Part shown: positions 1 to 64,000 of the stretch, piece after piece
How positions within the stretch are numbered: position 1 is the first letter of the stretch
Layout of the letters: every line of letters begins with the position of its first letter
NCBI GenBank assembly: GCA_021815405.1
Contig: JAKAGV010000002.1
Span: 248,001 to 312,000, forward strand
Direction: 5' to 3'
Origin: Bacteroidota bacterium
Lineage (GTDB): Bacteria > Bacteroidota > Ignavibacteria > Ignavibacteriales > Ignavibacteriaceae
Length of the DNA: 64,000 nt
Program-made: the position numbers and the translations under genes
Notes under the pieces: generated by a model
The model's database searches: none
What the model was told of the DNA's origin: nothing
Seen by the model: the letters and a program-made list of their open reading frames with translations, nothing else

Positions 1-789
1 GTCTTCTCGGTATGTTCTGTTTCTTCTTTCAAGAATTTCAAAGTCAACTTTATGAGCGTCAAACTCTGGTCCGTCAACACAGACAAAAACAGTTTTGTTA
101 TCGACTGTTGCTCTGCAGCCGCCGCACATACCTGTTCCGTCAACCATTATCGGATTTAAGCTTACCATCGTTTTGATCTTTAGTTTTCTCGTAACCTCGG
201 CAACAGCTTTCATCATCGGAATAGGACCGATTGCAAGTACAAAATCAATCTGCCTCTTTGCATCGATCAAGTCTTTAAGCTTTTGCGTTACAAACCCGTG
301 ATAGCCGTAGCTGCCGTCATCAGTTGTTACATAAACTTCGTCGCAGACTTCCTTCATTTCTTTTTCAAGAATAACGTACTCTTTAGATCTGCCGCCGACG
401 ATAGAGATTGTGTAATTACCGGCTTGTTTTAAAGCTACCGCAGTTGGATATGCGATGGCAGTTCCAACTCCGCCTCCTATACTTACTGCCACTCCGAACT
501 TTTCAATATGCGATGGCTTTCCCAGCGGTCCAACAACATCATGAATATAATCACCGGTTTCAAGCTCGTTTAACTGTTTGGTAGTTTTACCAACACTTTG
601 AGCTATTATAGTAATTGAACCTTCTTCTACATTTGAATCTGCAATCGTAAGCGGAACTCTTTCTCCAGTTTCATCAACTCTGATTATCACGAACTGCCCA
701 GCTTTTCTTTTCTTTGCAATTTTGGGTGCTTCTATCTTGAACTTTTTTACATTAGGTGCTATGAATTCAGCAAATAAGATTTTATACAT
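1..789 (-). CDS. nfnA: NfnA/SudB-type FAD-NAD(P)-2Fe-2S reductase subunit (partial)
   Basis: The frame is open from ATG at 789 to the window edge, 263 codons, so the 3' end is missing. The protein has the ferredoxin-reductase layout of dihydroorotate dehydrogenase electron-transfer subunits and NfnA: an FAD-binding barrel (about residues 1-95, with the motif RVPLTIAD), an NAD-binding domain starting at SIGGGVGTA, and a C-terminal iron-sulfur site. That site reads DGTGMCGGCR followed by VCVDGPEFD, i.e. three Cys plus an Asp, which is the ligand set known for NfnA. Family knowledge: the small subunit of an electron-bifurcating NADH-dependent ferredoxin:NADP+ oxidoreductase; its partner NfnB would lie downstream, outside the window. 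It starts 2 bases after the maeB stop, so the two are probably co-transcribed and linked by NADP(H) metabolism. PyrK is the alternative identity. Confidence 0.8.
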   Translation of the reverse strand, partial: MYKILFAEFIAPNVKKFKIEAPKIAKKRKAGQFVIIRVDETGERVPLTIADSNVEEGSITIIAQSVGKTTKQLNELETGDYIHDVVGPLGKPSHIEKFGVAVSIGGGVGTAIAYPTAVALKQAGNYTISIVGGRSKEYVILEKEMKEVCDEVYVTTDDGSYGYHGFVTQKLKDLIDAKRQIDFVLAIGPIPMMKAVAEVTRKLKIKTMVSLNPIMVDGTGMCGGCRATVDNKTVFVCVDGPEFDAHKVDFEILERRNRTYRED

Positions 790-791
790 AC

Positions 792-3062
792 CTATACTTT
801 ATTATTTTGTTTTAGTCTATTGTTTGCGCCAACAACGGCAACCGCTGTCATATTAATAATATCATCAACTGTCGCACCTCTTTGAAGCACGTGAACAGAT
901 TTTTTCATTCCCATAAGAATTGGACCGATAACCGTTGCTTGCCCAATTCTCGCCATCAATTTATATGCGATGTTGCCGGAGTTCAGATCAGGGAAGATCA
1001 AAACATTTGCCTTTGTTTTGAGATCTGAGAATGGATAATTGTCCTGCAAAATTTCCTGCACCACCGCAGTATCCGCCTGCATCTCGCCGTCAACAATTAA
1101 ATCCGGTCTTAGTTTCTTTACTAATTTAACTGCTTGACTTACCTTAACGGATTCGGGATACTTTGCGCTTCCGAAGTTACTGAATGAAAGCATTGCAATC
1201 TTTGGCTCAACATCAAATGCATGAGCTATGTCCGCTGTCGAAATGGCTATCTCAGCAAGTTCATCCGCAGTTGGATTTACATTTACAGTTGTATCTGCAA
1301 AGAAGAATACATCTTTCTTCGTTATTACAATATACAATCCCGAAACAACCTTAAAACCTTCCTTTACTCCAACACACTGAAGCGCAGGCTTTATTGTATT
1401 TGGATAATGAGTCGTCAATCCGCTTATCAAGGCATCAGCATAACTTAAATCGACCATCATTGAGCCGTAATAAATTGGTAAACGCATTAACTCTTTCGCC
1501 TCTTTTAATGTTGCACCCTTCCGTCCTCTTTTTTGGAAGAATGCTTCGGCAAATTCTTCATGCATTGGATTTGTTTCAGGATCAAAAATTTCGAATTCAT
1601 TTTCATCGAAATCAAGGTCGGAAATTGTAGCTTTTATTTTTTCTAAATTACCTAACAAAATCGGTTTTGCAATTCCATCTGTCGCAACAGCATGTGCAGC
1701 ACGAATTATTTTTTCTTCCTCTCCTTCGGGGTAAACTACTTTTCTCGGATTCTTCTGAGCTTTATGAATCATTACTCTCATTATTTCTTTGGAGAGTCCG
1801 AGCCTTTCTTTCAGCTCATCTTCATATGCATCCCAATCTTCAATTTTGATTCTCGCAACTCCTGTTTCAATTGCAGCCCTAGCAACTGCAGGAGCTACGT
1901 TCCAAAGCACACGCGGATCAAATGGTTTTGGGATAATATAATTCTTACCAAACTCGAATGACTCACCACCGTAAGCGCTCATTACCATCTCAGGAACTTT
2001 TTGCTTTGCAAGATTTGCTAAAGCACGTGTCGCCGCCATTTTCATTTCTTCGTTGATGGCAGTTGCTCTTACATCCAGAGCCCCGCGGAATATGAATGGA
2101 AAACCAAGTACGTTATTAACCTGGTTTGGGTAATCGCTTCTGCCGGTAGCCATAATCAAATCATTACGTACGGCAACAGCATCTTCGTATGAAATTTCCG
2201 GATCAGGATTTGCCATTGCAAAAATAATCGGATTAGGAGCCATTACTTTTACCATTTCCTTGCTAACACATCCGCCAACTGAAAGTCCGACAAAAACATC
2301 CGCACCTTTAAAAGCATCTTCAAGTGTTCCGTGAAATTTATCAGTTGCAAAATCTAATTTATATTTATTCAAATCTTTTCTGTCTTTAGTCAAGCAGCCC
2401 TTGGAATCGAACATTAAAATATTTTCTTTTTTCGCTCCGGCTCTTATATAAAGCTTGCAGCAAGAAATAGCAGCAGCACCAGCACCATTAACAACTATCT
2501 TCAACTTGTCCATGGGTTTGCCTGCAATTTCTGCAGCATTAATTAATGCCGCGCAGGAAATTATCGCAGTCCCATGCTGATCATCATGAAATACGGGAAT
2601 GTTCATCGTGGCTTTGAGAGTTTCTTCAATCTCAAAGCATTCTGGTGCTTTTATATCTTCTAGATTAATTCCTCCAAAGGTGGGTTCGAGCATTTGGACA
2701 GCACGAATAACTTCTTTAGGATCCTTGCTCTTCAACTCGATATCGAAGACATCAATATCAGCAAATCTTTTAAATAGAACTCCTTTACCTTCCATAACAG
2801 GCTTGCCTGCCAATGGACCAATGTCACCTAAACCTAAGACCGCGGTACCGTTAGAAATAACAGCGACAAGATTTCCTTTTGCAGTATATTTATAAACATC
2901 GTCTTCATTTTTAGCAATTATACGACAAGGTTCAGCGACCCCTGGTGTGTAAGCAAGCGATAAGTCTCTGGAAGTCAAGCAAGGTTTAGTAGGTATTACC
3001 TCAATTTTTCCACGCCTGCCTTGGCTGTGATAATCTAAAGCTTCGTCCAATCTTAGTTTCAT
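792..3062 (-). CDS. maeB: NADP-dependent malic enzyme with phosphotransacetylase-like domain
   Basis: 756 residues, the normal length for MaeB. The N-terminal malic enzyme half has FGGINLEDI (129-137), FHDDQHGT (158-165) and the nucleotide-binding GAGAAA (193-198). From about residue 430 a phosphate acetyltransferase-like domain begins ([16 protein letters not shown]). Malate is decarboxylated to pyruvate with NADPH formation; in this family the PTA-like half is regulatory rather than catalytic. It lies directly upstream of the NfnA-type subunit in the same orientation with a 2-base gap, so malate-derived NADPH and NADPH/ferredoxin exchange may be co-expressed. ATG at 3062 is the only start giving the usual N-terminus. 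Confidence 0.95.
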
Positions 3063-3888
3063 ATCTTCACCTTTGGTTTTTCATCTCATATTTATAGAGA
3101 GTTAAATTAATATAATTCTTTTAGTTTTGCTTGAATTTCCAAAATAGATTTATGTTGTCAACATCATCCATAAAGTGTGCCATGGAAATTTACTTTAACT
3201 ATTTTAATTTTCATCAAATGAAAAGAGATAGAAACAAATTTTTTGGTTGAAACTTTAATATTTCCCAATAGTGAAAAAAAAATTCTAAGGATTAAAATCA
3301 TTTGGAGTAACCTGTGCTTGCCTGCCGGATGTGTTAATATGCTTTAAGCCCGCATCTCAGCAGGCAGACAGGTATCGTAGGGCGATCGGGGGTTAAACAC
3401 CTTTATGCATAAAATATGGAACTGACAAAAAATCTGCTTGAGAATTTTTGTAAAATGAATTTCCCATCTTTTTGACCCTTTCGCTATTTTAAATTACAAA
3501 TTTTTTTATAAAAAAATTTCAAGTTGTCCAACTTCAACTTGTCCTACTCCTTTAATAGACAAATTTTGAAATACCTTGGTAAAACTTCGATGGTTATATT
3601 AAAGAATTAAATATAGAATGTCAACGATAACAAGAATATTTTCATATCTTTCCAATTTAACCATCCTAAAAACAAAATATTGATCTGCGAAAATTCTTCG
3701 CTTAATATGAAAAGTTTATTTGAATAAGAAGTTTATTGAAGCTATGAAATTTTTAAAATAATTGCCTTTTAATCTAATTTCGAATTATTTCTATTAACAA
3801 AGCTTAATATTATAAACGGCATTCCTTTTGGAGTCATTTCAAAGTAATTAATAATTTTCAAAAATTTTACCTTTTGGAGGGTTAAAAA
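3063..3888. other. 826-bp intergenic region between divergent genes
   Basis: Upstream region of both maeB (minus) and the secreted protein at 3889 (plus). I see no gene in it. A locally GC-rich patch at about 3312-3395 contains the inverted words TGCCTGCCGG and CAGCAGGCAGACA and a segment GGGCGATCGGGGGTT that resembles half of the terminator at 5807-5832, so it may be debris of a repeat or terminator. The word CCTTTTGGAG occurs twice shortly before the downstream gene (about 3823 and 3871), the second serving as a strong ribosome binding site, GGAGG, 8 bases before ATG. Confidence 0.5.
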
Positions 3889-5778
3889 ATGAAAAGATGT
3901 ACAAGGTTGTTTTTTTCAATGTTTGTGTTGTTTACTGTGGTTACTTCAAATGCTCAGATGATGTCTTCAAAAGTAAATTTCAATGGACATGTCTATACTA
4001 ATTCAGGAGACACAGCCAGAACACCCATAGCTAACGCTAATGTTTCTCTACAAAGATTTACATTTCTTGGTGATTCTCTTTTCTACCAAACTACAACAGA
4101 TTCTACTGGAGCTTTCTCAATTGATAGTGTTAATTCAGGAATTTATGCATTAACTATAACTGCTTCAGGTTATCAGAATTTATACATCCGTGAATTTTAT
4201 ATTTCTTCAGAAAATGATTCTGTCAATCTATTTCTGCATGATACGGTCGGTATCCAAGGCGGTATTGTTTCCGGTCATGTTCGTTTTGATATGTCTGAAG
4301 ATGCCGTCATACGCTCGGAAATTGAATTCATAAATCTGGATAATACTAAACCAAACATCTTTGCTTCAACTAATGATGAAGGTTCTTATTTTGTAAAAGT
4401 GCCGGCTGGTCAATATTACGTTTCATGCAGTGTTTCTTTACATGACAGCACTTATTTCTTCCAGGAATACTGGGACAACACTACATCACTATCACAAGCA
4501 AAAATACTTACTGTTGCTGATGGTCAGATGTATGATGGAATCAATTTTAATATTCCCGACTCTGTTGTGGCGCTTACACATTCAGTTACTTTTAGTGGTA
4601 AAGTAGAATCCTCATTAAATTCTCCTATCGCTAATGCAACAGTTAGGGTTTGGGCTTCCGGTCAAGAGGATAGAGATGCAGAGGATAATGCTGCCTTCGT
4701 TAAAACAGATTCGAATGGCGATTATTCAATTACTCTCTCCAACTTGAGATCCTATAAAAATACATTCATTGTTTCCGCACATGCAGAAGGATTTCCGGTT
4801 CAATTCTACAACAATGCAAGTTCATTCTTTAATGCAACTATATTAAATGCATTCAATGATACTACATTTACTAATGTAAATTTTACTCTGACTGCGAACG
4901 ATACAGTTCAGCATTATTCAATTAGCGGGACTGTAACAGATTCAGCCAGTACCGGTATTCAAGGCGCTTTTGTAGCTGTATTTGATTCAGCTTCAGATCA
5001 TGATCAAGTACGCGTAGGAGTAACTGACTCAACCGGAAATTATTCAGTCGGAAATCTCCCAGCGGGTACTTATTATGTATTATTCCATGCTAAAGGATAT
5101 ATTTCGCAATTCTATAAAGATGCTGATAAATGGGAAAATGCAACTCCTATTCATATAACAAATTCAGTTACGGGGATAAATGCAGCCTTAATCCAAGCTC
5201 CGCAAACAATTGCCAGCGGTCAGATAATTGGTCAAATTCATTCATCTAACGGTACAGCTTTAGCAGGAGTTTTAATCACGGTATTTAATTCCAATGGGCA
5301 GGCAGTTGCATCTGCAGTTACCGATGTAAATGGTTCTTATTCGATTTTAGGAATTGCACAAGGTAATTATACAATATCGGCAAGTCTAGCTACTTACAGC
5401 AGCCAGCAGCAATCTACTACATACAACACGAGCAGCGGCTCAACAACGGTGCAGAACTTTACGATGCCGAGCTCTACTGTAACAGCGATTCAAACTTCTT
5501 CAAGTAATTTGCCATCAAGGTATAAGCTTGACAACAACTACCCAAATCCTTTTAATCCAAGCACGATAATTGGATTTACAATTCCAATGACTACTCATGT
5601 AAGATTGGATGTTTATAATATTCTCGGTCAAAGAGTTTCCGAGCTTGTAAATGCAAATATGTCGGCAGGTTCTTATAAAATTTCATTTGATGCAAGCAAG
5701 TTATCATCAGGTGTTTATCTTTATAGACTAGTTACCAATAACTTTACTGCTGTAAAGAAAATGATTCTATCCAAGTAA
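3889..5778 (+). CDS. Secreted protein with carboxypeptidase-regulatory-like repeats and T9SS sorting domain
   Basis: 629 residues. A signal peptide (about 1-22, ending TSNAQ) is followed by several beta-sandwich repeats of the carboxypeptidase regulatory-like type. Each has an Ala/Gly-rich strand pair such as PIANANVSLQRF, GIQGAFVAVFDSA or LAGVLITVFNSNGQ, and a DSTGNYSV-like turn. The last ~85 residues are a type IX secretion C-terminal domain: NYPNPFNPSTIIGFTIP, then VYNILGQRVSEL, SSGVYLYRL and a terminal KKMILSK. It should therefore be exported by Sec, cross the outer membrane through the T9SS and be released or anchored at the surface. No catalytic domain is visible; a structural or carbohydrate-binding surface protein is the likely role. 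It has a strong SD (GGAGG), is monocistronic, and is followed by a strong terminator. Confidence 0.9.
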   Translation: MKRCTRLFFSMFVLFTVVTSNAQMMSSKVNFNGHVYTNSGDTARTPIANANVSLQRFTFLGDSLFYQTTTDSTGAFSIDSVNSGIYALTITASGYQNLYIREFYISSENDSVNLFLHDTVGIQGGIVSGHVRFDMSEDAVIRSEIEFINLDNTKPNIFASTNDEGSYFVKVPAGQYYVSCSVSLHDSTYFFQEYWDNTTSLSQAKILTVADGQMYDGINFNIPDSVVALTHSVTFSGKVESSLNSPIANATVRVWASGQEDRDAEDNAAFVKTDSNGDYSITLSNLRSYKNTFIVSAHAEGFPVQFYNNASSFFNATILNAFNDTTFTNVNFTLTANDTVQHYSISGTVTDSASTGIQGAFVAVFDSASDHDQVRVGVTDSTGNYSVGNLPAGTYYVLFHAKGYISQFYKDADKWENATPIHITNSVTGINAALIQAPQTIASGQIIGQIHSSNGTALAGVLITVFNSNGQAVASAVTDVNGSYSILGIAQGNYTISASLATYSSQQQSTTYNTSSGSTTVQNFTMPSSTVTAIQTSSSNLPSRYKLDNNYPNPFNPSTIIGFTIPMTTHVRLDVYNILGQRVSELVNANMSAGSYKISFDASKLSSGVYLYRLVTNNFTAVKKMILSK

Positions 5779-5806
5779 AGTCATAGCGCAAAAGAAACAG
5801 GTGAGG

Positions 5807-5832
5807 ACCCCCGGGCGACCGGGGGTTTTTAT
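5807..5832 (+). terminator. Rho-independent terminator
   Basis: The stem CCCCCGG / CCGGGGG with loop GCGA (5808-5825) is followed directly by a run of T. It lies 29 bases after the stop of the T9SS protein and is the strongest terminator in the window. Confidence 0.9.
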
Positions 5833-5889
5833 TTCCCGGATATCTGCTGCCTATTTAACCTTCATAAGTAATTAAATTAAATTTTAATA

Positions 5890-6013
5890 ACTTACGTTAC
5901 GCACAATTAAGGATCTAATTTTCTTTGTTATTCCGAACTTGATTCGGAATCTCATTTTTCAGCATTTTGGGGATGCTGAATCAAGTTCAGCATGACATGT
6001 GCGTAACGTGAGT
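5890..6013 (+). mobile_element. 124-bp MITE-like element, copy 1
   Basis: Exactly 124 bp. The left end is ACTTACGTTACGCACA, and the right end is its inverted counterpart TGTGCGTAACGTGAGT (one mismatch). It is flanked by the 5-bp direct repeat TAATA (5885-5889 and 6014-6018). Inside are two hairpins in inverted orientation, ATTCCGAA-cttga-TTCGGAAT on the left and ATGCTGAA-tcaag-TTCAGCAT on the right. No coding capacity. It inserted into the 3' end of the TSUP permease pseudogene and now supplies that gene's last codons and stop. Confidence 0.93.
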
Positions 6014-6767
6014 TAATAACTTCTAAAAGAAGTATTATGCCGATAGCAAGAAGCCCAGTGAAGATATAATTATAAAAAGTTCTTCTATCAATGTGAAGAT
6101 TTATGATTCTGCCAAGAAATATAGTCGGAATTATAACCGGTACGGATATAAGATAATAATGAGTAACAGTAGATGTTAAAAGACCCGTGCGCCAGTATCC
6201 GCATATAGCTATCAGGCTTGCGGGTAAAAAATATCCTTGCAGAGTTGCCCTAAATTTCGGTGCAGACCAACGCCGCATTGTTCCATAGATTACTAAAGGA
6301 GGTCTGTTCATTCCGTAAGCACCTCCAAATATACCTGCCAAAAATCCTCAGCTAATAAGCCAGGATAAATTATCTTTTTTTAATTCCGGCGGCATTTTAA
6401 TTATCAAAGAATATAAAGAAAACAAAATTATTAGATTAGCAAGAACAGCTTTTGCAATTTGTTCCCCGCCATTTGCCAGTAAAAGAAGACCGAATGGAAT
6501 TCCAAATAGAGACGCCGATAACAATCCTAATGCACTTCGTAAATTAATTTTTTGCCAGTCTTGAAGAACGATTATTAAAGCAATTGTTATAGAAACTAAA
6601 ACTGCAAGAGGAGTAGCTACTTTCAAAGGGATAAAAAGTGCGAGAATAGAAACAGCAACCAATGCCTCGCCAAATCCTAATGAAGATCTAATTAGGGTTG
6701 CTGCAAATATTATGAGTATTACATAAACTTGAATAAATATTTTCTCCCTTTCCTTTCCAATTGTAAT
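5952..6767 (-). pseudogene. TSUP/TauE-type anion permease, broken
   Basis: A single frame reads as a TauE/SafE-family membrane protein with many hydrophobic helices. The N-terminal family repeat shows LIRSSLGFGEALVAV and the second repeat shows FLAGIFGGAYGMN. Three lesions are visible. An in-frame TGA separates LSWLIS from GFLAGIFGG (around 6345). No standard start is found between the upstream stop (6768-6770) and the conserved N-terminus except a late TTG at 6662. The C-terminus is replaced by translated MITE sequence (VMLNLIQHPQNAEK, stop at 5952). A functional gene would export sulfite, sulfoacetate or related anions. A sequencing error could explain the TGA, but not the other two lesions. 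Confidence 0.8.
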
Positions 6768-7035
6768 CTAAAAAATAATTATAATTGATCGCAAAGCAAA
6801 CGCCATCATAGGAAGAAATTTTTAATTTAGAGAGAATAGGATAACGATCTTCTCCATTAAATTAAATTTTTATTTTTTACTTAAGCTTTTGGAATTTAAT
6901 CTATTCTGCATTCTGATTTTTTCCAAATAATCTTTTCATCTTAACCGAATATTTATATATTTAACCCGTTGTTCGAAATGAAAGTGAAAAAAATAGTAAA
7001 CTGTTAAAACAATTGAATTATAAAACTAATTTATT

Positions 7036-7159
7036 ACTTACGTTACGCACAATTAAGGATCTAATTTACTTTGTCATTCCGAACTTGATTCGGGATCTCA
7101 TTTTTCAGCATTTTTGGGATGCTGAATCGAGTTCAGCATGACATGTGCGTAACGTGAGT
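7036..7159 (+). mobile_element. 124-bp MITE-like element, copy 2
   Basis: Same length, ends and hairpins as copy 1, with a 5-bp duplication TTATT at 7031-7035 and 7160-7164. Point differences from copy 1 include a one-base change in the left hairpin (TTCGGGA) and in the right loop (TCGAG). The flanking region 6768-7030 is A+T-rich and shows no gene. Confidence 0.93.
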
Positions 7160-7169
7160 TTATTATTAA

Positions 7170-7231
7170 CACCGCGATTAATCGCGGTGCCAATAAAATA
7201 GCAATGCTTATTGAAACCGTTTCAACGGTTT
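7170..7231. repeat. Pair of perfect palindromes
   Basis: CACCGCGATTAATCGCGGTG (7170-7189) is a perfect 20-bp palindrome. It is followed by AAACCGTT-TC-AACGGTTT (7214-7231). The same two designs, a GATTAATC core with GC-rich arms and an AACCGTT/AACGGTT hairpin, recur at 16888-16989. No coding function. Confidence 0.75.
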
Positions 7232-7290
7232 ATCATCAATTTCGAACAACAGGTTATATTTAATTAAACACTAAAATTATTTATCACTGC

Positions 7291-8466
7291 ATGAAACATT
7301 TATTCAACTTAAAATATTTGGGAGTAACCGTAACGGTCTTTATAATATTATGGCTGTTTACATTCATTCCAATAAATCTAGGTTTCTTCAGCCCAATGCA
7401 AAAAGCTCTTTATGATTTTAATATGAACGATATTGTGTACTCTAAGCTCATGCCTGATAAATCCGCAGACACAAACATCGTCATCGTGAATATCGGATAT
7501 TTAAATCGCCCCCAACTGGCTGGTCTTATAACAGTTATTAAAAGCTATAATCCAAAGGTTGTCGGTCTGGATATTCTTTTTAAAGATAAAAAAGAACCTG
7601 AAGGTGATTCCCTTCTTGAACAAGCAATTAAACTTGACGGCAATACTGTGATTGTTAATAGGCTTAGCGGTTATGATGAGTCAAAACAATGCTTCGATAC
7701 AATGACAACTTCTCTCAATAGATTTACCAGGTATTCAGTCTCCGGTTTCGCAAATCTTCCAAGCAAAGACGGATCGAACATGACGACTATCCGCATGTTT
7801 ATTCCTGATACTAAATTTAAAGATTCAACTGTCGATGCCTTTTCTACGGAAATAGTTAAGATGTTTGATAAACCTGCTTATAATTATTTAATGAATAGGA
7901 AAAATAATTACGAAACCATCAACTACAGAGGTAATGCAGATAAATTTTATTATGTGGACGGTACTGATCCAGCTAATTTAGCAGGGCTTGATTTCATCAA
8001 AAATAAAATTGTCCTGCTCGGCTTTCTTGGGAATTATCCGGTGAAGAATATCTTCGAAGATATTTTTTATACTCCAATGAATGAAAACTATGCCGGCAAA
8101 ACCTATCCGGACATGTATGGAGTAGTTATTCATGCAAATATAATATCCATGATCCTGCATAGAGATTATATTAATGAACTGCCTACCTGGCTTGAGGTTT
8201 TACTGGCGATGCTTGTGTGCTATCTAAATATTGTAATGATTAAATTCTTCAAGAGTGCAAAGGTGGATTGGCTAAGCCTTATCAGCCTTGCGACAAAAAC
8301 TCTCGAATTCGTTTTGCTTCTGTTTATAGATCTGGAAATTTTTATTAATTTCCATCTGGAAATAAGTATTACTTTAATGCTTGCCTCAATTGTCATCATT
8401 TCAGACGGCGAAGCTATCTACGATATAATTTCGGAAAGAATTAAAAAAATTTTAGGAAAAGCATAA
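7291..8466 (+). CDS. CHASE2-domain membrane protein
   Basis: 391 residues. An N-terminal membrane segment (about 9-30) precedes an extracytoplasmic CHASE2 sensor domain (about 35-290). Typical traits are NIVIVNIGYL near the start, PKVVGLDILF, the INYRG motif, IVLLGFLG and the closing DMYGVVIHANIISMIL. After this come two or three transmembrane helices (about 300-375) and a short basic tail. Unlike most CHASE2 proteins it has no kinase, cyclase or other output domain. It is followed after one base by a FecR-like protein, so the two probably work together at the cell envelope. The ligand is unknown. Confidence 0.85.
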   Translation: MKHLFNLKYLGVTVTVFIILWLFTFIPINLGFFSPMQKALYDFNMNDIVYSKLMPDKSADTNIVIVNIGYLNRPQLAGLITVIKSYNPKVVGLDILFKDKKEPEGDSLLEQAIKLDGNTVIVNRLSGYDESKQCFDTMTTSLNRFTRYSVSGFANLPSKDGSNMTTIRMFIPDTKFKDSTVDAFSTEIVKMFDKPAYNYLMNRKNNYETINYRGNADKFYYVDGTDPANLAGLDFIKNKIVLLGFLGNYPVKNIFEDIFYTPMNENYAGKTYPDMYGVVIHANIISMILHRDYINELPTWLEVLLAMLVCYLNIVMIKFFKSAKVDWLSLISLATKTLEFVLLLFIDLEIFINFHLEISITLMLASIVIISDGEAIYDIISERIKKILGKA

Positions 8467-8467
8467 C

Positions 8468-9457
8468 ATGAAAAGAATAATTTTCTTCTCGTTTTTACTT
8501 ATTGCGATTAGCTCTGTGTACTGTCAACAGGCAAAATTTGTTGTGTTAACAGTTAAGGGTAGTGTTACTCTAGAAAGGAATAATAGAGCTTACTCAATCA
8601 AAGCCGGTAATAAGTTATATGAAAATGATAAAGTAAAGCTCAATAAGAAATCCTATTTGGACCTTGTTTATACTGATGGCAAAACTATCGAATTGAAAAC
8701 CACAGGGACTTACCCTGTTTACAAACTTATTAAGATGGCAAAAGAAAGCCGCACTTCTTCGTCAAAGAAATTTGCCAATTACGTTCTGGCACAATTTGCC
8801 AAATCAGTTGATGATATAAATAATATGAAGGTTACCGGATCTGTTGAAAGACTTGTTAAACCGGCAATTGATTATGCAACCCCTCCCCTTACAAATATTT
8901 TAGATCCTGTTGTTACATTTAATTGGTTTAGCGTACCTAGCAGATCTTATATTTTTTCAATTGTCAATCCGGAAGGCAACGTAGCGTACAGTCAAAAGAT
9001 TTCTGATACTTTAATTACGGTCAATCTTCAAAAATTAAAATTGAAAAGAGACAACGGTTATAAATGGCTGGTAAAAGATGCAAGCAAAGCTAAAGCACTT
9101 AATGATACTTGCAGGTTCTTCTGGCTTTCGCAGAAAGAAGCTAAGTCCATAAAAGACACCATCAATATTTTAATGAAAGACTGGAGAAGTTATGATCAGT
9201 CAGTTAAACAAGCGCTTTTAGCATCATATTTTTTCAACCACAAATTATATGTTGATATGCTAGAGGCTAATAAGCGTGCGATGGAACTTTCTCCGGGAAA
9301 CGATACTTATAAAAAACTATATATCATGGCTCTTGACAAAGCGGGCTTAAAACAGATGGCAGCGGATCTTGATAAAAAACCGGATAAAATGATGAACTTA
9401 AAGCTTAACCTTAAGGGACTTAACATGGATACCGGCAAGCAGAAACAAAAGAAATAA
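8468..9457 (+). CDS. Periplasmic FecR-like protein with helical C-terminal region
   Basis: 329 residues. The signal peptide ends near VYCQQ (about 20). A FecR-like beta domain follows: VKGSVTLERNNRAYSIKAG, then DKVKLNKKSYLDLVYTDGKTIEL, which is the form seen in proteins reading a periplasmic signal. A middle region carries an Ig-like stretch (PVVTFNWFSVPSRSYIFSIV), and the C-terminal ~110 residues look TPR-like (LASYFFNHKLYVDMLEANKR, MELSPGNDTYKKLY). It is co-transcribed with the CHASE2 gene (stop and ATG separated by one base). FecR/CHASE2 pairs are known in other phyla; the role here is inferred only as envelope sensing. Confidence 0.75.
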   Translation: MKRIIFFSFLLIAISSVYCQQAKFVVLTVKGSVTLERNNRAYSIKAGNKLYENDKVKLNKKSYLDLVYTDGKTIELKTTGTYPVYKLIKMAKESRTSSSKKFANYVLAQFAKSVDDINNMKVTGSVERLVKPAIDYATPPLTNILDPVVTFNWFSVPSRSYIFSIVNPEGNVAYSQKISDTLITVNLQKLKLKRDNGYKWLVKDASKAKALNDTCRFFWLSQKEAKSIKDTINILMKDWRSYDQSVKQALLASYFFNHKLYVDMLEANKRAMELSPGNDTYKKLYIMALDKAGLKQMAADLDKKPDKMMNLKLNLKGLNMDTGKQKQKK

Positions 9458-9475
9458 ATTTGCAGTATTTAGTAG

Positions 9476-9604
9476 GAGGTTGACCAAAAAGTAAAAAGAA
9501 TGTCATTTCGAAGGAGTCTTCGACTGAGAAATCTTTAAAATTGGACTTGAAATGAGATTTCTCCCTATGGTCGAAATGACAAATTGAACTTTTTGGTCAA
9601 CCTC
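9476..9604. mobile_element. Second MITE-like inverted-repeat element (129 bp)
   Basis: A perfect 17-bp terminal inverted repeat, GAGGTTGACCAAAAAGT at 9476-9492, is mirrored at 9588-9604. Inside are inverted words GTCATTTCGA and TCGAAATGAC, and GAGAAATCT and GAGATTTCTC, so the build parallels the 124-bp family (terminal repeats around two inverted palindromic units). No target duplication is obvious. It occupies the gap between two convergent genes and could also act as a bidirectional terminator. Confidence 0.8.
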
Positions 9605-9618
9605 TACGAATTATAAAT

Positions 9619-12600
9619 TTATTTAAGTAATATTAATTTTTTAGTTTCAATAAAGGTTGCTGAGCCTGTCGAAGCACCTGCCTGCATTCTATAAAAATAA
9701 ATTCCGCTTCCTAACCGGTTCGCATTAAAGTTAATAGAATAATACCCGGCTTGTTCCTCTTCATTTATTAAAGTAGCTACTTCCTTCCCCAGTATATCAT
9801 ATACTTTAATTGTAACGAAACTGGCTTTAGGAACCGAGTAATTTATTGTTGTTGTTGGATTAAATGGATTGGGATAGTTCTGATTTAATTTAAATTCTTT
9901 AGGCAAATCTGAAGACTCAAGTGCATTTTCTTTTTCAGCAGAATTTTTCATCATCGAATGCATTTGATTATTTTGGATAAATAAGTCCTGCCATGCACCT
10001 TTTAATTCTTCAATCGCTTTGGCATAATTACCGTTAGTAAATTCAGTATCTGCATCAGTTATTTCTTTTTGAATATCGGATAATTTATTATCTTCATGTT
10101 TATCAGTAATATTTGAATTAGAAGAATTATTTTTTACTTCGTCAAATAAGATATCAACAATGTAAAGGTCACCATAATAAATGTCATTTACTATCGGAAG
10201 TAATAATTGATCACTCATCCCTTTATTTATTGCATGTACCAATTCCTCTACTGATTTCTTATCATTTTCAAATACTTTTTGTCCTTTTGCAGATAGATTC
10301 AAATTATCTGACCAATAAATTGAATCCAAACTATTATCTAAAAATCTTTTTGTCTTTGATATGGATTCTGACAAGTCTTTATCTGGATTTGAAGGCAATT
10401 TCATTATTAAAGTGTCGGCATTAGATAGAACAAATTGCGGCAGGTATACTTTATCGGTTAGCACAGTTGTACCGGTTGCACTGGACATAAAACCATAAAC
10501 ATTATAGGCAGTAGCACTATATAAATTTTGTTCTAACTGTATTAAATGATTGTCTCCCGAAGTATTCTCATAAGGGACATAACCGGATTGACCAAAATTT
10601 ATTATATAAGAGTACTCCACATGGAAAGGAGAATAATCATTAAATAAAACTTCGTTTGAATAAATTCCATCTCCGGCAACTTGATCACCATGAGTTCCGT
10701 CATCATACATTTTAGTCATTAGATTAATATTACTATAATCCCAGCCGGTCCAGGATAAAGGCATAACTGAACCAGTAAGATTTAAAGTATTTATTGGCGG
10801 TGCAATCGGGTTACCATTAACATCATGTGCACCTTTTGTATCAACTGTGAATAGTATTTTTGTCGGCGTATTTGTAACAGTACTTAAAGTTAAATCATCA
10901 AAATATCTTGATAACACTATCTTTCCATTGTCAACATCTTGCTGAGTCACGAGGTAAGTTCTATTTGATCCATATTCCCAGGTATCATTAGCTGAATACC
11001 AGAATTTGTATTCAGGCAGCAAGTCACCTGCAGCTAAATTTACTGAATCTTGATAATAATAAACATAAGGATTATTAGGATCCTGCTGCATACTAACGCC
11101 TGGTCCCCAACCGAAAGCTGTTCCTCTTAATTCAACTGTATCGGTAGAAGGATTAAATCTACCGCCCAATTCTTCAATTTGCATGTCGCACTCGTAGCGA
11201 ACAGTTATTGGTTTTTCTTCAGTAGTAAAATACCAAGCAGATGTCCATTCATCCCATGAATTATCTATTTCTGATCTTACTCTCCAATAGTATCCATGAT
11301 TATAAAGCAAATGCTGCTGCAATGAGTAACTAGTATTTGGCGTAGTAATATCAATTATTGGATTTGCAAAATCACTTGTAGTGCTTACTTGTAAATTGTA
11401 ATTACTAGCATTTGCAACTTTCCCCCAAGTAAAGTTCATTAATGGATTTAGGTTATTCTGATTTTGAGAAGGTGAAATCAAAGAAAAAATATTTAAGTAC
11501 GAACTTTGAGTTCTAAAAACTCCTCTGCTTGTACTTAGGAAAACATAACCGTTATTATCGCAATAGATATCATTTATCGAAATATTTTGATTTAATCCTG
11601 GAATTTGCCCCCATGTACTTCCTTCATCAGTTGAATAAAAAATGCCACTAGCGCTATTCCACATGGTAGTAACAAATATTACATTAACATTATTAGTGCA
11701 GACTAATTGTGAATACGCTAAAGGACAATTGATTTTTGTCCAGGTGGACGTGTTATATTCCTTTTTATATAATCCATTTGAAAACGTAGTTGCATAAATA
11801 TTATCATCTGAGTCAGAGGCAAGTTCTTGGATTCTATCATTTGGTAATCCGTTACTTATATTATTCCAAGAGCTTCCTCCATTGGTAGAGCAATAAACAC
11901 CATTTGACCATGAGCCCGCAAAAATATCACCTTTTTTATCAATTATGAGTGAATGAAAATTTTCATTATCTGATAATACTTGCTGCCAATTCTCACCATA
12001 ATCGGTAGATTTATATATACCGGAGCTTTGTGTTGCTGCATATAAGTTATCATTCATATCAGCTTTCACCGAAAAAACAACTGACCAATTAAATCCATTT
12101 GTTTCACTAGACCAGCTCAAGCCATTATCTGTGCTTTTATCTATTCCAATTCCATCCGTTGCATAAATATTTCCTTTTGAATCTACGGTAATCCCATAAG
12201 TCCATGTAGCTAAATTGTTAATGTCTGACCAAGATAATCCGTAGTCATTTGATATACGTACTCCTATTCCCGTAGCGAAGACAAAACCATTATTTGTTTC
12301 AACTAAAGAATTTATATTTAAACCATCTAGACCTGTATTTTTTTTAGTCCACGAATTACCACTATCAGTAGAAAGATATATTCCTGTTGAACCGTCACCG
12401 GCTATGATATAATTGTTTGATGTATGATTAATTGAATAAATATTGGGAAGTGTCATTCCGCTGTTTTTCTGATTCCATGTATTACCGTTATCAGTGGAAA
12501 CAAAAACGCCTGCACCCGAACAAGCGCTGAATATATTCCCATCTTTGACAAAAGCATCTAAACTTATTGTAGGCATTATTTTATTCCAAGTCGCACCCCC

Positions 12601-13266
12601 GTTACTACTTGAAATAAGTCCACCGGTTGGTGAGCTTGTAGAAGCATAAATTGTTCCGTTTGAGTCATTAAATACTTTATATACTATACCATAATTCTGT
12701 ATTGATGAATCAAGAATAATATTCCAGCTGATACCATCGTCAGATGATTTAAATATGTCTCCAATCATTTGCCCATTTACCTTTTGGGTTCCTATATAAA
12801 TATTTCCGTTATTATCGATTGTAATAGAATTAAGAAAATCTTCATTCGCAATTTGAAAAATTAAATTCCATGTTAAGCCATCATCCGTAGATTTATAAAT
12901 TTTCCCTTGGTATGCTACTCCAAATATTTCGTTGTTAGAATTTTCAGCAAATGACCTGATACCTAAATATTGTGTCTGGCTCCAATTAATACCTAGATCG
13001 ACAGATCTCCAATCGTCAAATATAAGCGCCCCAGTATTTGTTTGAAATATTGGATACATTGCCTGAATGTCCAAAACTCTATTCCATGTATTACAATAAT
13101 CAGAGCTTCTAAATATCCCCTGCGTCGAGGAAATAAATATTACGTCATTTTTAGTGACGCTAATTGCTCTTACATCCGTTCCATAAAGCCCTTTACTTTG
13201 AATCCAACTTTGGGCGAATCCATGGCAAATTAATAATAATAAAAAAAGTAGAATTAACTTTTTCAT
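9619..13266 (-). CDS. Large T9SS-secreted protein with BNR/Ycf48-like propeller repeats
   Basis: 1215 residues with an N-terminal signal peptide (about 1-18). Residues ~20-600 contain at least a dozen repeats of the sialidase/photosystem-stability type, each with a line like SSDDGISWNIIL, STDSGNSWTKKN or STDEGSTWGQIP. A fibronectin-like segment (SNYNLQVSTTSDFANP, YYWRVRSEID) follows, then a domain of unknown type with a DGTHGDQVAGDGIYSNEV motif, a charged helical region (~1030-1110) and the sorting domain (NYPNPFNPTTTINYSVP, VYDILGKEVATL). The C-terminus reads YRMQAG-ASTGSAT-FIETKKLILLK; the middle part looks like a short in-frame repeat insertion (see findings). No enzyme residues are evident. 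Role: surface or extracellular protein. Confidence 0.9.
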   Translation of the reverse strand: MKKLILLFLLLLICHGFAQSWIQSKGLYGTDVRAISVTKNDVIFISSTQGIFRSSDYCNTWNRVLDIQAMYPIFQTNTGALIFDDWRSVDLGINWSQTQYLGIRSFAENSNNEIFGVAYQGKIYKSTDDGLTWNLIFQIANEDFLNSITIDNNGNIYIGTQKVNGQMIGDIFKSSDDGISWNIILDSSIQNYGIVYKVFNDSNGTIYASTSSPTGGLISSSNGGATWNKIMPTISLDAFVKDGNIFSACSGAGVFVSTDNGNTWNQKNSGMTLPNIYSINHTSNNYIIAGDGSTGIYLSTDSGNSWTKKNTGLDGLNINSLVETNNGFVFATGIGVRISNDYGLSWSDINNLATWTYGITVDSKGNIYATDGIGIDKSTDNGLSWSSETNGFNWSVVFSVKADMNDNLYAATQSSGIYKSTDYGENWQQVLSDNENFHSLIIDKKGDIFAGSWSNGVYCSTNGGSSWNNISNGLPNDRIQELASDSDDNIYATTFSNGLYKKEYNTSTWTKINCPLAYSQLVCTNNVNVIFVTTMWNSASGIFYSTDEGSTWGQIPGLNQNISINDIYCDNNGYVFLSTSRGVFRTQSSYLNIFSLISPSQNQNNLNPLMNFTWGKVANASNYNLQVSTTSDFANPIIDITTPNTSYSLQQHLLYNHGYYWRVRSEIDNSWDEWTSAWYFTTEEKPITVRYECDMQIEELGGRFNPSTDTVELRGTAFGWGPGVSMQQDPNNPYVYYYQDSVNLAAGDLLPEYKFWYSANDTWEYGSNRTYLVTQQDVDNGKIVLSRYFDDLTLSTVTNTPTKILFTVDTKGAHDVNGNPIAPPINTLNLTGSVMPLSWTGWDYSNINLMTKMYDDGTHGDQVAGDGIYSNEVLFNDYSPFHVEYSYIINFGQSGYVPYENTSGDNHLIQLEQNLYSATAYNVYGFMSSATGTTVLTDKVYLPQFVLSNADTLIMKLPSNPDKDLSESISKTKRFLDNSLDSIYWSDNLNLSAKGQKVFENDKKSVEELVHAINKGMSDQLLLPIVNDIYYGDLYIVDILFDEVKNNSSNSNITDKHEDNKLSDIQKEITDADTEFTNGNYAKAIEELKGAWQDLFIQNNQMHSMMKNSAEKENALESSDLPKEFKLNQNYPNPFNPTTTINYSVPKASFVTIKVYDILGKEVATLINEEEQAGYYSINFNANRLGSGIYFYRMQAGASTGSATFIETKKLILLK

Positions 13267-13536
13267 TTATACTCCATAATTATTTTTAATCATTAGCTAT
13301 TATAAAATTTGTTATATATTGTTCAATAGAATTAATTCACATCAATATTGAATTTGATTACTGAAAAGAATTTTATTTCTTTTAAATTGGATATAATAAT
13401 TTAGTTATGTCCGCATCAGATAGTTTTGAAACGACTTCAGCCTCCGCGCCCTCCTCGCTTCGGCTGTTTGGATTTTAGATTTACTATTTTCGATTGGCGA
13501 TTTAAATCGACAATCAACAATCGTATATCGTAAATT

Positions 13537-14256
13537 TTAATTGTTTACCGGCTGTTCAACAGTCTGCGTAACCTTCGCCGCATGCTTTATAAAGCTCTCA
13601 TCAAAATAATCTTTTACCTTTTCCGGGTTCTCTGCGTTGATGAGAAGAAGTACAAGCATGTTCTTATATAATTGAACTGCAAGCTGTCTGCGAAGTTCTT
13701 TGGTACCGCTGGTTGTGTCTTTTACTTCGCCTTTCTTGCCGGATTGTGCTGACATTGCCTGCATCAGATTGTCATATAATGCCTGCGCTTCTGCAAGTAA
13801 TGCGGCATCAAAATCAGCTTTGTGCACGCTTAGGCTGTCTATAAATCTTTTAAATAGCTTAATGATATTTTTCTTAGTTGCTTTATTATATTCACTTTTT
13901 CCTATAGGATAAATCTCTTCATATTCCGGTGTGCCTACACGGTATTTGTTTTTGATGATCCCTTCTTTTAACGAAATAAAGTTCTTAATATTTTTAACAA
14001 GTTGATTAACACTTATTGTCTTGCCGCTCCGTTGAGAAATATTCAGCGCCTTTTTACCTCGGCTGGCTGAATATTGTGCATATAAAGAATTAGTTGCAGT
14101 GCGGTACTCAATAAACATTGGATTTAACAGATATCCGCCAGCAGTAATTACACTGATTAATTTCATATGCACGCTAGCCATTTTATCAAATTTGTCATCT
14201 CCTATTTTTAATGATAGGAAAGGATTAGCAAAATGAAAAACAAACATCTTAAACAT
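13537..14256 (-). CDS. Conserved-looking protein of unknown function
   Basis: 239 residues, no signal peptide. Patches such as MFIEYRTATNSLYAQYSASRGKKALNISQRSGK, which is basic and Ser-rich, and a helical second half with KSEYNKATKKNIIKLFKRFIDSLSV suggest a soluble, mainly helical protein. No catalytic motif is seen and I do not recognise a named family. Its promoter region contains a tandem array of 40-42-bp units starting 95 bp upstream. The small gene at 43774-44154 has a similar arrangement (array upstream, same strand), so both may belong to one accessory class. The gap on its 3' side (13267-13536) holds only A+T-rich DNA and a short hairpin near 13440-13467. Confidence 0.7.
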   Translation of the reverse strand: MFKMFVFHFANPFLSLKIGDDKFDKMASVHMKLISVITAGGYLLNPMFIEYRTATNSLYAQYSASRGKKALNISQRSGKTISVNQLVKNIKNFISLKEGIIKNKYRVGTPEYEEIYPIGKSEYNKATKKNIIKLFKRFIDSLSVHKADFDAALLAEAQALYDNLMQAMSAQSGKKGEVKDTTSGTKELRRQLAVQLYKNMLVLLLINAENPEKVKDYFDESFIKHAAKVTQTVEQPVNN

Positions 14257-14350
14257 ACTTTGGTTATTTTTTTATAAATGACTTTATAAAGAAAAAATAT
14301 TTAATCTTTTTCATGTTCATATACTCTGCAAAAAATTCCGTTTTCCTTGA

Positions 14351-14599
14351 CTCCAAATTTTATATACATAAAAACTTTTGTTTCGCTATCATTCCAACTC
14401 TGTAGTAGGACAAAAATTTTAATTTACTGAAACTCCAACTTTAGAAAATGAACAAATAATTTATTTTGTTGCCATTCCAAGTTTGGAATATGAACAAATA
14501 TTTTGTTTTGCCGCTACTCCAATTTCGGAGTATGAACAAATAATTTGTTTTGTTACCACTCCAATTCTGGAGTATGAATAAATAATTTGTTTTGTCTAT
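14351..14599. repeat. Tandem array, six ~42-bp units
   Basis: Units begin at 14351, 14392, 14432, 14474, 14516 and 14558; the last four are exactly 42 bp. Each good unit holds two palindromes: ACTCC-N6-GGAGT (ATTCC/GGAAT in the unit at 14474, a paired change) and AACAAATAATTTGTT or close variants. The first two units are degenerate. It lies in the 672-bp gap between the gene starting at 14256 (minus) and the one starting at 14929 (plus). The rest of that gap is A+T-rich with nothing recognisable. Confidence 0.88.
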
Positions 14600-14928
14600 T
14601 CATCGTGAAAAAGATCGAGAAAAACATCTGTTTTGCTTGCACTTTTTGAAAATGGATGAGTAAAACCGTTGATTTACACTCTAATATTTAAAAAACACAC
14701 TAAAAACGTATTTTTAACCCGTGCAAAAAATATTAATATTTATTGCAATTAATAAGTACGCCTAATTTTTACGGTTTGGGAAACTTTTTACAAAATTTTA
14801 AAAAAATTTTCAAGACATTGCTTAGCTGTCAGTTTTAACTAACCTCAATTTGGATTATACCTTGCATAGATTTAAGTTTCTTTTGGGTTTTAATTAATAT
14901 TTAGGTAAAATCACTTTAAGGGCACCTC

Positions 14929-15927
14929 TTGAGCAGGGGTAATCTTCTATATTATATAAATAAAATTCAGAGCGACGAAATTTCTCACGCCGAGCTTCGT
15001 GAGTTTATAGAGATTTGCATAAGTATCTCTCTGTTTATTTTGAATAAGAAGCATCATAGCCTTAAAAAGGTTTTTGCTGATCAAGGTGTTGGCTTTGATG
15101 ACGCTGCAGTTGATGCCATTACACCTCTTTTTATCAAGGATGATTCATTAGATCTTACCGGCATTCATCGCTCACTGCTAAGCTGGCATAAGAAAATAAT
15201 TACTGAAGCGGATGCACATTTTTTTGTCTTTAGAATTATTGCTAATCGTACTGAGCAAACTGTAAGATTAATCTTATTTGAGATTGATCCTTTGTACGGC
15301 AGGATTCTAAGAAATATTGTATATAAGTCTGGTGCACTTGGTTATAAAAAAGTTAATTATGCGGGCACAACTTATCTGCTTGATCTACATGAAACTGAAA
15401 TTACAGGCAAAGTAATCAACGAAGATCATTTTGATAATATTCCGCTTCATATTTCTACTGATAAATTTGGCATAAATTTACCGGATATTTTTAATTATAT
15501 TAAAAATCATACAAATTATTTTCCTGCTATCCCTTTAAATGAATTGGTTGTAAGATTAAAAAACATCTACCGGGATTTAAATTTTAATGAAATTGAAATG
15601 GATAATTTCAGGGTCGATTTAGAAATTAAATACTCAGTCGAGAAATCATTAGCAGCAATTTATAATAAGATTGAAGTGTCATATATTAAAAAAGGAATAC
15701 TTTCCATTGAAGAAGGAGATGTACTAAAATCTGCTCTAAAGGAAGTGTCGGTTGATTTAATGGACGGCGGTATTCAGCATGGTATTGAAGTGTATTTAGA
15801 GCCATATTTTATTCATCTTACAAAGACAGAAATTAGAGAAAAGTATAGGAATATTCTGGATTATTTAATACGTATGCTGAAAAAGGAAATTTTTAAAGAA
15901 TTTGATAGTAACAACTTTCCCAAATGA
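14929..15927 (+). CDS. Unrecognised protein, first gene of an accessory block
   Basis: 332 residues. TTG at 14929 is the earliest start after an in-frame stop (TAA, 14917). Soluble and helical, it has no signal peptide or membrane segment. The stretch from about 55 to 130 (AVDAITPLFIKDD through LFEIDPLYGRILRNIVY) has the feel of a degenerate sigma-region-2-like helical bundle, and the C-terminal third is helical and charged. Both resemblances are weak and I assign no function. It is followed after about 40 bp by the 173-residue gene and, beyond two MITEs, by the Lon-like membrane protein in the same orientation. Confidence 0.65.
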   Translation: MSRGNLLYYINKIQSDEISHAELREFIEICISISLFILNKKHHSLKKVFADQGVGFDDAAVDAITPLFIKDDSLDLTGIHRSLLSWHKKIITEADAHFFVFRIIANRTEQTVRLILFEIDPLYGRILRNIVYKSGALGYKKVNYAGTTYLLDLHETEITGKVINEDHFDNIPLHISTDKFGINLPDIFNYIKNHTNYFPAIPLNELVVRLKNIYRDLNFNEIEMDNFRVDLEIKYSVEKSLAAIYNKIEVSYIKKGILSIEEGDVLKSALKEVSVDLMDGGIQHGIEVYLEPYFIHLTKTEIREKYRNILDYLIRMLKKEIFKEFDSNNFPK

Positions 15928-15968
15928 AGAAATTTAGACCTACTTATTAAATAGAAGTAAAAATTATT

Positions 15969-16490
15969 ATGCCAATTACAGAAGAAGACATATTTCAGTA
16001 TGTTCTATTTCCCGACAAGCTTAGTCCGGATAAAAAAGAATATATAAAGATGAACGAAAGCCAATTTGAGAAGCCGATTGAGTTTTACAAATCTTTCATG
16101 ATCAGCCTGAATGATAAAGAGATTTCTGAACTGGCTAAGAAAGCTGTCAGGAAAATAAAAGCTCTGCAAAAAATAATTTCATTATACCCGGTAGTAAATA
16201 ATAAAATTCCCAGTAATAATTTTACTCTTGCTGCGGCATCGCAAAAGATAGCAGAAAAGCAATATGAATCTTTTACATTTTCGGATGATGACTCAAATTA
16301 TCTGCTTAGATTTATAAAGTACAATGATAAAAGCACATTATACTTCTTCTCAAAAACTGAAAACAAAAATCAAAACTTAAAGATCACTTTACTTCCTGCA
16401 AATTATGTATTGAATATTGAAAATACATCCCGCCAAATTGAGTTAGAATTATTTGACGAAATTGAAAAGATCATGATTGAAGAGGAATAG
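15969..16490 (+). CDS. Unrecognised small soluble protein
   Basis: 173 residues, ATG start. The N-terminal half is acidic and helical (EEDIFQYVLFPDKLSPDKKEYI, FYKSFMISLNDKEISELAKKA). The C-terminal half looks like a small beta domain (NYLLRFIKYNDKSTLYFFSK, KITLLPANYVLNI). No membrane segment and no known motif. The 40-bp spacing and same strand suggest co-transcription with 14929-15927. The stop is followed by A+T-rich DNA and then two tandem MITEs, which now separate it from the Lon-like gene. Confidence 0.65.
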   Translation: MPITEEDIFQYVLFPDKLSPDKKEYIKMNESQFEKPIEFYKSFMISLNDKEISELAKKAVRKIKALQKIISLYPVVNNKIPSNNFTLAAASQKIAEKQYESFTFSDDDSNYLLRFIKYNDKSTLYFFSKTENKNQNLKITLLPANYVLNIENTSRQIELELFDEIEKIMIEEE

Positions 16491-16599
16491 CTCAAACTGT
16501 TAAATTGCTGCATTGTTAAATTGTTTAAGGCAAAATAAATGAGACTTCCAGCTATCAATCTTATTACATTATTTGATCTGCAATTGAAAATATTAATTA

Positions 16600-16723
16600 A
16601 CTGAAGTTACGCAAAATGAATAAAATGATCCATTTGTCATTCCGAACTTGTTTCGGAATCTTTATTTTTAAGCTGTTTTTAGATGCTGAAACAAGTTCAG
16701 CATGACAATTGCGTAACTTCAGT
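16600..16723 (+). mobile_element. 124-bp MITE-like element, copy 3 (variant ends)
   Basis: 124 bp with perfect 16-bp terminal repeats ACTGAAGTTACGCAA(A) and (A)TTGCGTAACTTCAGT, which differ from the common ends (ACTYACGTTACGCACA) at matching positions on both sides. Hairpin arms are as in the other copies, but the right loop reads ACAAG. The duplication AATTA is at 16595-16599 and 16724-16728; the right one is shared with copy 4. Confidence 0.92.
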
Positions 16724-16728
16724 AATTA

Positions 16729-16852
16729 ATTTACGTTACGCACAATTAAGGATCTAATTTACTTTGTCATTCTGAACTTGATTCGGAATCTCATTTTTCA
16801 ACATTTTTGGGATGCTGAATCAAGTTCAGCATGACATGTGCGTAACGTGAGT
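16729..16852 (+). mobile_element. 124-bp MITE-like element, copy 4
   Basis: 124 bp. It starts one base after the AATTA that ends copy 3 and is followed by a third AATTA (16853-16857). The end sequences belong to the common subfamily (left end ATTTACG, right end CGTGAGT), so it is a separate insertion and not a duplicate of its neighbour. Confidence 0.92.
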
Positions 16853-16887
16853 AATTAAATAACTCAAGTTGACCGCTTAACATTGGA

Positions 16888-17062
16888 AACCGTTAAAACG
16901 GTTCGAATTCCTTTCCTTTTTCTCATTAATCAACGGATTAATCCGTTGGTTAATGAAAGAGAAAACGATTTTTGTAACCGTTTCAACGGCTTTTTAATTG
17001 CTTCTTATTCAAGAAAGACCGGGGTGTTATCCTGGTCTATTATATCTAACTCTTTCAGAGTT
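16888..17062. repeat. Cluster of five different palindromes
   Basis: Successive hairpins are AACCGTT-AA-AACGGTT (16888-16903), a 32-bp near-perfect palindrome centred on GGATTAATCC (16924-16955) with complementary flanks TTTTCTC/GAGAAAA, AACCGTT-TC-AACGG (16976-16989), GACC...GGTC (about 17019-17038) and AACTC-TTTCA-GAGTT (about 17048-17062). No gene is seen here; the following stretch to 17341 is A+T-rich and otherwise blank. The first three match the designs at 7170-7231. Confidence 0.75.
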
Positions 17063-17341
17063 AACTGATCTCCCAACCTACACGAGATAGTATTATAGAA
17101 CCGCTTCTCAATTCGATTTAGTAAATTGGTTTGATTTTCAATTTTATTTTAATCAGCATAGAAAATATTACTTGACGAATATACGCATCATTCAAACAAA
17201 CTACATCTTACAGCTATAATTATCTACTCTATGCAGGTATTCAGCAATAAAACAATTAAGCGATTAAACAATTGAATTCTATTTGCGTAAGACGTACCAT
17301 TTCCATAGATTTACGGTAGGGAATACACTACTATAATATTT

Positions 17342-19444
17342 ATGAATGCTTTTGAAGCAGAGGATTTTAGACAATTCGTTTTAGATTTGCTTTCCCGCTC
17401 AACTTCTCCCAAGCAAAGATTATACTTACTTAAAGGATATTATAATAACATTTTAAATACCTCGAGTGATATTATTGCCGATGCTTTTATAATAGAGTTT
17501 ATTGATGACTTTTTAGAATGTGCCGATAAGTTCGAAGTTTTTTATTCCCACCCTCAGATTACTGATGACCTTTTAGGAATTTTGAAAAGGCTGAAAGGAC
17601 ATCCTGCTGCGGTTCACTTAGCTGGAAAAATTGATTCTGTTATTTCAATCTTAAGCCGAAAGCTTTTAGAACTGAATGCACTATTGGAAGGTAAACAGTT
17701 AGAAAACTATAAGATAAGAAAGATGCATCTTCCTTTCCTTGAAAAGGATTCTTCACAAAGCGATGTACTTCGTCTTGGTACACTGGAAACAATAACAGTC
17801 AGTATAAAAAAGAACAACCTGAAAAACACTATTACTATTGTTCCTACTCCGGATTTAAATGATGCAGGGTTGACAGAACAAGTATATAAATCCTGGGAAA
17901 CCGCAATAGATTTTATACGCAAGCACGGCGGTAAAATCAGCAGTTATCATACTATAATAATACAATTCGATAATCAGCTTGCTAATTATATCGGCATATC
18001 ATTAGGAGCGGCACTTACATTAAGCATTATCGAAGAGCTTATTACTTTTTATAACTTCCCAATTAAAATTTCCATTAAGGAAAACATCGCCATTACCGGC
18101 GGCTTTGATAATAGTGGAAATTTAATTGTTTTGGACGAAAGCTTGGTATTAAATAAGCTGGAAATAGTATTCTATTCATTCATAAATATATTTATTGTAC
18201 CTGAAGAAAATAAAGCAATAATAGAAACATATTTAAAAGCATTAAAAAAACAATATCCGTCAAGAGATTTGGAAATTATTGGAATTAAAAACCTTCAGGA
18301 TTTACTAAACAGAAGAAACCTAATTGATATAAAAAGATTTAGTGTAATAAAAAGGGCTGCTAAGTTCGCAAAGAAGAATTGGGTTATTAGCATTTTACTC
18401 TTAATTATCATGTTAATTTCAGGATATTTTTATGAATATAATTTTGATGATAACCCGGCAATGCTGGATCTAAGTGGTGATAATTTGATGATAGAAAACA
18501 GCAGCGGTAAAATTCTATGGTCAAAAGAAATTGAAATTGATCCTGTATTTGCTTCATCAACATTAAGATACATTGCCAAAATTATTGATGTAAATAAAGA
18601 TAAAAAAAATGAAGTAATATTATGCCACATATTACAATCAGAACTTAATAATGAAATGGAATACGGAGGTATATTTTGTTATAATTATTTAGGAACCCAA
18701 CTCTGGCATTATGATTTTACTGATACGGTAAAATCTTATGGTGAAAATCTTGATATAAATTATAGCTGCGAATTAATTGACACTGTGACTTATCTTGGCA
18801 AACAATTATTAATAGCAAGAGCAAACAATGGTCCGTCATTTTCTTCTTCAATATTTACTCTTGACCTAAACTCCGGTAAAAGGATAGGCACAACTTTTTG
18901 GAATCCCGGACATATTGATGAAGGTATTATGAAAGTGATGCCGGGCGATAAAAGTTTGATAGTCTTTGCAGGTGGAAATAATGGTTATGAAAAACCTTTT
19001 ATCGGTGGAATTGAACTTAAAAATCTCTTAGGTTACGCACCTTCGACTCACTATTATACTTATCTTAATATGAAACCGGCTGATTTAGCATTTTATATTT
19101 TAATACCCAAAACAGACTATTTAAAACATTTTGCGTTTTCGTTGAGAACTGGAGGAATTGAGCCAGGCAGCTTACGTAATACTGAGCGAGAAAAGAAAAT
19201 ATATTTTGTTACTTGCGAACGAAAATCAAATGAAGCTAGCCTTGAATATAGACTTAGCTATAATTTTAAAGATATATCCATTGTTGTTCTAAGCAACTTC
19301 AGAGTAGAAAGAGATACCGCAGTCGCTCATGGAATTCTTTCTCCCCCCCTTACCGATACACCAGAATTCTGCAAGTTGCTCGAAAACCAAATCCTCTATT
19401 GGAACGGGAAAAAGTTTGTTAAAAAGAATGAACTAAAAAATTAA
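17342..19444 (+). CDS. Membrane-anchored Lon (S16)-fold protein with extracytoplasmic repeat domain
   Basis: 700 residues. Residues 1-135 are helical and unrecognised. Residues ~145-325 read as a Lon proteolytic-domain fold: LGTLETITVSI, TEQVYKSWETAIDFIRKHGGKIS, then YIGISLGAALTL with Ser220 in the place of the Lon GPSAG serine, the strand ENIAITGGFDNSGNLIVLDES, and INIFIVPEEN for the Lon VLIPKEN. By alignment backward from VPEEN, the usual catalytic Lys falls on Leu270, with a Lys two residues later (272), so activity is doubtful. There is no AAA+ domain. A transmembrane helix follows (about 347-363), then about 335 residues with beta-propeller-like features, including DVNKDKKNEVIL, an FG-GAP-type Ca-binding loop. 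Predicted topology: Lon fold in the cytoplasm, propeller outside. Function unknown. Confidence 0.7.
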   Translation: MNAFEAEDFRQFVLDLLSRSTSPKQRLYLLKGYYNNILNTSSDIIADAFIIEFIDDFLECADKFEVFYSHPQITDDLLGILKRLKGHPAAVHLAGKIDSVISILSRKLLELNALLEGKQLENYKIRKMHLPFLEKDSSQSDVLRLGTLETITVSIKKNNLKNTITIVPTPDLNDAGLTEQVYKSWETAIDFIRKHGGKISSYHTIIIQFDNQLANYIGISLGAALTLSIIEELITFYNFPIKISIKENIAITGGFDNSGNLIVLDESLVLNKLEIVFYSFINIFIVPEENKAIIETYLKALKKQYPSRDLEIIGIKNLQDLLNRRNLIDIKRFSVIKRAAKFAKKNWVISILLLIIMLISGYFYEYNFDDNPAMLDLSGDNLMIENSSGKILWSKEIEIDPVFASSTLRYIAKIIDVNKDKKNEVILCHILQSELNNEMEYGGIFCYNYLGTQLWHYDFTDTVKSYGENLDINYSCELIDTVTYLGKQLLIARANNGPSFSSSIFTLDLNSGKRIGTTFWNPGHIDEGIMKVMPGDKSLIVFAGGNNGYEKPFIGGIELKNLLGYAPSTHYYTYLNMKPADLAFYILIPKTDYLKHFAFSLRTGGIEPGSLRNTEREKKIYFVTCERKSNEASLEYRLSYNFKDISIVVLSNFRVERDTAVAHGILSPPLTDTPEFCKLLENQILYWNGKKFVKKNELKN

Positions 19445-19473
19445 CTTAAGATTCTGAAGTTACGCAGTTGTTT

Positions 19474-19590
19474 GACAGTTGCACTGTCGAACTTTACTCT
19501 GATAAGAGTTGCACTCTGAAAATAACATTAATATTGTTAATATTGCGGTATAACTGCATGCAGAATTGCATCTGACAGTACAACTGTCAG
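19474..19590. repeat. Cluster of short palindromes with TTGCA or ACA cores
   Basis: GACAGT-TGC-ACTGTC (19474-19488), AGAGT-TGC-ACTCT (19505-19517), CTGCATGCAG (19554-19563) and CTGACAGT-ACA-ACTGTCAG (19572-19590). The arms differ between hairpins but each pair is internally complementary. It fills most of the gap between convergent genes ending at 19444 and 19650. Confidence 0.7.
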
Positions 19591-19649
19591 ACAACATTAT
19601 TAATTTGCTAAACTTCAATTAAGATTTTTGCTTTTCTATTATCTATAAT

Positions 19650-20144
19650 CTATTCATTCATTTTAATGATAGAAAGCTTGTCGTTTAATTCTTTAAGTTG
19701 AATTGACATGGGATCTATAGACGCCAACGTTGTAATTACTGATTTTAACTCATCAATATTTTTTTCAGCTCTCTGAATAATATCATCATGTACGCCGGTA
19801 TCCTTCATATCTAATATTAATAACTGCATGGAAGATGCAGAGTTTTGTAGAAGGTCTTGTATTGTACGCATGGTTGCTGTGTAAATTTCTCTTCTTTCTT
19901 TGCCTATCTTTTTCTTTACATTTATTTCACGCTGCCAAAAACCAAATGTTAACGCAATAAACAAGGGAACTATCCAAAAGTAATCCTTTTTTATTAGGAA
20001 CTGGAAAAAATCAAGAATAGGATGCTTACCCCAAAATATATTTACAACTATTATAAATAATAAAATAATCGAAAAAACTACTATTAGTCTTATGTTTCCA
20101 TTTATAATTTTCATACGGAATGAACAAGCCTCTTCCTTAAACAA
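19650..20144 (-). CDS. Small membrane protein with cytoplasmic helical tail
   Basis: 164 residues. Two hydrophobic helices (about 18-38, LIVVFSIILLFIIVVNIFW, and about 55-69) are followed by a basic stretch (QREINVKKKIGKERREIY). The tail is a long amphipathic helix pair (TATMRTIQDLLQNSASSMQLLILDMKD ... KNIDELKSVITTLASI) reminiscent of a histidine-kinase dimerisation bundle, but without a phospho-acceptor His in the expected place and without an ATPase domain. Unrecognised family. It converges on the Lon-like gene, so a functional link is possible but not shown. Confidence 0.65.
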   Translation of the reverse strand: MFKEEACSFRMKIINGNIRLIVVFSIILLFIIVVNIFWGKHPILDFFQFLIKKDYFWIVPLFIALTFGFWQREINVKKKIGKERREIYTATMRTIQDLLQNSASSMQLLILDMKDTGVHDDIIQRAEKNIDELKSVITTLASIDPMSIQLKELNDKLSIIKMNE

Positions 20145-20727
20145 AACTGAGAAAATCTTGAGTAAATTAAATATTGTGTTACCGCAATCAAATTTACTTA
20201 AAAATCATTAAAAATAAAGCAATTGGTGAATAGGTTATAAGTTTTTTGATAATAATAGTGAGTACGCTCTAAGAAGATAATTCCCGTGAAAACTTAATTT
20301 CTTGAGGATATTGTTTATCTTGAATAATAGCTATCTGTTATAATCTAAATATGCTTTTATTCATCCTCTATAAGGATGTCCTTTTAATCGACAAATTTTT
20401 TACTATAATAATTCAACATTTACGATGTTCTTCTTTGACCGCGTAGAGGATTTATAAATGTTTTTTATGTAAGCTATTTGTGATAATTTCCTTCAACGTT
20501 AGGTTGATACCTAAGCCTGAAAACGAGAATCTAAAGAGTTTATTATTTGGAATAGACTCCCACTCTCGCGGGAATGATATTTCATCTATTTAGGCTTTTA
20601 GACCAGACTCATATATAGTTAAATTTGAATGCACTCTGAACATACTATGAATGCACTCTGAATGCACACTCAATACACTCTACCCTAATATATCTAATAC
20701 ATCAATTATACTATTCCGGTACTTATC
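20145..20727. other. 583-bp intergenic region
   Basis: No gene seen. It contains the hairpin CATCCT-ctat-AAGGATG near 20363-20379, a segment TCCCACTCTCGCGGGA inside a larger imperfect palindrome with CTAAGCCTGAAA and TTTAGGCTTTTA (about 20510-20604), and three or four copies of the word GAATGCACTCTGAA or variants at about 20628-20675. These look like repeat debris. It includes the upstream regions of the minus-strand gene ending at 20144. Confidence 0.5.
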
Positions 20728-21974
20728 TTAAAATTCATATCCGCCGAAACTGACACTTAAACCATACAGTTTTGACTCTCTAACATCTTCAGGAAATAAA
20801 GTTGATGTGTAATATTGGATGTCAAAATGATCGGCTATATAATTAAAAATTCTGTCCGATGTATAAGCTTTCAGAAAAGTAAGAATTCCTTTTGCTCTTA
20901 TGCCATATCCGTAAGCTTTTTCTTGTTGATAGCCATTCCCGTCAAATCTACCGATCATGAATTCAACAGTTTCAAAAAGACTGAAATTATTTCCTTTATG
21001 AACCGAAACATTATCGTTGCCTTTAAGTTCAATCAGATTTTTACCGAAGATGATATCACCGGTTAAACCTTGATAATTAACGGTATTATTAGTCCAATTC
21101 CTTTGAACTAGAATATTATCAGCTTCCGCTATAAAATCATATTCGAAGGCTCTCAAGATTGAATTATTCAGCTTGATATCAAGTCCGGCAGATAAAGTAT
21201 AACCTAATCTCGCTGTTCTTGGCAGCGGATCTGATTGAGCAGGATCTATATAATATATTTCTTTACCGATATTCAATTGAGAATATCCCATCGAAATATT
21301 AAAGTAAGGCATTGCCGGAATACTTTGAAGAACATTAAAGTGTAAATCCGGCTCAATGAGTTTAGTTACCGGAATAGTCATCAACAAGCCGTAATCCATT
21401 GTTGATGCATCTGCTTCAATGCTCTTTGTTGTGTTTAATGAATAACCCTGCAAAACAGAGCGGATTGATTTGTAAGAAAGTCCCGCGCTTATTTGAATAT
21501 AGTAATCCAGACCAACACCGAATCCGTATGCATTATATTCATCATAAGAATCATTTAAGGTAGGATTACCATAAAATAATCCGTAATCCATTTTTGAATG
21601 AATATAACCAAAGCCAGCGCTAAGCTTTAATCCGTTAAGCAGCTTATCAAAGTTATATCCGATATTAAAAGAAGAATTTTTATACGTGGTCCGCAGAATG
21701 GAGGCATCCAATGACTGTTTGACGGATCAAGTTGGTAAGATAAGTTTTCGGTTTGACTTATATATCCAAGCTGTGCAGGATTGTAATAAAATCCATATGT
21801 ATCATGGTTTGGAAAAGAAACCCCAACCATTCCCAATCCGTTTAATCTTGGGGAAGGATTTAAGTATAAAACTGGCAAAGCAGTTTGCCCCTGTGAAAAA
21901 GATATTTGAACAAAAGCAAAAGCAAAAAACAGAACTGCAATAACACGGAAAGTTTTCATTATGCGCTCCCGCAA
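20728..21974 (-). pseudogene. Outer-membrane beta-barrel protein (PorV/PorQ-like), frameshifted
   Basis: Two overlapping frames form one gene. The first (starting about 21959-21974) gives a signal peptide and the family-like opening LNPSPRLNGLGMVGVSFPN, FYYNPAQLGYI. The second (to 20728) continues with barrel-like strands (YKNSSFNIGYNF, LKLSAGFGYIHS, ISAGLSYKSIRSVLQGYS) and ends with LYGLSVSFGGYEF, an aromatic C-terminus typical of outer-membrane barrels. The switch occurs near 21690-21705. The joined product would be about 410 residues. Either one indel has inactivated the gene or the assembly has a base error there. The PorV/PorQ label rests on the opening only. Confidence 0.65.
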
Positions 21975-22069
21975 TTAGTTAGACTTTTATTTTCTACTAA
22001 TCAAATCTAAAGAACAGTAATTTAAAAATACAAATCTAATTGGAAAAGGGATGAAAATTTACCTTACTA

Positions 22070-22193
22070 ACTCACGTTACGCACAAATTAAAAGAATACT
22101 AGTTTGTCATTCCGAACTTGTTTCGGAATCTCATTTTTCGAAATGTTTTTAGATGCTGAATCAAGTTCAGCATGACTTGTGCGTAACATGACT
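22070..22193 (+). mobile_element. 124-bp MITE-like element, copy 5 (second subfamily)
   Basis: 124 bp, ends ACTCACGTTACGCACA and TGTGCGTAACATGACT, duplication TACTA at 22065-22069 and 22194-22198. The centre (AAAGAATACTAGTTTG, TTTTTCGAAATGTTTTTAG) differs from copies 1, 2 and 4 but nearly equals copy 7. The left hairpin loop is CTTGT. Confidence 0.93.
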
Positions 22194-22269
22194 TACTAAG
22201 ATTAAACAACCATTTATCAAAAAATATTCCCGCTTATTTATTTTTCCCATGTATCTGCAATGATTAATT

Positions 22270-22277
22270 TAAGTTTG
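22270..22277 (+). promoter_or_regulatory. Candidate -7 box TAAGTTTG
   Basis: Exact match to the Bacteroidota -7 consensus TAnnTTTG, 28 bases before the ATG of the M61 peptidase. No clear TTTG -33 element is found at the standard distance. Confidence 0.45.
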
Positions 22278-22305
22278 TATTTAAAATGATAAAAGAAGGA
22301 AAGTT

Positions 22306-24087
22306 ATGAAAAAGAGAGCCGCAATTACCTCCTTTACCGGAATGTTTTTAATCCTGTTTTCAATTTTTGTTTCAGCCCAGCAAAAGTTTTATATAAATCT
22401 TAATGACAGATCAACCAATGTTTTTACCGTTGAGCTTAAGCCTGATAAGCTGACTTCGAGGAACGACATTTATCAGTTCGCGGCAACGGCTCCAGGCACT
22501 TATCAAACAATGGATATTGGAAGATTCGTAAAATCATTTAAAGCTTATGATGCGAGCGGAAATGAAATAAAGACTGAACACATTTCTGTAAATCAGTGGC
22601 AGCTTTCTTCACCTAATAAGGTTAAAAAAATTGTCTATCAGATATCGGATACATGGAATACTAAAGTAGATACTAATTATATTTATCAAATGTGCGGCTC
22701 TGCTATTGAAGCGAACGATGTATTAATCAACGGACAATGTGTATTCGGTTATTTCCATGGAATGCAATCCTATCCAATCAAGGTAAAAATAGATTATCCA
22801 AAAGATTGGATTGCTGGTACTGCGCTTCCTCTTGATAAGGATGGGAATTATGATGCCGATACTTTTGATAAAATTGTTGACTCCCCTATTCTCTTAGGTA
22901 AATTAACCAAAGCTTCTCTAAAAATTGGAAAAACAAAAATTGATGTTTATACTTATTCCAAAACTGATATGATAAAATCTGATGAATTGGTTAATCTTCT
23001 AAAAGATATTTTGAATGCTGAGAATGATTTTATGGAAGGTCTTCCAGTGAGTCATTATACTTTTCTATTTCATTTTGAAAATATGTCTGCCGGTGCATGG
23101 GAACATTCTTACAGTTCCGAATATGTTTACCAGGAATTGCCGCTCGCAACTCTCCAAGATAATATTAGATCTGTAGTTGCTCATGAATTTTTTCATATCT
23201 TGACTCCGCTAACCATCCACAGTGAATTAGTAGCAAAGTTTAATTTTGAAAAACCGGTTATGTCTCAACACCTTTGGTTCTATGAAGGCGTTACCGAATG
23301 GGCTGCACACATGCTTGAGCTTAGAGACCACTTAATAACTCTTGATCAGTACCTGGATGTACTTCATGAAAAATTAATGACGAACGACGCTTTCAGACAG
23401 GATTTAAGTTTGACCGATCTTGGAATACATTGCACAGAATTGCAGGATCAGTATCCAAACATCTATATGAAAGGAGCTATTGTTGCAGGTTTGCTTGACA
23501 TCAGACTGCTTCAACTCTCTCATGGTAAAAGAGGATTACGCGAGGTCATACTTCAGCTTTCAAAAATATACGGACCAAATAAATCATTCAGCGAGAAAAA
23601 TTTCTTCACTGACTTCACCAAGCTTACTTACCCTGAAATCGGCGACTTCCTTGATAAATATATTGAGCATGCTGACAAACTTCCAGTAAAAGAATATTAT
23701 GCCTTACTTGGCATTAACTACACAGGATTTGAAGGATACGATTCAAGCAAGATCTCCCTCGGACTTCAGTTGGGCTTTAAGAATAATAAGATTGTTGTAA
23801 ATGATCTAAATGCAGATTCACCTAACAAAGGAATATTTGAACGCGGAGACATCTTTTACAAGTATGATGGTAATGAAATAACTTTAGCAAGTTTCCAGAA
23901 TCTATATTCCAAAATTAGAAAGATGAAGATTGGTGACAACCTAAAAATCACTGTCATTCGCAATGGCAAAGAAATAGATTTAACAGCCAAGGTAAGTGCT
24001 CAGGCAATTAAGCACATCTTCTCCATAAATAAAGATGCAACTCCGGAAGAGCTCGAATTAAGAAATGCCTGGCTGAAGAATTTATAA
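22306..24087 (+). CDS. M61-family metallopeptidase with PDZ domain
   Basis: 593 residues. The signal peptide ends about residue 25 (FVSAQ). An N-terminal beta domain is followed by the gluzincin catalytic region: VVAHEFFHILTPL (HExxH zinc motif) and, downstream, WFYEGVTEWAAHMLELRD, whose EGVTEW supplies the third ligand Glu. The C-terminal ~90 residues form a PDZ domain (LGLQLGFKNNKIVVNDL, KGIFERGDIFYKYDG, GDNLKITVIRNGKEIDL). Family knowledge: glycyl-type aminopeptidases or processing peptidases, here periplasmic or exported. A purine-rich SD (AAGAAGGAAAG) precedes the ATG. A MITE begins on the last base of its stop codon. Confidence 0.9.
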   Translation: MKKRAAITSFTGMFLILFSIFVSAQQKFYINLNDRSTNVFTVELKPDKLTSRNDIYQFAATAPGTYQTMDIGRFVKSFKAYDASGNEIKTEHISVNQWQLSSPNKVKKIVYQISDTWNTKVDTNYIYQMCGSAIEANDVLINGQCVFGYFHGMQSYPIKVKIDYPKDWIAGTALPLDKDGNYDADTFDKIVDSPILLGKLTKASLKIGKTKIDVYTYSKTDMIKSDELVNLLKDILNAENDFMEGLPVSHYTFLFHFENMSAGAWEHSYSSEYVYQELPLATLQDNIRSVVAHEFFHILTPLTIHSELVAKFNFEKPVMSQHLWFYEGVTEWAAHMLELRDHLITLDQYLDVLHEKLMTNDAFRQDLSLTDLGIHCTELQDQYPNIYMKGAIVAGLLDIRLLQLSHGKRGLREVILQLSKIYGPNKSFSEKNFFTDFTKLTYPEIGDFLDKYIEHADKLPVKEYYALLGINYTGFEGYDSSKISLGLQLGFKNNKIVVNDLNADSPNKGIFERGDIFYKYDGNEITLASFQNLYSKIRKMKIGDNLKITVIRNGKEIDLTAKVSAQAIKHIFSINKDATPEELELRNAWLKNL

Positions 24088-24210
24088 CTCACGTTACGCA
24101 CATGTCATGCTGAACTTGATTCAGCATCCCAAAAATGTCGAAAAATGAGATTCCGAATCAAGTTCGGAATGACAAAGTAAATTAGATCCTTAATTGTGTG
24201 TAACGTAAGT
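24087..24210 (-). mobile_element. 124-bp MITE-like element, copy 6 (inverted)
   Basis: 124 bp in the opposite orientation (GCTGAA hairpin first). Ends are ACTCACGTTACGCACA and TGTGTGTAACGTAAGT. The flanks share only TATA (24083-24086 and 24211-24214), so the 5-bp duplication has decayed by one base. The left boundary coincides with the stop codon of the M61 gene. Confidence 0.9.
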
Positions 24211-24219
24211 TATAAGATT

Positions 24220-24435
24220 TTAATCTTCCAATTCTTCGCAGGAATAACCGTTGGCATTAAACAGAAATATTAATGAGTTGTTAAGGTTTTCGTCTGTTTC
24301 GACCCGGAATATTTTGTCGCAGTCTTCAAGATCAAAGTTCCATCTGCCGTCTTTTACTATATCATTTATATAAGGCTGAAGCTTTGAAACATCTTTATTA
24401 CTTTGAACTGTAGTCTTAAATACCAATACGTTCAT
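24220..24435 (-). CDS. Small conserved-looking protein, possible HMA-like fold
   Basis: 71 residues from ATG at 24435, chosen because GAGG lies 6 bases upstream; an ATG 12 bases further up is the alternative. The sequence MNVLVFKTTVQSNKDV, WNFDLEDCDKIFRVE and NANGYSCEELED suggests a compact beta-alpha-beta-beta-alpha-beta fold of heavy-metal-associated type. The metal-binding CxxC is absent. Function unknown. It stands alone, between the M61/MITE and the molybdopterin oxidoreductase genes, 79 bp upstream of... the latter's 3' end, on the same strand. Confidence 0.65.
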   Translation of the reverse strand: MNVLVFKTTVQSNKDVSKLQPYINDIVKDGRWNFDLEDCDKIFRVETDENLNNSLIFLFNANGYSCEELED

Positions 24436-24514
24436 CCGTGACCTCATAAATTAAAAATGTTTTTCTATTTTAAATGACGGATCACGCGGCAAAATATTTT
24501 AACCGTTGATAATT

Positions 24515-26662
24515 TTAATTCTTATTTAAAGCTTGTTTTACTCTTTCTGGATTCATCGGAAGTTGAAATAATCTTGCACCGGTTGCATCAAAAATTGCAT
24601 TGGCAACTACCGCTCCCATCAATATTATGGCAGGCTCTCCGCCTCCCTGCGGCGGTGCATTCTTGTTATCAATTATTATTGTTTCAATTTTAGGAAGCCA
24701 TGAGAATCTTGGAATTTCATAAGTATCGAAATTTAAGTCTAAGATTTCGCCGTCTCTGAAATGAATATCTTCTTTCAAAGCATAACCGAGCCCCATCGTA
24801 ATGCAGCCTTCCATCTGGATAGTTGCACCTTCCGGATTTACTGCAAGTCCCATATCCTGTGCACAAACAACCCGTTTAACTTGAACATCGCCGGTTTGTT
24901 TATTTACTTTAACCTCCGCAATAGCGGCTACTGTAGTCCCCGCATCTGTACCGCATGCAATACCAAAGCCTCTTCCGCTTGGAGCTGCTGCCGGTTTCCA
25001 TCCGAATTTCTCTGCTGCGGCTTTTAAAACATTTATCATTTTTTTATCATTCAAATTTCGAAGCCTGAATTCCAGTGGATCTATTTTAGCTTTAGCAGCC
25101 ATTATATCTATTTGAGATTCTCTTGCAAAGGTATTTGTGTTATTTCCGGGTGCTCTCCATGCACCTGTTGCAAAAGGATGAGCATTGCCTCCCCAACCTG
25201 AACCATAAACAGTGGTACTGTTATTCGGAATATCGTAAAACACCGGTGCTCCTCTTTCACCTGCATAATAAACATGATAATCCCAAAGTGTAATTTTACC
25301 TTTACCATTTATACCGGATTTTATTTTTACAATAGCTGCCGGACGAAATGAGTCATTATAGAATTCTTCTTCTCTTGTCCATGCAACTTGCACCGGTTTA
25401 CCGGTTAGTTTTGCAAGTCGTACTGCTTCGATAATTTGATTATTGCGTGATTTGCCTCCGAACCCTCCTCCAAGAAAAGGCGGAATAATTCTAACATTCT
25501 TTGAAGGAATACTGAGCTCTTTCGCAACTTCGTCTTTAGCAGGAAATGGAGTTTGGGTTGATGCCCAAACTGTTACTTTGTCTCCTTCAATTTTGGCGAC
25601 AGCAGTATGGGGTTCCATTGGTGAATGAGCTTTATACCCATCAAGGTAAGTCTCTTCAAAAATATTTTCAGCTTCACCTTCACCTTTCTTAAGATCACCG
25701 GCTTTTGCAACAACTTCACCGTTCGAGGCAGATTTAAGCAAGTGATCAAAAATATTTTTATCGTTTATTCCTGTCTTAGGTTTATCAAATTTTGCTTTCA
25801 CTTTGGAAAGCGCTATTTCAGCAACATCAGGATATTTATGCAGCAATGCAATGAAATCGCCTTCATGAATAACCTGAATGCCGTCAACTTTTTTTGCTTC
25901 AGATAAATCAACATCAACAAGCTTAGCTCCGTGAACTGGCGATCTTAAAATTTTGGCGTAAAGCATTCCCGGCAGTTGAATATCGCCGGTATATTTAGCT
26001 TTGCCTGTAACTTTTTCATAAGCATCTCTTCGATTCTCCGGCTTGCCAATTATTTTAAACTCGGAAGGTTTCTTAACTTCAGGTTTTTCTTTTAAATGAC
26101 GTTCAATCTTTTTCCCTTTTGCCAGCATTGCGTAAGAAATTTTATTCTTTCTGTTCCGGGTGTCAAATACAATTCCATTTTCAGTTGATAAATATTTCAT
26201 CGGTACTTTCAATTGCTGCGAAGCTAATTCAATTAACACGCGCCTTCCCTCTGCACCGGCAGCTCTAAGCGCAGGTCCGAAGAACCTTGTTGACATCGAG
26301 CCGAAGGTTCCCATATCCCACGGACAAAGATCTGTATCTCCCATTACCATTTTGACATTTTCAAATTTAACATCCAGTTCATCAGCGAGTTCCTGTGCTA
26401 AAGATGTAATTATTCCCTGACCCATTTCTATCTTACCGGTAAAACAGGTAACTTTTCCATCCTCTCCTATTTTTAAAAATGCATTAAAATCTGCTGGAAG
26501 ATTTTGTCCTCTTCTCTGCCGTTCCTGAGCAAACACTGAAGTATCCCAAAGCGTAAATAAAATATAAATTCCTGTACCGGCAATTTTTATAAACTCTCTA
26601 CGGTCAATTAGAGTTTCAGATTGATTATCCTTAAAATCTAGATCAAGTAATTCTTCGTTCAT
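24515..26662 (-). CDS. Xanthine-dehydrogenase-family molybdopterin-binding subunit
   Basis: 715 residues. The N-terminus carries a Tat-like signal (RREFIKIAGTGIYILF, about 22-45), then the aldehyde oxidase/xanthine dehydrogenase large-subunit fold: GEDGKVTCFTGKIEMGQGI, the hammerhead domain KVTGKAKYTGDIQLPGMLYAKILRSP, PFLGGGFGGKSR, GAWRAPGN and the C-terminal GGGEPAIILMGAVVANAI, where GGGEPA carries the usual catalytic Glu. The layout matches the IorB-type two-subunit enzymes exported folded by Tat. The substrate (N-heterocycle or aldehyde) cannot be read from sequence. It is preceded by the 2Fe-2S subunit with one base between them. Confidence 0.92.
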   Translation of the reverse strand: MNEELLDLDFKDNQSETLIDRREFIKIAGTGIYILFTLWDTSVFAQERQRRGQNLPADFNAFLKIGEDGKVTCFTGKIEMGQGIITSLAQELADELDVKFENVKMVMGDTDLCPWDMGTFGSMSTRFFGPALRAAGAEGRRVLIELASQQLKVPMKYLSTENGIVFDTRNRKNKISYAMLAKGKKIERHLKEKPEVKKPSEFKIIGKPENRRDAYEKVTGKAKYTGDIQLPGMLYAKILRSPVHGAKLVDVDLSEAKKVDGIQVIHEGDFIALLHKYPDVAEIALSKVKAKFDKPKTGINDKNIFDHLLKSASNGEVVAKAGDLKKGEGEAENIFEETYLDGYKAHSPMEPHTAVAKIEGDKVTVWASTQTPFPAKDEVAKELSIPSKNVRIIPPFLGGGFGGKSRNNQIIEAVRLAKLTGKPVQVAWTREEEFYNDSFRPAAIVKIKSGINGKGKITLWDYHVYYAGERGAPVFYDIPNNSTTVYGSGWGGNAHPFATGAWRAPGNNTNTFARESQIDIMAAKAKIDPLEFRLRNLNDKKMINVLKAAAEKFGWKPAAAPSGRGFGIACGTDAGTTVAAIAEVKVNKQTGDVQVKRVVCAQDMGLAVNPEGATIQMEGCITMGLGYALKEDIHFRDGEILDLNFDTYEIPRFSWLPKIETIIIDNKNAPPQGGGEPAIILMGAVVANAIFDATGARLFQLPMNPERVKQALNKN

Positions 26663-26663
26663 T

Positions 26664-27137
26664 TTATAATCCCCCTTCCATTTTTTTTGATGCGGATTCG
26701 ATTGCCGAAATTATTCTTTGATGAGCACCGCATCGGCACAAATTATCATCCATCTCTTTTATTATATCGGAATGCGACGGCTTCGGATTTTTCTTTAGAA
26801 ATGAATAGGCGGTTAGTATCATTCCCGGCGTACAATAGCCGCATTGCAAAGCATCATGTTCTACAAATGCTGATTGAAGCGGATGTAGCTTTCCATTCTT
26901 CTCTAGCCCTTCGATTGTCATCACTTCTTTGCCTTGAACATCTTTCATTGAAGTTTGACAAGAACGAACATCCTCATTATCTATAAGGACAGTGCAAGAG
27001 CCGCAGAAGCTTTCTCCGCAGCCGTACTTTGTTCCGGTCAATCCAAGGTCCGTTCGAAGGACCCATAAAAGCCTTCTATCACCATCAACTTCTAGTTGGA
27101 CTTGTTTACCGTTTAGTTTGAATTTGATATCAGCCAT
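26664..27137 (-). CDS. 2Fe-2S subunit of molybdenum hydroxylase
   Basis: 157 residues. The plant-type ferredoxin cluster (YGCGESFCGSCTVLID and, further on, SCQ) is followed by the CO-dehydrogenase-type second cluster domain (QCGYCTPGMILTAYSF, DDNLCRCGAHQRII), the standard two-cluster small subunit (IorA/CoxS type). It transfers electrons from the molybdopterin centre of the adjacent large subunit, with which it forms an operon. The 305-bp stretch upstream (27138-27442) is A+T-rich and shows no gene. Confidence 0.93.
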   Translation of the reverse strand: MADIKFKLNGKQVQLEVDGDRRLLWVLRTDLGLTGTKYGCGESFCGSCTVLIDNEDVRSCQTSMKDVQGKEVMTIEGLEKNGKLHPLQSAFVEHDALQCGYCTPGMILTAYSFLKKNPKPSHSDIIKEMDDNLCRCGAHQRIISAIESASKKMEGGL

Positions 27138-27442
27138 GTTTCACCTCTTTGATAAATTAATTTAATTTTAGACATGCCCACCCCGGATATAATTCTCTTA
27201 GAATTTCATTGTAATTCTTTTTAATTGCATCTTAATTTAAGAATATTTCAGATTAATTTGAATAAAACCAAATTGAAGATTTTCAGGAAGAAGTAGATTA
27301 GCACCTTATGAATTACAGTTGTAGGCGTGAAATAAATTCATAAAACTCCTAATGTCTTGCAAAGATTGGGTATCAATATTAAAATTTGATTAACCTTTTT
27401 CGATAATGAATAAAGAAAATCTTTGTAAATTATTCCAGATCA

Positions 27443-27474
27443 TTTGACAAATCGTTAATTAAGTATTAGTTTTG
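27443..27474 (+). promoter_or_regulatory. Promoter of the threonine operon
   Basis: TTTG at 27443-27446, 20 bases, then TAGTTTTG at 27467-27474: an exact Bacteroidota TTTG-N20-TAnnTTTG promoter. Initiation about 6 bases later would place the transcript start at about 27480, only a few bases before the leader-peptide ATG at 27487. Confidence 0.75.
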
Positions 27475-27486
27475 ATTTAAGTTTTT

Positions 27487-27573
27487 ATGAAAATTTCTAA
27501 ACACACATATTGTCCTAAGTCTTGTACGAAAACAACAACCGCTACAATGCCCACCTCTATGCATGGAGGCTGA
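27487..27573 (+). CDS. thrL: Threonine operon leader peptide
   Basis: 28-codon reading frame ending at TGA 27571-27573. Seven of 28 codons are Thr, concentrated in TKTTTATMPT (codons 14-23: ACG AAA ACA ACA ACC GCT ACA ATG CCC ACC). The three consecutive Thr codons (27532-27540) lie on the first strand of the attenuator hairpin and the stop codon lies in the second strand, as in classical amino-acid attenuators. No SD is visible and the transcript start is likely just upstream, so initiation may be nearly leaderless. No similarity to the E. coli ThrL sequence beyond the Thr run. Function inferred from position and structure. Confidence 0.8.
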   Translation: MKISKHTYCPKSCTKTTTATMPTSMHGG

Positions 27574-27641
27574 AGCACGGTTGTATAATTTTTTAAGATA
27601 GAAATTGGAAACCGGCTTCAGAAGATGGAGCCGGTTTTTTT
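27535..27641 (+). promoter_or_regulatory. Threonine attenuator (alternative hairpins)
   Basis: Four pairing regions can be drawn. Region 1, ACAACCG (27535-27541), pairs with CGGTTGT of region 2 (27578-27584). Region 2, CTGAAGCACGGTT (27570-27582), pairs with region 3, AACCGGCTTCAG (27609-27620), over 12 bp with one bulged A: the antiterminator. Region 3 (27609-27617) pairs with region 4, AGCCGGTTT (27629-27637), followed by T: the terminator. Ribosome stalling at Thr codons in region 1 would free region 2 to form the antiterminator and allow transcription of thrA. Confidence 0.8.
27609..27641 (+). terminator. Attenuator terminator before thrA
   Basis: Stem AAACCGGCT/AGCCGGTTT with an 11-base loop and a run of seven T, ending 43 bases before the thrA start. 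Its 5' arm is shared with the antiterminator. Confidence 0.85.
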
Positions 27642-27683
27642 ATTATTATAAGGGAATTTTGAATTAAGCAGGAAAGAAATAAA

Positions 27684-30140
27684 ATGAAGATTCTTAAATT
27701 CGGCGGTTCTTCAGTAGGCGATGCCGAAAGAATTAAACACGTTATTGAAATTGTAAAACAATCTTTAGAAAAGAATAAAAAGATTGCCGTCATCTTCTCC
27801 GCACTTCAGAAAGTAACCGATAATCTTTTAAAGATGAGTCAGATGGCTGCCGCTGCTAATAACGAATACATCGACCTTTTCAAAAAATTAGAAACAAGAC
27901 ACATTTCAATTGCACAGGAAATTCTTGGAGTAAAAACTCAAAGTTCTGTAATAGCTAATTTAAAATTGACTCTAAACGAGCTTGAAGATGTTTTGCATGG
28001 CGTTTACCTTGTCAAAGAGCTTTCTCCAAGAACTCAGGATTTCATATTAAGCTTTGGCGAAAGGCTTTCTAACTTATTAATAACTCAAGCATTAAAAGAC
28101 AGAAAAGTCGACTGTGAATATCTTGATGCCAGATTTTTAATCAAAACAGATGAGTCCTTTGGCAGCGCTAAAGTTGATTTCGACATTACTTACAAAAACA
28201 TAAAAAATTATTTCAAAAACCATACAAAGCTTCAGGTTATTACCGGCTTCATTTCATCAACTGCGAACAACGAAACTACAACTCTCGGCAGAGGCGGTTC
28301 CGATTATACTGCGTCAATCTTTGGCTCTGCATTAAATGTAAAAGAAATTGAAATCTGGACAGATGTAGATGGTGTTCTTACTGCTGATCCAAAGAAAGTT
28401 AAAAAAGCTTTTCCTTTGAAGGGAATGACTTATGAAGAAGCAATGGAGCTTTCACACTTTGGTGCAAAGGTAATCCATCCTCCGACGATGCATCCTGCAA
28501 TGGAAAAGAAAATTCCAATTAGGATTAAAAACACCTTTAATCCTGATTTTGAAGGGACTGTAATTAACGATCATTCAAACATCCATCATTTTTCCATCAA
28601 AGGAATATCTTCAATTGATGACATCGCTTTGATTAGAGTACAAGGCAGCGGTATGGTAGGTGTAGCTGGTATTGCACAGAGATTGTTCGCCGCTCTCGGA
28701 ACCAGGCAAATCAATATTATTTTAATTACCCAAGCTTCTTCCGAACATTCTCTTTGCATTGCTGTGCTTCCTAAATATGCTGTACACGCCAAGAAAGCAA
28801 TACAGCAGGAATTCTATTATGAAATAAAAGAAAGATTAATCAACGATCCGGTAATTGAAACAAACCTTTCCATTATTGCTGTTGTTGGAGAAAATATGCG
28901 AAAGACCCCCGGCATTTCGGGTCGAATTTTCCAAGCTCTCGGCAAAAATGGTATTAACATAGTTGCAATTGCACAAGGTTCTTCGGAGTTAAATATTTCT
29001 ACTGTTATATCGCGTGATAACGAAGCTAAAGCTTTAAATGCTCTTCATGATGCTTTCTTTCTCTCAATTGCTAAGACAGTTAATTTATTTGTAGTCGGAA
29101 CTGGATTGGTAGGCAGTACACTTTTACAGCAGATAAATCAACAGACGGAATTTTTAGCGCATGAATATTTTCTTAACGTAAAGATTATCGGACTAGCAAA
29201 TAGCCGTAAGATGCTGATTGATTCCAACAGTATCGATCCGGTAAATTGGAAAGATAGATTGAATCAGGAAGGAACAAAAACAGATCTCAACTTCTTGATT
29301 GATGAAATGAAGAAGTTAAATCTTCCAAACAGCATTTTTGTTGACTGCACTGCAAGCGAAAAAGTTCCTTCACGTTATAAAGATGTCCTTGATTCAAGTA
29401 TTTCAATTGTAACTCCGAATAAACGTGCTAACGCCGGCAAGTTTGAATATTATTTACAATTGAAGCAATCGGCATTGAAGCATAACGTAAAGTTTTTATA
29501 TGAAACCAATGTCGGTGCCGGATTACCAATTATCAATACTTTAAATGACTTGGTTTCAAGCGGCGATAAAGTTTTTAAGATTGAAGGCGTAATGTCTGGA
29601 ACACTCAGCTTCCTCTTCAGTTCTTATTCGAATGGAAAGTCATTTAGCCAGATTGTTCGAGAAGCTAAAGAAAAAGGCTACACTGAACCGGACCCGCGCG
29701 AGGATCTAAACGGAATGGACGTTGCTAGGAAGCTTTTAATACTTGCAAGAGAAACAGGTCTCTCTCTTGAATTGAAAGATATTAAGGTTGAAAACTTAGT
29801 CCCGGAAAAAGCAAGACAAGCCAAATCGATTGAAGAGTTTTTCAAAAAGTTGGAAGAATACGACGAAGAGTTTGAGAAGAAGCGAAAATGTTCGGAAGAT
29901 AAAGGAAACGTTTTGAGATATATCGCCTCGCTGGAAAACGGTAGAGCCGAAATTTCCCTTCAGGAAGTAAATAACCATCATCCGTTTTATTCTTTATCAG
30001 GAAGCGACAACATCTTTGCCCTTTACACCAAGCATTACCAGGACCGCCCAATTGTTATTAAAGGTCCCGGTGCCGGTGCCGATGTTACCGCAGCCGGAGT
30101 GTTTGCAGATATAATCAGAATTTCTAATTACTTGAGTTAG
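27684..30140 (+). CDS. thrA: Bifunctional aspartokinase / homoserine dehydrogenase I
   Basis: 818 residues, the normal length for ThrA. The aspartokinase domain begins at KFGGSSVGDAERI (residues 4-16) and includes TLGRGGSDYTASI; two ACT regulatory domains occupy about 310-465 (VQGSGMVGVAGIAQRLFAAL, TPGISGRIFQAL). The homoserine dehydrogenase half starts at FVVGTGLVGSTLL (about 471) with VTPNKRANAG and the catalytic-region GVMSGTLSFLFSSY. It performs the first and third steps from aspartate toward threonine and methionine. First gene of the operon, behind the Thr attenuator; the ACT domains also predict feedback inhibition by threonine. Confidence 0.96.
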   Translation: MKILKFGGSSVGDAERIKHVIEIVKQSLEKNKKIAVIFSALQKVTDNLLKMSQMAAAANNEYIDLFKKLETRHISIAQEILGVKTQSSVIANLKLTLNELEDVLHGVYLVKELSPRTQDFILSFGERLSNLLITQALKDRKVDCEYLDARFLIKTDESFGSAKVDFDITYKNIKNYFKNHTKLQVITGFISSTANNETTTLGRGGSDYTASIFGSALNVKEIEIWTDVDGVLTADPKKVKKAFPLKGMTYEEAMELSHFGAKVIHPPTMHPAMEKKIPIRIKNTFNPDFEGTVINDHSNIHHFSIKGISSIDDIALIRVQGSGMVGVAGIAQRLFAALGTRQINIILITQASSEHSLCIAVLPKYAVHAKKAIQQEFYYEIKERLINDPVIETNLSIIAVVGENMRKTPGISGRIFQALGKNGINIVAIAQGSSELNISTVISRDNEAKALNALHDAFFLSIAKTVNLFVVGTGLVGSTLLQQINQQTEFLAHEYFLNVKIIGLANSRKMLIDSNSIDPVNWKDRLNQEGTKTDLNFLIDEMKKLNLPNSIFVDCTASEKVPSRYKDVLDSSISIVTPNKRANAGKFEYYLQLKQSALKHNVKFLYETNVGAGLPIINTLNDLVSSGDKVFKIEGVMSGTLSFLFSSYSNGKSFSQIVREAKEKGYTEPDPREDLNGMDVARKLLILARETGLSLELKDIKVENLVPEKARQAKSIEEFFKKLEEYDEEFEKKRKCSEDKGNVLRYIASLENGRAEISLQEVNNHHPFYSLSGSDNIFALYTKHYQDRPIVIKGPGAGADVTAAGVFADIIRISNYLS

Positions 30141-30291
30141 CTTGTTAAAAGACAATTAGGAAATTCTAATGGAATAACCGAGTACCGGACTAGTGGAATA
30201 AAGGAAATAATTTTTATACCACAACTCCATTACTTTAAAATTCCAAACTAGTCTTAAGATTAGGTTCACATTAAAAAATTACTAATAGTCG

Positions 30292-30299
30292 TAATTTTG
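30292..30299 (+). promoter_or_regulatory. Candidate -7 box TAATTTTG before asd
   Basis: Matches TAnnTTTG, 44 bases before the asd ATG, in the 202-bp thrA-asd gap. The -33 region reads GTTCA rather than TTTG, so at best a weak internal promoter. Confidence 0.35.
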
Positions 30300-30342
30300 C
30301 AAATGATTTTTATACATAAGTCAAATAAATAAGAGAAAAAAC

Positions 30343-31389
30343 ATGTCATCGAATAAGATACCGGTAGGGGTTCTTGGCGCTACTGGAAGCGTCGGACAAA
30401 AATTCATTGAATTATTAAATAACCATCCATGGTTCAAAGTAGTTGAAGTTGCAGCTTCGGAAAGATCCGCAGGGAAGAAGTACAAGGATGCTGTCAATTG
30501 GATACTATCTTCCCCTCTGCCCAAAGATGTAGCAGAGCTTATAGTGAAAGACACCGAACCTAAATTGGAAAGCAAAATAGTATTTTCAGGATTGGATTCT
30601 AGCGTTGCAGGTCATGTTGAAGAAGCATTTGCTAAGAAGGGCTACGTCGTTGTTTCAAATTCGAAAAACCACAGGATGGATAAAGATGTTCCTCTTCTTG
30701 TACCGGAAATAAACGGTGACCATCTTGAGATAATTAAAACTCAGCAATATAACGGCGGATGCATTGTAACAAACCCGAATTGCTCAACAATAGGTATGGT
30801 GCTCGCTCTAAAACCGCTTCAAGATAAGTTCGGTCTTGAAGCAGTAAATGTTGTAACTATGCAAGCCTTATCAGGTGCCGGTTATCCCGGTGTTGCAAGT
30901 CTTGATACGATTGATAATGTTATTCCGTATATCTCGGGAGAAGAACCGAAGCTTGAAACTGAGCCTCTCAAAATTCTTGGAACATATGAGAATGGTAAAA
31001 TTATTGATGAACATATTAAGATAAGCGCTCAATGCAATCGTGTTTCTGTTGTTGACGGACATCTTGAATGTGTTCAGGTAAAGCTAAAGAAAAAAGCTAC
31101 TAAAGAAGAAATTATAAGCGCTTGGAAAAATTTTACTTCGGAAGCCCAGGAATTAAATCTTCCTACAGCGCCGGTTCATCCGGTACATTATTTTGAAGAA
31201 GAAAAATATCCCCAGCCAAGAATCCACCGCAACATTGATAAAGGCATGGCTGCATCAGTAGGAAGACTGCGTGAAGATCCTCTTTTCGATTATAAGTTCG
31301 TGGTGCTTTCCCATAATACCAACAGAGGTGCTGCTGGCGGTGCCTTGCTCTGTGCTGAGCTTATGAAAGCTAAGGGATATATTAAATAA
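30343..31389 (+). CDS. asd: Aspartate-semialdehyde dehydrogenase
   Basis: 348 residues, close to the archaeal/fungal-type enzyme rather than the usual bacterial type. GVLGATGSVGQKFIELL (Rossmann, residues 9-25), VVVSNSKNHRMDKDVPLLVPEING, the active site TNPNCSTIGM with the catalytic Cys, and LSGAGYPGVASLD. It reduces aspartyl phosphate to the semialdehyde, the step between the two ThrA activities. It lies between thrA and thrB, with a 202-bp leader of its own and a terminator-like hairpin after its stop. Confidence 0.95.
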   Translation: MSSNKIPVGVLGATGSVGQKFIELLNNHPWFKVVEVAASERSAGKKYKDAVNWILSSPLPKDVAELIVKDTEPKLESKIVFSGLDSSVAGHVEEAFAKKGYVVVSNSKNHRMDKDVPLLVPEINGDHLEIIKTQQYNGGCIVTNPNCSTIGMVLALKPLQDKFGLEAVNVVTMQALSGAGYPGVASLDTIDNVIPYISGEEPKLETEPLKILGTYENGKIIDEHIKISAQCNRVSVVDGHLECVQVKLKKKATKEEIISAWKNFTSEAQELNLPTAPVHPVHYFEEEKYPQPRIHRNIDKGMAASVGRLREDPLFDYKFVVLSHNTNRGAAGGALLCAELMKAKGYIK

Positions 31390-31402
31390 TAATTTATGTT
31401 AG

Positions 31403-31428
31403 ACTCACCTTTTAAGTGAGTTTTTTTT
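31403..31428 (+). terminator. Intrinsic terminator inside the thr operon
   Basis: ACTCAC-cttttaa-GTGAGT followed by eight T. It stands 14 bases after the asd stop and 10 bases before the thrB ATG. No promoter fits between it and thrB, so thrBC must depend on read-through or on an undetected start. Confidence 0.7.
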
Positions 31429-31437
31429 AACTAAAAT

Positions 31438-32373
31438 ATGAAAAAAAAAATAAAAGTATTTGCGCCTGCTTCGGTAACCAATGTAAGCTGCGGTTTTGAT
31501 GTATTAGGCTTTGCAATTGATTATCCGGGAGACGAGCTTGTCTTAAAAATAAAAAATGAACCTGGTGTGACTATTACTAAAATTACAGGCGATCATCAAC
31601 GCCTTCCCTTCGATCCTTTGAAGAATACCGCGGGTTTATCATTGATTTCTTTGATAGAACATTTAAATTTTAAAAAAGGAGTTGAAATAGAAATACACAA
31701 GAAGATGGCATTAGGAAGCGGATTAGGTTCTAGCGCTGCCAGCGCCGTTGCAAGCGTGTTTGCATTTAATGAACTCCTAGGCAGTCCTTTATCTAAGAAT
31801 GAACTACTTTCCTTCGCACTTGAAGGAGAAAAACTTACGTGCGGCGGTACTCCTCATGCAGATAATGTTTCAGCATGCTTAATGGGAGGTTTCGTGATTG
31901 TCAGAAGTCTAACACCGATAGATGTTATAAATATTCAAACTCCGAAAAATCTTTACTGTACTATTGTTCATCCTCATCTCGAGATTAATACGGCGGATAC
32001 CAGAAAGATCCTTCGTAAGCAGATTCTCTTAGCCGATGCCGTTAAGCAATGGGGAAACGTTGCTGGTCTAGTTGCAGGATTAACCAGTGGTAATTATAAT
32101 TTAATAAGCCGCTCACTTCAAGATGTAATTGTCGAGCCAATAAGATCGATTTTAATTCCCGGTTTTTATGAAATTAAGAACGCGGCAATAGATGCCGGCG
32201 CTCTAGGCTGCAGTATTTCAGGTTCAGGTCCTTCGATATTTGCATTTAGCAAATCAAAAACCATTGCGGATAAAGTCGGAACAGCCATGATGGAAGCTCT
32301 ATCAGCAATAGAAGTAGATGGCGATCTCTACATTTCAAAAATTAACCAACAGGGTCCAAGAGTAATTGAATAA
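31438..32373 (+). CDS. thrB: Homoserine kinase
   Basis: 311 residues, GHMP kinase family. The N-terminus FAPASVTNVSCGFDVLGFAID is the ThrB signature, followed by the ATP-binding loop MALGSGLGSSAASAVASVFAFNELL and the C-terminal GALGCSISGSGPSIFAF. It phosphorylates homoserine for threonine synthase, encoded 11 bases downstream. Confidence 0.95.
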   Translation: MKKKIKVFAPASVTNVSCGFDVLGFAIDYPGDELVLKIKNEPGVTITKITGDHQRLPFDPLKNTAGLSLISLIEHLNFKKGVEIEIHKKMALGSGLGSSAASAVASVFAFNELLGSPLSKNELLSFALEGEKLTCGGTPHADNVSACLMGGFVIVRSLTPIDVINIQTPKNLYCTIVHPHLEINTADTRKILRKQILLADAVKQWGNVAGLVAGLTSGNYNLISRSLQDVIVEPIRSILIPGFYEIKNAAIDAGALGCSISGSGPSIFAFSKSKTIADKVGTAMMEALSAIEVDGDLYISKINQQGPRVIE

Positions 32374-32384
32374 GAAATAAAATT

Positions 32385-33689
32385 ATGAAACTTTACAGTA
32401 CTAATAATAAAAATAATATTTCAACATTCAAGGAAGCGGTACTTAAAGGAATTGCTGACGACGGTGGTTTATTTATGCCTGTTGAACTTCCGAAGCTTCC
32501 TCCAAGTTTTTTCCATGATATTTCAAAGCTGACATTTAAAGAAATATCCTTCATAGTCGCAAATAATCTATTAAAGGATGATTTACCTGTTGAAGTAATT
32601 TCCAAGATAATTGATTCGACAATTACGTTCGATGCACCACTAGTAAAGTTAAATGAACAAATTAGCACACTCGAATTATTCCACGGTCCGACTCTTGCGT
32701 TCAAAGATTTTGGCGCTAGGTTTATGTCGGCGGTTATGTCTTATTTAACTAAAGATGAAGACAAAGAAATTATCATTCTCGTTGCCACTTCCGGTGATAC
32801 CGGAAGCGCAGTAGCTAATGGCTTCCTTAATGTTAAAGGAATTAAGGTGGTTCTACTTTATCCATCAGGAAGAGTAAGTAAAATCCAAGAACAGCAATTG
32901 ACAACTCTTGATCAAAACATAACTGCTCTAGAAGTTGATGGAACTTTTGACGACTGCCAGAGGCTTGTAAAGCAGGCATTCGCCGATGCTTCTTTAAAAA
33001 AACACGCAATTCTTTCTTCTGCTAACTCGATAAATATTGCTAGACTAATACCGCAGTCATTTTATTATTTTAATGCTTATGGAAGAACTGAAAATAAAAA
33101 GCTGCCGTTTTATGTTTCGGTTCCAAGCGGAAATTTTGGAGATCTTACAGGCGGCTTATTTGCTTATAAGATGGGATTGCCTGTAAGTAAATTCATCGCT
33201 GCTGTAAATGCAAACGATGTCTTCCCGAAATATCTCGAGACTTCTGTTTATGAAGCTAAGTCATCTGTACGAACCTTATCAAACGCTATGGATGTAGGTA
33301 ATCCCAGCAATTTTGCACGCATCATTGATTTGTATAATCAAAGTTATCAAGAAATTAAAAATGAAATTTACAGCGCTAGTTTCTCAGACATAGATACTAT
33401 AGGAGCTATTAAAGAAGTATTTTCAAAATATAATTATATAATCGACCCTCATGGTGCGGTTGGATATCTTGCTTTGAAAAAATTCCTGGCAGAGAAAAAT
33501 CAAAAAGAGTGTAACGGAGTATTGCTTGAAACAGCGCATCCGTCAAAGTTTGCAGATATTGTTGAAAAGGTATTGAACAAGAAGATCGAGATACCGGATG
33601 CTCTTCAAACTTGTCTTGTAAAAAGGAAGAAGTCGATAAAGATTTCTAAAGAATATGAGTATCTGAAAAACTTTGTTCTCAGTATTTAA
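32385..33689 (+). CDS. thrC: Threonine synthase
   Basis: 434 residues. Type II threonine synthase: ADDGGLFMPVELP near the N-terminus, ELFHGPTLAFKDFGARF with the PLP-binding Lys in FKDFG, ATSGDTGSAVANGF, and VPSGNFGDLTGGLFAYKMGLP. It converts phosphohomoserine to threonine with PLP. Last gene of the thr cluster; a MITE begins 6 bases after its stop and separates it from proC. Confidence 0.95.
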   Translation: MKLYSTNNKNNISTFKEAVLKGIADDGGLFMPVELPKLPPSFFHDISKLTFKEISFIVANNLLKDDLPVEVISKIIDSTITFDAPLVKLNEQISTLELFHGPTLAFKDFGARFMSAVMSYLTKDEDKEIIILVATSGDTGSAVANGFLNVKGIKVVLLYPSGRVSKIQEQQLTTLDQNITALEVDGTFDDCQRLVKQAFADASLKKHAILSSANSINIARLIPQSFYYFNAYGRTENKKLPFYVSVPSGNFGDLTGGLFAYKMGLPVSKFIAAVNANDVFPKYLETSVYEAKSSVRTLSNAMDVGNPSNFARIIDLYNQSYQEIKNEIYSASFSDIDTIGAIKEVFSKYNYIIDPHGAVGYLALKKFLAEKNQKECNGVLLETAHPSKFADIVEKVLNKKIEIPDALQTCLVKRKKSIKISKEYEYLKNFVLSI

Positions 33690-33695
33690 TTACTA

Positions 33696-33819
33696 ACTCA
33701 CGTTACGCACAAATTAAGAGAATACTAGTTTGTCATTCCGAACTTGTTTCGGAATCTCATTTTTCGAAATGTTTTTAGATGCTGAATCAAGTTCAGCATG
33801 ACTTGTGCGTAACATGACT
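33696..33819 (+). mobile_element. 124-bp MITE-like element, copy 7 (second subfamily)
   Basis: 124 bp, nearly identical to copy 5 over its whole length, including the same duplication TACTA (33691-33695 and 33820-33824). Inserted in the 167-bp gap between thrC and proC. Confidence 0.93.
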
Positions 33820-33856
33820 TACTAAAATAAACTACATTTAATTTTTAGGAAAAAAC

Positions 33857-34672
33857 ATGGATTCAAAAAAGAGTGTCGCAGTGCTTGGGGGAGGTAATAT
33901 TGGATTAGCTATTGCTAAAGGACTTGAGACTTCCAAGTTATATCCACCGGAAAATATATACATTACTAGAAGACATGTGGATCAACTTGAAGAATTTAAA
34001 AATTCAGGGTTCAAGATAACCGGGGATAACAAACTTGCTGTAAAAAATTCCGAAGTAATAATTGTTGCCGTGCAGCCAAAGCAGCTTGAAGAACTTTTAA
34101 TTGAAATTTCTGAAGTTATTAATAAGGACAAACATATTATTATTTCGGTTGTCTCCGGAGCTGGAATAAAAATGATTAAGAAGATCATTGGGAAAAATAT
34201 TCCTATTGTTCGTGCAATGCCGAACACTGCCATTGCAATCCAGGAATCAATGACCTGCCTTTCTGCAGAAACAAAAACTGATAGTTCACTTAAAATAGCT
34301 AAAAAGATTTTTGATTCGGTTGGCAAGACAATGATAATCGATGAAGAACTAATGGTCCCGGCAACCGCATTATGTGCATGTGGAATTGCATTCTTTCTTC
34401 GTGCCGTACGTGCCGCATCTCAAGGCGGAATTGAAATCGGCTTCCATTCCGATGAAGCAATTTTTATGGCAGCACAGACAGCATTGGGCGCAGCATCATT
34501 GTTAGTAAAAACAAAATCTCATCCTGAAAGTGAAGTTGACAAAGTAACAACTCCGCGCGGCATTACAATCTCAGGCTTAAATCAAATGGAACATAATGGT
34601 TTTAGCTCCGCAATGATAAAAGGAATTACAACCTCTGCAGAGAAGGCTCAGTCACTTTATAAAAAGGAATGA
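33857..34672 (+). CDS. proC: Pyrroline-5-carboxylate reductase
   Basis: 271 residues. VAVLGGGNIGLAIAKGL (Rossmann, about 7-23), IIVAVQPKQLEELL, VRAMPNTAIAIQESMT and the C-terminal helix motif ASLLVKTKSHPESEVDKVTTPRGITISGLNQME are diagnostic for ProC. It performs the last step of proline synthesis. It sits behind the MITE that follows thrC, so whether it is transcribed from the thr operon or from its own promoter cannot be read. Confidence 0.94.
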   Translation: MDSKKSVAVLGGGNIGLAIAKGLETSKLYPPENIYITRRHVDQLEEFKNSGFKITGDNKLAVKNSEVIIVAVQPKQLEELLIEISEVINKDKHIIISVVSGAGIKMIKKIIGKNIPIVRAMPNTAIAIQESMTCLSAETKTDSSLKIAKKIFDSVGKTMIIDEELMVPATALCACGIAFFLRAVRAASQGGIEIGFHSDEAIFMAAQTALGAASLLVKTKSHPESEVDKVTTPRGITISGLNQMEHNGFSSAMIKGITTSAEKAQSLYKKE

Positions 34673-34844
34673 CTAAGAACGAATCATTTAGCAAGCTATA
34701 ATTCTATTAAAAACAACGATTGACCAATCTCAATTTTATATAATCACTTCAGGAAAAATAAGCTTCTGAATTATTCTGTTTCTATTATCTATGCGATAAA
34801 ATATATCTGTCGCTTTATGCGTTCAAAGTAATTTATTTTTTTAT

Positions 34845-34852
34845 TAAATTTG
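34845..34852 (+). promoter_or_regulatory. Candidate -7 box TAAATTTG before mrp
   Basis: Exact TAnnTTTG match ending 16 bases before the ATG of the Mrp gene; the -33 position reads TTTA rather than TTTG and is about 27 bases away, so support is partial. Confidence 0.4.
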
Positions 34853-34868
34853 TTATTATGAATGAAAA

Positions 34869-35993
34869 ATGACAGGAACACGAATGGCAGACATTACAAA
34901 AACAGGAATATTAAATTCACTTAAGGCCGTAGAAGATCCAAATTTCAATAAAGATTTGTTAATACTAAATTCAATAAAAAAATTTGAAGTATATAATAGT
35001 GCGCTCAACATGGAATTATCTTTTACACTTCCCTCTTCAAACGACACAGATCAATTAAAAGATAAATTCGTCCGCAAAATCAAAGAAGATTTCCCTTCGA
35101 TTAAGAATGTGAACTTAAGTATTGATGCAAAAACTACTGTTCATCAGGGATCAAACAAAAATCCAATTTTACCCGGAGTAAAAAACACAATTGCAGTAGC
35201 AAGCGGTAAAGGAGGAGTAGGCAAAAGCACTGTAGCGGTAAACCTTGCCGTTGCACTCGCTAAAGACGGTGCTGAAGTTGGCTTGATCGATGCCGACATA
35301 TACGGGCCTAGTATCCCGCTAATGCTAGGTTTAAAAGAAAAACCCAAAATTATGCAGAACCAGCAGACGATGAAGATAATTCCGCTTTCAAACTATGGTG
35401 TAAAGGTAATTTCAATCGGTTTACTCGTTGATGATGATGCACCGGTAATTTGGCGCGGTCCTATGGCAAGCGGAGCTGTAAAGCAGTTCATGTCAGATGT
35501 GGATTGGGGTGAGCTTGATTATTTAATTTTTGATTTGCCTCCGGGAACCGGTGATATTCAGTTAACACTAGTTCAAACAATTCCGCTGACATCTGCGGTA
35601 ATTGTTACTACACCGCAGGAAGTATCTTTAATTGATGCACGAAAAGCTTTAAAGATGTTTACAAGAGTAAACGTTCCCGTAGCTGGTGTTGTTGAAAACA
35701 TGAGCTACTTTATTGCACCTGATACCGGTAAGAAGTATGACATCTTCGGCACCGGCGGAGGCTCTAAAATTGCAGAAGAATTAAAGGTACCATTTCTAGG
35801 CGGAATTCCGATTGACCCGCGAATTAGAATCGGCGGTGATAATGGAATCCCGGTTATGTATGATACACCCGATACGGAACATGCTAAAGCCATTGAACAG
35901 ATATCAAAGAACCTTGCTTCTCAGGTTCACTTAATAAATGTAAAAGGAAGCTCAGCTTCTAAGATGGAAATATTGCTAGAAGACAACGAATAA
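34869..35993 (+). CDS. mrp: Mrp/ApbC-type iron-sulfur cluster carrier ATPase
   Basis: 374 residues. N-terminal MIP18/DUF59 domain (about 5-90) followed by a MinD-like P-loop ATPase: VASGKGGVGKSTVAVNLA (deviant Walker A), GLIDADIYGPSIPLMLG, DYLIFDLPPGTGDIQLTLVQ and GVVENMSYFIAP, the latter lacking the CxxC seen in many Mrp proteins at this place. Family role: loading of Fe-S clusters into apoproteins. An alternative ATG at 34884 (MADITKTG) has a better SD (AGGAA). Followed by a NifU-type scaffold, which fits the role. Confidence 0.9.
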   Translation: MTGTRMADITKTGILNSLKAVEDPNFNKDLLILNSIKKFEVYNSALNMELSFTLPSSNDTDQLKDKFVRKIKEDFPSIKNVNLSIDAKTTVHQGSNKNPILPGVKNTIAVASGKGGVGKSTVAVNLAVALAKDGAEVGLIDADIYGPSIPLMLGLKEKPKIMQNQQTMKIIPLSNYGVKVISIGLLVDDDAPVIWRGPMASGAVKQFMSDVDWGELDYLIFDLPPGTGDIQLTLVQTIPLTSAVIVTTPQEVSLIDARKALKMFTRVNVPVAGVVENMSYFIAPDTGKKYDIFGTGGGSKIAEELKVPFLGGIPIDPRIRIGGDNGIPVMYDTPDTEHAKAIEQISKNLASQVHLINVKGSSASKMEILLEDNE

Positions 35994-36044
35994 TCTTTTG
36001 GGTACAAGATTATATTCCCATTATGATTACTTGTGGGAACTACT

Positions 36045-36281
36045 ATGGAAAATTTAAAGAATGAAGATGTTCTGAAAGCTATAGATTCTATTCGTCCTTA
36101 CCTGCAAGCAGATGACGGCGATATTGAGTTGGTTGAGATAACAGAAGACGCAATTGTTAAAGTAAAACTCGTAGGTGCCTGCGCAATATGTCCAATGTTT
36201 TCAATGACACTTCGTGCCGGTGTAGAACGTTCGTTAATGAAACAAGTGCCCGGAATTAAAAGAATAGAAGCAGTAAATTGA
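36045..36281 (+). CDS. NifU C-terminal-type iron-sulfur scaffold protein
   Basis: 78 residues from ATG at 36045; a GTG 12 bases upstream would add four residues. KAIDSIRPYLQADDGDIELVEI and the CxxC of GACAICPMFSMTLRAGVE define the NifU-C (NfuA) domain, which carries a 4Fe-4S cluster at the interface of a dimer. Next to mrp, with the stop overlapping the start of the AI-2E permease by 4 bases. Confidence 0.92.
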   Translation: MENLKNEDVLKAIDSIRPYLQADDGDIELVEITEDAIVKVKLVGACAICPMFSMTLRAGVERSLMKQVPGIKRIEAVN

Positions 36282-37336
36282 AGATGTCCGAATTGTCAAT
36301 AAAAAAGGTTACCCGGTATTCGCTTTTAATAGCAGGAATAATTTTAATATTATACCTGCTATATCTTATTTCGACCGTCTTGATAATCTTTGCATTTGCC
36401 GTTCTGCTGGCTTTTATATTAGAGCCACTGGTTTCTAGACTAGAGTATAGTGGCTTCAATCGGTTGTTCTCAATAATTACGGTTTTTGCAGCAGTTGTCA
36501 TTCTATTTTATCTCTTTTTTGCCTACTTAGTACCTAACTTAATATTCCAGATGAAACAATTGATAGGTACACTTCAAGTAATATCTATTCATGAAAAAAT
36601 TCTATCTGTAGAAAAAGTCATTTACAATTATCTTCCTTTCTTCGAACTTGGACAATTATCGAAACACTTTGAAGAATTTATTTCATCCGGGATTATCAAT
36701 TCTTTTGATAGGCTAACATCTATCCTTACAAGCATTATTTCTATTATAGTACTAGTAGTAATTATCCCGTTTATAACATTCTTTCTTTTAAAAGACAGTA
36801 AAGAAATTATGCGCGGTATAATTCATGTAATGCCCAATAGGTATTTCGAAATGTCATACTGGATAATGAAAAAAGTCTCCATACAGCTCGGAAGATATGT
36901 AAGAGGCTGGATTTTTGATGCAGCTTTCGTAGGAGTTGCATGTGGTTTTGGATATTATGTTATAGGAATTAAGAATGCTCTTCCATTAGGAGTAATTTCC
37001 GGCTTAGGGCATCTTGTTCCTTATTTTGGTCCAATAATCGGCGGCGTTCCGGCAATAATAATTTCCATCATCCAGTATGGAGATTTTTCACACGTCCCTT
37101 TAATCATAATGATGATAATAGCTGTCTACGTAATTGATAACGGTTTAGTGCAGCCTTATGTCTTTTCTAAAAGTGTTGATATGCATCCTATTGTAATAAT
37201 TCTCTTAATACTAGCCGGAAGCCAATTATTCGGAATTAGCGGAATGCTCTTTTCAATTCCCCTTGCCACAGTAGTGAGAACTGCCGCTAAAGAAATTTAC
37301 TTTGCATTCAAGAACTATAAGATAGCCCGCCTTTAA
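36278..37336 (+). CDS. AI-2E/PerM-family membrane transporter
   Basis: 352 residues with about eight hydrophobic segments. The family signature lies in the C-terminal half: GLGHLVPYFGPIIGGVPAII, DNGLVQPYVFSKSVDMHPIVIILLILAGSQLFGISGML. The substrate is unknown; members include the autoinducer-2 exporter and a Na+/H+ antiporter. Its ATG overlaps the preceding NifU-type gene by 4 bases. The 219 bp after it (37337-37555) show no gene. Confidence 0.9.
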   Translation: MKMSELSIKKVTRYSLLIAGIILILYLLYLISTVLIIFAFAVLLAFILEPLVSRLEYSGFNRLFSIITVFAAVVILFYLFFAYLVPNLIFQMKQLIGTLQVISIHEKILSVEKVIYNYLPFFELGQLSKHFEEFISSGIINSFDRLTSILTSIISIIVLVVIIPFITFFLLKDSKEIMRGIIHVMPNRYFEMSYWIMKKVSIQLGRYVRGWIFDAAFVGVACGFGYYVIGIKNALPLGVISGLGHLVPYFGPIIGGVPAIIISIIQYGDFSHVPLIIMMIIAVYVIDNGLVQPYVFSKSVDMHPIVIILLILAGSQLFGISGMLFSIPLATVVRTAAKEIYFAFKNYKIARL

Positions 37337-37555
37337 TTGTTCTATAGCATTACATCAAGATCAATAAACTCTGAACAATCTTCTGAAAAAGGAAACTCAT
37401 CCAGATTATATTTATTTATGTATTCTACACTCTGCCATCTGCTTTTTGATATTTTGTAATTTATAATTCCAAGATAGACTTAAAGAATTAATTTGTTTCT
37501 TTCGCAAACTACTCGTATTTTTATTTAGACAAAATCTTAATAGTGTGCAGATTAG

Positions 37556-37777
37556 ATGAAGACAGCAGCAGAATTGAAGTTTGGAGAATCAGGAATTATT
37601 GGAGATATAGATGCTTCTCACCCTTCTTCCAGACGTATTTTAGAAGTCGGATTTACTCCTGGTCAGGAGATACAATTAGTAAATGTTTCCGCATTTAACG
37701 ACCCTCTAGCTTTTTCAGTTAGAGGTACAATCATTGCAATCAGAAAAAATGAAGCCTCTTGCATTAAACTAATATGA
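37556..37777 (+). CDS. feoA: Ferrous iron transport protein A
   Basis: 73 residues forming an SH3-like FeoA domain (GESGIIGDID, RILEVGFTPGQEIQLVN, FSVRGTIIAIRKNEASCIKL). Small cytoplasmic partner of FeoB; its stop overlaps the feoB ATG by 4 bases. Confidence 0.92.
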   Translation: MKTAAELKFGESGIIGDIDASHPSSRRILEVGFTPGQEIQLVNVSAFNDPLAFSVRGTIIAIRKNEASCIKLI

Positions 37778-39810
37778 AGACAATAATACTCGAAGACCTT
37801 CCATTAATAACTCTGGTAGGTCCTCCAAACTCGGGAAAAACTACATTATTCAATTACCTGAGCGGACAAAATTATAAAACTGTTAATTATCCTGGGGCTA
37901 CCGTTGAATATTCAATCAGCAAAATCCAGAAAAAATTTAATTTTAACGCAAACATTTTAGACTCGCCCGGAATTATCAGCTTAATTCCTAATTCACCTGA
38001 TGAAAAAGTTTCAGTAGATTCACTTTACTCTCATCCTATGTATGGTGTGCCTGACTTAGTAATTGCAACTGTCGACGCAAGTCAGCTTTCAAGACATTTG
38101 CTTCTTGTCAGGCAGTTGATAGAATCCGAATTTAATGTTGTAATTTCACTTACAATGACTGACATACTTCAGCGCAAGGGCTATGAAATTTCTTCAACTT
38201 TACTTGGGCAAAAACTTGGATGTGCAGTGGTAGTAATTGACGGAAGAACCGGCAGTGGAGTCGAGGAGCTGATCAGAACTGTTGAAAAAAATATCGAGAA
38301 GACAAAACTTAGTGAGAAGAAGAATCCCATTGTGCGAGACACAAACCTAGATGTAAAATATCTGTTAAGTTCTTTTAAAGAAATAGAAAGTATTGAAAAG
38401 GAAGTTATTACTCTTACCAATAAGAGCGATAAAAACATAAATCTTAAAAAGGCAAACAAACAGCTTCTCGTCCTAAATGAAACAATTCCAAGTGCAAATC
38501 AATTAGACCAGCCTACACTAAAGATTGATAGGATTCTGCTTCATAAAGTTTGGGGTCTTGTTGTATTCTTTTTAATTATGGCAGCAACATTTACTTCTAT
38601 TTTCTGGCTTGCACAACCTATAATGGAACTTGTCGACAGCGGCTTTGGATTTTTATCCTATGAGGCAATAAATATTTTGGGAAATACCTGGTACGGTAAT
38701 TTAATTGCAAATGGAATTATCAGCGGTACAGGTGCTGTTCTAGTTTTTGTTCCCCAGATCTTAATTTTATTTCTAATTCTCGGACTGCTTGAAGACACCG
38801 GTTATCTTGCACGTGGTGCAATGCTGATTGATAAACCGCTATCCAAAATCGGACTGAACGGGCGTTCGTTTGTTCCCATGCTTTCGGGATTTGCCTGTGC
38901 CATTCCTGCAATTTTGTCAACGAGAACAATTCCGAATAAAAGAGAAAGACTTCTTACTATTTTTATTATTCCTTTAATGAGCTGCAGCGCTCGACTGCCT
39001 GTTTATGCCTTGCTGCTTGCTTTCTTATTCCCTGCCGATAAGGCATGGATAGCAGGTTTAGTGTTAGCCGGAATTTATGTACTTAGTATTTTAAGCTCTG
39101 TTTCAATAGCAGGTATTGTTAATAAATTCAAAAACAAAATTATTAACGCGGAAGATAGGTCATCATTTATATTAGAGCTGCCTGCCTACCGCAAGCCAAA
39201 ATTCAGCATGGTTTTGAGTAACTCATACCACAGCGCAAAATTATATTTTAAGAAAGCCGGTCCAATTATCCTGGTACTTTCTACTATTATGTGGTTTCTT
39301 ACTTACTTCCCGGATTACAATCCTAAAGTAGACACCCAGAACTTAACAAAGGATCAAGCTGTTGAGTTACAAAGCTCAGTTAGACTTGAACATTCTTATG
39401 CTTCTGATTTAGGAAAGTTTATTCAGCCGGTTATGTCCCCAATCGGAATGGATTGGCGGGTCGGCGTTTCTTTAATATCTGCATTTGCAGCAAGAGAAGT
39501 TTTCGTAAGTTCACTTGCAATGATTTTTAAAGTAACCGATGACAAGGCTACTTTACAATCCTCAATGTTGCGAGAAATGCGAAAAGCAACAATTGAAGGT
39601 ACCGGGCAAAGGCTATTTACTCCCGCAACAATAGCAGGGCTTATAGTGTTTTTTATATTTGCGCTGCAGTGCGTTTCAACGCTTGCGGTTTCCCGTAAAG
39701 AAACCGGAAGTTGGAGAATGCCAGCTATTCAGTTTTTTATGTTTACAATTTTAGCATATGTCTTCACTTTTATAACGGTAAATGGCTTGAGGATTTTGGG
39801 AGTTCCATAA
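37774..39810 (+). CDS. feoB: Ferrous iron transporter FeoB
   Basis: 678 residues. The N-terminal G domain shows G1 GPPNSGKT (16-23), G2 region NYPGATVE and G3 DSPG (63-66). The G4 motif, normally NxxD, reads TMTD (127-130), an unusual Asn-to-Thr change. A linker (~190-245) leads to the transporter part with two Gate domains (VPQILILFLILGLLEDTGYLARG, GFACAIPAIL, SCSARLPVYALL, DWRVGVSLISAFAAREVFVSSL) and about eight to ten helices. It imports Fe2+ under low oxygen. Forms an operon with feoA; the Fur regulator follows. Confidence 0.94.
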   Translation: MKTIILEDLPLITLVGPPNSGKTTLFNYLSGQNYKTVNYPGATVEYSISKIQKKFNFNANILDSPGIISLIPNSPDEKVSVDSLYSHPMYGVPDLVIATVDASQLSRHLLLVRQLIESEFNVVISLTMTDILQRKGYEISSTLLGQKLGCAVVVIDGRTGSGVEELIRTVEKNIEKTKLSEKKNPIVRDTNLDVKYLLSSFKEIESIEKEVITLTNKSDKNINLKKANKQLLVLNETIPSANQLDQPTLKIDRILLHKVWGLVVFFLIMAATFTSIFWLAQPIMELVDSGFGFLSYEAINILGNTWYGNLIANGIISGTGAVLVFVPQILILFLILGLLEDTGYLARGAMLIDKPLSKIGLNGRSFVPMLSGFACAIPAILSTRTIPNKRERLLTIFIIPLMSCSARLPVYALLLAFLFPADKAWIAGLVLAGIYVLSILSSVSIAGIVNKFKNKIINAEDRSSFILELPAYRKPKFSMVLSNSYHSAKLYFKKAGPIILVLSTIMWFLTYFPDYNPKVDTQNLTKDQAVELQSSVRLEHSYASDLGKFIQPVMSPIGMDWRVGVSLISAFAAREVFVSSLAMIFKVTDDKATLQSSMLREMRKATIEGTGQRLFTPATIAGLIVFFIFALQCVSTLAVSRKETGSWRMPAIQFFMFTILAYVFTFITVNGLRILGVP

Positions 39811-39874
39811 TTTAAATTAATTAGACTTTCGGCAAGCGCCGGATCAGTTTAGAAAAATATCTTGAACTTAAATG

Positions 39875-39885
39875 AATGATAATCA
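39875..39885 (+). promoter_or_regulatory. Possible Fur operator
   Basis: AATGATAATCA matches 11 consecutive bases of the classical 19-bp Fur box, 45 bases before the fur start. The outer part of the box is not conserved, so this is suggestive only. Confidence 0.4.
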
Positions 39886-39929
39886 CAGGTTCAAATGTTA
39901 AAAATATTTTTTATAAAGAAGATTAAATC

Positions 39930-40394
39930 TTGAAAGAGCAACAAGCCGCTGAAATATTCAGAAAGTATTTAAAGGACGGTAAAAACCGAATAACTCCGGA
40001 AAGATTTGAAGTTCTTGATTCCGCCATTAAATATGACGGTCATTTTGCCGCAGATGATTTATTTCTTCAAATGAAAAAGAAGAAATCCAGGGTCTCTCGC
40101 GCTACTGTTTACAATACTCTTGAGCTTCTAGTTCAATGCGATATTCTTACAAAGAGGAACTTCGGCGAGAATATGACCCGCTACGAAAGCACATTGAAGA
40201 AACAGAGCCACGATCATCTTATCTGTGTTGACTGCGGACGCATTGTAGAATTCATTAATCCAAAGATAAAAGCTCTGCCTGAAGAAATTTCGAATGAGTT
40301 AGGCTTTAACGTTGAAAGCTACTCATTTAATATTTTTGCCCGCTGCAAGAATAACAAAGAATGCCAACATCATAAAAAACAAGCAAGCAAATAA
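39930..40394 (+). CDS. fur: Fur-family transcriptional regulator
   Basis: 154 residues from TTG at 39930, the earliest in-frame start. Winged-helix domain (NRITPERFEVLDSAIK, VSRATVYNTLELLVQCDIL), then the metal sites: SHDHLICVDCGRIVEF with a CxxC, and a C-terminal pair CKNNKEC. It represses iron uptake or related genes when metal-bound. Position directly after feoAB supports an iron role, though Zur or PerR specificity cannot be excluded. The stop overlaps the next ATG (TAATG). Confidence 0.88.
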   Translation: MKEQQAAEIFRKYLKDGKNRITPERFEVLDSAIKYDGHFAADDLFLQMKKKKSRVSRATVYNTLELLVQCDILTKRNFGENMTRYESTLKKQSHDHLICVDCGRIVEFINPKIKALPEEISNELGFNVESYSFNIFARCKNNKECQHHKKQASK

Positions 40395-41110
40395 TGCCGC
40401 CACAACAAAAATATCCATTAATCTGGCAGAAGAAAAATTTTTTAATTAAGATATTCTGCTCAATACCAAATATCGCTACTGGAATATTGATTAGAGCAGG
40501 TAATACTCATTTTGTTGTCGATCCCGGGGATGGAATTCTAAGAGACCTGAATAAAGAAATTGGTACAAAAAATATATTAAACGTTTCCGACGCTTTCATC
40601 ACTCATGGGCATCATGATCATGTCGGCGGCATTTGGACGCTGATTACTTATATGCGCGTAATGCACAAGCAGACTCCGCTTTCAATTCATTATCCAATTG
40701 GTTGCGTTGAAATTGAAAGCATCTATCACGCCTTTCATAATGTTTATTCAAAGTCTCTTCCATACAAAATAACATTAAAGCCGATTAAAGAATCAAAAAG
40801 CATCCACAGCCATGGCATTTCTATAAAACCCTTTCCGGTTATTCACAGAGAATATCTTAATGATGGTGTATCAACAAGGCAAGTGCCTGCACTCGGTTAT
40901 AAATTTAATTTTAACGGTATGAAGATTTGCTATGGCGGGGATACAGCTTACTGTATAGAACTTGTAAAGCACGCTAAGAATTCTGACCTGGCTATCATCG
41001 AAGCAGGACATGATGAAGATACCCCCGACGATATGCATATGACTACGAAAGAAGCTGTTTCAATCGGCAAATCAGCTAAAAAATATTTTCTCGTCCACGT
41101 TCCGGAATAA
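40394..41110 (+). CDS. Metallo-beta-lactamase-fold hydrolase (RNase Z-like)
   Basis: 238 residues. Zinc motif THGHHDHVGGIW (HxHxDH), a second metal site in VIHREYLNDG and ICYGGDTAY (Asp bridging), and a late His in the C-terminal VHVPE. The sequence resembles the RNase Z/arylsulfatase branch, but it lacks the long RNase Z exosite and its length is shorter than tRNase Z. Translationally coupled to fur by a TAATG overlap. Confidence 0.8.
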   Translation: MPPQQKYPLIWQKKNFLIKIFCSIPNIATGILIRAGNTHFVVDPGDGILRDLNKEIGTKNILNVSDAFITHGHHDHVGGIWTLITYMRVMHKQTPLSIHYPIGCVEIESIYHAFHNVYSKSLPYKITLKPIKESKSIHSHGISIKPFPVIHREYLNDGVSTRQVPALGYKFNFNGMKICYGGDTAYCIELVKHAKNSDLAIIEAGHDEDTPDDMHMTTKEAVSIGKSAKKYFLVHVPE

Positions 41111-41203
41111 GACTTAAGTACTCTCTTTTTCACTCAATATTAAATCTATACTCATACTAGTTGAAACCCTAATCTTTAATTTAATATTCCCCGTAAAACC
41201 CAG

Positions 41204-41230
41204 AGTGCTTAACACTATGCTCTAAGCACT
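41204..41230. terminator. Hairpin between convergent genes
   Basis: AGTGCTTA (41204-41211) and TAAGCACT (41223-41230), 11-base loop, followed by TTGCTTTTTG. Plausible bidirectional terminator for the MBL-fold gene and the anti-sigma gene. Confidence 0.45.
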
Positions 41231-41299
41231 TTGCTTTTTGCAGATTACTCAAGATTTAATGGCGAACAGAAAATAATATATTGAAAAGAATAATCATAT

Positions 41300-42115
41300 T
41301 TACCGCTTATTTATTTCACCTTTAAGATAGATTGTCCCTGTCGGCTTACCTGCTCCTCCTTTAGGTTCAAGCGTAAGTAAAATCGAATATCCAGCATCAT
41401 CATTATTTAATGGGAGTCTTTTGAAAAAATAAAAATTATATGAATTTGGGTTTACAGCAATTACTCCTTCATTTATTATCGAATCATTTTTTACCAGCCA
41501 AAGCTGATAATCTTTCATCTCGTCAATGGGCGGAAGATTTTCTATCTGTAACACAGCTTCTTCGCTGAAAGGAGACCAAAATATCTTGCCATAGCCATCC
41601 GGATTAATATCCTGTCCTTTTAAATTTATAACTTCTATCTTTTTTGAATTTAGTACATCAAAAATCCTGCTGTCATAATCTAAATGTGAATAACTATTTA
41701 TCAGCTTATTGTTCAATGCGCTGTTATCGCTCGATATTTGATAAAGATAAAATGTCAAAATTAGAAGCGATAAAAACAGTAGTATTGCAACAGCAGATGT
41801 AATATTATACTTAATTGTCACTATTTCAGGATGATATTTAAAAAATGGAAATAAAAATTTCTTTTCCCTTTTTGAATGAAGATCATTCGGTACATTTTGA
41901 TGTACATCTGTGTAGCGATCTATAAGATCAACAGACAAAGGCAGCTTATTAATTGTTTTTTTTGTCTGGTAAAATATTTCCTGAAGCTCCCTGTCCCCGC
42001 TATCCAATGCAGATTTTAACTCCTTCAACTCATCCGGTTGAATTGTATTCAAAAAGTATAAGGCACAAAGTGCTTTGAATCTCTCTCTATCCATCTCGTA
42101 TTTTTTGTACTTCAC
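41300..42115 (-). CDS. Anti-sigma-K (RskA)-type membrane protein
   Basis: 271 residues. A cytoplasmic helical N-terminus (RFKALCALYFLNTIQPDELKELKSALDSGDRE) resembles anti-sigma domains. One transmembrane helix (about 108-127, AVAILLFLSLLILTFYLYQI) leads to a periplasmic RskA beta domain (GKIFWSPFSEEAVLQIENLPPIDEMKDYQLWLVKN, GYSILLTLEPKGGAGKPTGTIYLKGE). The CxxC zinc motif of ZAS domains is missing. Usually the gene follows an ECF sigma factor; none lies nearby on either side, so the partner must be elsewhere. Confidence 0.85.
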   Translation of the reverse strand: MKYKKYEMDRERFKALCALYFLNTIQPDELKELKSALDSGDRELQEIFYQTKKTINKLPLSVDLIDRYTDVHQNVPNDLHSKREKKFLFPFFKYHPEIVTIKYNITSAVAILLFLSLLILTFYLYQISSDNSALNNKLINSYSHLDYDSRIFDVLNSKKIEVINLKGQDINPDGYGKIFWSPFSEEAVLQIENLPPIDEMKDYQLWLVKNDSIINEGVIAVNPNSYNFYFFKRLPLNNDDAGYSILLTLEPKGGAGKPTGTIYLKGEINKR

Positions 42116-42405
42116 TTGTAATAGCCTATTTAATCTACGAAATCAAATTCAAATTTTATGTTGTAAATATCAAGTAAAAAATCCAGTCACTGCTTATTCT
42201 TAGTCTTTGATTATTATTCTCTTTATTTTTAGACAATTGAATATCTATAATTTGAATATTAATCTTATACTTATTTGGTGCATATTAAATTAATATTTCA
42301 GGCTGAGACTAATTTACTATCCATCGCTGAAGCTTTGGAGAGTAAACTAATTTAGGCAGATAGATTACGATTAAAATGACAGCAAATTATAAAAAGATTG
42401 TAATT

Positions 42406-42834
42406 ATGTCCTGGTACCAAAAAGAAATTTCACTATCTCCCAAGCGTAGAGGATTCCATCTCGTTACGGATGAAATTGAAAGCACTGTCCCTGAAATCAG
42501 AAAAATAAAAACGGGCATTGCTCATATATTTATAAAGCATACTTCGGCATCATTAACTTTAAATGAAAACGCAGATCCGACAGTTAGAACTGATATGGAA
42601 ACTCACTTTAACAAATTAGCACCGGAGAATGCACCGTATTATATGCACGATACAGAAGGCTCTGATGATATGCCTGCTCATCTTAAATCTGTTCTCATCG
42701 GAAATAGTCTTACCATTCCAATTACAAATGGAAAATTGAATCTTGGTACCTGGCAGGGAATTTATCTTTGTGAACACCGCAATCGCGGGGGTTCTAGAAA
42801 GATTGTAGTTACGATAAACGGAGAGGATCTATAA
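42406..42834 (+). CDS. yjbQ: YjbQ/UPF0047 family protein
   Basis: 142 residues from ATG at 42406, which gives the family start MSWYQKEISLSPKRRGFHLVTDEI; an ATG at 42376 would add ten residues. Conserved residues: HIFIKHTSASLTLNENADPTV, HDTEGSDDMPAHLKSVL and GTWQGIYLCEHRNRG. Members have secondary thiamine phosphate synthase activity. The gap upstream (42116-42375) has an imperfect hairpin at about 42307-42353 but no complete riboswitch. Confidence 0.93.
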   Translation: MSWYQKEISLSPKRRGFHLVTDEIESTVPEIRKIKTGIAHIFIKHTSASLTLNENADPTVRTDMETHFNKLAPENAPYYMHDTEGSDDMPAHLKSVLIGNSLTIPITNGKLNLGTWQGIYLCEHRNRGGSRKIVVTINGEDL

Positions 42835-42972
42835 TTCTTTTTAATCTTCAGAAAGATTTGTAATTCTGGTTACTGGATCCTAGATACCATTAAATAGAAC
42901 TGATCTTCGGCATCTAGAATCCAAATTTCCAGTATTCCATCATTATGTCGCTCAAAAAAAATCAGAGAATTC

Positions 42973-43329
42973 TCACTGCCCGTCGTTATAATTCCATTTC
43001 TTCTTATTTACTTTCACTTCTTCCAGAGTCGGCAGCTTTTGATCATCCGGACGTTTAGGTACGATTCGCTTTTTCGCAACTATCCTTGCATTAATCTCAA
43101 TATCTTCCTGGAAAACATTTGGGACAAGCTCATCTTCAAAGATTGCTTCCCATGGACATTCCGGTACACATGCATTGCAATTTATACATTCATCGGGATC
43201 GATTAGTAATTGATTACTAGGTATAGTTGGATCATCGCCCTGATATTGGTAAATGCAATCGACAGGACAGACTTGCGTGCAGGAAATATCAAGACAATCC
43301 CTGCACAGTTTAGTAATTACATATGCCAT
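42973..43329 (-). CDS. fdxA: Seven-iron-type ferredoxin
   Basis: 118 residues. The N-terminal cluster ligands are C-RDC-LDISC-TQVC-PVDC (3Fe/4Fe site), and the second site reads CINCNACVPECPWEAIF. The ~40-residue C-terminal extension is typical of FdxA-type proteins. Electron carrier, partner unknown. Single gene. The convergent yjbQ gene ends 138 bp away, in a gap with an imperfect palindrome (CTGGATCCTAGAT and ATCTAGAATCC, about 42877-42930). Confidence 0.88.
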   Translation of the reverse strand: MAYVITKLCRDCLDISCTQVCPVDCIYQYQGDDPTIPSNQLLIDPDECINCNACVPECPWEAIFEDELVPNVFQEDIEINARIVAKKRIVPKRPDDQKLPTLEEVKVNKKKWNYNDGQ

Positions 43330-43541
43330 TTATTTTCCTATTATTGTTGGCTTGATTGTTATATCTAGATTGTTATCCGCACCGCAAATCTATCAGATTT
43401 CTTTTTACGATGCAAACAAACGGTGTTAGATAAAACAAACTGAGTGATACTATTGAATGAAAAATGAACGATTATAAATGACTATGGAATAACTTTTAAA
43501 TAAATTCCTGATAACAAATTCATACACTAATCCAGGAAAGA

Positions 43542-43700
43542 ATGTTTAAGCCAAATAAAGAGCATAGCCAAACAAACATATTTGGATTTTCTAATTTTAT
43601 ATCAACAGCCATGTTTAAAGAACTTCAAGAATCAGAAGAGGCGAATGTAAATGCCTATATACATTCATTTGTTGAAGGGTCAGCAATTAAGAACGGATGA
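43542..43700 (+). pseudogene. N-terminal relic of an IS1182-like transposase
   Basis: A 52-codon frame starting MFKPNKEHSQTNIFGFSNFIS, resembling the N-terminus of IS1182-family transposases (usually 450-550 residues). The sequence then becomes unrelated (NVNAYIHSFVEG) and stops. No terminal repeats were identified. A remnant of an insertion, in a 444-bp gap that otherwise shows only A+T-rich DNA and the hairpin at 43719. Confidence 0.5.
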
Positions 43701-43718
43701 AAAATTATTTTCTTGTTT

Positions 43719-43755
43719 ATAGAGATGACATCTTTCCAAAAGATGCCATCTCTAT
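43719..43755. repeat. 17-bp-stem hairpin
   Basis: ATAGAGATGACATCTTT pairs with AAAGATGCCATCTCTAT with one mismatch and a 3-base loop. It is 19 bp beyond the stop of the minus-strand gene at 43774 and could end its transcript, but no T run follows on either strand. Confidence 0.7.
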
Positions 43756-43773
43756 ACTTCATTTAATCTATAA

Positions 43774-44154
43774 TTACTTCGTAACTTTCGGCTTCCTAAC
43801 GGGATGCTTGCGGTTCGATTTCTTCGTACCACCAAGCAACTCGTATTCATCGGAATCATTTCCAACTACACCTACTGCATTTGAAAGAACCTGTGAAACC
43901 ATATCATTAAGCTTTTCAACTTCCCCTTCATAATCGCTGTTTGAAGAATCCCACTTCTTTTTTAATTCATTCCCTTCTTTCCTTTTTGCTTCAACAAGTT
44001 CTATTTGAGCTAACATCTCATCCTGCGTAAGAGGCTTTTCTTGTGTTCCGTAATTATTTTTCTTGCCAGTACGGACGTCTACCTCCTTCATCCCCGTTAA
44101 TCTTCCTTCCGCCTTCTCTACTTCAGGCGATTTCTCTTTTTCTACAAGAGCCAT
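43774..44154 (-). CDS. Small charged protein of unknown function
   Basis: 126 residues, highly charged and helical: VEKEKSPEVEKAEGRLTGMKEVDVRTGKK-like N-terminus, QDEMLAQIELVEAKRKEGNELKKKW coiled coil, and a basic tail ELLGGTKKSNRKHPVRKPKVTK. The tail could bind nucleic acid. No known domain. A 21-bp tandem array lies about 150 bp upstream of its start, like the 42-bp array before the gene at 13537-14256. Confidence 0.7.
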   Translation of the reverse strand: MALVEKEKSPEVEKAEGRLTGMKEVDVRTGKKNNYGTQEKPLTQDEMLAQIELVEAKRKEGNELKKKWDSSNSDYEGEVEKLNDMVSQVLSNAVGVVGNDSDEYELLGGTKKSNRKHPVRKPKVTK

Positions 44155-44304
44155 TATACACCTCGTTTATTTTATTGTTTTATGCATGTGCTTATTGCAC
44201 ATTTTTTCTTCTAATAATTCGATTTTGAGCAATTTTAATGAACTTTTAGGCAATTCAGTTTAATTTGGACTATTCTTTTGGAAGCATTAATCACATACTA
44301 TCTC

Positions 44305-44535
44305 AGTTGAAAGATGTTCCATATAAAATGATGACACTTTCAACTTAGTTTAAGTTTCTTTCAACTAATATGAAGGCTCTTTCTTCTTAGTTGAAGGCTC
44401 TTTCATCTAAGTTGAAGGTTTTTCCATCTTAGTTGGAGGCTGCTTCATCTTAGTTGAAAGACGCTCCATGTTAATTGAAGAATGTTCCTTCTTACTTGGA
44501 GGATGTCTCAAATAAGTTTGGGAAAGGTTCATCTT
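44305..44535. repeat. Tandem array, eleven 21-bp units
   Basis: Units start every 21 bases from 44305 (e.g. 44389, 44410, 44431, 44452). The best copies read AGTTGAAGGCTCTTTCATC plus two bases; the ends are degenerate. On the minus strand it can be read as a 41-codon heptad frame (44407-44532) ending in TAG. It lies in the 537-bp gap between the small gene starting at 44154 and 44692; the remaining parts of the gap are A+T-rich and blank. Confidence 0.88.
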
Positions 44536-44691
44536 AAGCTGATTAGCTTCAATTAAATATCAGCCGGTTGTAAATCCGTATTAACTTTTACAACAAGAGA
44601 AAGAACTTAAAGTAATAAGATATATTCTTATTTTACTTTAACAGGACATAAATATCTATTTAAAAAATTATGTTATATTTTTTCTTCCTAA

Positions 44692-44976
44692 TTAAAATTT
44701 GGTAAGATCACCTTTCATAAAGATGATTTTATCGGATTGGGCTCCCCACAAATAATTTGGGTTGAGCATTTTTAATAAATGCTTTTTATTGAGTGCAGTA
44801 AAAGACATTCCCGCATTGCATACATACACTTTACATCCGCCTCTTCGAATAAGAGTCATCGTGTTAAAAAAACTTAGAGCCGAACTATCAATCATTACTC
44901 CACCTTGAATCAAAAAAAGCGACAGCCGGGTTAAGCCAGAATTAACTTTAAATTGCTTTACTCGGTTTTTTAACAT
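44692..44976 (-). CDS. Doubtful small reading frame
   Basis: 94 codons with a basic N-terminus (MLKNRVKQFKV) and a second half RRGGCKVYVCNAGMSFTALNKKHLLKMLNPNYLW. No domain recognised, no SD, no operon partner. It is open for longer than expected in such A+T-rich DNA, so it is listed, but it may be a fossil or noncoding. Confidence 0.3.
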   Translation of the reverse strand: MLKNRVKQFKVNSGLTRLSLFLIQGGVMIDSSALSFFNTMTLIRRGGCKVYVCNAGMSFTALNKKHLLKMLNPNYLWGAQSDKIIFMKGDLTKF

Positions 44977-45031
44977 TCAAAATTTATTTAATCCCGAAAA
45001 CTATATCAAGATTTTTTTGAATTTATTTTTC

Positions 45032-45090
45032 TTTGTGTCTTGGTGACTTAGTGGCATAAAACAATTGCCACATAGATACTAAGACACAAA
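45032..45090. repeat. Large imperfect hairpin
   Basis: A 25-base arm beginning TTTGTGTCTT and ending GTGGCA (45032-45056) pairs with its counterpart (45066-45090, TGCCAC ... AAGACACAAA) with about five mismatches and a 9-base loop. It sits 5 bases past the stop of the methyltransferase gene and may serve as transcript end or be an interspersed palindrome. Confidence 0.6.
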
Positions 45091-45094
45091 AAAA

Positions 45095-45652
45095 TTATTT
45101 TTTCTCCAGCAATGCAGAAACACTTCCTCTAATTTCCGGTTCACCGATTACTTTAAAATTATTTTTTAGTGCAGCATTCAAAGTTGATTCAAAGGCTTCA
45201 TTGGTAACATGTCCGGTTGGTTCTGCAATAAGCATCTTTGAATTAGGCTTCAGCACCTCATTCACTTCTTTAAATACATTTGACACATCCGGCATTTCAT
45301 GAAGCACTGCAAATGCCCACGCAAAATCAATTTGATTTTTATATTGATCTATCTCCAAAGATTTTTCAGAACAATTATGCAGCTCTATCCTTTCAAATAC
45401 CTTTGCTTTGTGTGCTCTCTTCTCAAGTTTCTCAAGCATTTCTTTTTGAAGATCGACGCAGACAACCTTACCGTTTTTACCAGCCATCTTTGCCGCCGGA
45501 ATACTGAAGAATCCCATCGCGCTGCCGATGTCCATTACTTCCATTCCTTCTTTTATATAAGGACTCAATATCTTTACCGGGTTATGATATAATTTCCTTA
45601 TGGGATTTGCTAGAAAATATCCAACCCAAACCGGACAAACATGCTCTGCCAT
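45095..45652 (-). CDS. Class I SAM-dependent methyltransferase
   Basis: 185 residues. Rossmann methyltransferase motifs: motif I VMDIGSAMGFFSIPAAKMAG (SAM binding), motif II VVCVDLQKEML, motif IV DFAWAFAVLHEM and PNSKMLIAEPTGHV. The N-terminus MAEHVCPVWVGYFLANPIRKL is typical of a small-molecule methyltransferase subgroup seen next to metal or arsenic genes elsewhere, but here it stands alone. Substrate unknown. Confidence 0.85.
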   Translation of the reverse strand: MAEHVCPVWVGYFLANPIRKLYHNPVKILSPYIKEGMEVMDIGSAMGFFSIPAAKMAGKNGKVVCVDLQKEMLEKLEKRAHKAKVFERIELHNCSEKSLEIDQYKNQIDFAWAFAVLHEMPDVSNVFKEVNEVLKPNSKMLIAEPTGHVTNEAFESTLNAALKNNFKVIGEPEIRGSVSALLEKK

Positions 45653-45854
45653 TTCATTTTCCTTTTTATTTATTGAAATTTTATTTCAGGCATCCCTATT
45701 AACTAAGACGAACATAAGCAAAATATATTTTAGCAAAGAATAATTTTGTTTTATAGGAAAAAGATTCATTTAAGCGGATTAATTTCTAAGATGAAAAAGT
45801 TTCTTAATGCATTATTCTTAATCTTACTTGAAAGATGAGAGCGTTTTACAATTC

Positions 45855-45984
45855 ATTGCCGTCAGTTTTAACTGACGGAAATAAAGCAAATCTAAGCTGA
45901 CAGCTTTAGCCGCATTTATATTATGGGCTAAAGCCCTACGACTTTTAGAATTTCTTAGATCCGTCAGCTAAAGCTGGCGGCAAT
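45855..45984. repeat. Compound palindromic element
   Basis: ATTGCCGTCAG at the left and CTGGCGGCAAT at the right frame three hairpins: CCGTCAGTT-TT-AACTGACGG (45859-45878), GGGCT-AA-AGCCC (45925-45936) and CCGTCAGCT-AA-AGCTGGCGG (45961-45980, one G-T pair). It occupies the middle of the 420-bp gap 45653-46072; the rest shows only a promoter box. Confidence 0.75.
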
Positions 45985-46031
45985 TGAACAATAAAGTAAT
46001 TTATCAATTAAACAATGAAACTTTTTTTTAT

Positions 46032-46039
46032 TAATTTTG
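46032..46039 (+). promoter_or_regulatory. Candidate -7 box TAATTTTG
   Basis: Exact TAnnTTTG match 33 bases before the aminotransferase ATG. No TTTG at the -33 position. Confidence 0.4.
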
Positions 46040-46072
46040 TCTTCATAATTTCCAAATACATGAGAGAACCAG

Positions 46073-47245
46073 ATGAAATTTGCAAAGAGATTAGATAGAC
46101 TTCCTCCCTATCTTTTCGCAGAATTAAATGCGATTAAATTACAGAAGCGTCAGCAAGGAATAGACATGATAGACCTCGGCATGGGCAACCCAGATCAAGC
46201 CACGCCGAAATTTATTATTGATAAATTAAAGCAGACAGTCGACGATCCGAAGACTCACCGTTATTCTCGCTCAAAAGGAATTCCGGCAATCTTAAAAGCT
46301 ATTTCAAGAAAATATAAACGCGACTTCGGTGTTGATATAGATCCGGAGAATGAAGCTGTTGCAACAATAGGAAGCAAAGAAGGATTGGCGCATCTTTGTC
46401 TTGCTCTGCTTGACAGCGGCGATGTTGTTATGGTTCCCAATCCTACTTACCCAATCCATATTTACGGAGTTACTGCAGCAGGTGCAAATGTAGTTTCAAT
46501 TCCTCTTAGTCCGGAAAATGATTTTATACCGGACATCTCTTTAATAACAAGAGATATGTGGCCTCGCCCCAAAATGTTAATCTTAAACTTCCCCGCAAAT
46601 CCAACAACAGCAGTTGTCGATCTTGATTACCTAAAAGAGATTGTTGCATTTGCTAAGAAGTCTGAGATGATTGTTGTACATGATATGGCTTATAGCGATA
46701 TAGTTTTCGACGGAACTAAAGTCCCTTCCATACTTCAAGTGCCGGGGGCAAAGGATATTGCAGTAGAGTTCTTTACAATGTCTAAGAGTTATAATATGGC
46801 TGGATGGCGTGTTGGCTTTTGCGTAGGCAATGCGGAAATTTGTAAAGCTCTTGCAAAGCTTAAAAGCTTTTATGACTACGGAATATTTACACCGATCCAG
46901 GTTGCAGCAATAGCTGCGCTTGATTCACCGCCGTCTGTTACAAAAGAGATTGCAGAAGTTTATACAAAGCGCCGTGATGTTTTAGTTGATGGATTAAACA
47001 GCATCAGCTGGAACGTAAAGAAGCCAAAAGCTAGTATGTTTGTCTGGGCACCAATACCGGATAAGTTCAAAGCGATGGGCTCAATTCAATTCTCAAAATT
47101 ATTAATCGATAAAGCGGAAGTGGTTACCTCCCCCGGAGCTGCATTTGGAGATCACGGCGAAGGCTATCTTCGTATCTCGATGGTAGAGAATGAACAGCGT
47201 ATAAAGCAGGCGATTAGAAACATTAAGAAATTAATGGACAAGTAA
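46073..47245 (+). CDS. alaC: Class I/II aminotransferase (AlaC-like)
   Basis: 390 residues. MIDLGMGNPDQATPKFI, HRYSRSKGIPAILKAISRKY, LNFPANPTTAVVDLDYL, VVHDMAYSDIVFDG and the PLP lysine in TMSKSYNMAGWRVGFCVG, followed by YLRISMVENEQRIKQA. Closest in type to glutamate-pyruvate aminotransferase AlaC and the LL-diaminopimelate aminotransferase group. Single gene, likely monocistronic. Confidence 0.88.
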   Translation: MKFAKRLDRLPPYLFAELNAIKLQKRQQGIDMIDLGMGNPDQATPKFIIDKLKQTVDDPKTHRYSRSKGIPAILKAISRKYKRDFGVDIDPENEAVATIGSKEGLAHLCLALLDSGDVVMVPNPTYPIHIYGVTAAGANVVSIPLSPENDFIPDISLITRDMWPRPKMLILNFPANPTTAVVDLDYLKEIVAFAKKSEMIVVHDMAYSDIVFDGTKVPSILQVPGAKDIAVEFFTMSKSYNMAGWRVGFCVGNAEICKALAKLKSFYDYGIFTPIQVAAIAALDSPPSVTKEIAEVYTKRRDVLVDGLNSISWNVKKPKASMFVWAPIPDKFKAMGSIQFSKLLIDKAEVVTSPGAAFGDHGEGYLRISMVENEQRIKQAIRNIKKLMDK

Positions 47246-47405
47246 GGAATGACGATTTTCTATTGACCTATTTTAGATAATAGCAAGTAGAAATCATCCG
47301 AGTTTTGTTTAAGAATAAGGGTATGAGAAGAAAGTAGATATAGTTGAAGCTCGTATTATTTATGATTATCTTGAAAATGTTGATCTGATTATGAAGGAGT
47401 TTTTT

Positions 47406-47648
47406 ATGATTCAACAATATATTGAAGAAGCTGTAAAAAAAGCTGATTATAAAAGATTAGAAGACGGAACCTGGTTTTGCAAAATATCTGAGTTAAAGGG
47501 AGTATGGGCGAATGGGAATACTATTGAGTCATGCAGAGAAGAGTTAATTGAAGTCCTTGAAGAATGGCTTCTTTTAAAAATAAAAGATGATGATCCAATA
47601 CCTACCCTAAATGGAGTCGGATTATCATTAAAAAAACTAGCCGGATAA
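47406..47648 (+). CDS. hicB: HicB-type antitoxin
   Basis: 80 residues from ATG at 47406, preceded by a good SD (AAGGAG, 8 bases); an ATG at 47391 is the alternative. The sequence ADYKRLEDGTWFCKISELKGVWANGNTIESCREELIEVLEEW is a partial RNase H-like HicB fold. It has a short C-terminal tail (PTLNGVGLSLKKLAG) and no long ribbon-helix-helix domain. It precedes hicA, the reverse of the usual order. Confidence 0.8.
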   Translation: MIQQYIEEAVKKADYKRLEDGTWFCKISELKGVWANGNTIESCREELIEVLEEWLLLKIKDDDPIPTLNGVGLSLKKLAG

Positions 47649-47653
47649 CAATC

Positions 47654-47868
47654 TTGAAGAAAACAATATCTCGACGCGAACTAATATTAAAATTCCAGAG
47701 ATTAGGTTTTGAGGGACCATTTTCGGGGGCAAACATCAATTCATGAAAAAAGGTCAACTGAAGGTAAGAATTCCTAATCCACATAAATCTGATGAAATTC
47801 AAATCGGCTTATTAAAAGAAATACTTCGTCAAGCAGGAATTGATGATAAAGATTGGGAAAGAGAGTAG
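47654..47868 (+). pseudogene. hicA: HicA-type mRNA interferase, frameshifted
   Basis: TTG at 47654 opens a frame KKTISRRELILKFQRLGFEGPFSG that stops after NINS. One base shift at the G run near 47727-47731 restores the rest: KHQFMKKGQLKVRIPNPHKSDEIQIGLL to the TAG at 47868. The catalytic His in KHQFM would be intact if the run had six G instead of five. Either a single-base deletion inactivated the toxin, or the homopolymer was miscalled. The end overlaps the next gene by 16 bases. Confidence 0.7.
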
Positions 47869-48692
47869 AATATTTACAAAAAAGCACAAATGATGTTTAC
47901 AAATTGAAAAAGGAAATCTCACTTCAAAAAATAGTAAATGATAAAACCTCAGGTTCATCGGAGATATTGGTGAAACTGAATGATTACTTAAAAAACTCAT
48001 TAGCAAATTCCCTTCAAATAAAAGCTTCAATCAAACAAGCAAAAGAAAAGCTTTCACACTTCGAAGCTGTTAACGATTACTTAAATTCAATTGAAAAGAT
48101 TATCAAATCCGGCAACCCGGATAAGCTTAAAATATTTATAAACAATTTTGATAAGCAACTTCAGTCTAAATATGAAATGCTTTATCAAAACGCAAAACCG
48201 TTGCTAAAAAACTTAAACACAATTCTTACTCTTTCAAACAGCAAAACACTTTTTGAAGTATTTAAGTTATGGAAGAAAGATAACAAAAAGCTTAAAATAA
48301 TTATCTGTGAATCACGTCCGAAACTTGAAGGAAGAAACTTTGCGGAAGCACTGCTAAAGGAGAAAATAAAAGTTGAGATAATTTATGATTTTATGATTTC
48401 TCTTTATCTCCCTAAAGTTAATGCGGTGATTACCGGCGCTGATATAATATTAAAGAATGGCAATACTATAAACAAAACCGGGAGTACAACAGCGGCAATT
48501 CTTTGCAGACATTTTAAGAAGCCTTTTTACATTCTCGCTGCGAAAGATAAATTCAGCAAGAATAAAATCTTTCATCTCAAACAAGAAAACAGAAATGAAG
48601 TCTGGGAAGTAAAGAGGAAAAATCTTTTCGTTTCAAATATTTATTTTGAAGAAATACCGGCAAAACTTATTACAGAAATAATAACAGATTAG
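47853..48692 (+). CDS. eIF-2B alpha/beta/delta-like protein
   Basis: 279 residues from TTG at 47853. The C-terminal half is diagnostic: KIIICESRPKLEGRNFAEALL, VNAVITGADIILKNGNTINKTGSTTAAILCRHFKKPFYILAA, as in the IF-2B family (which includes ribose-1,5-bisphosphate isomerase and methylthioribose-1-phosphate isomerase). The N-terminal ~130 residues are helical. The exact substrate is not readable. It overlaps the frameshifted hicA by 16 bases, so its start may have been set after the hicBA insertion. Confidence 0.8.
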   Translation: MGKRVEYLQKSTNDVYKLKKEISLQKIVNDKTSGSSEILVKLNDYLKNSLANSLQIKASIKQAKEKLSHFEAVNDYLNSIEKIIKSGNPDKLKIFINNFDKQLQSKYEMLYQNAKPLLKNLNTILTLSNSKTLFEVFKLWKKDNKKLKIIICESRPKLEGRNFAEALLKEKIKVEIIYDFMISLYLPKVNAVITGADIILKNGNTINKTGSTTAAILCRHFKKPFYILAAKDKFSKNKIFHLKQENRNEVWEVKRKNLFVSNIYFEEIPAKLITEIITD

Positions 48693-50026
48693 ATTGATAT
48701 AAGACTTTTGCTTTTAGAATTAAACCTAAGTGTAAGTAAAATAGCTGAAGAAGCAAGACCTATAAGAAACACAATCCAAACTCCGACAACCTGCAACTTA
48801 AAAACAAATCCCAATAAATAACCAACAGGTAAAGCAATAATCCAGTAAGAAACAAATGTAATTAAAGTTGGTCCTTTTACATCAGTCAATCCGCGCAGAA
48901 TGCCAATTCCGACAGCTTGCATTCCATCAAAAATCTCAAATGTAGCGGCAATTATTAAAAGAGTTGCTGCAATTGAAATTACTTCATTGTTATGTATGTA
49001 AAGCGAGGGAAGAAAGTTTCTAAATAAAATAAACATAACTCCGCATGCTGCCATAATTAAAGCACCAAGCATTATCGCTGTAAAACCAGCTGTTCTAACT
49101 TCATTAATATCTTGCTTCCCTACCGCATTTCCTACTCTAATTGCACCAGCAGAAGAAATACCGAGAGTTGCCATGTAAGTAACAGAGGCAAGACTAATTG
49201 CAATCTGGTGCGCAGCTAATTGATCAGTACCCAGCCAACCTATCATTATAACTGCAAAAGAAAAAGCTCCGACTTCAAAGAAATATTGGAACGCACTTGG
49301 GACTCCCAAACCAAGAATCTTCTTAAAGAAATAGTAATTTATACTTTTAAAATTAAAAGTAACATCAAATCGTTTGAACTTCTTTGAACTTATAACATAC
49401 CAGGAAATTACAACTGCCATAAATAGCCTTGAGGAAAATGTAGCCCAGCCGGAACCATTTAGTTCGAGCTTTGGGAAACCATAATTCCCATAAACTAAAA
49501 GCCAATTTGCTGCTGCGTTAATTATGTTGGCAATAATAGTTATCACCATTGCCGGTCGTGTAACGGATAGTCCTTCAATAAACTGTTTATAAGTTTGAAA
49601 TAACATAACCGGGATGATTGAGAATCCCAAAATTCTGGTGTATGATATTGATTGTCTTACAACTTCATCAGGTTGATTTAAATATTTTATAATACCGGCT
49701 GCATAATAAGTTATAATTAACAGAACAAATCCTAACAAGAGATTTATAATAATTGATTGCTTAAATAGAATTTGGCAATCTTCAGTTTTACCTGCGCCTA
49801 CAGCTATAGCTGTTAAAGGAGTGACTGCATAAGAAACGCCGATTCCGATAATTAATACTAGAAAGAAAATACCATTAGAAACAGAAGCTGCCGCAAGAGG
49901 AGTTGGTCCAAGCCCGCCGACCATCATGCTATCCACAACACCCATCATTACCCATCCAAGCTGACCAATCATAACCGGATAAGCCAACTTTAAAGTACTT
50001 TTAATATGTTCTTCCAGTGTCTGCAT
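48689..50026 (-). CDS. MATE-family multidrug efflux transporter
   Basis: 445 residues, about twelve hydrophobic helices. Family traits: AYPVMIGQLGWVMMGVVDSMMVGGLGPTPLAAASV at the N-terminus, ANIINAAANWLLVYGNYGFPKLELNGSGWAT, and GIGILRGLTDVKGPTLITFVSYWIIALPVGYLL in the C-terminal half. Exchanges drugs or metabolites for Na+ or H+. Its 3' end overlaps the convergent eIF-2B-like gene by 4 bases. Confidence 0.92.
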   Translation of the reverse strand: MQTLEEHIKSTLKLAYPVMIGQLGWVMMGVVDSMMVGGLGPTPLAAASVSNGIFFLVLIIGIGVSYAVTPLTAIAVGAGKTEDCQILFKQSIIINLLLGFVLLIITYYAAGIIKYLNQPDEVVRQSISYTRILGFSIIPVMLFQTYKQFIEGLSVTRPAMVITIIANIINAAANWLLVYGNYGFPKLELNGSGWATFSSRLFMAVVISWYVISSKKFKRFDVTFNFKSINYYFFKKILGLGVPSAFQYFFEVGAFSFAVIMIGWLGTDQLAAHQIAISLASVTYMATLGISSAGAIRVGNAVGKQDINEVRTAGFTAIMLGALIMAACGVMFILFRNFLPSLYIHNNEVISIAATLLIIAATFEIFDGMQAVGIGILRGLTDVKGPTLITFVSYWIIALPVGYLLGFVFKLQVVGVWIVFLIGLASSAILLTLRFNSKSKSLISI

Positions 50027-50131
50027 AAAATAATTTAATTTCGAAAAGACAAATTTAGAGATTTGATAGGATAAAAAAGAAGTACAACTACCGGCTTAGA
50101 ATTCCCTTTTAGAAAACTAGTAAATATTAAA

Positions 50132-50380
50132 TTATTTCCCTACAGAGTATACTGAAATTCCGGCAGCATTAGCAGCAGTAAAATTATAGTTATATTTTGC
50201 CGTAACGCTGTCAATTTGGTTCATAGATAGTTTTGGTTCTGCAGCCTTAGTTGTGAATTTTACGTAAGCTTTAGACTCATTTTGATTTTTATGGTCAGAA
50301 AATACTCCAACTAAGAATAATCCGCCAAATAGAAATAGAAGGCTAAAAAATACTGCAATAACTACAAGAAATTTTTTCAT
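50132..50380 (-). CDS. Small membrane-anchored protein
   Basis: 82 residues. An N-terminal signal anchor (KKFLVVIAVFFSLLFLFGGLFLVGVFS) is followed by a short hydrophilic domain (KAYVKFTTKAAEPKLSMNQIDSVTAKYNYNF). No lipobox and no known family. Single gene. Confidence 0.6.
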   Translation of the reverse strand: MKKFLVVIAVFFSLLFLFGGLFLVGVFSDHKNQNESKAYVKFTTKAAEPKLSMNQIDSVTAKYNYNFTAANAAGISVYSVGK

Positions 50381-50543
50381 ATTAAATACCTTATTCGATC
50401 AAATAAGTATAGAAAAATAAAAATCATAAAGTTTTATACTAACGAAGGTAAGATGAATATATCTATTTAAATAGTCAAAAAATTATCTACGAGCGGTAAA
50501 TTACAAAGCTTGACATGTCAAATTATTCTTTAACAAACATTTG

Positions 50544-50630
50544 CGGAAAGGGAGAGATTCGAACTCTCGGTACCCGTTAAGATACACACGCTCTCCAGGC
50601 GTGCCAGTTAAACCACTCCTGCACCTTTCC
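50544..50630 (-). tRNA. tRNA-Ser (GGA)
   Basis: 87 nt. Acceptor GGAAAGG/CCTTTCC with discriminator G, D arm, anticodon arm CACGC-CTGGAGA-GCGTG with anticodon GGA, long variable arm and T arm with GTTCGAATC. CCA is not encoded. Its 5' end is shared with the 3' end of a GIY-YIG gene on the same strand, and its first 30 bases recur 260 bp upstream. Confidence 0.97.
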
Positions 50631-50871
50631 GAATTTTTAATATTTCGTCAAGGAATTTTCTTCCTTGACCTGTTTTTAAGAACTTCTCTCGCTTTAATGC
50701 TTCTTGTTTTGTCGAAAACTCTTCACTGTATATTAAATTCCACGGAATACCTCCCTTGGTAAACTTATTACAACCTCGGTTATGTTCCGATATTCTTTTA
50801 GATATATCTTCAGTTGATCCGACATATCTCTTATTTAATTTGTTACTCCATAGAACATATACATAATGCAT
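50608..50871 (-). CDS. GIY-YIG domain protein joined to tRNA-Ser
   Basis: 87 residues. HYVYVLWSNKLNKRYVGSTEDISKRISEHNRG carries the variant GIY-YIG motif (YVYVL / RYVGS), the conserved Arg and His; TKGGIPWNLIYSEEFSTKQEALKREKFLKTGQGRKFL completes the small UPF0213-like nuclease domain. The last seven codons (RKGAGVV) and the TAA stop lie in the 5' part of tRNA-Ser(GGA). A copy of the tRNA 5' segment lies upstream of the gene (50896-50960), so the gene appears to have been placed at the tRNA start with a target duplication. The gene could be co-transcribed with the tRNA. Confidence 0.85.
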   Translation of the reverse strand: MHYVYVLWSNKLNKRYVGSTEDISKRISEHNRGCNKFTKGGIPWNLIYSEEFSTKQEALKREKFLKTGQGRKFLDEILKIRKGAGVV

Positions 50872-50895
50872 GTAATCTTGACTAATTTTCTTTAA

Positions 50896-50960
50896 GTGCC
50901 AGTTTCCGCCGGAGGCGGATCAGCCTTTGGCTGAAAATCACTCCTGCACCTTTCCGAATT
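50896..50960 (-). repeat. Second copy of tRNA-Ser 5' end with 30-bp insertion
   Basis: GTGCCAGTT (50896-50904) and 26 bases at 50935-50960 (including CACTCCTGCACCTTTCCG) together repeat the 35 bp at 50601-50635 with one mismatch. They are split by 30 bp made of two hairpins, TCCGCC-GGA-GGCGGA and TCAGCC-TTT-GGCTGA (50905-50934). Confidence 0.93.
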
Positions 50961-51084
50961 AAACGATGCAAATATAGATATTAAATTATTTTTAACAAAA
51001 GGAAGTTTAATGAATAAAAATATTTTCTTTTAGTCTCTGATTAATATTATTTTATGGCTCAAATAAAATATTAATTATACAACC

Positions 51085-51171
51085 GGAGAGATGCTAGAGT
51101 GGTTGAATAGGCTGGTCTCGAAAACCAGTGTAGGGTTTATCTCTACCCAGGGTTCGAATCCCTGTCTCTCC
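51085..51171 (+). tRNA. tRNA-Ser (CGA)
   Basis: 87 nt. Acceptor GGAGAGA/TCTCTCC with discriminator G, anticodon arm CTGGT-CTCGAAA-ACCAG (anticodon CGA), long variable arm GTAGGGTTTATCTCTAC and T arm GGTTCGAATCC. CCA is not encoded. It lies 455 bp from the tRNA-Ser(GGA) on the opposite strand. Confidence 0.97.
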
Positions 51172-51230
51172 GCAAAATAAACTAATCGAGTACATTTTTC
51201 TTACCAATCATCAACCTGCTGGAAATATAA

Positions 51231-53429
51231 ATGAAAAAAATTTTTACGATTTTCTTTTTTATTCTATTAGTTGCATTCCCTCAAACAAAGAATTTTGGAG
51301 AGAAGCTTCACAATGAATTCTATAATCCGGTTCAAGCAGTAAAAGGAGTTCTTGAGCGTTTAATACCTCAGCATGAAAATGATTTCATAATTAAATATAA
51401 TCCTGATGAAAAAGGAAATGACGAATTTGAAATTGAAGCAAAGGATGGGATTGTAAACGTAACCGGGAACAGCGCTATAGCCATAACAAAAGGCATTTAT
51501 TATTACCTCCGGCATGCTGCAAATTGCCAGGTAACTTGGAGTGGCAGTAATATATATCTTCCATCAAAACTTCCTGATTTTCCGGATACAAAAATAGTTT
51601 CTCCTTATAAATATAGATTATATTATAATGTCTGCGCTTTTGGATATTCAACTGCTTTCTGGGATTGGAATCAATGGGAAAAAGAAATTGACTGGATGGC
51701 GTTGCATGGAATTAATATGCCGCTTGCAATGATTGGTAAAGAAGCTGTGTGGAAAAAAGTTTGGAAGAAACTTGGAATAACTAACAAAGAACTAGATAAT
51801 TATTTTACTGGTCCGGCTTTCCTTCCCTGGCATCAGATGGGAAATATTAATAAACATGGCGGACCTCTTCCGGAAAGTTATTTTATAAAAAGTGAAGCTC
51901 TTCAAAAGAAAATCTTGAACCGTATGCGTGAGCTTGGAATGCATCCGGTCGTACCGGCATTTTCCGGTTATGTTCCGGAAGCAATAAAAAGAATTTATCC
52001 GGATGCAGATATTATATCAATGAAACCTTGGTCAGGTTTTTCTCCAAAAGACGGAACTTACATGCTTTCACCTCTTTCAAAACACTTCGCTGAAATCGGG
52101 AAAGATTTTATAAAAGAATATCAAAAGGAATATGGACAAACTCATTTTTATCTTGCTGATGCTTTTAACGAAATGACAGTTCCGGTAAATAAAGAAAATC
52201 GTTACTCGCAGCTTACGAATTTTGGTAAAGCAATTTATAATTCAATTCTTGCAGGAGATTCTAATGGCGTTTGGGTTATGCAGGGCTGGCTTTTTTATAA
52301 TGATAAAAAATTTTGGGATAAACCGTCTGTCGAAGCTTTTCTCAAAGATGTTCCTGATAATCGAATGATAATCATCGACTTGGCAAATGAACTTTTTCAT
52401 GGTTGGAAAAAACTTGATGGTTTTTTTGGAAAGGAATGGATATTCAGCATAATCCACAATTTCGGCGGAAGAAATGAATTGTATGGAAATATCCCGCGCT
52501 ATTCCAACGATGCAATTGATATGCTTGAAAATCCTCATCATGGAAATTTAATCGGTTTTGGAATTTCTCCTGAAGGAATAGAAAACAATGATATCGTTTA
52601 TGAATTTCTTACAGATTTGGAATGGACGAACAATAAGGTTGATTTAAATAATTGGATTAAAAATTATTGCCTTTCAAGATATGGAAAAATATCCGGCAAT
52701 ATGGAAGAAGCCTGGGAGTATTTGATAAAGTCAGTTTATTCGGATTCAAATAGAATTTCAATTAATTTCTATCAACAAAGACCCGGGCTTAATGACAGAG
52801 TAAAACTTTTACCGCATGTAGATTTTGATAAAGCTGCAAAATTATTTCTCTCATGTTCTGGTGGCTTTGAAAAGAATAATTTATACCGCGACGACGCTAT
52901 TCAAATAGCAGCGCAATACGCAGGATATAAAGTCGATTCTTTGCTATGCTTAGCAATCAGATTCCATCAAACAAAAAAATACAAATCAAGAGACGAGGCT
53001 TTTAGTAAGGCTTTTATACTTATGAATAATATAGATAGCCTCTTAGGTGAACATCCGCTTTATAGACTGGCAAGATGGATTAAATTTGCACGAAGCTGGG
53101 GGATTAATACTAAAGAAAAAAATTTTTATGAAGAAAATGCAAAGCGGCAAATTACAACCTGGGGAGGTTCACATCTTTCCGAATATGCTGCAAAAGTTTG
53201 GAATGGACTAATAAAGGATTATTATCTAAAACGTTGGGAAAGGTTTGCCGACAGCCTAAAATACGGAACAAAGTATAGCATCCTTAATTGGGAAGAAAAA
53301 TGGATTACTAATCCAACAATTCATTTTGACAAATCAAATATTACCGATCCTGTTTTATACTCACAAAATTTGATTTTAAAAGCGAGAAAGTTTCTTAGAG
53401 ATGTGGAATTCTACAGAGAAAAAGATTAA
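51231..53429 (+). CDS. Alpha-N-acetylglucosaminidase (GH89)
   Basis: 732 residues with a signal peptide (about 1-18). NAGLU layout: N-terminal domain (KGIYYYLRHAANCQVTWSGSNIYLP), the barrel starting at YRLYYNVCAFGYSTAFWDWNQWEKEIDWMALHGINMPLAM, FLPWHQMGNINKHGGPLP, LADAFNEMTVP and GFGISPEGIENNDIVYEFL, which hold the expected catalytic acids (Glu of FNEM, Glu of PEG), and a helical C-terminal domain. Exported; it removes alpha-linked GlcNAc from polysaccharides or glycans. Single gene after the tRNA, ahead of ppk1. Confidence 0.92.
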   Translation: MKKIFTIFFFILLVAFPQTKNFGEKLHNEFYNPVQAVKGVLERLIPQHENDFIIKYNPDEKGNDEFEIEAKDGIVNVTGNSAIAITKGIYYYLRHAANCQVTWSGSNIYLPSKLPDFPDTKIVSPYKYRLYYNVCAFGYSTAFWDWNQWEKEIDWMALHGINMPLAMIGKEAVWKKVWKKLGITNKELDNYFTGPAFLPWHQMGNINKHGGPLPESYFIKSEALQKKILNRMRELGMHPVVPAFSGYVPEAIKRIYPDADIISMKPWSGFSPKDGTYMLSPLSKHFAEIGKDFIKEYQKEYGQTHFYLADAFNEMTVPVNKENRYSQLTNFGKAIYNSILAGDSNGVWVMQGWLFYNDKKFWDKPSVEAFLKDVPDNRMIIIDLANELFHGWKKLDGFFGKEWIFSIIHNFGGRNELYGNIPRYSNDAIDMLENPHHGNLIGFGISPEGIENNDIVYEFLTDLEWTNNKVDLNNWIKNYCLSRYGKISGNMEEAWEYLIKSVYSDSNRISINFYQQRPGLNDRVKLLPHVDFDKAAKLFLSCSGGFEKNNLYRDDAIQIAAQYAGYKVDSLLCLAIRFHQTKKYKSRDEAFSKAFILMNNIDSLLGEHPLYRLARWIKFARSWGINTKEKNFYEENAKRQITTWGGSHLSEYAAKVWNGLIKDYYLKRWERFADSLKYGTKYSILNWEEKWITNPTIHFDKSNITDPVLYSQNLILKARKFLRDVEFYREKD

Positions 53430-53468
53430 GAAAAGTCATATATTGATCAGCGATAAATAAAAATAAAA

Positions 53469-55598
53469 ATGACCGGAAAAGAATTATTAAAAAAATACAA
53501 CGATCCCAAAAATTTTTTCAACAGGGATTTAAGTTGGGTAGAATTTAACAGAAGAGTACTTGAAGAAGCCTTGAATCCGGAATTACCGCTGCTTGAAAAG
53601 GTAAAATTTATCTCCATCTTTCACACAAACCTGGACGAATTCTATATGATTCGCGTTTCCGGATTGAAAGAGCAGGTAGCTGCTAATGTTTCTGAACCAA
53701 CAATTGACGGATTAACTCCATTAGCACAGCTTCAGAAAATTGAAAAGTCTCTTCATCCAATGCTGCTTCAAGTTCTGGATTTATGGAAGAATGAAGTTGT
53801 ACCGGCATTGCATGAAAATAAAATTGATATTTTAGAGTATAATAGTCTATCTGAAAATGAAAAGGAAACCCTGACTGATTATTTTAAGAAAGAAATCTTT
53901 CCAATCCTTACTCCGCTTGCGTTCGATCCTGGAAGACCTTTTCCATACATATCTAATTTAAGTTTAAGTCTCGCCATCCTAGTTAAAAAACCGAATGGAG
54001 AGAACCACTTTGCTCGTGTAAAAGTTCCGAGTATTTTACCTCGGCTTTTACAAATCGATCAGATACTTTCTCCCGGAAAAAAGATGCAGACAAATGGATC
54101 GTTCAGTGCAAAATTCATTTGGCTTGGAGATATCATTAAAGCTAACTTAAACTTATTGTTTCCAGGAATGGAAGTGTTAGAGTCTCATCGCTTCAGAATT
54201 ACACGAGATACAGATATTGAACTTCAAGAGGATGAAGCAGATGATCTGCTTCGAGTAATTGAAGAAAATATTAGGCAAAGAAGATTTGGCTCTGTTGTTA
54301 GGCTTGAAGTGGAACAGCAGATGCCTGATTACATGATCGAGACATTGATGGAAAACCTGGAAATAAAAAAAGGAGATATCCATGTATTTGATGGTCCGCT
54401 GGGATTAAGCGATGTTATCCAATTATACGATCTGCCTGTTCATCATTTAAAATCTAGACAATTTTTCCCTGTAGTTCTTAAGCTGTTTGATGAAGATGAA
54501 AATATTTTCACCGCAATTAAACAACAGGATATTATGCTTCATCATCCCTATCATTCTTTTGCACCGGTGATTGATTTTATTAAACATGCTGCAAAAGATC
54601 CCGACGTGCTTGCAATAAAGCAGACGCTTTACCGCGTAGGAACTGATTCACCAATTGTTAAATACTTAATTGAAGCAGCCGAACGCGGCAAACAGGTTGC
54701 TGTTCTTGTCGAATTAAAAGCACGATTCGACGAACAGAATAATATTTATTGGGCACGAGAACTTGAGAAAGTGGGTGTCCATGTAGTTTATGGACTTGTT
54801 GGATTAAAGACTCACGCAAAGATGACATTAGTTGTAAGGCGTGAAAATGACGGCGTAAAAAAATATGTGCACATATCAACAGGTAATTATAATATTTCCA
54901 CCGCAAAGCTCTACACCGATTTAGGATTGTTCACCGCCGACGAAAAAATTTGTTCCGATGTTTCCGGTATTTTCAATTATCTAACTGGATATTCCAAGCA
55001 GACTGACTTCAACAAACTATTTGTTGCACCTATAAACATGCGTGAAAAAATGCTGGCATTAATAAACCGAGAAATAGAAAATGCAAAATCCGGCGGCGAA
55101 GGAAAAATCATATTAAAAATGAATGCGTTGGTAGATCCGCTTATAATCAGCGCTTTATATGAAGCATCCAACTCCGGAGTAAAGATTGATTTGATTGTTA
55201 GAGGAATATGCTGTCTTGTTCCCGGTATCCAAGGATTAAGTGAGAACATTAGGGTAATAAGCATTGTTGGTCGTTTCCTTGAACATAGCAGAATATTTTA
55301 TTTTTTTAATAAAGGTGCTGAAGAAATTTATTTAAGTAGTGCGGATATGATGCAAAGGAACCTTGACAGGCGTGTTGAAACTGCATTTCCCATTGAGGAC
55401 CAGAAGCTGAAAAATGAAATCATTAAGATTGTATTAAAGTTTGCACTTAAAGATAACGTGAAAGCAAGAGAACTGCACGAGAATATGAGTTATACTTTTT
55501 GCAAATGTGAAAATGGAGAAACCCGGATTGATTCTCAGGAATATTTGATGAATCACGCATTGAAATCAATCAGTAAATTTACTAAAAGGAAGCTTTAG
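53469..55598 (+). CDS. ppk1: Polyphosphate kinase 1
   Basis: 709 residues, full length. FFNRDLSWVEFNRRVLEEA (N-domain), PILTPLAFDPGRPFPYISNLSLSLA, the catalytic region with the phosphorylated His in GLVGLKTHAKMTLVVRRE, YVHISTGNYNISTAKLYTDLGLFT, and SRIFYFFNKG, YLSSADMMQRNLDRRVE. Reversibly makes polyphosphate from ATP. 39 bp after the GH89 gene. Confidence 0.96.
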   Translation: MTGKELLKKYNDPKNFFNRDLSWVEFNRRVLEEALNPELPLLEKVKFISIFHTNLDEFYMIRVSGLKEQVAANVSEPTIDGLTPLAQLQKIEKSLHPMLLQVLDLWKNEVVPALHENKIDILEYNSLSENEKETLTDYFKKEIFPILTPLAFDPGRPFPYISNLSLSLAILVKKPNGENHFARVKVPSILPRLLQIDQILSPGKKMQTNGSFSAKFIWLGDIIKANLNLLFPGMEVLESHRFRITRDTDIELQEDEADDLLRVIEENIRQRRFGSVVRLEVEQQMPDYMIETLMENLEIKKGDIHVFDGPLGLSDVIQLYDLPVHHLKSRQFFPVVLKLFDEDENIFTAIKQQDIMLHHPYHSFAPVIDFIKHAAKDPDVLAIKQTLYRVGTDSPIVKYLIEAAERGKQVAVLVELKARFDEQNNIYWARELEKVGVHVVYGLVGLKTHAKMTLVVRRENDGVKKYVHISTGNYNISTAKLYTDLGLFTADEKICSDVSGIFNYLTGYSKQTDFNKLFVAPINMREKMLALINREIENAKSGGEGKIILKMNALVDPLIISALYEASNSGVKIDLIVRGICCLVPGIQGLSENIRVISIVGRFLEHSRIFYFFNKGAEEIYLSSADMMQRNLDRRVETAFPIEDQKLKNEIIKIVLKFALKDNVKARELHENMSYTFCKCENGETRIDSQEYLMNHALKSISKFTKRKL

Positions 55599-56005
55599 GA
55601 TTGAAGTTAAGAATTGCAACTTTAATTCATGTCAGTTCGCTTAAGCTTTAGCTTCTATCCTCAGTTAAAAGCTTATAATTATACTTTCACATTATAGGCG
55701 AAAAATTTTTTTCTTTTAATATTATTCTTTACTTTTACATCCGTATTTATAACAAATTATGAGCGAGAAAATGCGAGACTCCGACGAGCCTGGCGCTAAT
55801 AAAAACATTTCTAGAAAAAAATAAACTTCCCTAGGGATTGATCCTCTAAATATTTCATTGGCTCATCTTCGGGGAAGCGGCAGTTTGAAGGTGACAATGA
55901 AACAATTCTATTTCTTACATACGAAATTCAGGATTCATCATGACTTTATAATGACGTTGCTATGTCAGTGGTCAATTCATTTTAAATTTTTGTTCGGGGT
56001 TGTAA
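55599..56005 (+). promoter_or_regulatory. Long structured leader of mgtA
   Basis: 407 bp without a gene. A -7-like TACTTTTA (55730-55737) gives a probable transcript of about 260 bases before mgtA. It contains AGCG...CGCT around GCGAGACTCCGACGAGCCTGG (about 55761-55798) and a long hairpin with arms TTTCATTG/CAATGAAA and TCATCTTC/GAAGGTGA around a 16-base purine-rich loop (about 55855-55905). The word GAGACTCC recalls part of the M-box (Mg2+) riboswitch, but the M-box word GCTGCCC is missing, so the class is unassigned. Confidence 0.4.
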
Positions 56006-58666
56006 ATGGCTAAATCGATTTTCAAAAAAATATCGCCTTCAATCTTTACAAAGGAAGCTAAGACACCACATAGCGCAACTCTTGATGAACAGCGCCTGAT
56101 CGATATTTGCAAGCTTAACCAGCATGAAACTATTTCTAGTCTTCAAGGCTTTGAATCCGGTTTATCTTCCGAAGAAGCTGAAAAAAGGTTGGAAGAATAT
56201 GGAAGGAACGAATTAGCTCACACAAAAGAAGTTGGTATTTTACAGGACATATTTAACCGCTGTAAAAGTCCGCTGGTAATTCAGCTTCTCCTTATTTCAA
56301 TAATTTCTTTGTTAATGGGAGATGTTAAGTCGGCTATTGTTGTTGGCTGCATGGTACTTTTAAGTGTTGGATTATCGTTTGTCCTGGATAGACGCTCAAG
56401 CCAGGCTGTGGAAGCGCTAGGCAAAAGAATTCAATCAAGTGCTATTGTTCTACGCGACGGCAAAGAAACCGAAATACCAATATCGGACATTGTTCCCGGC
56501 GATATTATTCTGCTTCATGCAGGGTCTATTATACCTGCAGATCTTCGCCTGCTTAGCGCAAAAGATTTTTTCGTAAGTCAATCTGTTCTTACCGGCGAAT
56601 CTCTTCCTATTGAAAAGAAATGTGATGCTCAAGATTCATTTAACGGCTTAGTTTTCGAGCTGCCGAATGCATGCTTCCAGGGGAGTAATGTGTTGAGCGG
56701 AACTGCAAGAGGTGCAGTTGTAAATACTGGAATCCATACATACTTCGGTTCTATATCTGAGAGACTTGTAGAAAGTAGACCCAAGACAAGTTTTGATATT
56801 GGAGTAAAATCTTTCACATGGCTGATGATAAAGTTTATGATATTTATGGTATTAACTGTTTTCTTTATCATCGCGCTTACTAAAGGTAATTGGCTTGAAG
56901 CTATGTTGTTCGGAATTTCTGTTGCCGTAGGATTAACTCCAGAAATGCTTCCTATGATTGTAACGGTCAACCTAGCAAAAGGCGCGCTTACGATGTCCAA
57001 GAAAAAAGTAATCGTTAAGCAGCTAACTTCAATACAGAATTTTGGAGCAATAGATATTTTATGCACTGATAAGACTGGCACTCTTACTCAAGATCGTGTT
57101 ATACTTGAAAAACATGTTGATATTACCGGGAAGGAAAGCCGCGATGTTCTGTTGTACGCCTACTTAAATAGTTTTTATCAAACCGGATTAAGAAACCTTC
57201 TTGACCGCGCAGTTATAACCCATATTGATTTGAAGGTAGAAGCCAAATGCCAGCTTGTGGATGAGCTTCCATTTGATTTCCAGCGCCGCCGGATGTCGGT
57301 TGCTGTTGAATATGAAGGTGACCATGTTCTAATCTGCAAAGGTGCTGTTGAAGAAATATATTCCATCTGCAGTTTCTACCAGATCGATGATGAGGTTTAT
57401 CCGCTAATTCAAATGATTCATGATGATCTTTACGAAGACGTTGAAGACTTGAATAACGAAGGCTATCGTGTTCTTGCAATTGCATACCGGGAGTTCCCGA
57501 AGACTAAAACAACCTTTACAGTTGCCGATGAATCAAACATGATTCTACTTGGCTACATCGCCTTCTTCGATCCGCCAAAGGATTCGGCTGCCCAAGCAAT
57601 TGCAAGTCTGCAGAATGTTGGAGTCAGAGTTAAGATTCTGACAGGTGACAACGCGTTAGTTACAAGGAAAGTTTGCCGCGATGTCGGACTTCCAATTGAT
57701 AAGATTGTAACCGGAACCGAACTGATTAGTTTATCAGATTCTGATTTTGTTAAGACAGCTATGGAAGCAAATGTATTTGCAAAGTTGTCTCCCGTGCAAA
57801 AAGAAAAAGTAATTCAGGTGTTAAGACAAGCAGGACATGTTGTCGGTTATATGGGCGATGGAATAAATGATTCTCCCTCCCTACGTGCTGCCGATGTAGG
57901 AATTTCGGTTGACAGCGCTGCAGACGTAGCTAAGGAAGCTGCCGATATTGTCCTTCTCGAAAAAAGCTTGCTCGTGTTGGAAGATGGAATTAAAGAAGGG
58001 AGAAAAGTTTTTGCTAACATTATAAAATATATTCGAATGGGCGCCAGCTCAAACTTTGGGAATATGTTCAGTGTCCTTGGCGCAAGTTATCTTTTCCCCT
58101 TCCTTCCAATGAAGCCGATACAGATTCTTTTAAATAATTTGCTATATGATTTCTCCCAAACCGGAATACCGTCGGATAATGTAGATTCCGAACTCGTAGA
58201 TAAACCGCTAAAATGGAACATCAACAACATAAAAAAGTTTATGATTTTTATTGGTCCTATTAGTTCAATTTTCGATTATGCCACTTTCGGTTTAATGTGG
58301 TTCATTTTTAAGTCAAGCGATTTTTTGAATCCTATTCTTTCTACAGGAGAAAAAACATATAAAGTAGATTTATTTCAAACCGGTTGGTTTGTTGAATCTT
58401 TATTAACACAAACTCTCATAGTTCATATAATAAGAACGCGCAAAATCCCATTCATTCAAAGTAGAGCCTCGGTTCCGATGATATTAACTACATTATTGAT
58501 AATGGCAATAGGCGCGTGGCTTCCGTATTCGCCATTTGCATTGACTTTTGGATTTGTTCCTCTGCCGCCAATTTACTGGTTATGGATTGCAGCATTCCTA
58601 TTTACTTACAGCGTTTTAACTCACTTTGTTAAAACTTGGTTCTTCAACAGATATGGAGATAATTAA
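56006..58666 (+). CDS. mgtA: Magnesium-transporting P-type ATPase (type IIIB)
   Basis: 886 residues. Cation-ATPase N-terminal domain (HETISSLQGFESGLSSEEAEKRLEEYGRNEL), actuator motif TGES, phosphorylation site CTDKTGTLTQD, and the hinge MGDGINDSPSLRAADVGISVDSAADVAKEAADIVLLEKSLL; about ten transmembrane helices with PEMLPMIVT in M4 and NNLLYDFSQTGIPSD, typical of MgtA/MgtB. Imports Mg2+. It has a long leader and is followed after two bases by an EIIA-like gene. Confidence 0.93.
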   Translation: MAKSIFKKISPSIFTKEAKTPHSATLDEQRLIDICKLNQHETISSLQGFESGLSSEEAEKRLEEYGRNELAHTKEVGILQDIFNRCKSPLVIQLLLISIISLLMGDVKSAIVVGCMVLLSVGLSFVLDRRSSQAVEALGKRIQSSAIVLRDGKETEIPISDIVPGDIILLHAGSIIPADLRLLSAKDFFVSQSVLTGESLPIEKKCDAQDSFNGLVFELPNACFQGSNVLSGTARGAVVNTGIHTYFGSISERLVESRPKTSFDIGVKSFTWLMIKFMIFMVLTVFFIIALTKGNWLEAMLFGISVAVGLTPEMLPMIVTVNLAKGALTMSKKKVIVKQLTSIQNFGAIDILCTDKTGTLTQDRVILEKHVDITGKESRDVLLYAYLNSFYQTGLRNLLDRAVITHIDLKVEAKCQLVDELPFDFQRRRMSVAVEYEGDHVLICKGAVEEIYSICSFYQIDDEVYPLIQMIHDDLYEDVEDLNNEGYRVLAIAYREFPKTKTTFTVADESNMILLGYIAFFDPPKDSAAQAIASLQNVGVRVKILTGDNALVTRKVCRDVGLPIDKIVTGTELISLSDSDFVKTAMEANVFAKLSPVQKEKVIQVLRQAGHVVGYMGDGINDSPSLRAADVGISVDSAADVAKEAADIVLLEKSLLVLEDGIKEGRKVFANIIKYIRMGASSNFGNMFSVLGASYLFPFLPMKPIQILLNNLLYDFSQTGIPSDNVDSELVDKPLKWNINNIKKFMIFIGPISSIFDYATFGLMWFIFKSSDFLNPILSTGEKTYKVDLFQTGWFVESLLTQTLIVHIIRTRKIPFIQSRASVPMILTTLLIMAIGAWLPYSPFALTFGFVPLPPIYWLWIAAFLFTYSVLTHFVKTWFFNRYGDN

Positions 58667-58668
58667 TT

Positions 58669-59451
58669 ATGGATACATTATTAGATGCTTTACAAGAGGG
58701 TCGCTTAATCGAGCTTCCTGATAACGATAAGCAGGATTCGCTTCAACTGCTGGCGCATATAATTGAAGCTATTCCATCGGTTCCAAACGGTACCGATGTT
58801 GCCGGTTTGGTATTGAAGCGTGAGGAAAACTATAACACAGCTTTGGGAAAAGGCTTTGCTGTTCCTCATGCCAGAGCATCATTTGACGGCGATCTTTATT
58901 GCGCTGTTGGCTGGAGTCCTTCCGGAATAAATTATGGTTCGCCGGACGGTAATCCAGTACACATTGTTATAATGTTTTTAGTCCCGGATAATCAAAGGAA
59001 TTATTATCTGAAAGAAATTTCAAACATTGCAAAAGCTTTAAATGAACTTCATAACGAAGAGAAAATAAAAACAGCGGAAGATTTAAATACAGTTCGTAAT
59101 TATTTGCTCGATCTTGTCACTTCTGCAAAAAGTATTGTGGGACCAGAAGCCCGCGCGAGAATGATTCAACTTGAAGCTCGCGAAAGCTTACCGCAGTTTG
59201 AATTAAAAAATATCGCCAATCTGATTATTGAGCCGGTTATGATTATTACTTCTGCAGGTTCAAAGCCAATTGCTCTTGGACAGAATAAAGAATTAATAGA
59301 TATTTTGGACACTGTGCAAAATCTCTCTGAATCTCTTAACAACAATGGAAAGTTTTTTGATAATTCTGGATGGCGCATATTAAAAAGGAATTCTTCTGTT
59401 TATCAAGGAGGCAGAGTAATGCATGATTGTCTTGCAATAAAGATGACGTAA
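58669..59451 (+). CDS. PTS EIIA-type regulatory protein
   Basis: 260 residues. Residues ~15-155 are an EIIA(fructose/mannitol) domain: REENYNTALGKGFAVPHARASF with the phospho-acceptor His in VPHAR, and HIVIMFLVPDNQRNYYLKEISNIAKAL. The rest (~165-260) is of unknown type (LIIEPVMIITSAGSKPIALGQNKELIDIL). No sugar permease is present, so a regulatory role on the co-transcribed Mg2+ pump (2-base gap) is inferred. Confidence 0.8.
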   Translation: MDTLLDALQEGRLIELPDNDKQDSLQLLAHIIEAIPSVPNGTDVAGLVLKREENYNTALGKGFAVPHARASFDGDLYCAVGWSPSGINYGSPDGNPVHIVIMFLVPDNQRNYYLKEISNIAKALNELHNEEKIKTAEDLNTVRNYLLDLVTSAKSIVGPEARARMIQLEARESLPQFELKNIANLIIEPVMIITSAGSKPIALGQNKELIDILDTVQNLSESLNNNGKFFDNSGWRILKRNSSVYQGGRVMHDCLAIKMT

Positions 59452-59501
59452 TATTTCCATTATAAGTTCCCTTCGTAATATTACTTGCGTCAAATCTGTT
59501 C

Positions 59502-59533
59502 CTTGCTTAAACACCTGCCGTTGTTTAATTTTG
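59502..59533 (+). promoter_or_regulatory. Promoter of htpX
   Basis: CTTG (59502-59505), 20 bases, TAATTTTG (59526-59533): one mismatch to the Bacteroidota TTTG-N20-TAnnTTTG pattern, 26 bases before the ATG. Confidence 0.6.
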
Positions 59534-59558
59534 ATGTGTATAAAATTGAGTTTGAAAA

Positions 59559-60407
59559 ATGAATACGCTAAAAACAGTATTTTTAATGACATTGATGATG
59601 GTTCTCTTCCTACTAGTCGGCGATCTGGTTGGTGGAAGAGGAGGAATGACAGTTGCCTTTATATTTGCCATTGCTATGAACTTCGGAAGTTACTGGTTCT
59701 CTGATAAAATTGTGTTATCTATGTATCGGGCACGCCAGGTAACTCAACAGGAAGCACCTGAATTATTTGCAGTTGTTCAAAGGTTGGCTCAAAGTGCTCA
59801 GATACCAATGCCTAAAGTATATATTATTGATGATCAGACACCAAACGCTTTCGCAACCGGAAGAAGCCCTGAACATGCTGCAGTAGCAGCCACTACAGGA
59901 ATTCTAAGCATGTTAAACCAAGATGAATTAGCAGGAGTTCTTGGACATGAACTTGCACATGTAAAACATCGTGATATTCTTACAGGAACAATTGCAGCAA
60001 CTTTTGTTGGAACAATTACATTTATCGCTCAAATGGCAGGCTGGGCAATGATGTTTACTGGAAGAACAAACGACAGAGATGATGATGGAATTGCTTCATT
60101 ATTCCTAATTATTCTGGCGCCAATTGCCGCAACCTTACTTCAACTTGCGATATCAAGATCAAGAGAATATGCTGCTGATGCAGGAGGAGCGCATTTCTCT
60201 CATAATCCTTTAGCTTTGGCTTCTGCACTTGAAAAAATTTCAAGAGGCAATCAGCTTAAACCCGTAAACAATGTTGGACCGGCAACCGCCCATATGTTTA
60301 TAGTTAATCCGTTGAGCGGAAAATCAATAATGAAATTATTCTCCACTCATCCGCCAATTGAAGAAAGAGTCAAAAGGCTTAGAGCGATGGCGGCAGACAA
60401 TCTATAA
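59559..60407 (+). CDS. htpX: Membrane zinc metalloprotease HtpX
   Basis: 282 residues, M48 family. Two N-terminal membrane helices (about 5-50), zinc motif GVLGHELAHVKHRD, further helices and SREYAADAGGAHFSHNPLALASALEKI with the third ligand Glu, and STHPPIEERVKRLRAM at the end. Inner-membrane protein quality control. It has its own promoter after the mgtA-EIIA pair. Confidence 0.95.
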   Translation: MNTLKTVFLMTLMMVLFLLVGDLVGGRGGMTVAFIFAIAMNFGSYWFSDKIVLSMYRARQVTQQEAPELFAVVQRLAQSAQIPMPKVYIIDDQTPNAFATGRSPEHAAVAATTGILSMLNQDELAGVLGHELAHVKHRDILTGTIAATFVGTITFIAQMAGWAMMFTGRTNDRDDDGIASLFLIILAPIAATLLQLAISRSREYAADAGGAHFSHNPLALASALEKISRGNQLKPVNNVGPATAHMFIVNPLSGKSIMKLFSTHPPIEERVKRLRAMAADNL

Positions 60408-60470
60408 ATTTAATTCTAGGTTGTCATTCGCTTCTCATTTGTAATCATCAGTTGAGATTGAATTAGAAGA

Positions 60471-61175
60471 TTGCAGGATTTCAAAATTATTAGATTGACA
60501 AAATACAAGAACATTCAAACAAAAAGATTATTTCTTTTATTATTTAGTGAAGATAGAATTCATTTCGGATTGATTTCTCTGTTGATTGTTTTCATTTTTT
60601 CACTGCCCTTGTTTTGTCAATCCAACTCATCAGAAGAAAAGTTAAAAACTAATCTTGATGTTTTTTACTTACTTGCAGATTCCGCTGCTATAGATGCAAA
60701 TTCCAATATCCCTGTTGGAGATAAAAACATTTATTTGAATTTTAATTCCGGGACTTCTTATTCCTTATTCTCAAATCAATTTATAAAAGATTTTTCTAAT
60801 CTTGGTAAAAGAGTAATTACGACTTCTAAAGATAGTTCCGGTGTACAAATAAATTTTGTGGTTGACCATGCACAAGTAAGTTATGGTAAACTTTTCCGTA
60901 AAATACTTTTCGGGGATTATTATGCCAGAAGAGAAGTTAGTTTTGGTGGAAACTATTCTATAATGCAGCCAAAAGTAGTTGTAAAAAATTTTTCTTTCAG
61001 CTTTATTGATACAGTTGACGCAAATAAAATAAAGAATATTGAAGATCCAGCCTTGCCTTTTACACAAGCCTCTTTGCCAACCGAGCCGTTTTTCTCTAGC
61101 ATATATGAACCGGTAATAGCTGTTGGCGCAGCGGCATTGACAGTAATTCTTTTCTTTACTGTAAGAAGTAAGTAG
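60471..61175 (+). CDS. Exported protein of unknown function with C-terminal helix
   Basis: 234 codons from TTG at 60471, the earliest start; later TTG codons would also work, so the N-terminus is uncertain. A hydrophobic stretch FGLISLLIVFIFSLPLFCQS looks like a signal peptide. The body is beta-rich (INFVVDHAQVSYGKLF, ARREVSFGGNYSIMQPKVVVKNFSFSFIDTVD), and a C-terminal helix YEPVIAVGAAALTVILFFTV could anchor it. No family recognised. Upstream of bamD in the same orientation with a 75-bp gap. Confidence 0.6.
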   Translation: MQDFKIIRLTKYKNIQTKRLFLLLFSEDRIHFGLISLLIVFIFSLPLFCQSNSSEEKLKTNLDVFYLLADSAAIDANSNIPVGDKNIYLNFNSGTSYSLFSNQFIKDFSNLGKRVITTSKDSSGVQINFVVDHAQVSYGKLFRKILFGDYYARREVSFGGNYSIMQPKVVVKNFSFSFIDTVDANKIKNIEDPALPFTQASLPTEPFFSSIYEPVIAVGAAALTVILFFTVRSK

Positions 61176-61250
61176 CAATAATTCCCTTTGAAGCCTACTA
61201 GAATTTATTTATAATTGTATTCAAATTTTACAATTAAGTGCTTAAATATT

Positions 61251-62036
61251 ATGAAGTTTCTTTTAGCAAAGCGATCAATTTTGACATACCTAGTTTTAGG
61301 AGCCGCTATACTTTATTTATGGGGCTGCGCAGCTTCCATTGATACATCTCAACTGCCTCCTAGCCAGAGGTACGAATACGCTGTAAAATTGTATAACAAT
61401 AAAGATTATCAAGAGGCATTGAAAGAATTTCAAGCTATTGTCCTCCAGTATCCGGGAAATGCGATTGTTGATTCTGCACAATACTATCTTGGCATGACGA
61501 GATATCAGCGCGGCGAATATATTCTCGGCGCTTATGAATTCAGCCGATTAATTAAAAACATGCCATCAAGTAATTTAGTCCCAATTTCGCAATATATGCT
61601 TGCGGAATGTTATTACCAGCTTTCTCCAAATTTTGAACTTGATCAAAAATATACCAAGAAAGCAATAAGCGAATTTCAGGCTTTCATAGATTTCTTTCCT
61701 ACTGATCCTAAAGTGCCAGAAGCTGAAAAGAAAATTTCTGAGATGAACGATAAGTTGGCTCATAAAATTTATTATACGGCTTATATCTACAATAAAATGG
61801 ATTATTATAAAGCTGCTTTGATATATTACAATCGTGTTATCGACAATTATCATGAAACGAAGTACGGACCTTTAGCGATGTATGATAAAATTAATTTGCT
61901 AATTGATCGTAAGAAAAACGATGAAGCGCTTGCTTCAATTTCTAAGTTCCTTGATTTGTATCCGAACGATTCGCATATTAAAAAAATTCAAAAACTAAAG
62001 TCTTCACTTGAAGAGAAACTGTCGGCAGCTAAATAA
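61251..62036 (+). CDS. bamD: Outer-membrane assembly lipoprotein BamD
   Basis: 261 residues from ATG at 61251 (a TTG at 61215 is an alternative). Lipoprotein signal with lipobox LYLWGC, then five TPR-like repeats: RYEYAVKLYNNKDYQEALKEFQAIVLQYPGNAIVDSAQYYLG, RGEYILGAYEFSRLIKNMPSSN and AISEFQAFIDFFPTDPKVPEAEKKI. This is the BamD/YfiO architecture and length. Outer-membrane periplasmic face, essential partner of BamA. Overlaps the thioesterase start by one base. Confidence 0.9.
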   Translation: MKFLLAKRSILTYLVLGAAILYLWGCAASIDTSQLPPSQRYEYAVKLYNNKDYQEALKEFQAIVLQYPGNAIVDSAQYYLGMTRYQRGEYILGAYEFSRLIKNMPSSNLVPISQYMLAECYYQLSPNFELDQKYTKKAISEFQAFIDFFPTDPKVPEAEKKISEMNDKLAHKIYYTAYIYNKMDYYKAALIYYNRVIDNYHETKYGPLAMYDKINLLIDRKKNDEALASISKFLDLYPNDSHIKKIQKLKSSLEEKLSAAK

Positions 62037-62506
62037 TGGAGAAGGCTAAGAAGGTTAGCGAATCAATAATGACAATGACCGAGCTTGTTCTTCCCAATAA
62101 CACCAACCAATTAGGGAAGCTGCTTGGAGGGCAATTGATGCTTTGGATAGATGTTTGTGCTGCTTTATGCGCCCAAAAACATAACAACAGGATTTGCGTT
62201 ACTGCCTCAGTAGACAAAGTCGATTTCCACCACTCAATAAATCTTGGCGATGCCGTTACTCTTGTTGCCTCGGTTAACAGAGTATTCAATACTTCTATGG
62301 AAATAGGTGTAAAAGTTTTTGCCGAATCTTTTAGGGAAGGCACAAAGATACATACTAACACGGCATATTTAACTTTCGTCTGCTTAAACAATTTGGGCAA
62401 GCCGGAAAAGGCTACAGAAGCAATTCCAGAAACAGAAGATGAAAAAAGAAGATATGATGAAGCTATGCAGCGGCGAGAAGGCAGGCTTCAAAACAGAAAT
62501 CAATAA
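62036..62506 (+). CDS. Hotdog-fold acyl-CoA thioesterase
   Basis: 156 residues. TMTELVLPNNTNQLGKLLGGQLMLWIDVCAALCAQKH with the catalytic Asn/Asp region of the YciA/BACH type, VDFHHSINLGDAVTLVASVNRVFNTSMEIGVKVFAES and a C-terminal charged helix. Hydrolyses acyl-CoA. Its ATG shares the A of the bamD stop. Confidence 0.92.
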   Translation: MEKAKKVSESIMTMTELVLPNNTNQLGKLLGGQLMLWIDVCAALCAQKHNNRICVTASVDKVDFHHSINLGDAVTLVASVNRVFNTSMEIGVKVFAESFREGTKIHTNTAYLTFVCLNNLGKPEKATEAIPETEDEKRRYDEAMQRREGRLQNRNQ

Positions 62507-64000
62507 AATTAATATTTTATTGATCGTCCTTCTCTTATCATGCGAGGCAATTCCTCAAGATAATATTTTTACCGAACCGGTTCCGATAAACGGATTCTGC
62601 CAATTTAAAAGCTTTAAGGCGCCTTCCGGCTTCAATTCCCTTTTCTCTCTAAATTTCAATAATGATTCATACACCGATTTGGTCTTATTCAGTACCGCGC
62701 AAAAGAAAGTAGCTTCGCTAGCCGCAGTAGCTAACGGAAACTTTAATAAACCAAGAACTCAGTTTGTCCCTTATCAAATATCGAAAATCCAACCTTTATT
62801 CGAATTAAATAAAACACTTAAAAGTTACGCCTTTATAAGCAGACCGGCTATGCGGGCAGGGATTTATTCGTTTACTTCTTCAGGCAGTGCTTATATTTCA
62901 AGATCTTTAAAATTCGATTCGTACCCTGGTAACTTAAGTACTGCAGATGTCGACAAGAATGGAAGAGACGACTTGCTTATATCCGGAAGTTCGTTCAATG
63001 GGCTATCTATTATTTTTAATAACGGTACTTCTCTAAAAAAAAAGAAGATTGTTGAAAACAAAAATTTTTCCAATGCTGTTTTTGCAGATTTAAACAACGA
63101 CGGGTATCCCGATATCGCAGCATTTAATATTCTTGATTACTCTCTCGACTTTTATTATAACAACAGCAGAGGTATCTTTAGACAAGTGCGTTCTATCAGG
63201 CTCAACTCCCCGATTCATAACCTTCGTGCTGTTGATATGAATCTTGATAACTACATCGACCTGCTTTACACTAAAGGAAAATCAATCAATATAATTTATG
63301 GCGATTTTGCCTCTTCTTATTCGCAATCGACGGCTATCAAAACTAAATATTATCCGGACCAGGTTATAACCGGTGACTTTAACAGAGACGGTAAAATTGA
63401 TATCGCTTATATTAACCGTGAAGAAGGTATCATCTCTATAATTTTTGCAAAAACGAATAACACCTTCTACCCGGAAGTCATTTACCACAAGAAAAATGGA
63501 ATTGAAAACTTAATTCCATTCTACAGTAAATTTATAAACGGAATTGCTCTTGTTGATACAAGCGGATTCGTTTACACAATAACAAATTTGCCGTCATTTG
63601 CGGTAAATGTAAATTTATCTTTAGGCGCATCACCAACTGCAATTGCTTCGTTCGACGACGGTAATAATGGAATAAATGATATTAGTTTTATTGACAGCTC
63701 CACTTCTACTTTGAATTTGTTAGTTCGTAACAATTCTGGTATTCCGGCTCTGTTATACTCTTATCCACTTGCTGAAAATCATTCGCAGATTGTTGTAGAT
63801 AATCAGTTCCCGAAATCTAAAACATTTTTCTGTTTCTCTCCCGGCAAAAGGCTGATAGAAATTATTAAAGCTGATTTTAATAATAATTCAGCCGGCGAAA
63901 TCTCAATTTATTCGCCTGGAGATATTAATGATTTAAAAATCAAAAATACCAGCAGCGGATTCGATAACATTTATATTTCGTACACAAAGAATTCTAATGC
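62457..64000 (+). CDS. Exported VCBS/FG-GAP-repeat protein (partial)
   Basis: The frame is open from ATG at 62457 (inside the thioesterase end, overlapping it by 50 bases) to the window edge, at least 514 codons; the 3' end is missing. The signal region INILLIVLLLSCEAIPQ has a lipobox-like LLSC. Repeats carry Ca-binding FG-GAP-like loops: NFNNDSYTDLVLF, DVDKNGRDDLLISG, DLNNDGYPDIAAF, DMNLDNYIDLLYTKG, DFNRDGKIDIAYI. Predicted beta-propeller, surface or periplasmic. The start could lie later, since the N-region is long. Confidence 0.8.
   Translation, partial: MKLCSGEKAGFKTEINKINILLIVLLLSCEAIPQDNIFTEPVPINGFCQFKSFKAPSGFNSLFSLNFNNDSYTDLVLFSTAQKKVASLAAVANGNFNKPRTQFVPYQISKIQPLFELNKTLKSYAFISRPAMRAGIYSFTSSGSAYISRSLKFDSYPGNLSTADVDKNGRDDLLISGSSFNGLSIIFNNGTSLKKKKIVENKNFSNAVFADLNNDGYPDIAAFNILDYSLDFYYNNSRGIFRQVRSIRLNSPIHNLRAVDMNLDNYIDLLYTKGKSINIIYGDFASSYSQSTAIKTKYYPDQVITGDFNRDGKIDIAYINREEGIISIIFAKTNNTFYPEVIYHKKNGIENLIPFYSKFINGIALVDTSGFVYTITNLPSFAVNVNLSLGASPTAIASFDDGNNGINDISFIDSSTSTLNLLVRNNSGIPALLYSYPLAENHSQIVVDNQFPKSKTFFCFSPGKRLIEIIKADFNNNSAGEISIYSPGDINDLKIKNTSSGFDNIYISYTKNSN

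Follow-up and report, generated by a model that had tools for sequence, protein, structure and literature searches.

The thr operon and its leader region

Within the window (the whole 64-kb stretch of DNA that was analyzed), thrA, asd, thrB, and thrC form an operon that is directly preceded by a short open reading frame (ORF) and a set of competing RNA pairings, the whole element lying inside the intergenic stretch between divergent genes (Table 1). Because the upstream neighbor is divergent, the terminator of this element can act only on the transcript entering thrA and cannot serve an upstream gene. Three features typical of leader-peptide attenuators were found here: a short ORF in which codons for the operon product are clustered (7/28 Thr, with an in-frame bias over 28 leaders), an intrinsic terminator between this ORF and the first structural gene, and a conserved antiterminator (regions 2 and 3, 2:3) that is mutually exclusive with the terminator (regions 3 and 4, 3:4).

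Table 1 Features of the thr locus, in window coordinates.
Feature	Position	Strand	Basis
Divergent molybdoprotein gene pair, upstream neighbor	24515-27137	-	
Upstream promoter box TTTG, TTGACA-like (TTTGACAAA)	27443-27446	+	TTTGACAAA or TTGACAAA before the Thr leader in most relatives
-7 box TAGTTTTG, fits Bacteroidota sigma-A TAnnTTTG	27467-27474	+	Consensus in PMC9723704; conserved before the leader ATG in relatives
Leader peptide ORF, 28 codons (MKISKHTYCPKSCTKTTTATMPTSMHGG) + TGA, 7 Thr	27487-27573 (ATG at 27487, TGA 27571-27573)	+	Sequence; in-frame Thr bias over 28 leaders
Control codons, Thr 14, 16, 17, 18, 20, 23 and Met 21	27526-27555	+	Sequence; 6-15 codons 5′ of the stop
Region 1, ACAACCG (Thr codons), pairs with CGGTTGT at 27578-27584	27535-27541	+	Cognate versus non-cognate test
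Region 2, antiterminator 5′ arm CTGAAGC-A-CGGTT, overlaps the leader stop TGA	27570-27582	+	Pairing, covariation
Region 3, AACCGGCTTCAG, antiterminator 3′ arm and terminator 5′ arm	27610-27621	+	Pairing, covariation
Region 4, GGAGCCGGTT plus U run, terminator 3′ arm	27627-27641	+	Sequence, alignment
thrA, fused aspartokinase-homoserine dehydrogenase	27684-30140	+	Pfam AA_kinase, ACT, NAD_binding_3, Homoserine_dh
asd, aspartate-semialdehyde dehydrogenase	30343-31389	+	Pfam Semialdhyde_dh and _dhC
thrB, homoserine kinase (GHMP kinase)	31438-32373	+	Pfam GHMP_kinases N and C; thrB identity inferred from context
thrC, threonine synthase	32385-33689	+	Pfam Thr_synth_N + PALP

Both strands of the window were scanned for short ORFs in which five or more residues out of 12 are identical, followed by a terminator no more than 115 nt away and an antiterminator of -13 kcal/mol or better. 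The thr leader was the single match, and ten dinucleotide-shuffled windows gave one match in total (0.1 per shuffled window), a rate that serves as a guide figure since the thresholds were set after the locus had been seen.

The preliminary description of this DNA had proposed a 28-codon leader with seven Thr codons, a 12-bp 2:3 antiterminator with one bulge, and a 3:4 terminator with a T run, and all of these were recovered. The antiterminator (12 bp with one bulged A, -19.1 kcal/mol) had a duplex energy matched by 0/500 shuffles (shuffle mean -9.5). The terminator AACCGGCTTC/GGAGCCGGTT (27610-27636) has a predicted energy of about -21 kcal/mol and ends in a U run at 27635-27641, hairpin and U run together occupying about 27607-27641. 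The 1:2 hairpin that had also been proposed stood in part: the pairing is present, but it is weak on the window sequence alone (p = 0.06) and gains its support from relatives.

Distribution of the element in relatives

The search for thrA homologs covered 164 genomes from the order, 197 from the class, and GTDB contigs. The regions upstream of these homologs yielded 28 leaders of the same plan, a set in which some leaders represent one species from two collections or are closely related. Within the window's genus, 11/11 genomes having the region assembled carry the element; one more genome shows the terminator part only, at a contig end, and another is cut off. Six additional genomes from the family also have it before thrA, as do 5/5 genomes of the sister family f3 and members of f14 and f5, two other families of the class. 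One locus, L009, has the same plan with an unrelated sequence. Relatives whose terminator stems contain bulges escaped a strict scan for perfect stems.

thrA also occurs without the element, in several other genera of the family and in almost all members of the sister family f2, so that the element is gained and lost. Relatives that keep thrA but lack the Thr codons or break the 2:3 pairing had been named beforehand as the observation that would count against an attenuator. The former exist as genomes devoid of the whole element, but a leader and terminator kept with the 2:3 pairing lost were not clearly found among the 28 leaders, where L130 is the weakest case.

In a phylum-wide search with a second model, R2, the out-of-class matches that were inspected were ordinary gene-end terminators without leaders. 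A MAG contig labeled Patescibacteria (L060) carries a thrA (55% identical) preceded by the attenuator; its binning is doubtful, and the contig is likely misbinned. Separately, Cytophagales-type thrA leaders (L043, L045, L046, L049, L051, L053, L058, L067, L068, L072, L074, L076, and L085) end in ..I-T-G* with a conserved ATTACGGGGTAGCKCCC, and the strict scan found no terminator after them. Aspartokinase genes of f2 (L173, L176, and L178-L182) have Thr-rich ORFs about 55-70 nt upstream, most of which end in ..ACGCGTTAA or similar, and no terminator was seen by eye after these ORFs.

Codon signature and conserved pairing

Over the 28 leaders, ACN codons were found 185/693 times in frame, versus 41 and 18 in the other two frames, and 41% of codons -16 to -3 encode Thr. 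The stop codon of most leaders is the UGA within the CUGAAG of region 2, so that a ribosome at the leader stop must cover region 2.

The 2:3 pairing was better than that of shuffles (p ≤ 0.016) in 27/28 leaders, the remaining one being L130, whose helix is mismatched (p = 0.13). The 1:2 pairing, taken one sequence at a time, had a median p of 0.16. When cognate and non-cognate arms were compared among 19 clade representatives (clades defined by us, roughly at genus level), cognate pairing was stronger for both 2:3 (p = 3e-4) and 1:2 (p = 2e-4).

In an alignment of 25 sequences, the paired fraction was 89% for 2:3 and 94% for 3:4, where slid controls reached at most 49% and 56%, respectively. 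The covariation score of 2:3 was 0.174 (shuffles 0.123 ± 0.011, 0/500 reaching it; slid ≤0.084), and that of 3:4 was likewise above all 500 shuffles, in a shuffle control that takes no account of relatedness among leaders. Covariation of the regions, which had been suggested as a check, is thus borne out for 2:3 and 3:4 by these scores, but the number of 2:3 pairs changed on both sides was not above that of shuffles. Since changes are shared by descent, the signal rests on few independent events. Column pair 12-55 of the 2:3 helix is C-G in 12/25 and U-A in 12/25 sequences, and six of the U-A sequences have an A·C mismatch at the corresponding 3:4 position, which argues that the 2:3 helix is kept for its own sake and not through the terminator alone. 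The 2:3 pairing is also preserved with different letters in L127 (GGATGAAG/CTTCATCC), L132 (GGAAGTTGG/CCGACTTCC), and L134 (CGGGCT/AGCCCG).

Promoter boxes and predicted transcript start

The preliminary description had pointed to an exact TTTG-N20-TAGTTTTG promoter. This pattern is indeed present (27443-27474, 20-nt spacer), but it is no better than chance as stand-alone evidence, with 2 matches in the window versus 0.78 expected; the boxes, weak from the window sequence alone, are supported by their presence in relatives. The sigma-A boxes TAnnTTTG of Flavobacterium psychrophilum are located at -12 to -5 (PMC9723704). With the -7 box placed in the same way, the thr leader transcript is predicted to start at about 27479, the 12 nt between box and ATG leaving a 5′ untranslated region (UTR) of ~8 nt. 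In the same genome, the corresponding distance is 11 nt for the Trp, 10 nt for the His, and 11 nt for the Cys leader, and the four leaders would have UTRs of 6-8 nt. Elsewhere, a box-like octamer ends 4 nt 5′ of the ATG in L008, L041, L044, L062, and L080 (three found by script, two degenerate ones by eye); if this octamer is the box, the AUG would itself be +1, as the octamer ends only 4 nt before it.

The transcript had been suggested to begin a few bases before the leader ATG, with initiation perhaps leaderless. With a predicted UTR of ~8 nt, leaderlessness, itself a prediction, would hold only approximately for the thr leader. For comparison, 5′ UTRs of <10 nt make up only about 3.7% in B. 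thetaiotaomicron (PMC7366714), and leaderless mRNAs represent 5.5% in F. psychrophilum (PMC9723704).

The same module before other genes

A covariance model, R1, was built from the Thr leaders; it begins at the leader stop and ends with the U run, control codons excluded. Besides a Thr leader before thrB-thrC, R1 matched the leaders of homoserine dehydrogenase in two genera (Thr+Met, MNNQVFTYNPMCTTTTMCMLMTT...), of O-acetylhomoserine sulfhydrylase (metY) in two f3 genomes (Met-rich, MTLNSAMWMCMIMMFPQGS), and of cysteine synthase (cysK) in L210 (Cys-rich); the names of these genes, which lie outside the window, were read from translated sequences, Pfam having been applied to window proteins only. 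Those weak R1 matches (below about 38 bits) that were inspected turned out to be gene-end terminators. As R1 leaves the control codons out, it could be tested independently whether the codons agree with the downstream gene, and the outcome was the one that a ribosome-based model predicts.

The metY leaders are of two types, those of f3 sharing the Thr module and those of f2 having a separate sequence with their own antiterminators. In the window's genome, metY (L249) is instead preceded by a SAM riboswitch (RF00162, 77 bits). On balance, we consider it more likely than not that codon swaps retargeted a single Ignavibacteriales attenuator RNA family to Thr (thrA, thrB), Thr+Met (homoserine dehydrogenase), Met (metY), and Cys (cysK). 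The family would then comprise a ribosome-dependent form of methionine attenuation, whose place upstream of metY is taken by a SAM riboswitch elsewhere in the lineage. Such a backbone with varied codons would be a natural series for specificity change in leader-peptide sensors.

Met-rich leaders with a terminator and an antiterminator were seen before metY at L194/L195/L245/L246 and at L264-L267.

Proposed mechanism and alternative readings

Covariation, in-frame Thr codons, conservation, and a codon identity that tracks the downstream gene all favor the ribosome-dependent threonine attenuator that had first been suggested, and the element is very probably a transcription attenuator of the thrA-asd-thrB-thrC operon. 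Building on the elements, conservation, and covariation documented above, we propose a course of events that postulates where transcription starts, that the ribosome stalls, how its movement is timed with that of the polymerase, and that the system responds to threonine. RNA polymerase would start about 8 nt 5′ of the leader AUG, and a ribosome would load at once. With plentiful Thr-tRNA, the ribosome would reach the UGA at 27571, inside region 2, and hide this region, so that the 3:4 terminator would form and transcription would end at about 27641. With scarce Thr-tRNA, it would stall on Thr codons 14-20 and leave region 2 free to pair with region 3 as the antiterminator, the polymerase then continuing into thrA. 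Without translation, pairing of region 1 with the 3′ tail of region 2 would make terminator formation the default.

A variant of this mechanism, not exclusive of it, is that the leader reads Thr and Met jointly as a sensor of the homoserine branch. thrA was the sole match in the window's genome to the homoserine dehydrogenase query used, so that Met codons beside the Thr codons may add a methionine signal. Met makes up 12.6% of the control codons (-16 to -3, 28 leaders) versus 1.8% of residues in the window proteins, and the stand-alone homoserine dehydrogenase genes of relatives have MCTTTTMCMLMTT-type leaders. However, the window leader has a single Met (codon 21) where stalling would free region 2, composition by itself does not demonstrate sensing, and the leaders are related by descent, so that the Met enrichment does not come from independent samples. 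Joint reading is accordingly a possibility that we regard as rather doubtful.

Mutually exclusive terminators and antiterminators are also common to riboswitches, T-boxes, and TRAP-like systems, and a SAM riboswitch is used before metY in the same genome, so a ligand- or protein-switched terminator with an incidental short ORF could be envisaged. Yet no riboswitch, T-box, or Bacteroid-trp (RF01692) reached the Rfam gathering cut-off in the window, where tRNA was the only Rfam match, and such a switch would not predict in-frame Thr codons, a fixed stop position, and codons that track the downstream gene, which makes it very improbable. That the ORF is a functional peptide gene with its own terminator and no regulatory role would suit a short ORF followed by a terminator but is hardly credible, as conservation of the peptide is confined to Thr runs and to short motifs at its ends, the ORF accompanies biosynthetic operons, its codons track the operon product, and the 2:3 helix is conserved.

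Relation to known attenuators

The ribosome-dependent attenuator proposed here follows a mechanism and a logic that are those of classical attenuation and already known; what seems new is the RNA family, which is apparently undescribed, and the way it is redeployed with different codons. The Rfam Thr_leader model (RF00506) scored 15.2 bits (E = 4 in a 601-base search) where the gathering cut-off is 55, in line with the initial view that the element has the layout of the enterobacterial thr operon without sequence similarity to it. Like enterobacterial thrL, it combines a Thr-rich leader peptide, 1:2/2:3/3:4 logic, and a place before thrA. In the E. coli thr leader, the Thr codons are accompanied by Ile codons. 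The Ignavibacteriales leader instead has Thr with Met, a stop inside region 2, a predicted near-leaderless start, and a Bacteroidota-type promoter, and its operon includes asd. With comparative support, the Ignavibacteriales can be credited with a full thr attenuator that has no sequence relationship to the textbook one. Its predicted near-leaderless start raises the question of how ribosomes load on such leaders; the phylum makes little use of Shine-Dalgarno sequences.

Comparative predictions of attenuators were reportedly made by Vitreschak et al. in 2004, with threonine attenuators and some Bacteroidetes/Chlorobi cases said to be listed, and by Lopatovskaya et al. in 2010; the Ignavibacteriales set probably falls outside their coverage because the genomes are later. 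With the Bacteroidota attenuators of F. psychrophilum and with Bacteroid-trp, which we take to be an attenuator, the Ignavibacteriales thr leader shares the phylum and the general mechanism, but it has no Rfam match. Bacteroid-trp is listed in PMC2864571, and leader-peptide attenuators were inferred for amino-acid operons of F. psychrophilum in PMC9723704, the main text of which makes no mention of threonine. Mycobacterial polycysteine leaderless ORFs act as attenuators according to the part of the review PMC9031893 that cites Canestrari et al. 2020; they are similar in that consecutive cognate codons lie in a short ORF located at the 5′ end or close to it, but they belong to another phylum, concern cysteine, and, as that part of the review has it, act on downstream translation. 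A literature search, whose evidence is thin, returned no case of methionine leader-peptide attenuation.

Other leaders in the window's genome

Besides the thr attenuator, the window's genome has leader ORFs for His, Trp, and Cys, each followed by a terminator. Its ilvD gene showed no such leader. A trpE-like gene is preceded by a leader reading ...NWWWWFG... and then a terminator (L330, G000:C21), its 2:3 pairing being not significant in a simple test (p = 0.34). The leader of hisG reads ...TVHHHHWIYG... and is likewise followed by a terminator (L328, G000:C30; 2:3 p = 0.03), and that of cysK (MKTKSNHRETFQAAVCCCQ...) contains a CCC run before its terminator (L283, G000:C17; 2:3 p = 0.01). Leaders of cysK with such a Cys run (CCC) were also observed in the window's genus (L273-L281).

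Follow-up and report, generated by a model that had tools for sequence, protein, structure and literature searches.

Several described systems combine a small endonuclease gene with a repeated gene end or a tRNA gene. SegB, a free-standing GIY-YIG homing endonuclease of T-even phages, cuts tRNA-bearing DNA and drives tandem amplification, through recombination that the authors locate between the 5' region of the tRNA and the 3' region of segB (PMC13096335). In fungal mitochondria, the mORFs found in atp6, atp9, cox2 and nad3 are endonuclease ORFs (LAGLIDADG or GIY-YIG) that bring a replacement gene end with them (PMC3630166). No tRNA-linked family was found in the accessible part of the 2006 GIY-YIG superfamily survey (PMC1564403). 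Likewise, we found no published description of the bacterial elements considered here in the literature searched, which did not cover most subscription papers or any preprints; an earlier description of bacterial tRNA-gene GIY-YIG elements elsewhere cannot be excluded.

Here we analyse a locus at which a small GIY-YIG gene runs into tRNA-Ser(GGA), within a stretch of 64,000 nucleotides (the window, meaning the whole stretch of DNA analysed), together with its relatives across the Bacteroidota. We read these genes as minimal homing elements: they would cleave a tRNA gene, insert a copy of themselves and leave the tRNA restored. We give this reading a probability of roughly 0.7; cleavage, the position of the cut, the repair and the transfer are all inferred.

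Anatomy of the tRNA-Ser(GGA) locus

A preliminary description of the locus had placed the last seven codons and the stop of the GIY-YIG gene inside the tRNA, noted a second, 35-bp copy of the tRNA start with one mismatch on the far side of the gene, and proposed a unit of about 325 bp between these direct repeats. The features that we observed are as follows:

51085-51173, plus strand: tRNA-Ser(CGA), the divergent neighbour, outside the element and used as synteny marker for empty sites (ARAGORN)
50969-50999, minus strand: tRNA promoter, with -33 TTTG at 50999-50996, a 19-nt spacer and -7 TATATTTG at 50976-50969
50935-50960, minus strand: displaced tRNA-Ser start, a 5-nt leader plus tRNA positions 1-21, 25/26 identical to 50610-50635
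50905-50934, minus strand: 30-bp double hairpin made of two perfect 15-bp palindromes side by side, within the D-loop of the displaced copy
50896-50904, minus strand: displaced tRNA positions 22-30, AACTGGCAC, identical to 50601-50609
50608-50871, minus strand: GIY-YIG nuclease ORF, 87 aa, MHYVYVL...RKGAGVV (ORF call and Pfam)
50608-50630, minus strand: overlap of the ORF end with the tRNA 5' end, seven codons plus the stop TAA (ORF and tRNA coordinates)
50543-50630, minus strand: intact tRNA-Ser(GGA) (ARAGORN; Rfam RF00005, 51.4 bits)

The order along the minus strand is promoter, displaced tRNA 1-21, double hairpin, tRNA 22-30, GIY-YIG ORF and intact tRNA-Ser(GGA). The overlap is as the preliminary description had it, the stop TAA of the 87-aa ORF consisting of D-loop bases of tRNA-Ser(GGA), and the repeat period is indeed 325 bp. 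The second copy of the tRNA start also stands in substance (25/26 identical bases between 50610-50635 and 50935-50960, plus the nine bases AACTGGCAC at 50601-50609 and 50896-50904), but it is not continuous: the 30-bp double hairpin splits its D-loop between tRNA positions 21 and 22, reading TCAGCC-AAA-GGCTGA and then TCCGCC-TCC-GGCGGA on the minus strand. Judging from sequence alone, the 5' part of the intact tRNA appears to be the part rebuilt by the element. The promoter at 50969-50999 matches TTTG/TANNTTTG at 10/10 positions, a perfect Bacteroidota-type promoter by consensus match, without an expression test.

Chance can be ruled out as the source of the repeat at tRNA-Ser(GGA) because the arrangement recurs at many loci: it is seen again at L006, L007, L008 and L127, and the family adjoins tRNA genes at 116/126 loci. 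A group I intron with an endonuclease was likewise rejected, with no intron family in the Rfam scan and the tRNA intact beside the ORF. Separately, Rfam RF04351 (plastid psbI-rps4 3'UTR) has a hit on the strand antisense to each tRNA-Ser gene, at 51120-51172 (51.9 bits) and 50544-50586 (31.2 bits), both below the cut-off of 68; this family may be a partial model of antisense tRNA-Ser.

The 87-aa protein qualifies as a member of the GIY-YIG superfamily by its fold and its conserved Tyr, Tyr, Arg and Glu, and nuclease activity is inferred. It matches Pfam GIY-YIG (PF01541) with E = 5.9e-18, the catalytic-motif residues Y5, Y16, R26, H30 and E62 are kept in 24 relatives, and its AlphaFold model has a pLDDT of 89.5. 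The solved structures nearest by sequence and fold are UPF0213 (1ywl, 1zg2), then Slx1 and I-TevI. Unlike typical homing enzymes it is a bare GIY-YIG domain, with no separate DNA-binding domain. Profile matches to homing enzymes are weak: the NCBIfam group I intron endonuclease model covers only 31 residues, below its cut-off, PHROG homing families match weakly, and the matches of phage homing-endonuclease profiles are confined to the catalytic core. RKGAGVV-like tails, for which the preliminary description had suggested looking in other GIY-YIG proteins, do recur.

Empty and occupied sites

Empty sites in relatives, a check proposed in the preliminary description, were observed. Seven genomes of the same genus (G002, G003, G005, G006, G009, G011 and G012) have an empty tRNA-Ser(GGA) without a nuclease gene, with tRNA identity of 91-98%; in G002, G003, G005 and G012, tRNA-Ser(CGA) lies upstream on the opposite strand, as in the window. 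Occupied sites in the genus were seen in G000 (the window's own genome), G007 and G008, and in G004 the end of a nuclease gene runs into the tRNA at a contig edge. There is a second empty site at tRNA-Asp, where G041 lacks the gene and G013 has five copies with a 315-bp period; the flanks of the two sites share 73% identity over the upstream 1.2 kb and 68% in the downstream gene. Empty and occupied alleles at a homologous site, a criterion for free-standing homing endonucleases, are present, and direct repeats of tRNA sequence flank many other loci as well. Neither of the two findings that the preliminary description had named as refuting it, a lack of empty sites in all relatives or a lack of direct repeats elsewhere, was borne out. 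These empty sites and repeats support the earlier suggestion of a minimal homing or integrating element that rebuilds the tRNA. The word homing remains a well-supported inference, with cleavage and transfer undemonstrated.

The position of the promoter was compared between nine empty sites (seven of the same genus, two of other genera of the family) and 19 occupied sites. A promoter scoring 9-10 of 10 stands about 12 nt before the tRNA in 7/9 empty sites. At the occupied sites, a score of at least 9 was observed before 6/19 displaced copies and 0/19 intact tRNAs (shuffled rate <2%); the window, L126, L127, L128 and L144 have one in front of the displaced copy. The one in the window is of the same type as the promoter before the tRNA at empty sites, and at a similar distance, and no promoter was found by consensus score before the intact tRNA-Ser(GGA) there. 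At the window locus, with a perfect promoter before the displaced start and none before the intact tRNA, the element therefore lies between the promoter and the tRNA body, which supports, for this locus, the earlier suggestion of a tRNA transcript running through the nuclease gene.

From these observations we propose the following sequence of events. The GIY-YIG nuclease would cut the gene for tRNA-Ser(GGA); the likeliest site is GGTTT^AAC in the D-loop, where the displaced copy holds the double hairpin. The break would be repaired by recombination with an element-bearing copy, the broken ends matching the donor on both sides, and repair would insert 325 bp (double hairpin - tRNA 22-30 - nuclease gene - tRNA 1-21). 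The downstream junction would thereby regain an intact tRNA, with the old promoter and old tRNA start staying behind upstream. Transcription of the nuclease gene would then start at the promoter of the tRNA itself, and the tRNA would be released from the joint transcript by RNase P. The hairpin would destroy the cut site of the displaced copy. The intact tRNA would still be a target, and further insertions or unequal repair could build tandem arrays outward from it. Relatives would act likewise at most other tRNA genes, upstream or (as a mirror image) downstream of the intact tRNA. The arrangement seen in the window and in each of the mirror forms agrees with this cut-and-repair geometry.

Occupied sites have an intact tRNA whose D-arm is the same as in several empty sites. 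That tRNA may therefore be cut now and then, with arrays as a by-product, and the immunity of the donor is left unexplained. In the occupied allele the displaced copy is interrupted by the hairpin, yet the intact tRNA keeps a D-arm as in several empty sites; a donor tRNA with a resistance mutation is unsupported in the D-arm. Against homing it must be said that cleavage and movement have never been observed, that the protein has no separate DNA-binding domain and that no carrier was found among viral contigs or in the phage and plasmid collections. In its favour stand the observed anatomy and repeats, the empty sites, the conserved catalytic residues and the position of the promoter, and from the family data given below the tRNA linkage, the agreement of protein clade with tRNA isotype, the hairpin positions and the polarity of the arrays. 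By analogy there is also the precedent of SegB, which cuts tRNA-bearing DNA with amplification by recombination (PMC13096335).

Distribution, tRNA linkage and hairpins of the family

Matches to the nuclease were present in 86/97 relatives and, in a phylum-wide draw, in 195/296 genomes, with at most 18 per genome. We observed an intact tRNA gene within 300 nt at 116 of the 126 inspected loci, on the same strand in all cases (116/116). These 126 loci are the better-scoring matches and no random sample, and several of the ten loci without a near tRNA are close to contig ends. With 22 anticodons seen at the tRNA-linked loci, the family is phylum-wide and found at most tRNA isotypes. Named relatives come from Ignavibacteria, Chlorobiaceae, Chitinophagaceae, Flavobacteriales and one contig labelled Portnoybacteria. 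On this last contig, outside the Bacteroidota (L145, JACQXN010000001.1), a related gene runs into tRNA-Ser(GGA), which may reflect cross-phylum transfer or a binning error. Carriage by phages or plasmids was rejected: a contig scan found no relatives in viral contigs (with a Ser-only alignment, the diverse family alignment lacking enough conserved stretches), and phage and plasmid collections gave only distant matches.

The 116 loci fall into two mirror forms, with the gene upstream of the intact tRNA in 31 and downstream in 85. Beyond the gene, the upstream form typically has a 5' tRNA piece and the downstream form a 3' tRNA piece. The stop codon lies inside the tRNA in 15/33 upstream genes, and RNase P cleavage would therefore take off the end of the message; that this loss limits nuclease expression is speculation. 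At several downstream loci a terminator-like hairpin and T-run, judged by eye, stand between tRNA and gene, so expression of the nuclease in this form may, by inference, depend on read-through. In the window's own genome, L002 (G000:C10:73394-76642) holds tRNA-Lys(TTT), then a broken GIY-YIG gene, then a second tRNA copy with its anticodon arm exchanged for another hairpin; it is an old relic of the mirror form.

In a tree of 133 proteins, with many forks unresolved, we counted 13 changes of tRNA isotype, whereas shuffles gave a mean of 67 and a minimum of 60. This match between clade and tRNA could, however, arise if the tRNA piece is simply inherited together with the gene, and need not involve recognition by the protein. 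More than one gene copy is present at 42/126 loci. Some arrays have a whole copy at one end and a broken one at the other. In 15 such cases the broken copy was the distal one with respect to the intact tRNA; in two it was the proximal one, but these two are one locus counted twice (L009 and L129), making the ratio 15:1. Such polarity is what one would expect of arrays that gain their new copies at the intact tRNA. Contigs often end a few hundred bases from nuclease genes (L073, L094, L096, L103, L113, L120, L124 and others), as expected if repeats break assemblies, and draft genomes probably under-count arrays. A comparison of Cys arrays across genus g37, split over contigs, was left out.

These patterns bear on two alternatives to homing. 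One is that the loci are remnants of integrase-mediated insertion at tRNA attachment sites, with the GIY-YIG gene as a passenger; tRNA genes are classic integrase sites, and the element does rebuild the tRNA at one end. We find this hardly credible, considering that an integrase would not fit into the 325-bp unit, in which the GIY-YIG ORF is the only one, that insertions occur on both sides and in several different tRNA arms, and that what stays constant between array units is the GIY-YIG gene. An integrase island was rejected, with no integrase gene in the 325-bp unit. The other alternative is a domesticated host nuclease, vertically inherited and not mobile, serving for example tRNA-gene maintenance or expression control. 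Its patchy presence within one genus, the many broken copies and tandem arrays, the many different tRNAs on both of their sides and the remnants of tRNA duplications make this very unlikely, even though such a role would suit the conserved active-site motif, the co-transcription with an essential tRNA and the wide occurrence across the phylum.

A perfect hairpin abuts tRNA sequence in 76/111 far-side windows, and 35/111 have none by the criteria used. Control windows with any hairpin at all number 112/765, a loose yardstick, counted differently, as the far-side criterion is stricter. The hairpin position is fixed by clade:

Pro: 28/46
Ala and Lys: about 26/44, exact replacement of the 17-nt anticodon arm
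Cys: 38/57
Asp: 51/60
Met: 58/62
Asn: 23/34 or 57/61
Ser double hairpins, no bases lost: D-loop 20-21/21-22 or T-loop 70/71

At L125-L128 the double hairpin is at the same tRNA position as in the window, and at L138 (Ser) there is one in the anticodon loop as well. Double hairpins are 99.3% paired, with 26 cells changed on both sides versus 9 in shuffles. This count is biased, most sequences having been picked by palindrome pattern, and self-correction of palindromes could yield preserved pairing without selection.

Double hairpins are also dispersed in genomes, in 11 places in G000 (e.g., L174-L180), 17 in G004 and 12 in G019. The dispersed 30-bp form (TSNGCC-NNN-GGCNSA twice) usually stands after TT or TC and before A or G, and some examples are apparently within coding sequence (30 bp = 10 codons). 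A hairpin exclusive to the nuclease element is ruled out by these occurrences away from tRNA genes. At L190 (G004:C78:64200-66824, 1254-1634), four 5' fragments of tRNA-Ser(TGA), each with a D-loop double hairpin, follow one another with a period of mostly 107, no nuclease gene being found, and are succeeded by an intact tRNA-Ser(TGA); this is perhaps a deletion derivative or a non-autonomous form. L177 (G000:C16:253000-260000) is a repeat array of four double hairpins about 0.9 kb apart in similar flanking sequence.

The hairpins could also point to a structure-specific, Slx1-like enzyme that cuts extruded tRNA arms or palindromes (hairpins, cruciforms). The hairpins would then be true ends or cargo, and movement would proceed by hairpin capture, without sequence-specific homing. 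Slx1 is among the nearest solved relatives, a DNA-binding domain is absent, the hairpins sit exactly in tRNA loops or exactly replace the anticodon arm, and double hairpins are dispersed as well. However, protein clades track tRNA isotype, a hairpin is missing, by the criteria used, from the 35 far-side windows, the closest match is UPF0213 and not Slx1, and double hairpins of this type were not found in several genomes rich in these nuclease genes; on balance we think this explanation unlikely. Only as a tentative and doubtful idea do we raise a phylum-wide class of mobile elements of ~300 bp in which a stand-alone GIY-YIG domain reads the structure of tRNA genes and not their sequence. Hairpins would form the ends of such elements, tRNA loops would serve for docking and the tRNA promoter would drive them, which would amount to a new transposition mechanism. 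Under homing at tRNA genes, the reading that we prefer, the role of the hairpin and transfer between cells are inferred.

Comparison with known systems

Since tRNA genes are essential and conserved, every genome offers targets to an element that cuts and rebuilds them, and such an element is hard to delete without risk. If confirmed, the tRNA-gene GIY-YIG element would rank with the smallest autonomous mobile elements of bacteria. The repeated small GIY-YIG genes of many Bacteroidota genomes would then be explained, as would many partial copies of tRNAs and some of the breaks in assemblies, and a natural set of tRNA-gene-specific cutters would be available. The questions raised are by what means a nuclease of 80 aa locates one particular tRNA gene, why hairpins so often break the displaced copy and how the rebuilt tRNA avoids cutting.

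Mobile palindromic repeats, such as the double-hairpin elements of fungal mitochondria and the Rickettsia palindromic elements, are short GC-rich hairpins that are dispersed, some of them inside genes. The hairpins of the window differ from these in being tied to tRNA loops and a nuclease gene, a comparison made without aligning sequences. Integrative elements at tRNA sites likewise insert in a tRNA gene, are flanked by direct repeats and restore the tRNA at one end, but they carry an integrase and are kilobases long, whereas the window element is 325 bp with a nuclease only. Stand-alone GIY-YIG proteins of the UPF0213/YazA type share the bare GIY-YIG domain of the window protein and include its closest solved structures; to our knowledge they are not tRNA-linked or mobile, and a control clade of comparable stand-alone genes, taken from the same genomes, has 0/27 members at tRNA genes.

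Fungal mORFs resemble the window element in carrying in a replacement gene end and displacing the original one, a likeness of layout for which no homology test was made. They differ in that their hosts are protein-coding mitochondrial genes with a replacement end that differs in DNA, whereas the window concerns bacterial tRNA genes with nearly identical ends. The weak profile matches, which do not include a comparison with SegB itself, give no full-length relation to SegB or the Seg endonucleases. The SegB-like location beside tRNA genes is shared (116/126 loci). Like the window family, SegB is a GIY-YIG nuclease that adjoins tRNA genes of many isotypes and occurs in tandem copies. It differs in residing in phage genomes, in belonging to a distinct sequence family and in having no reported tRNA rebuilding with a displaced copy or hairpins therein; the window family, in contrast, is chromosomal, only ~80 aa in size and represented by one clade per tRNA type. 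SegB is the nearest experimental precedent for the window element, and the fungal mORF is the nearest in layout.
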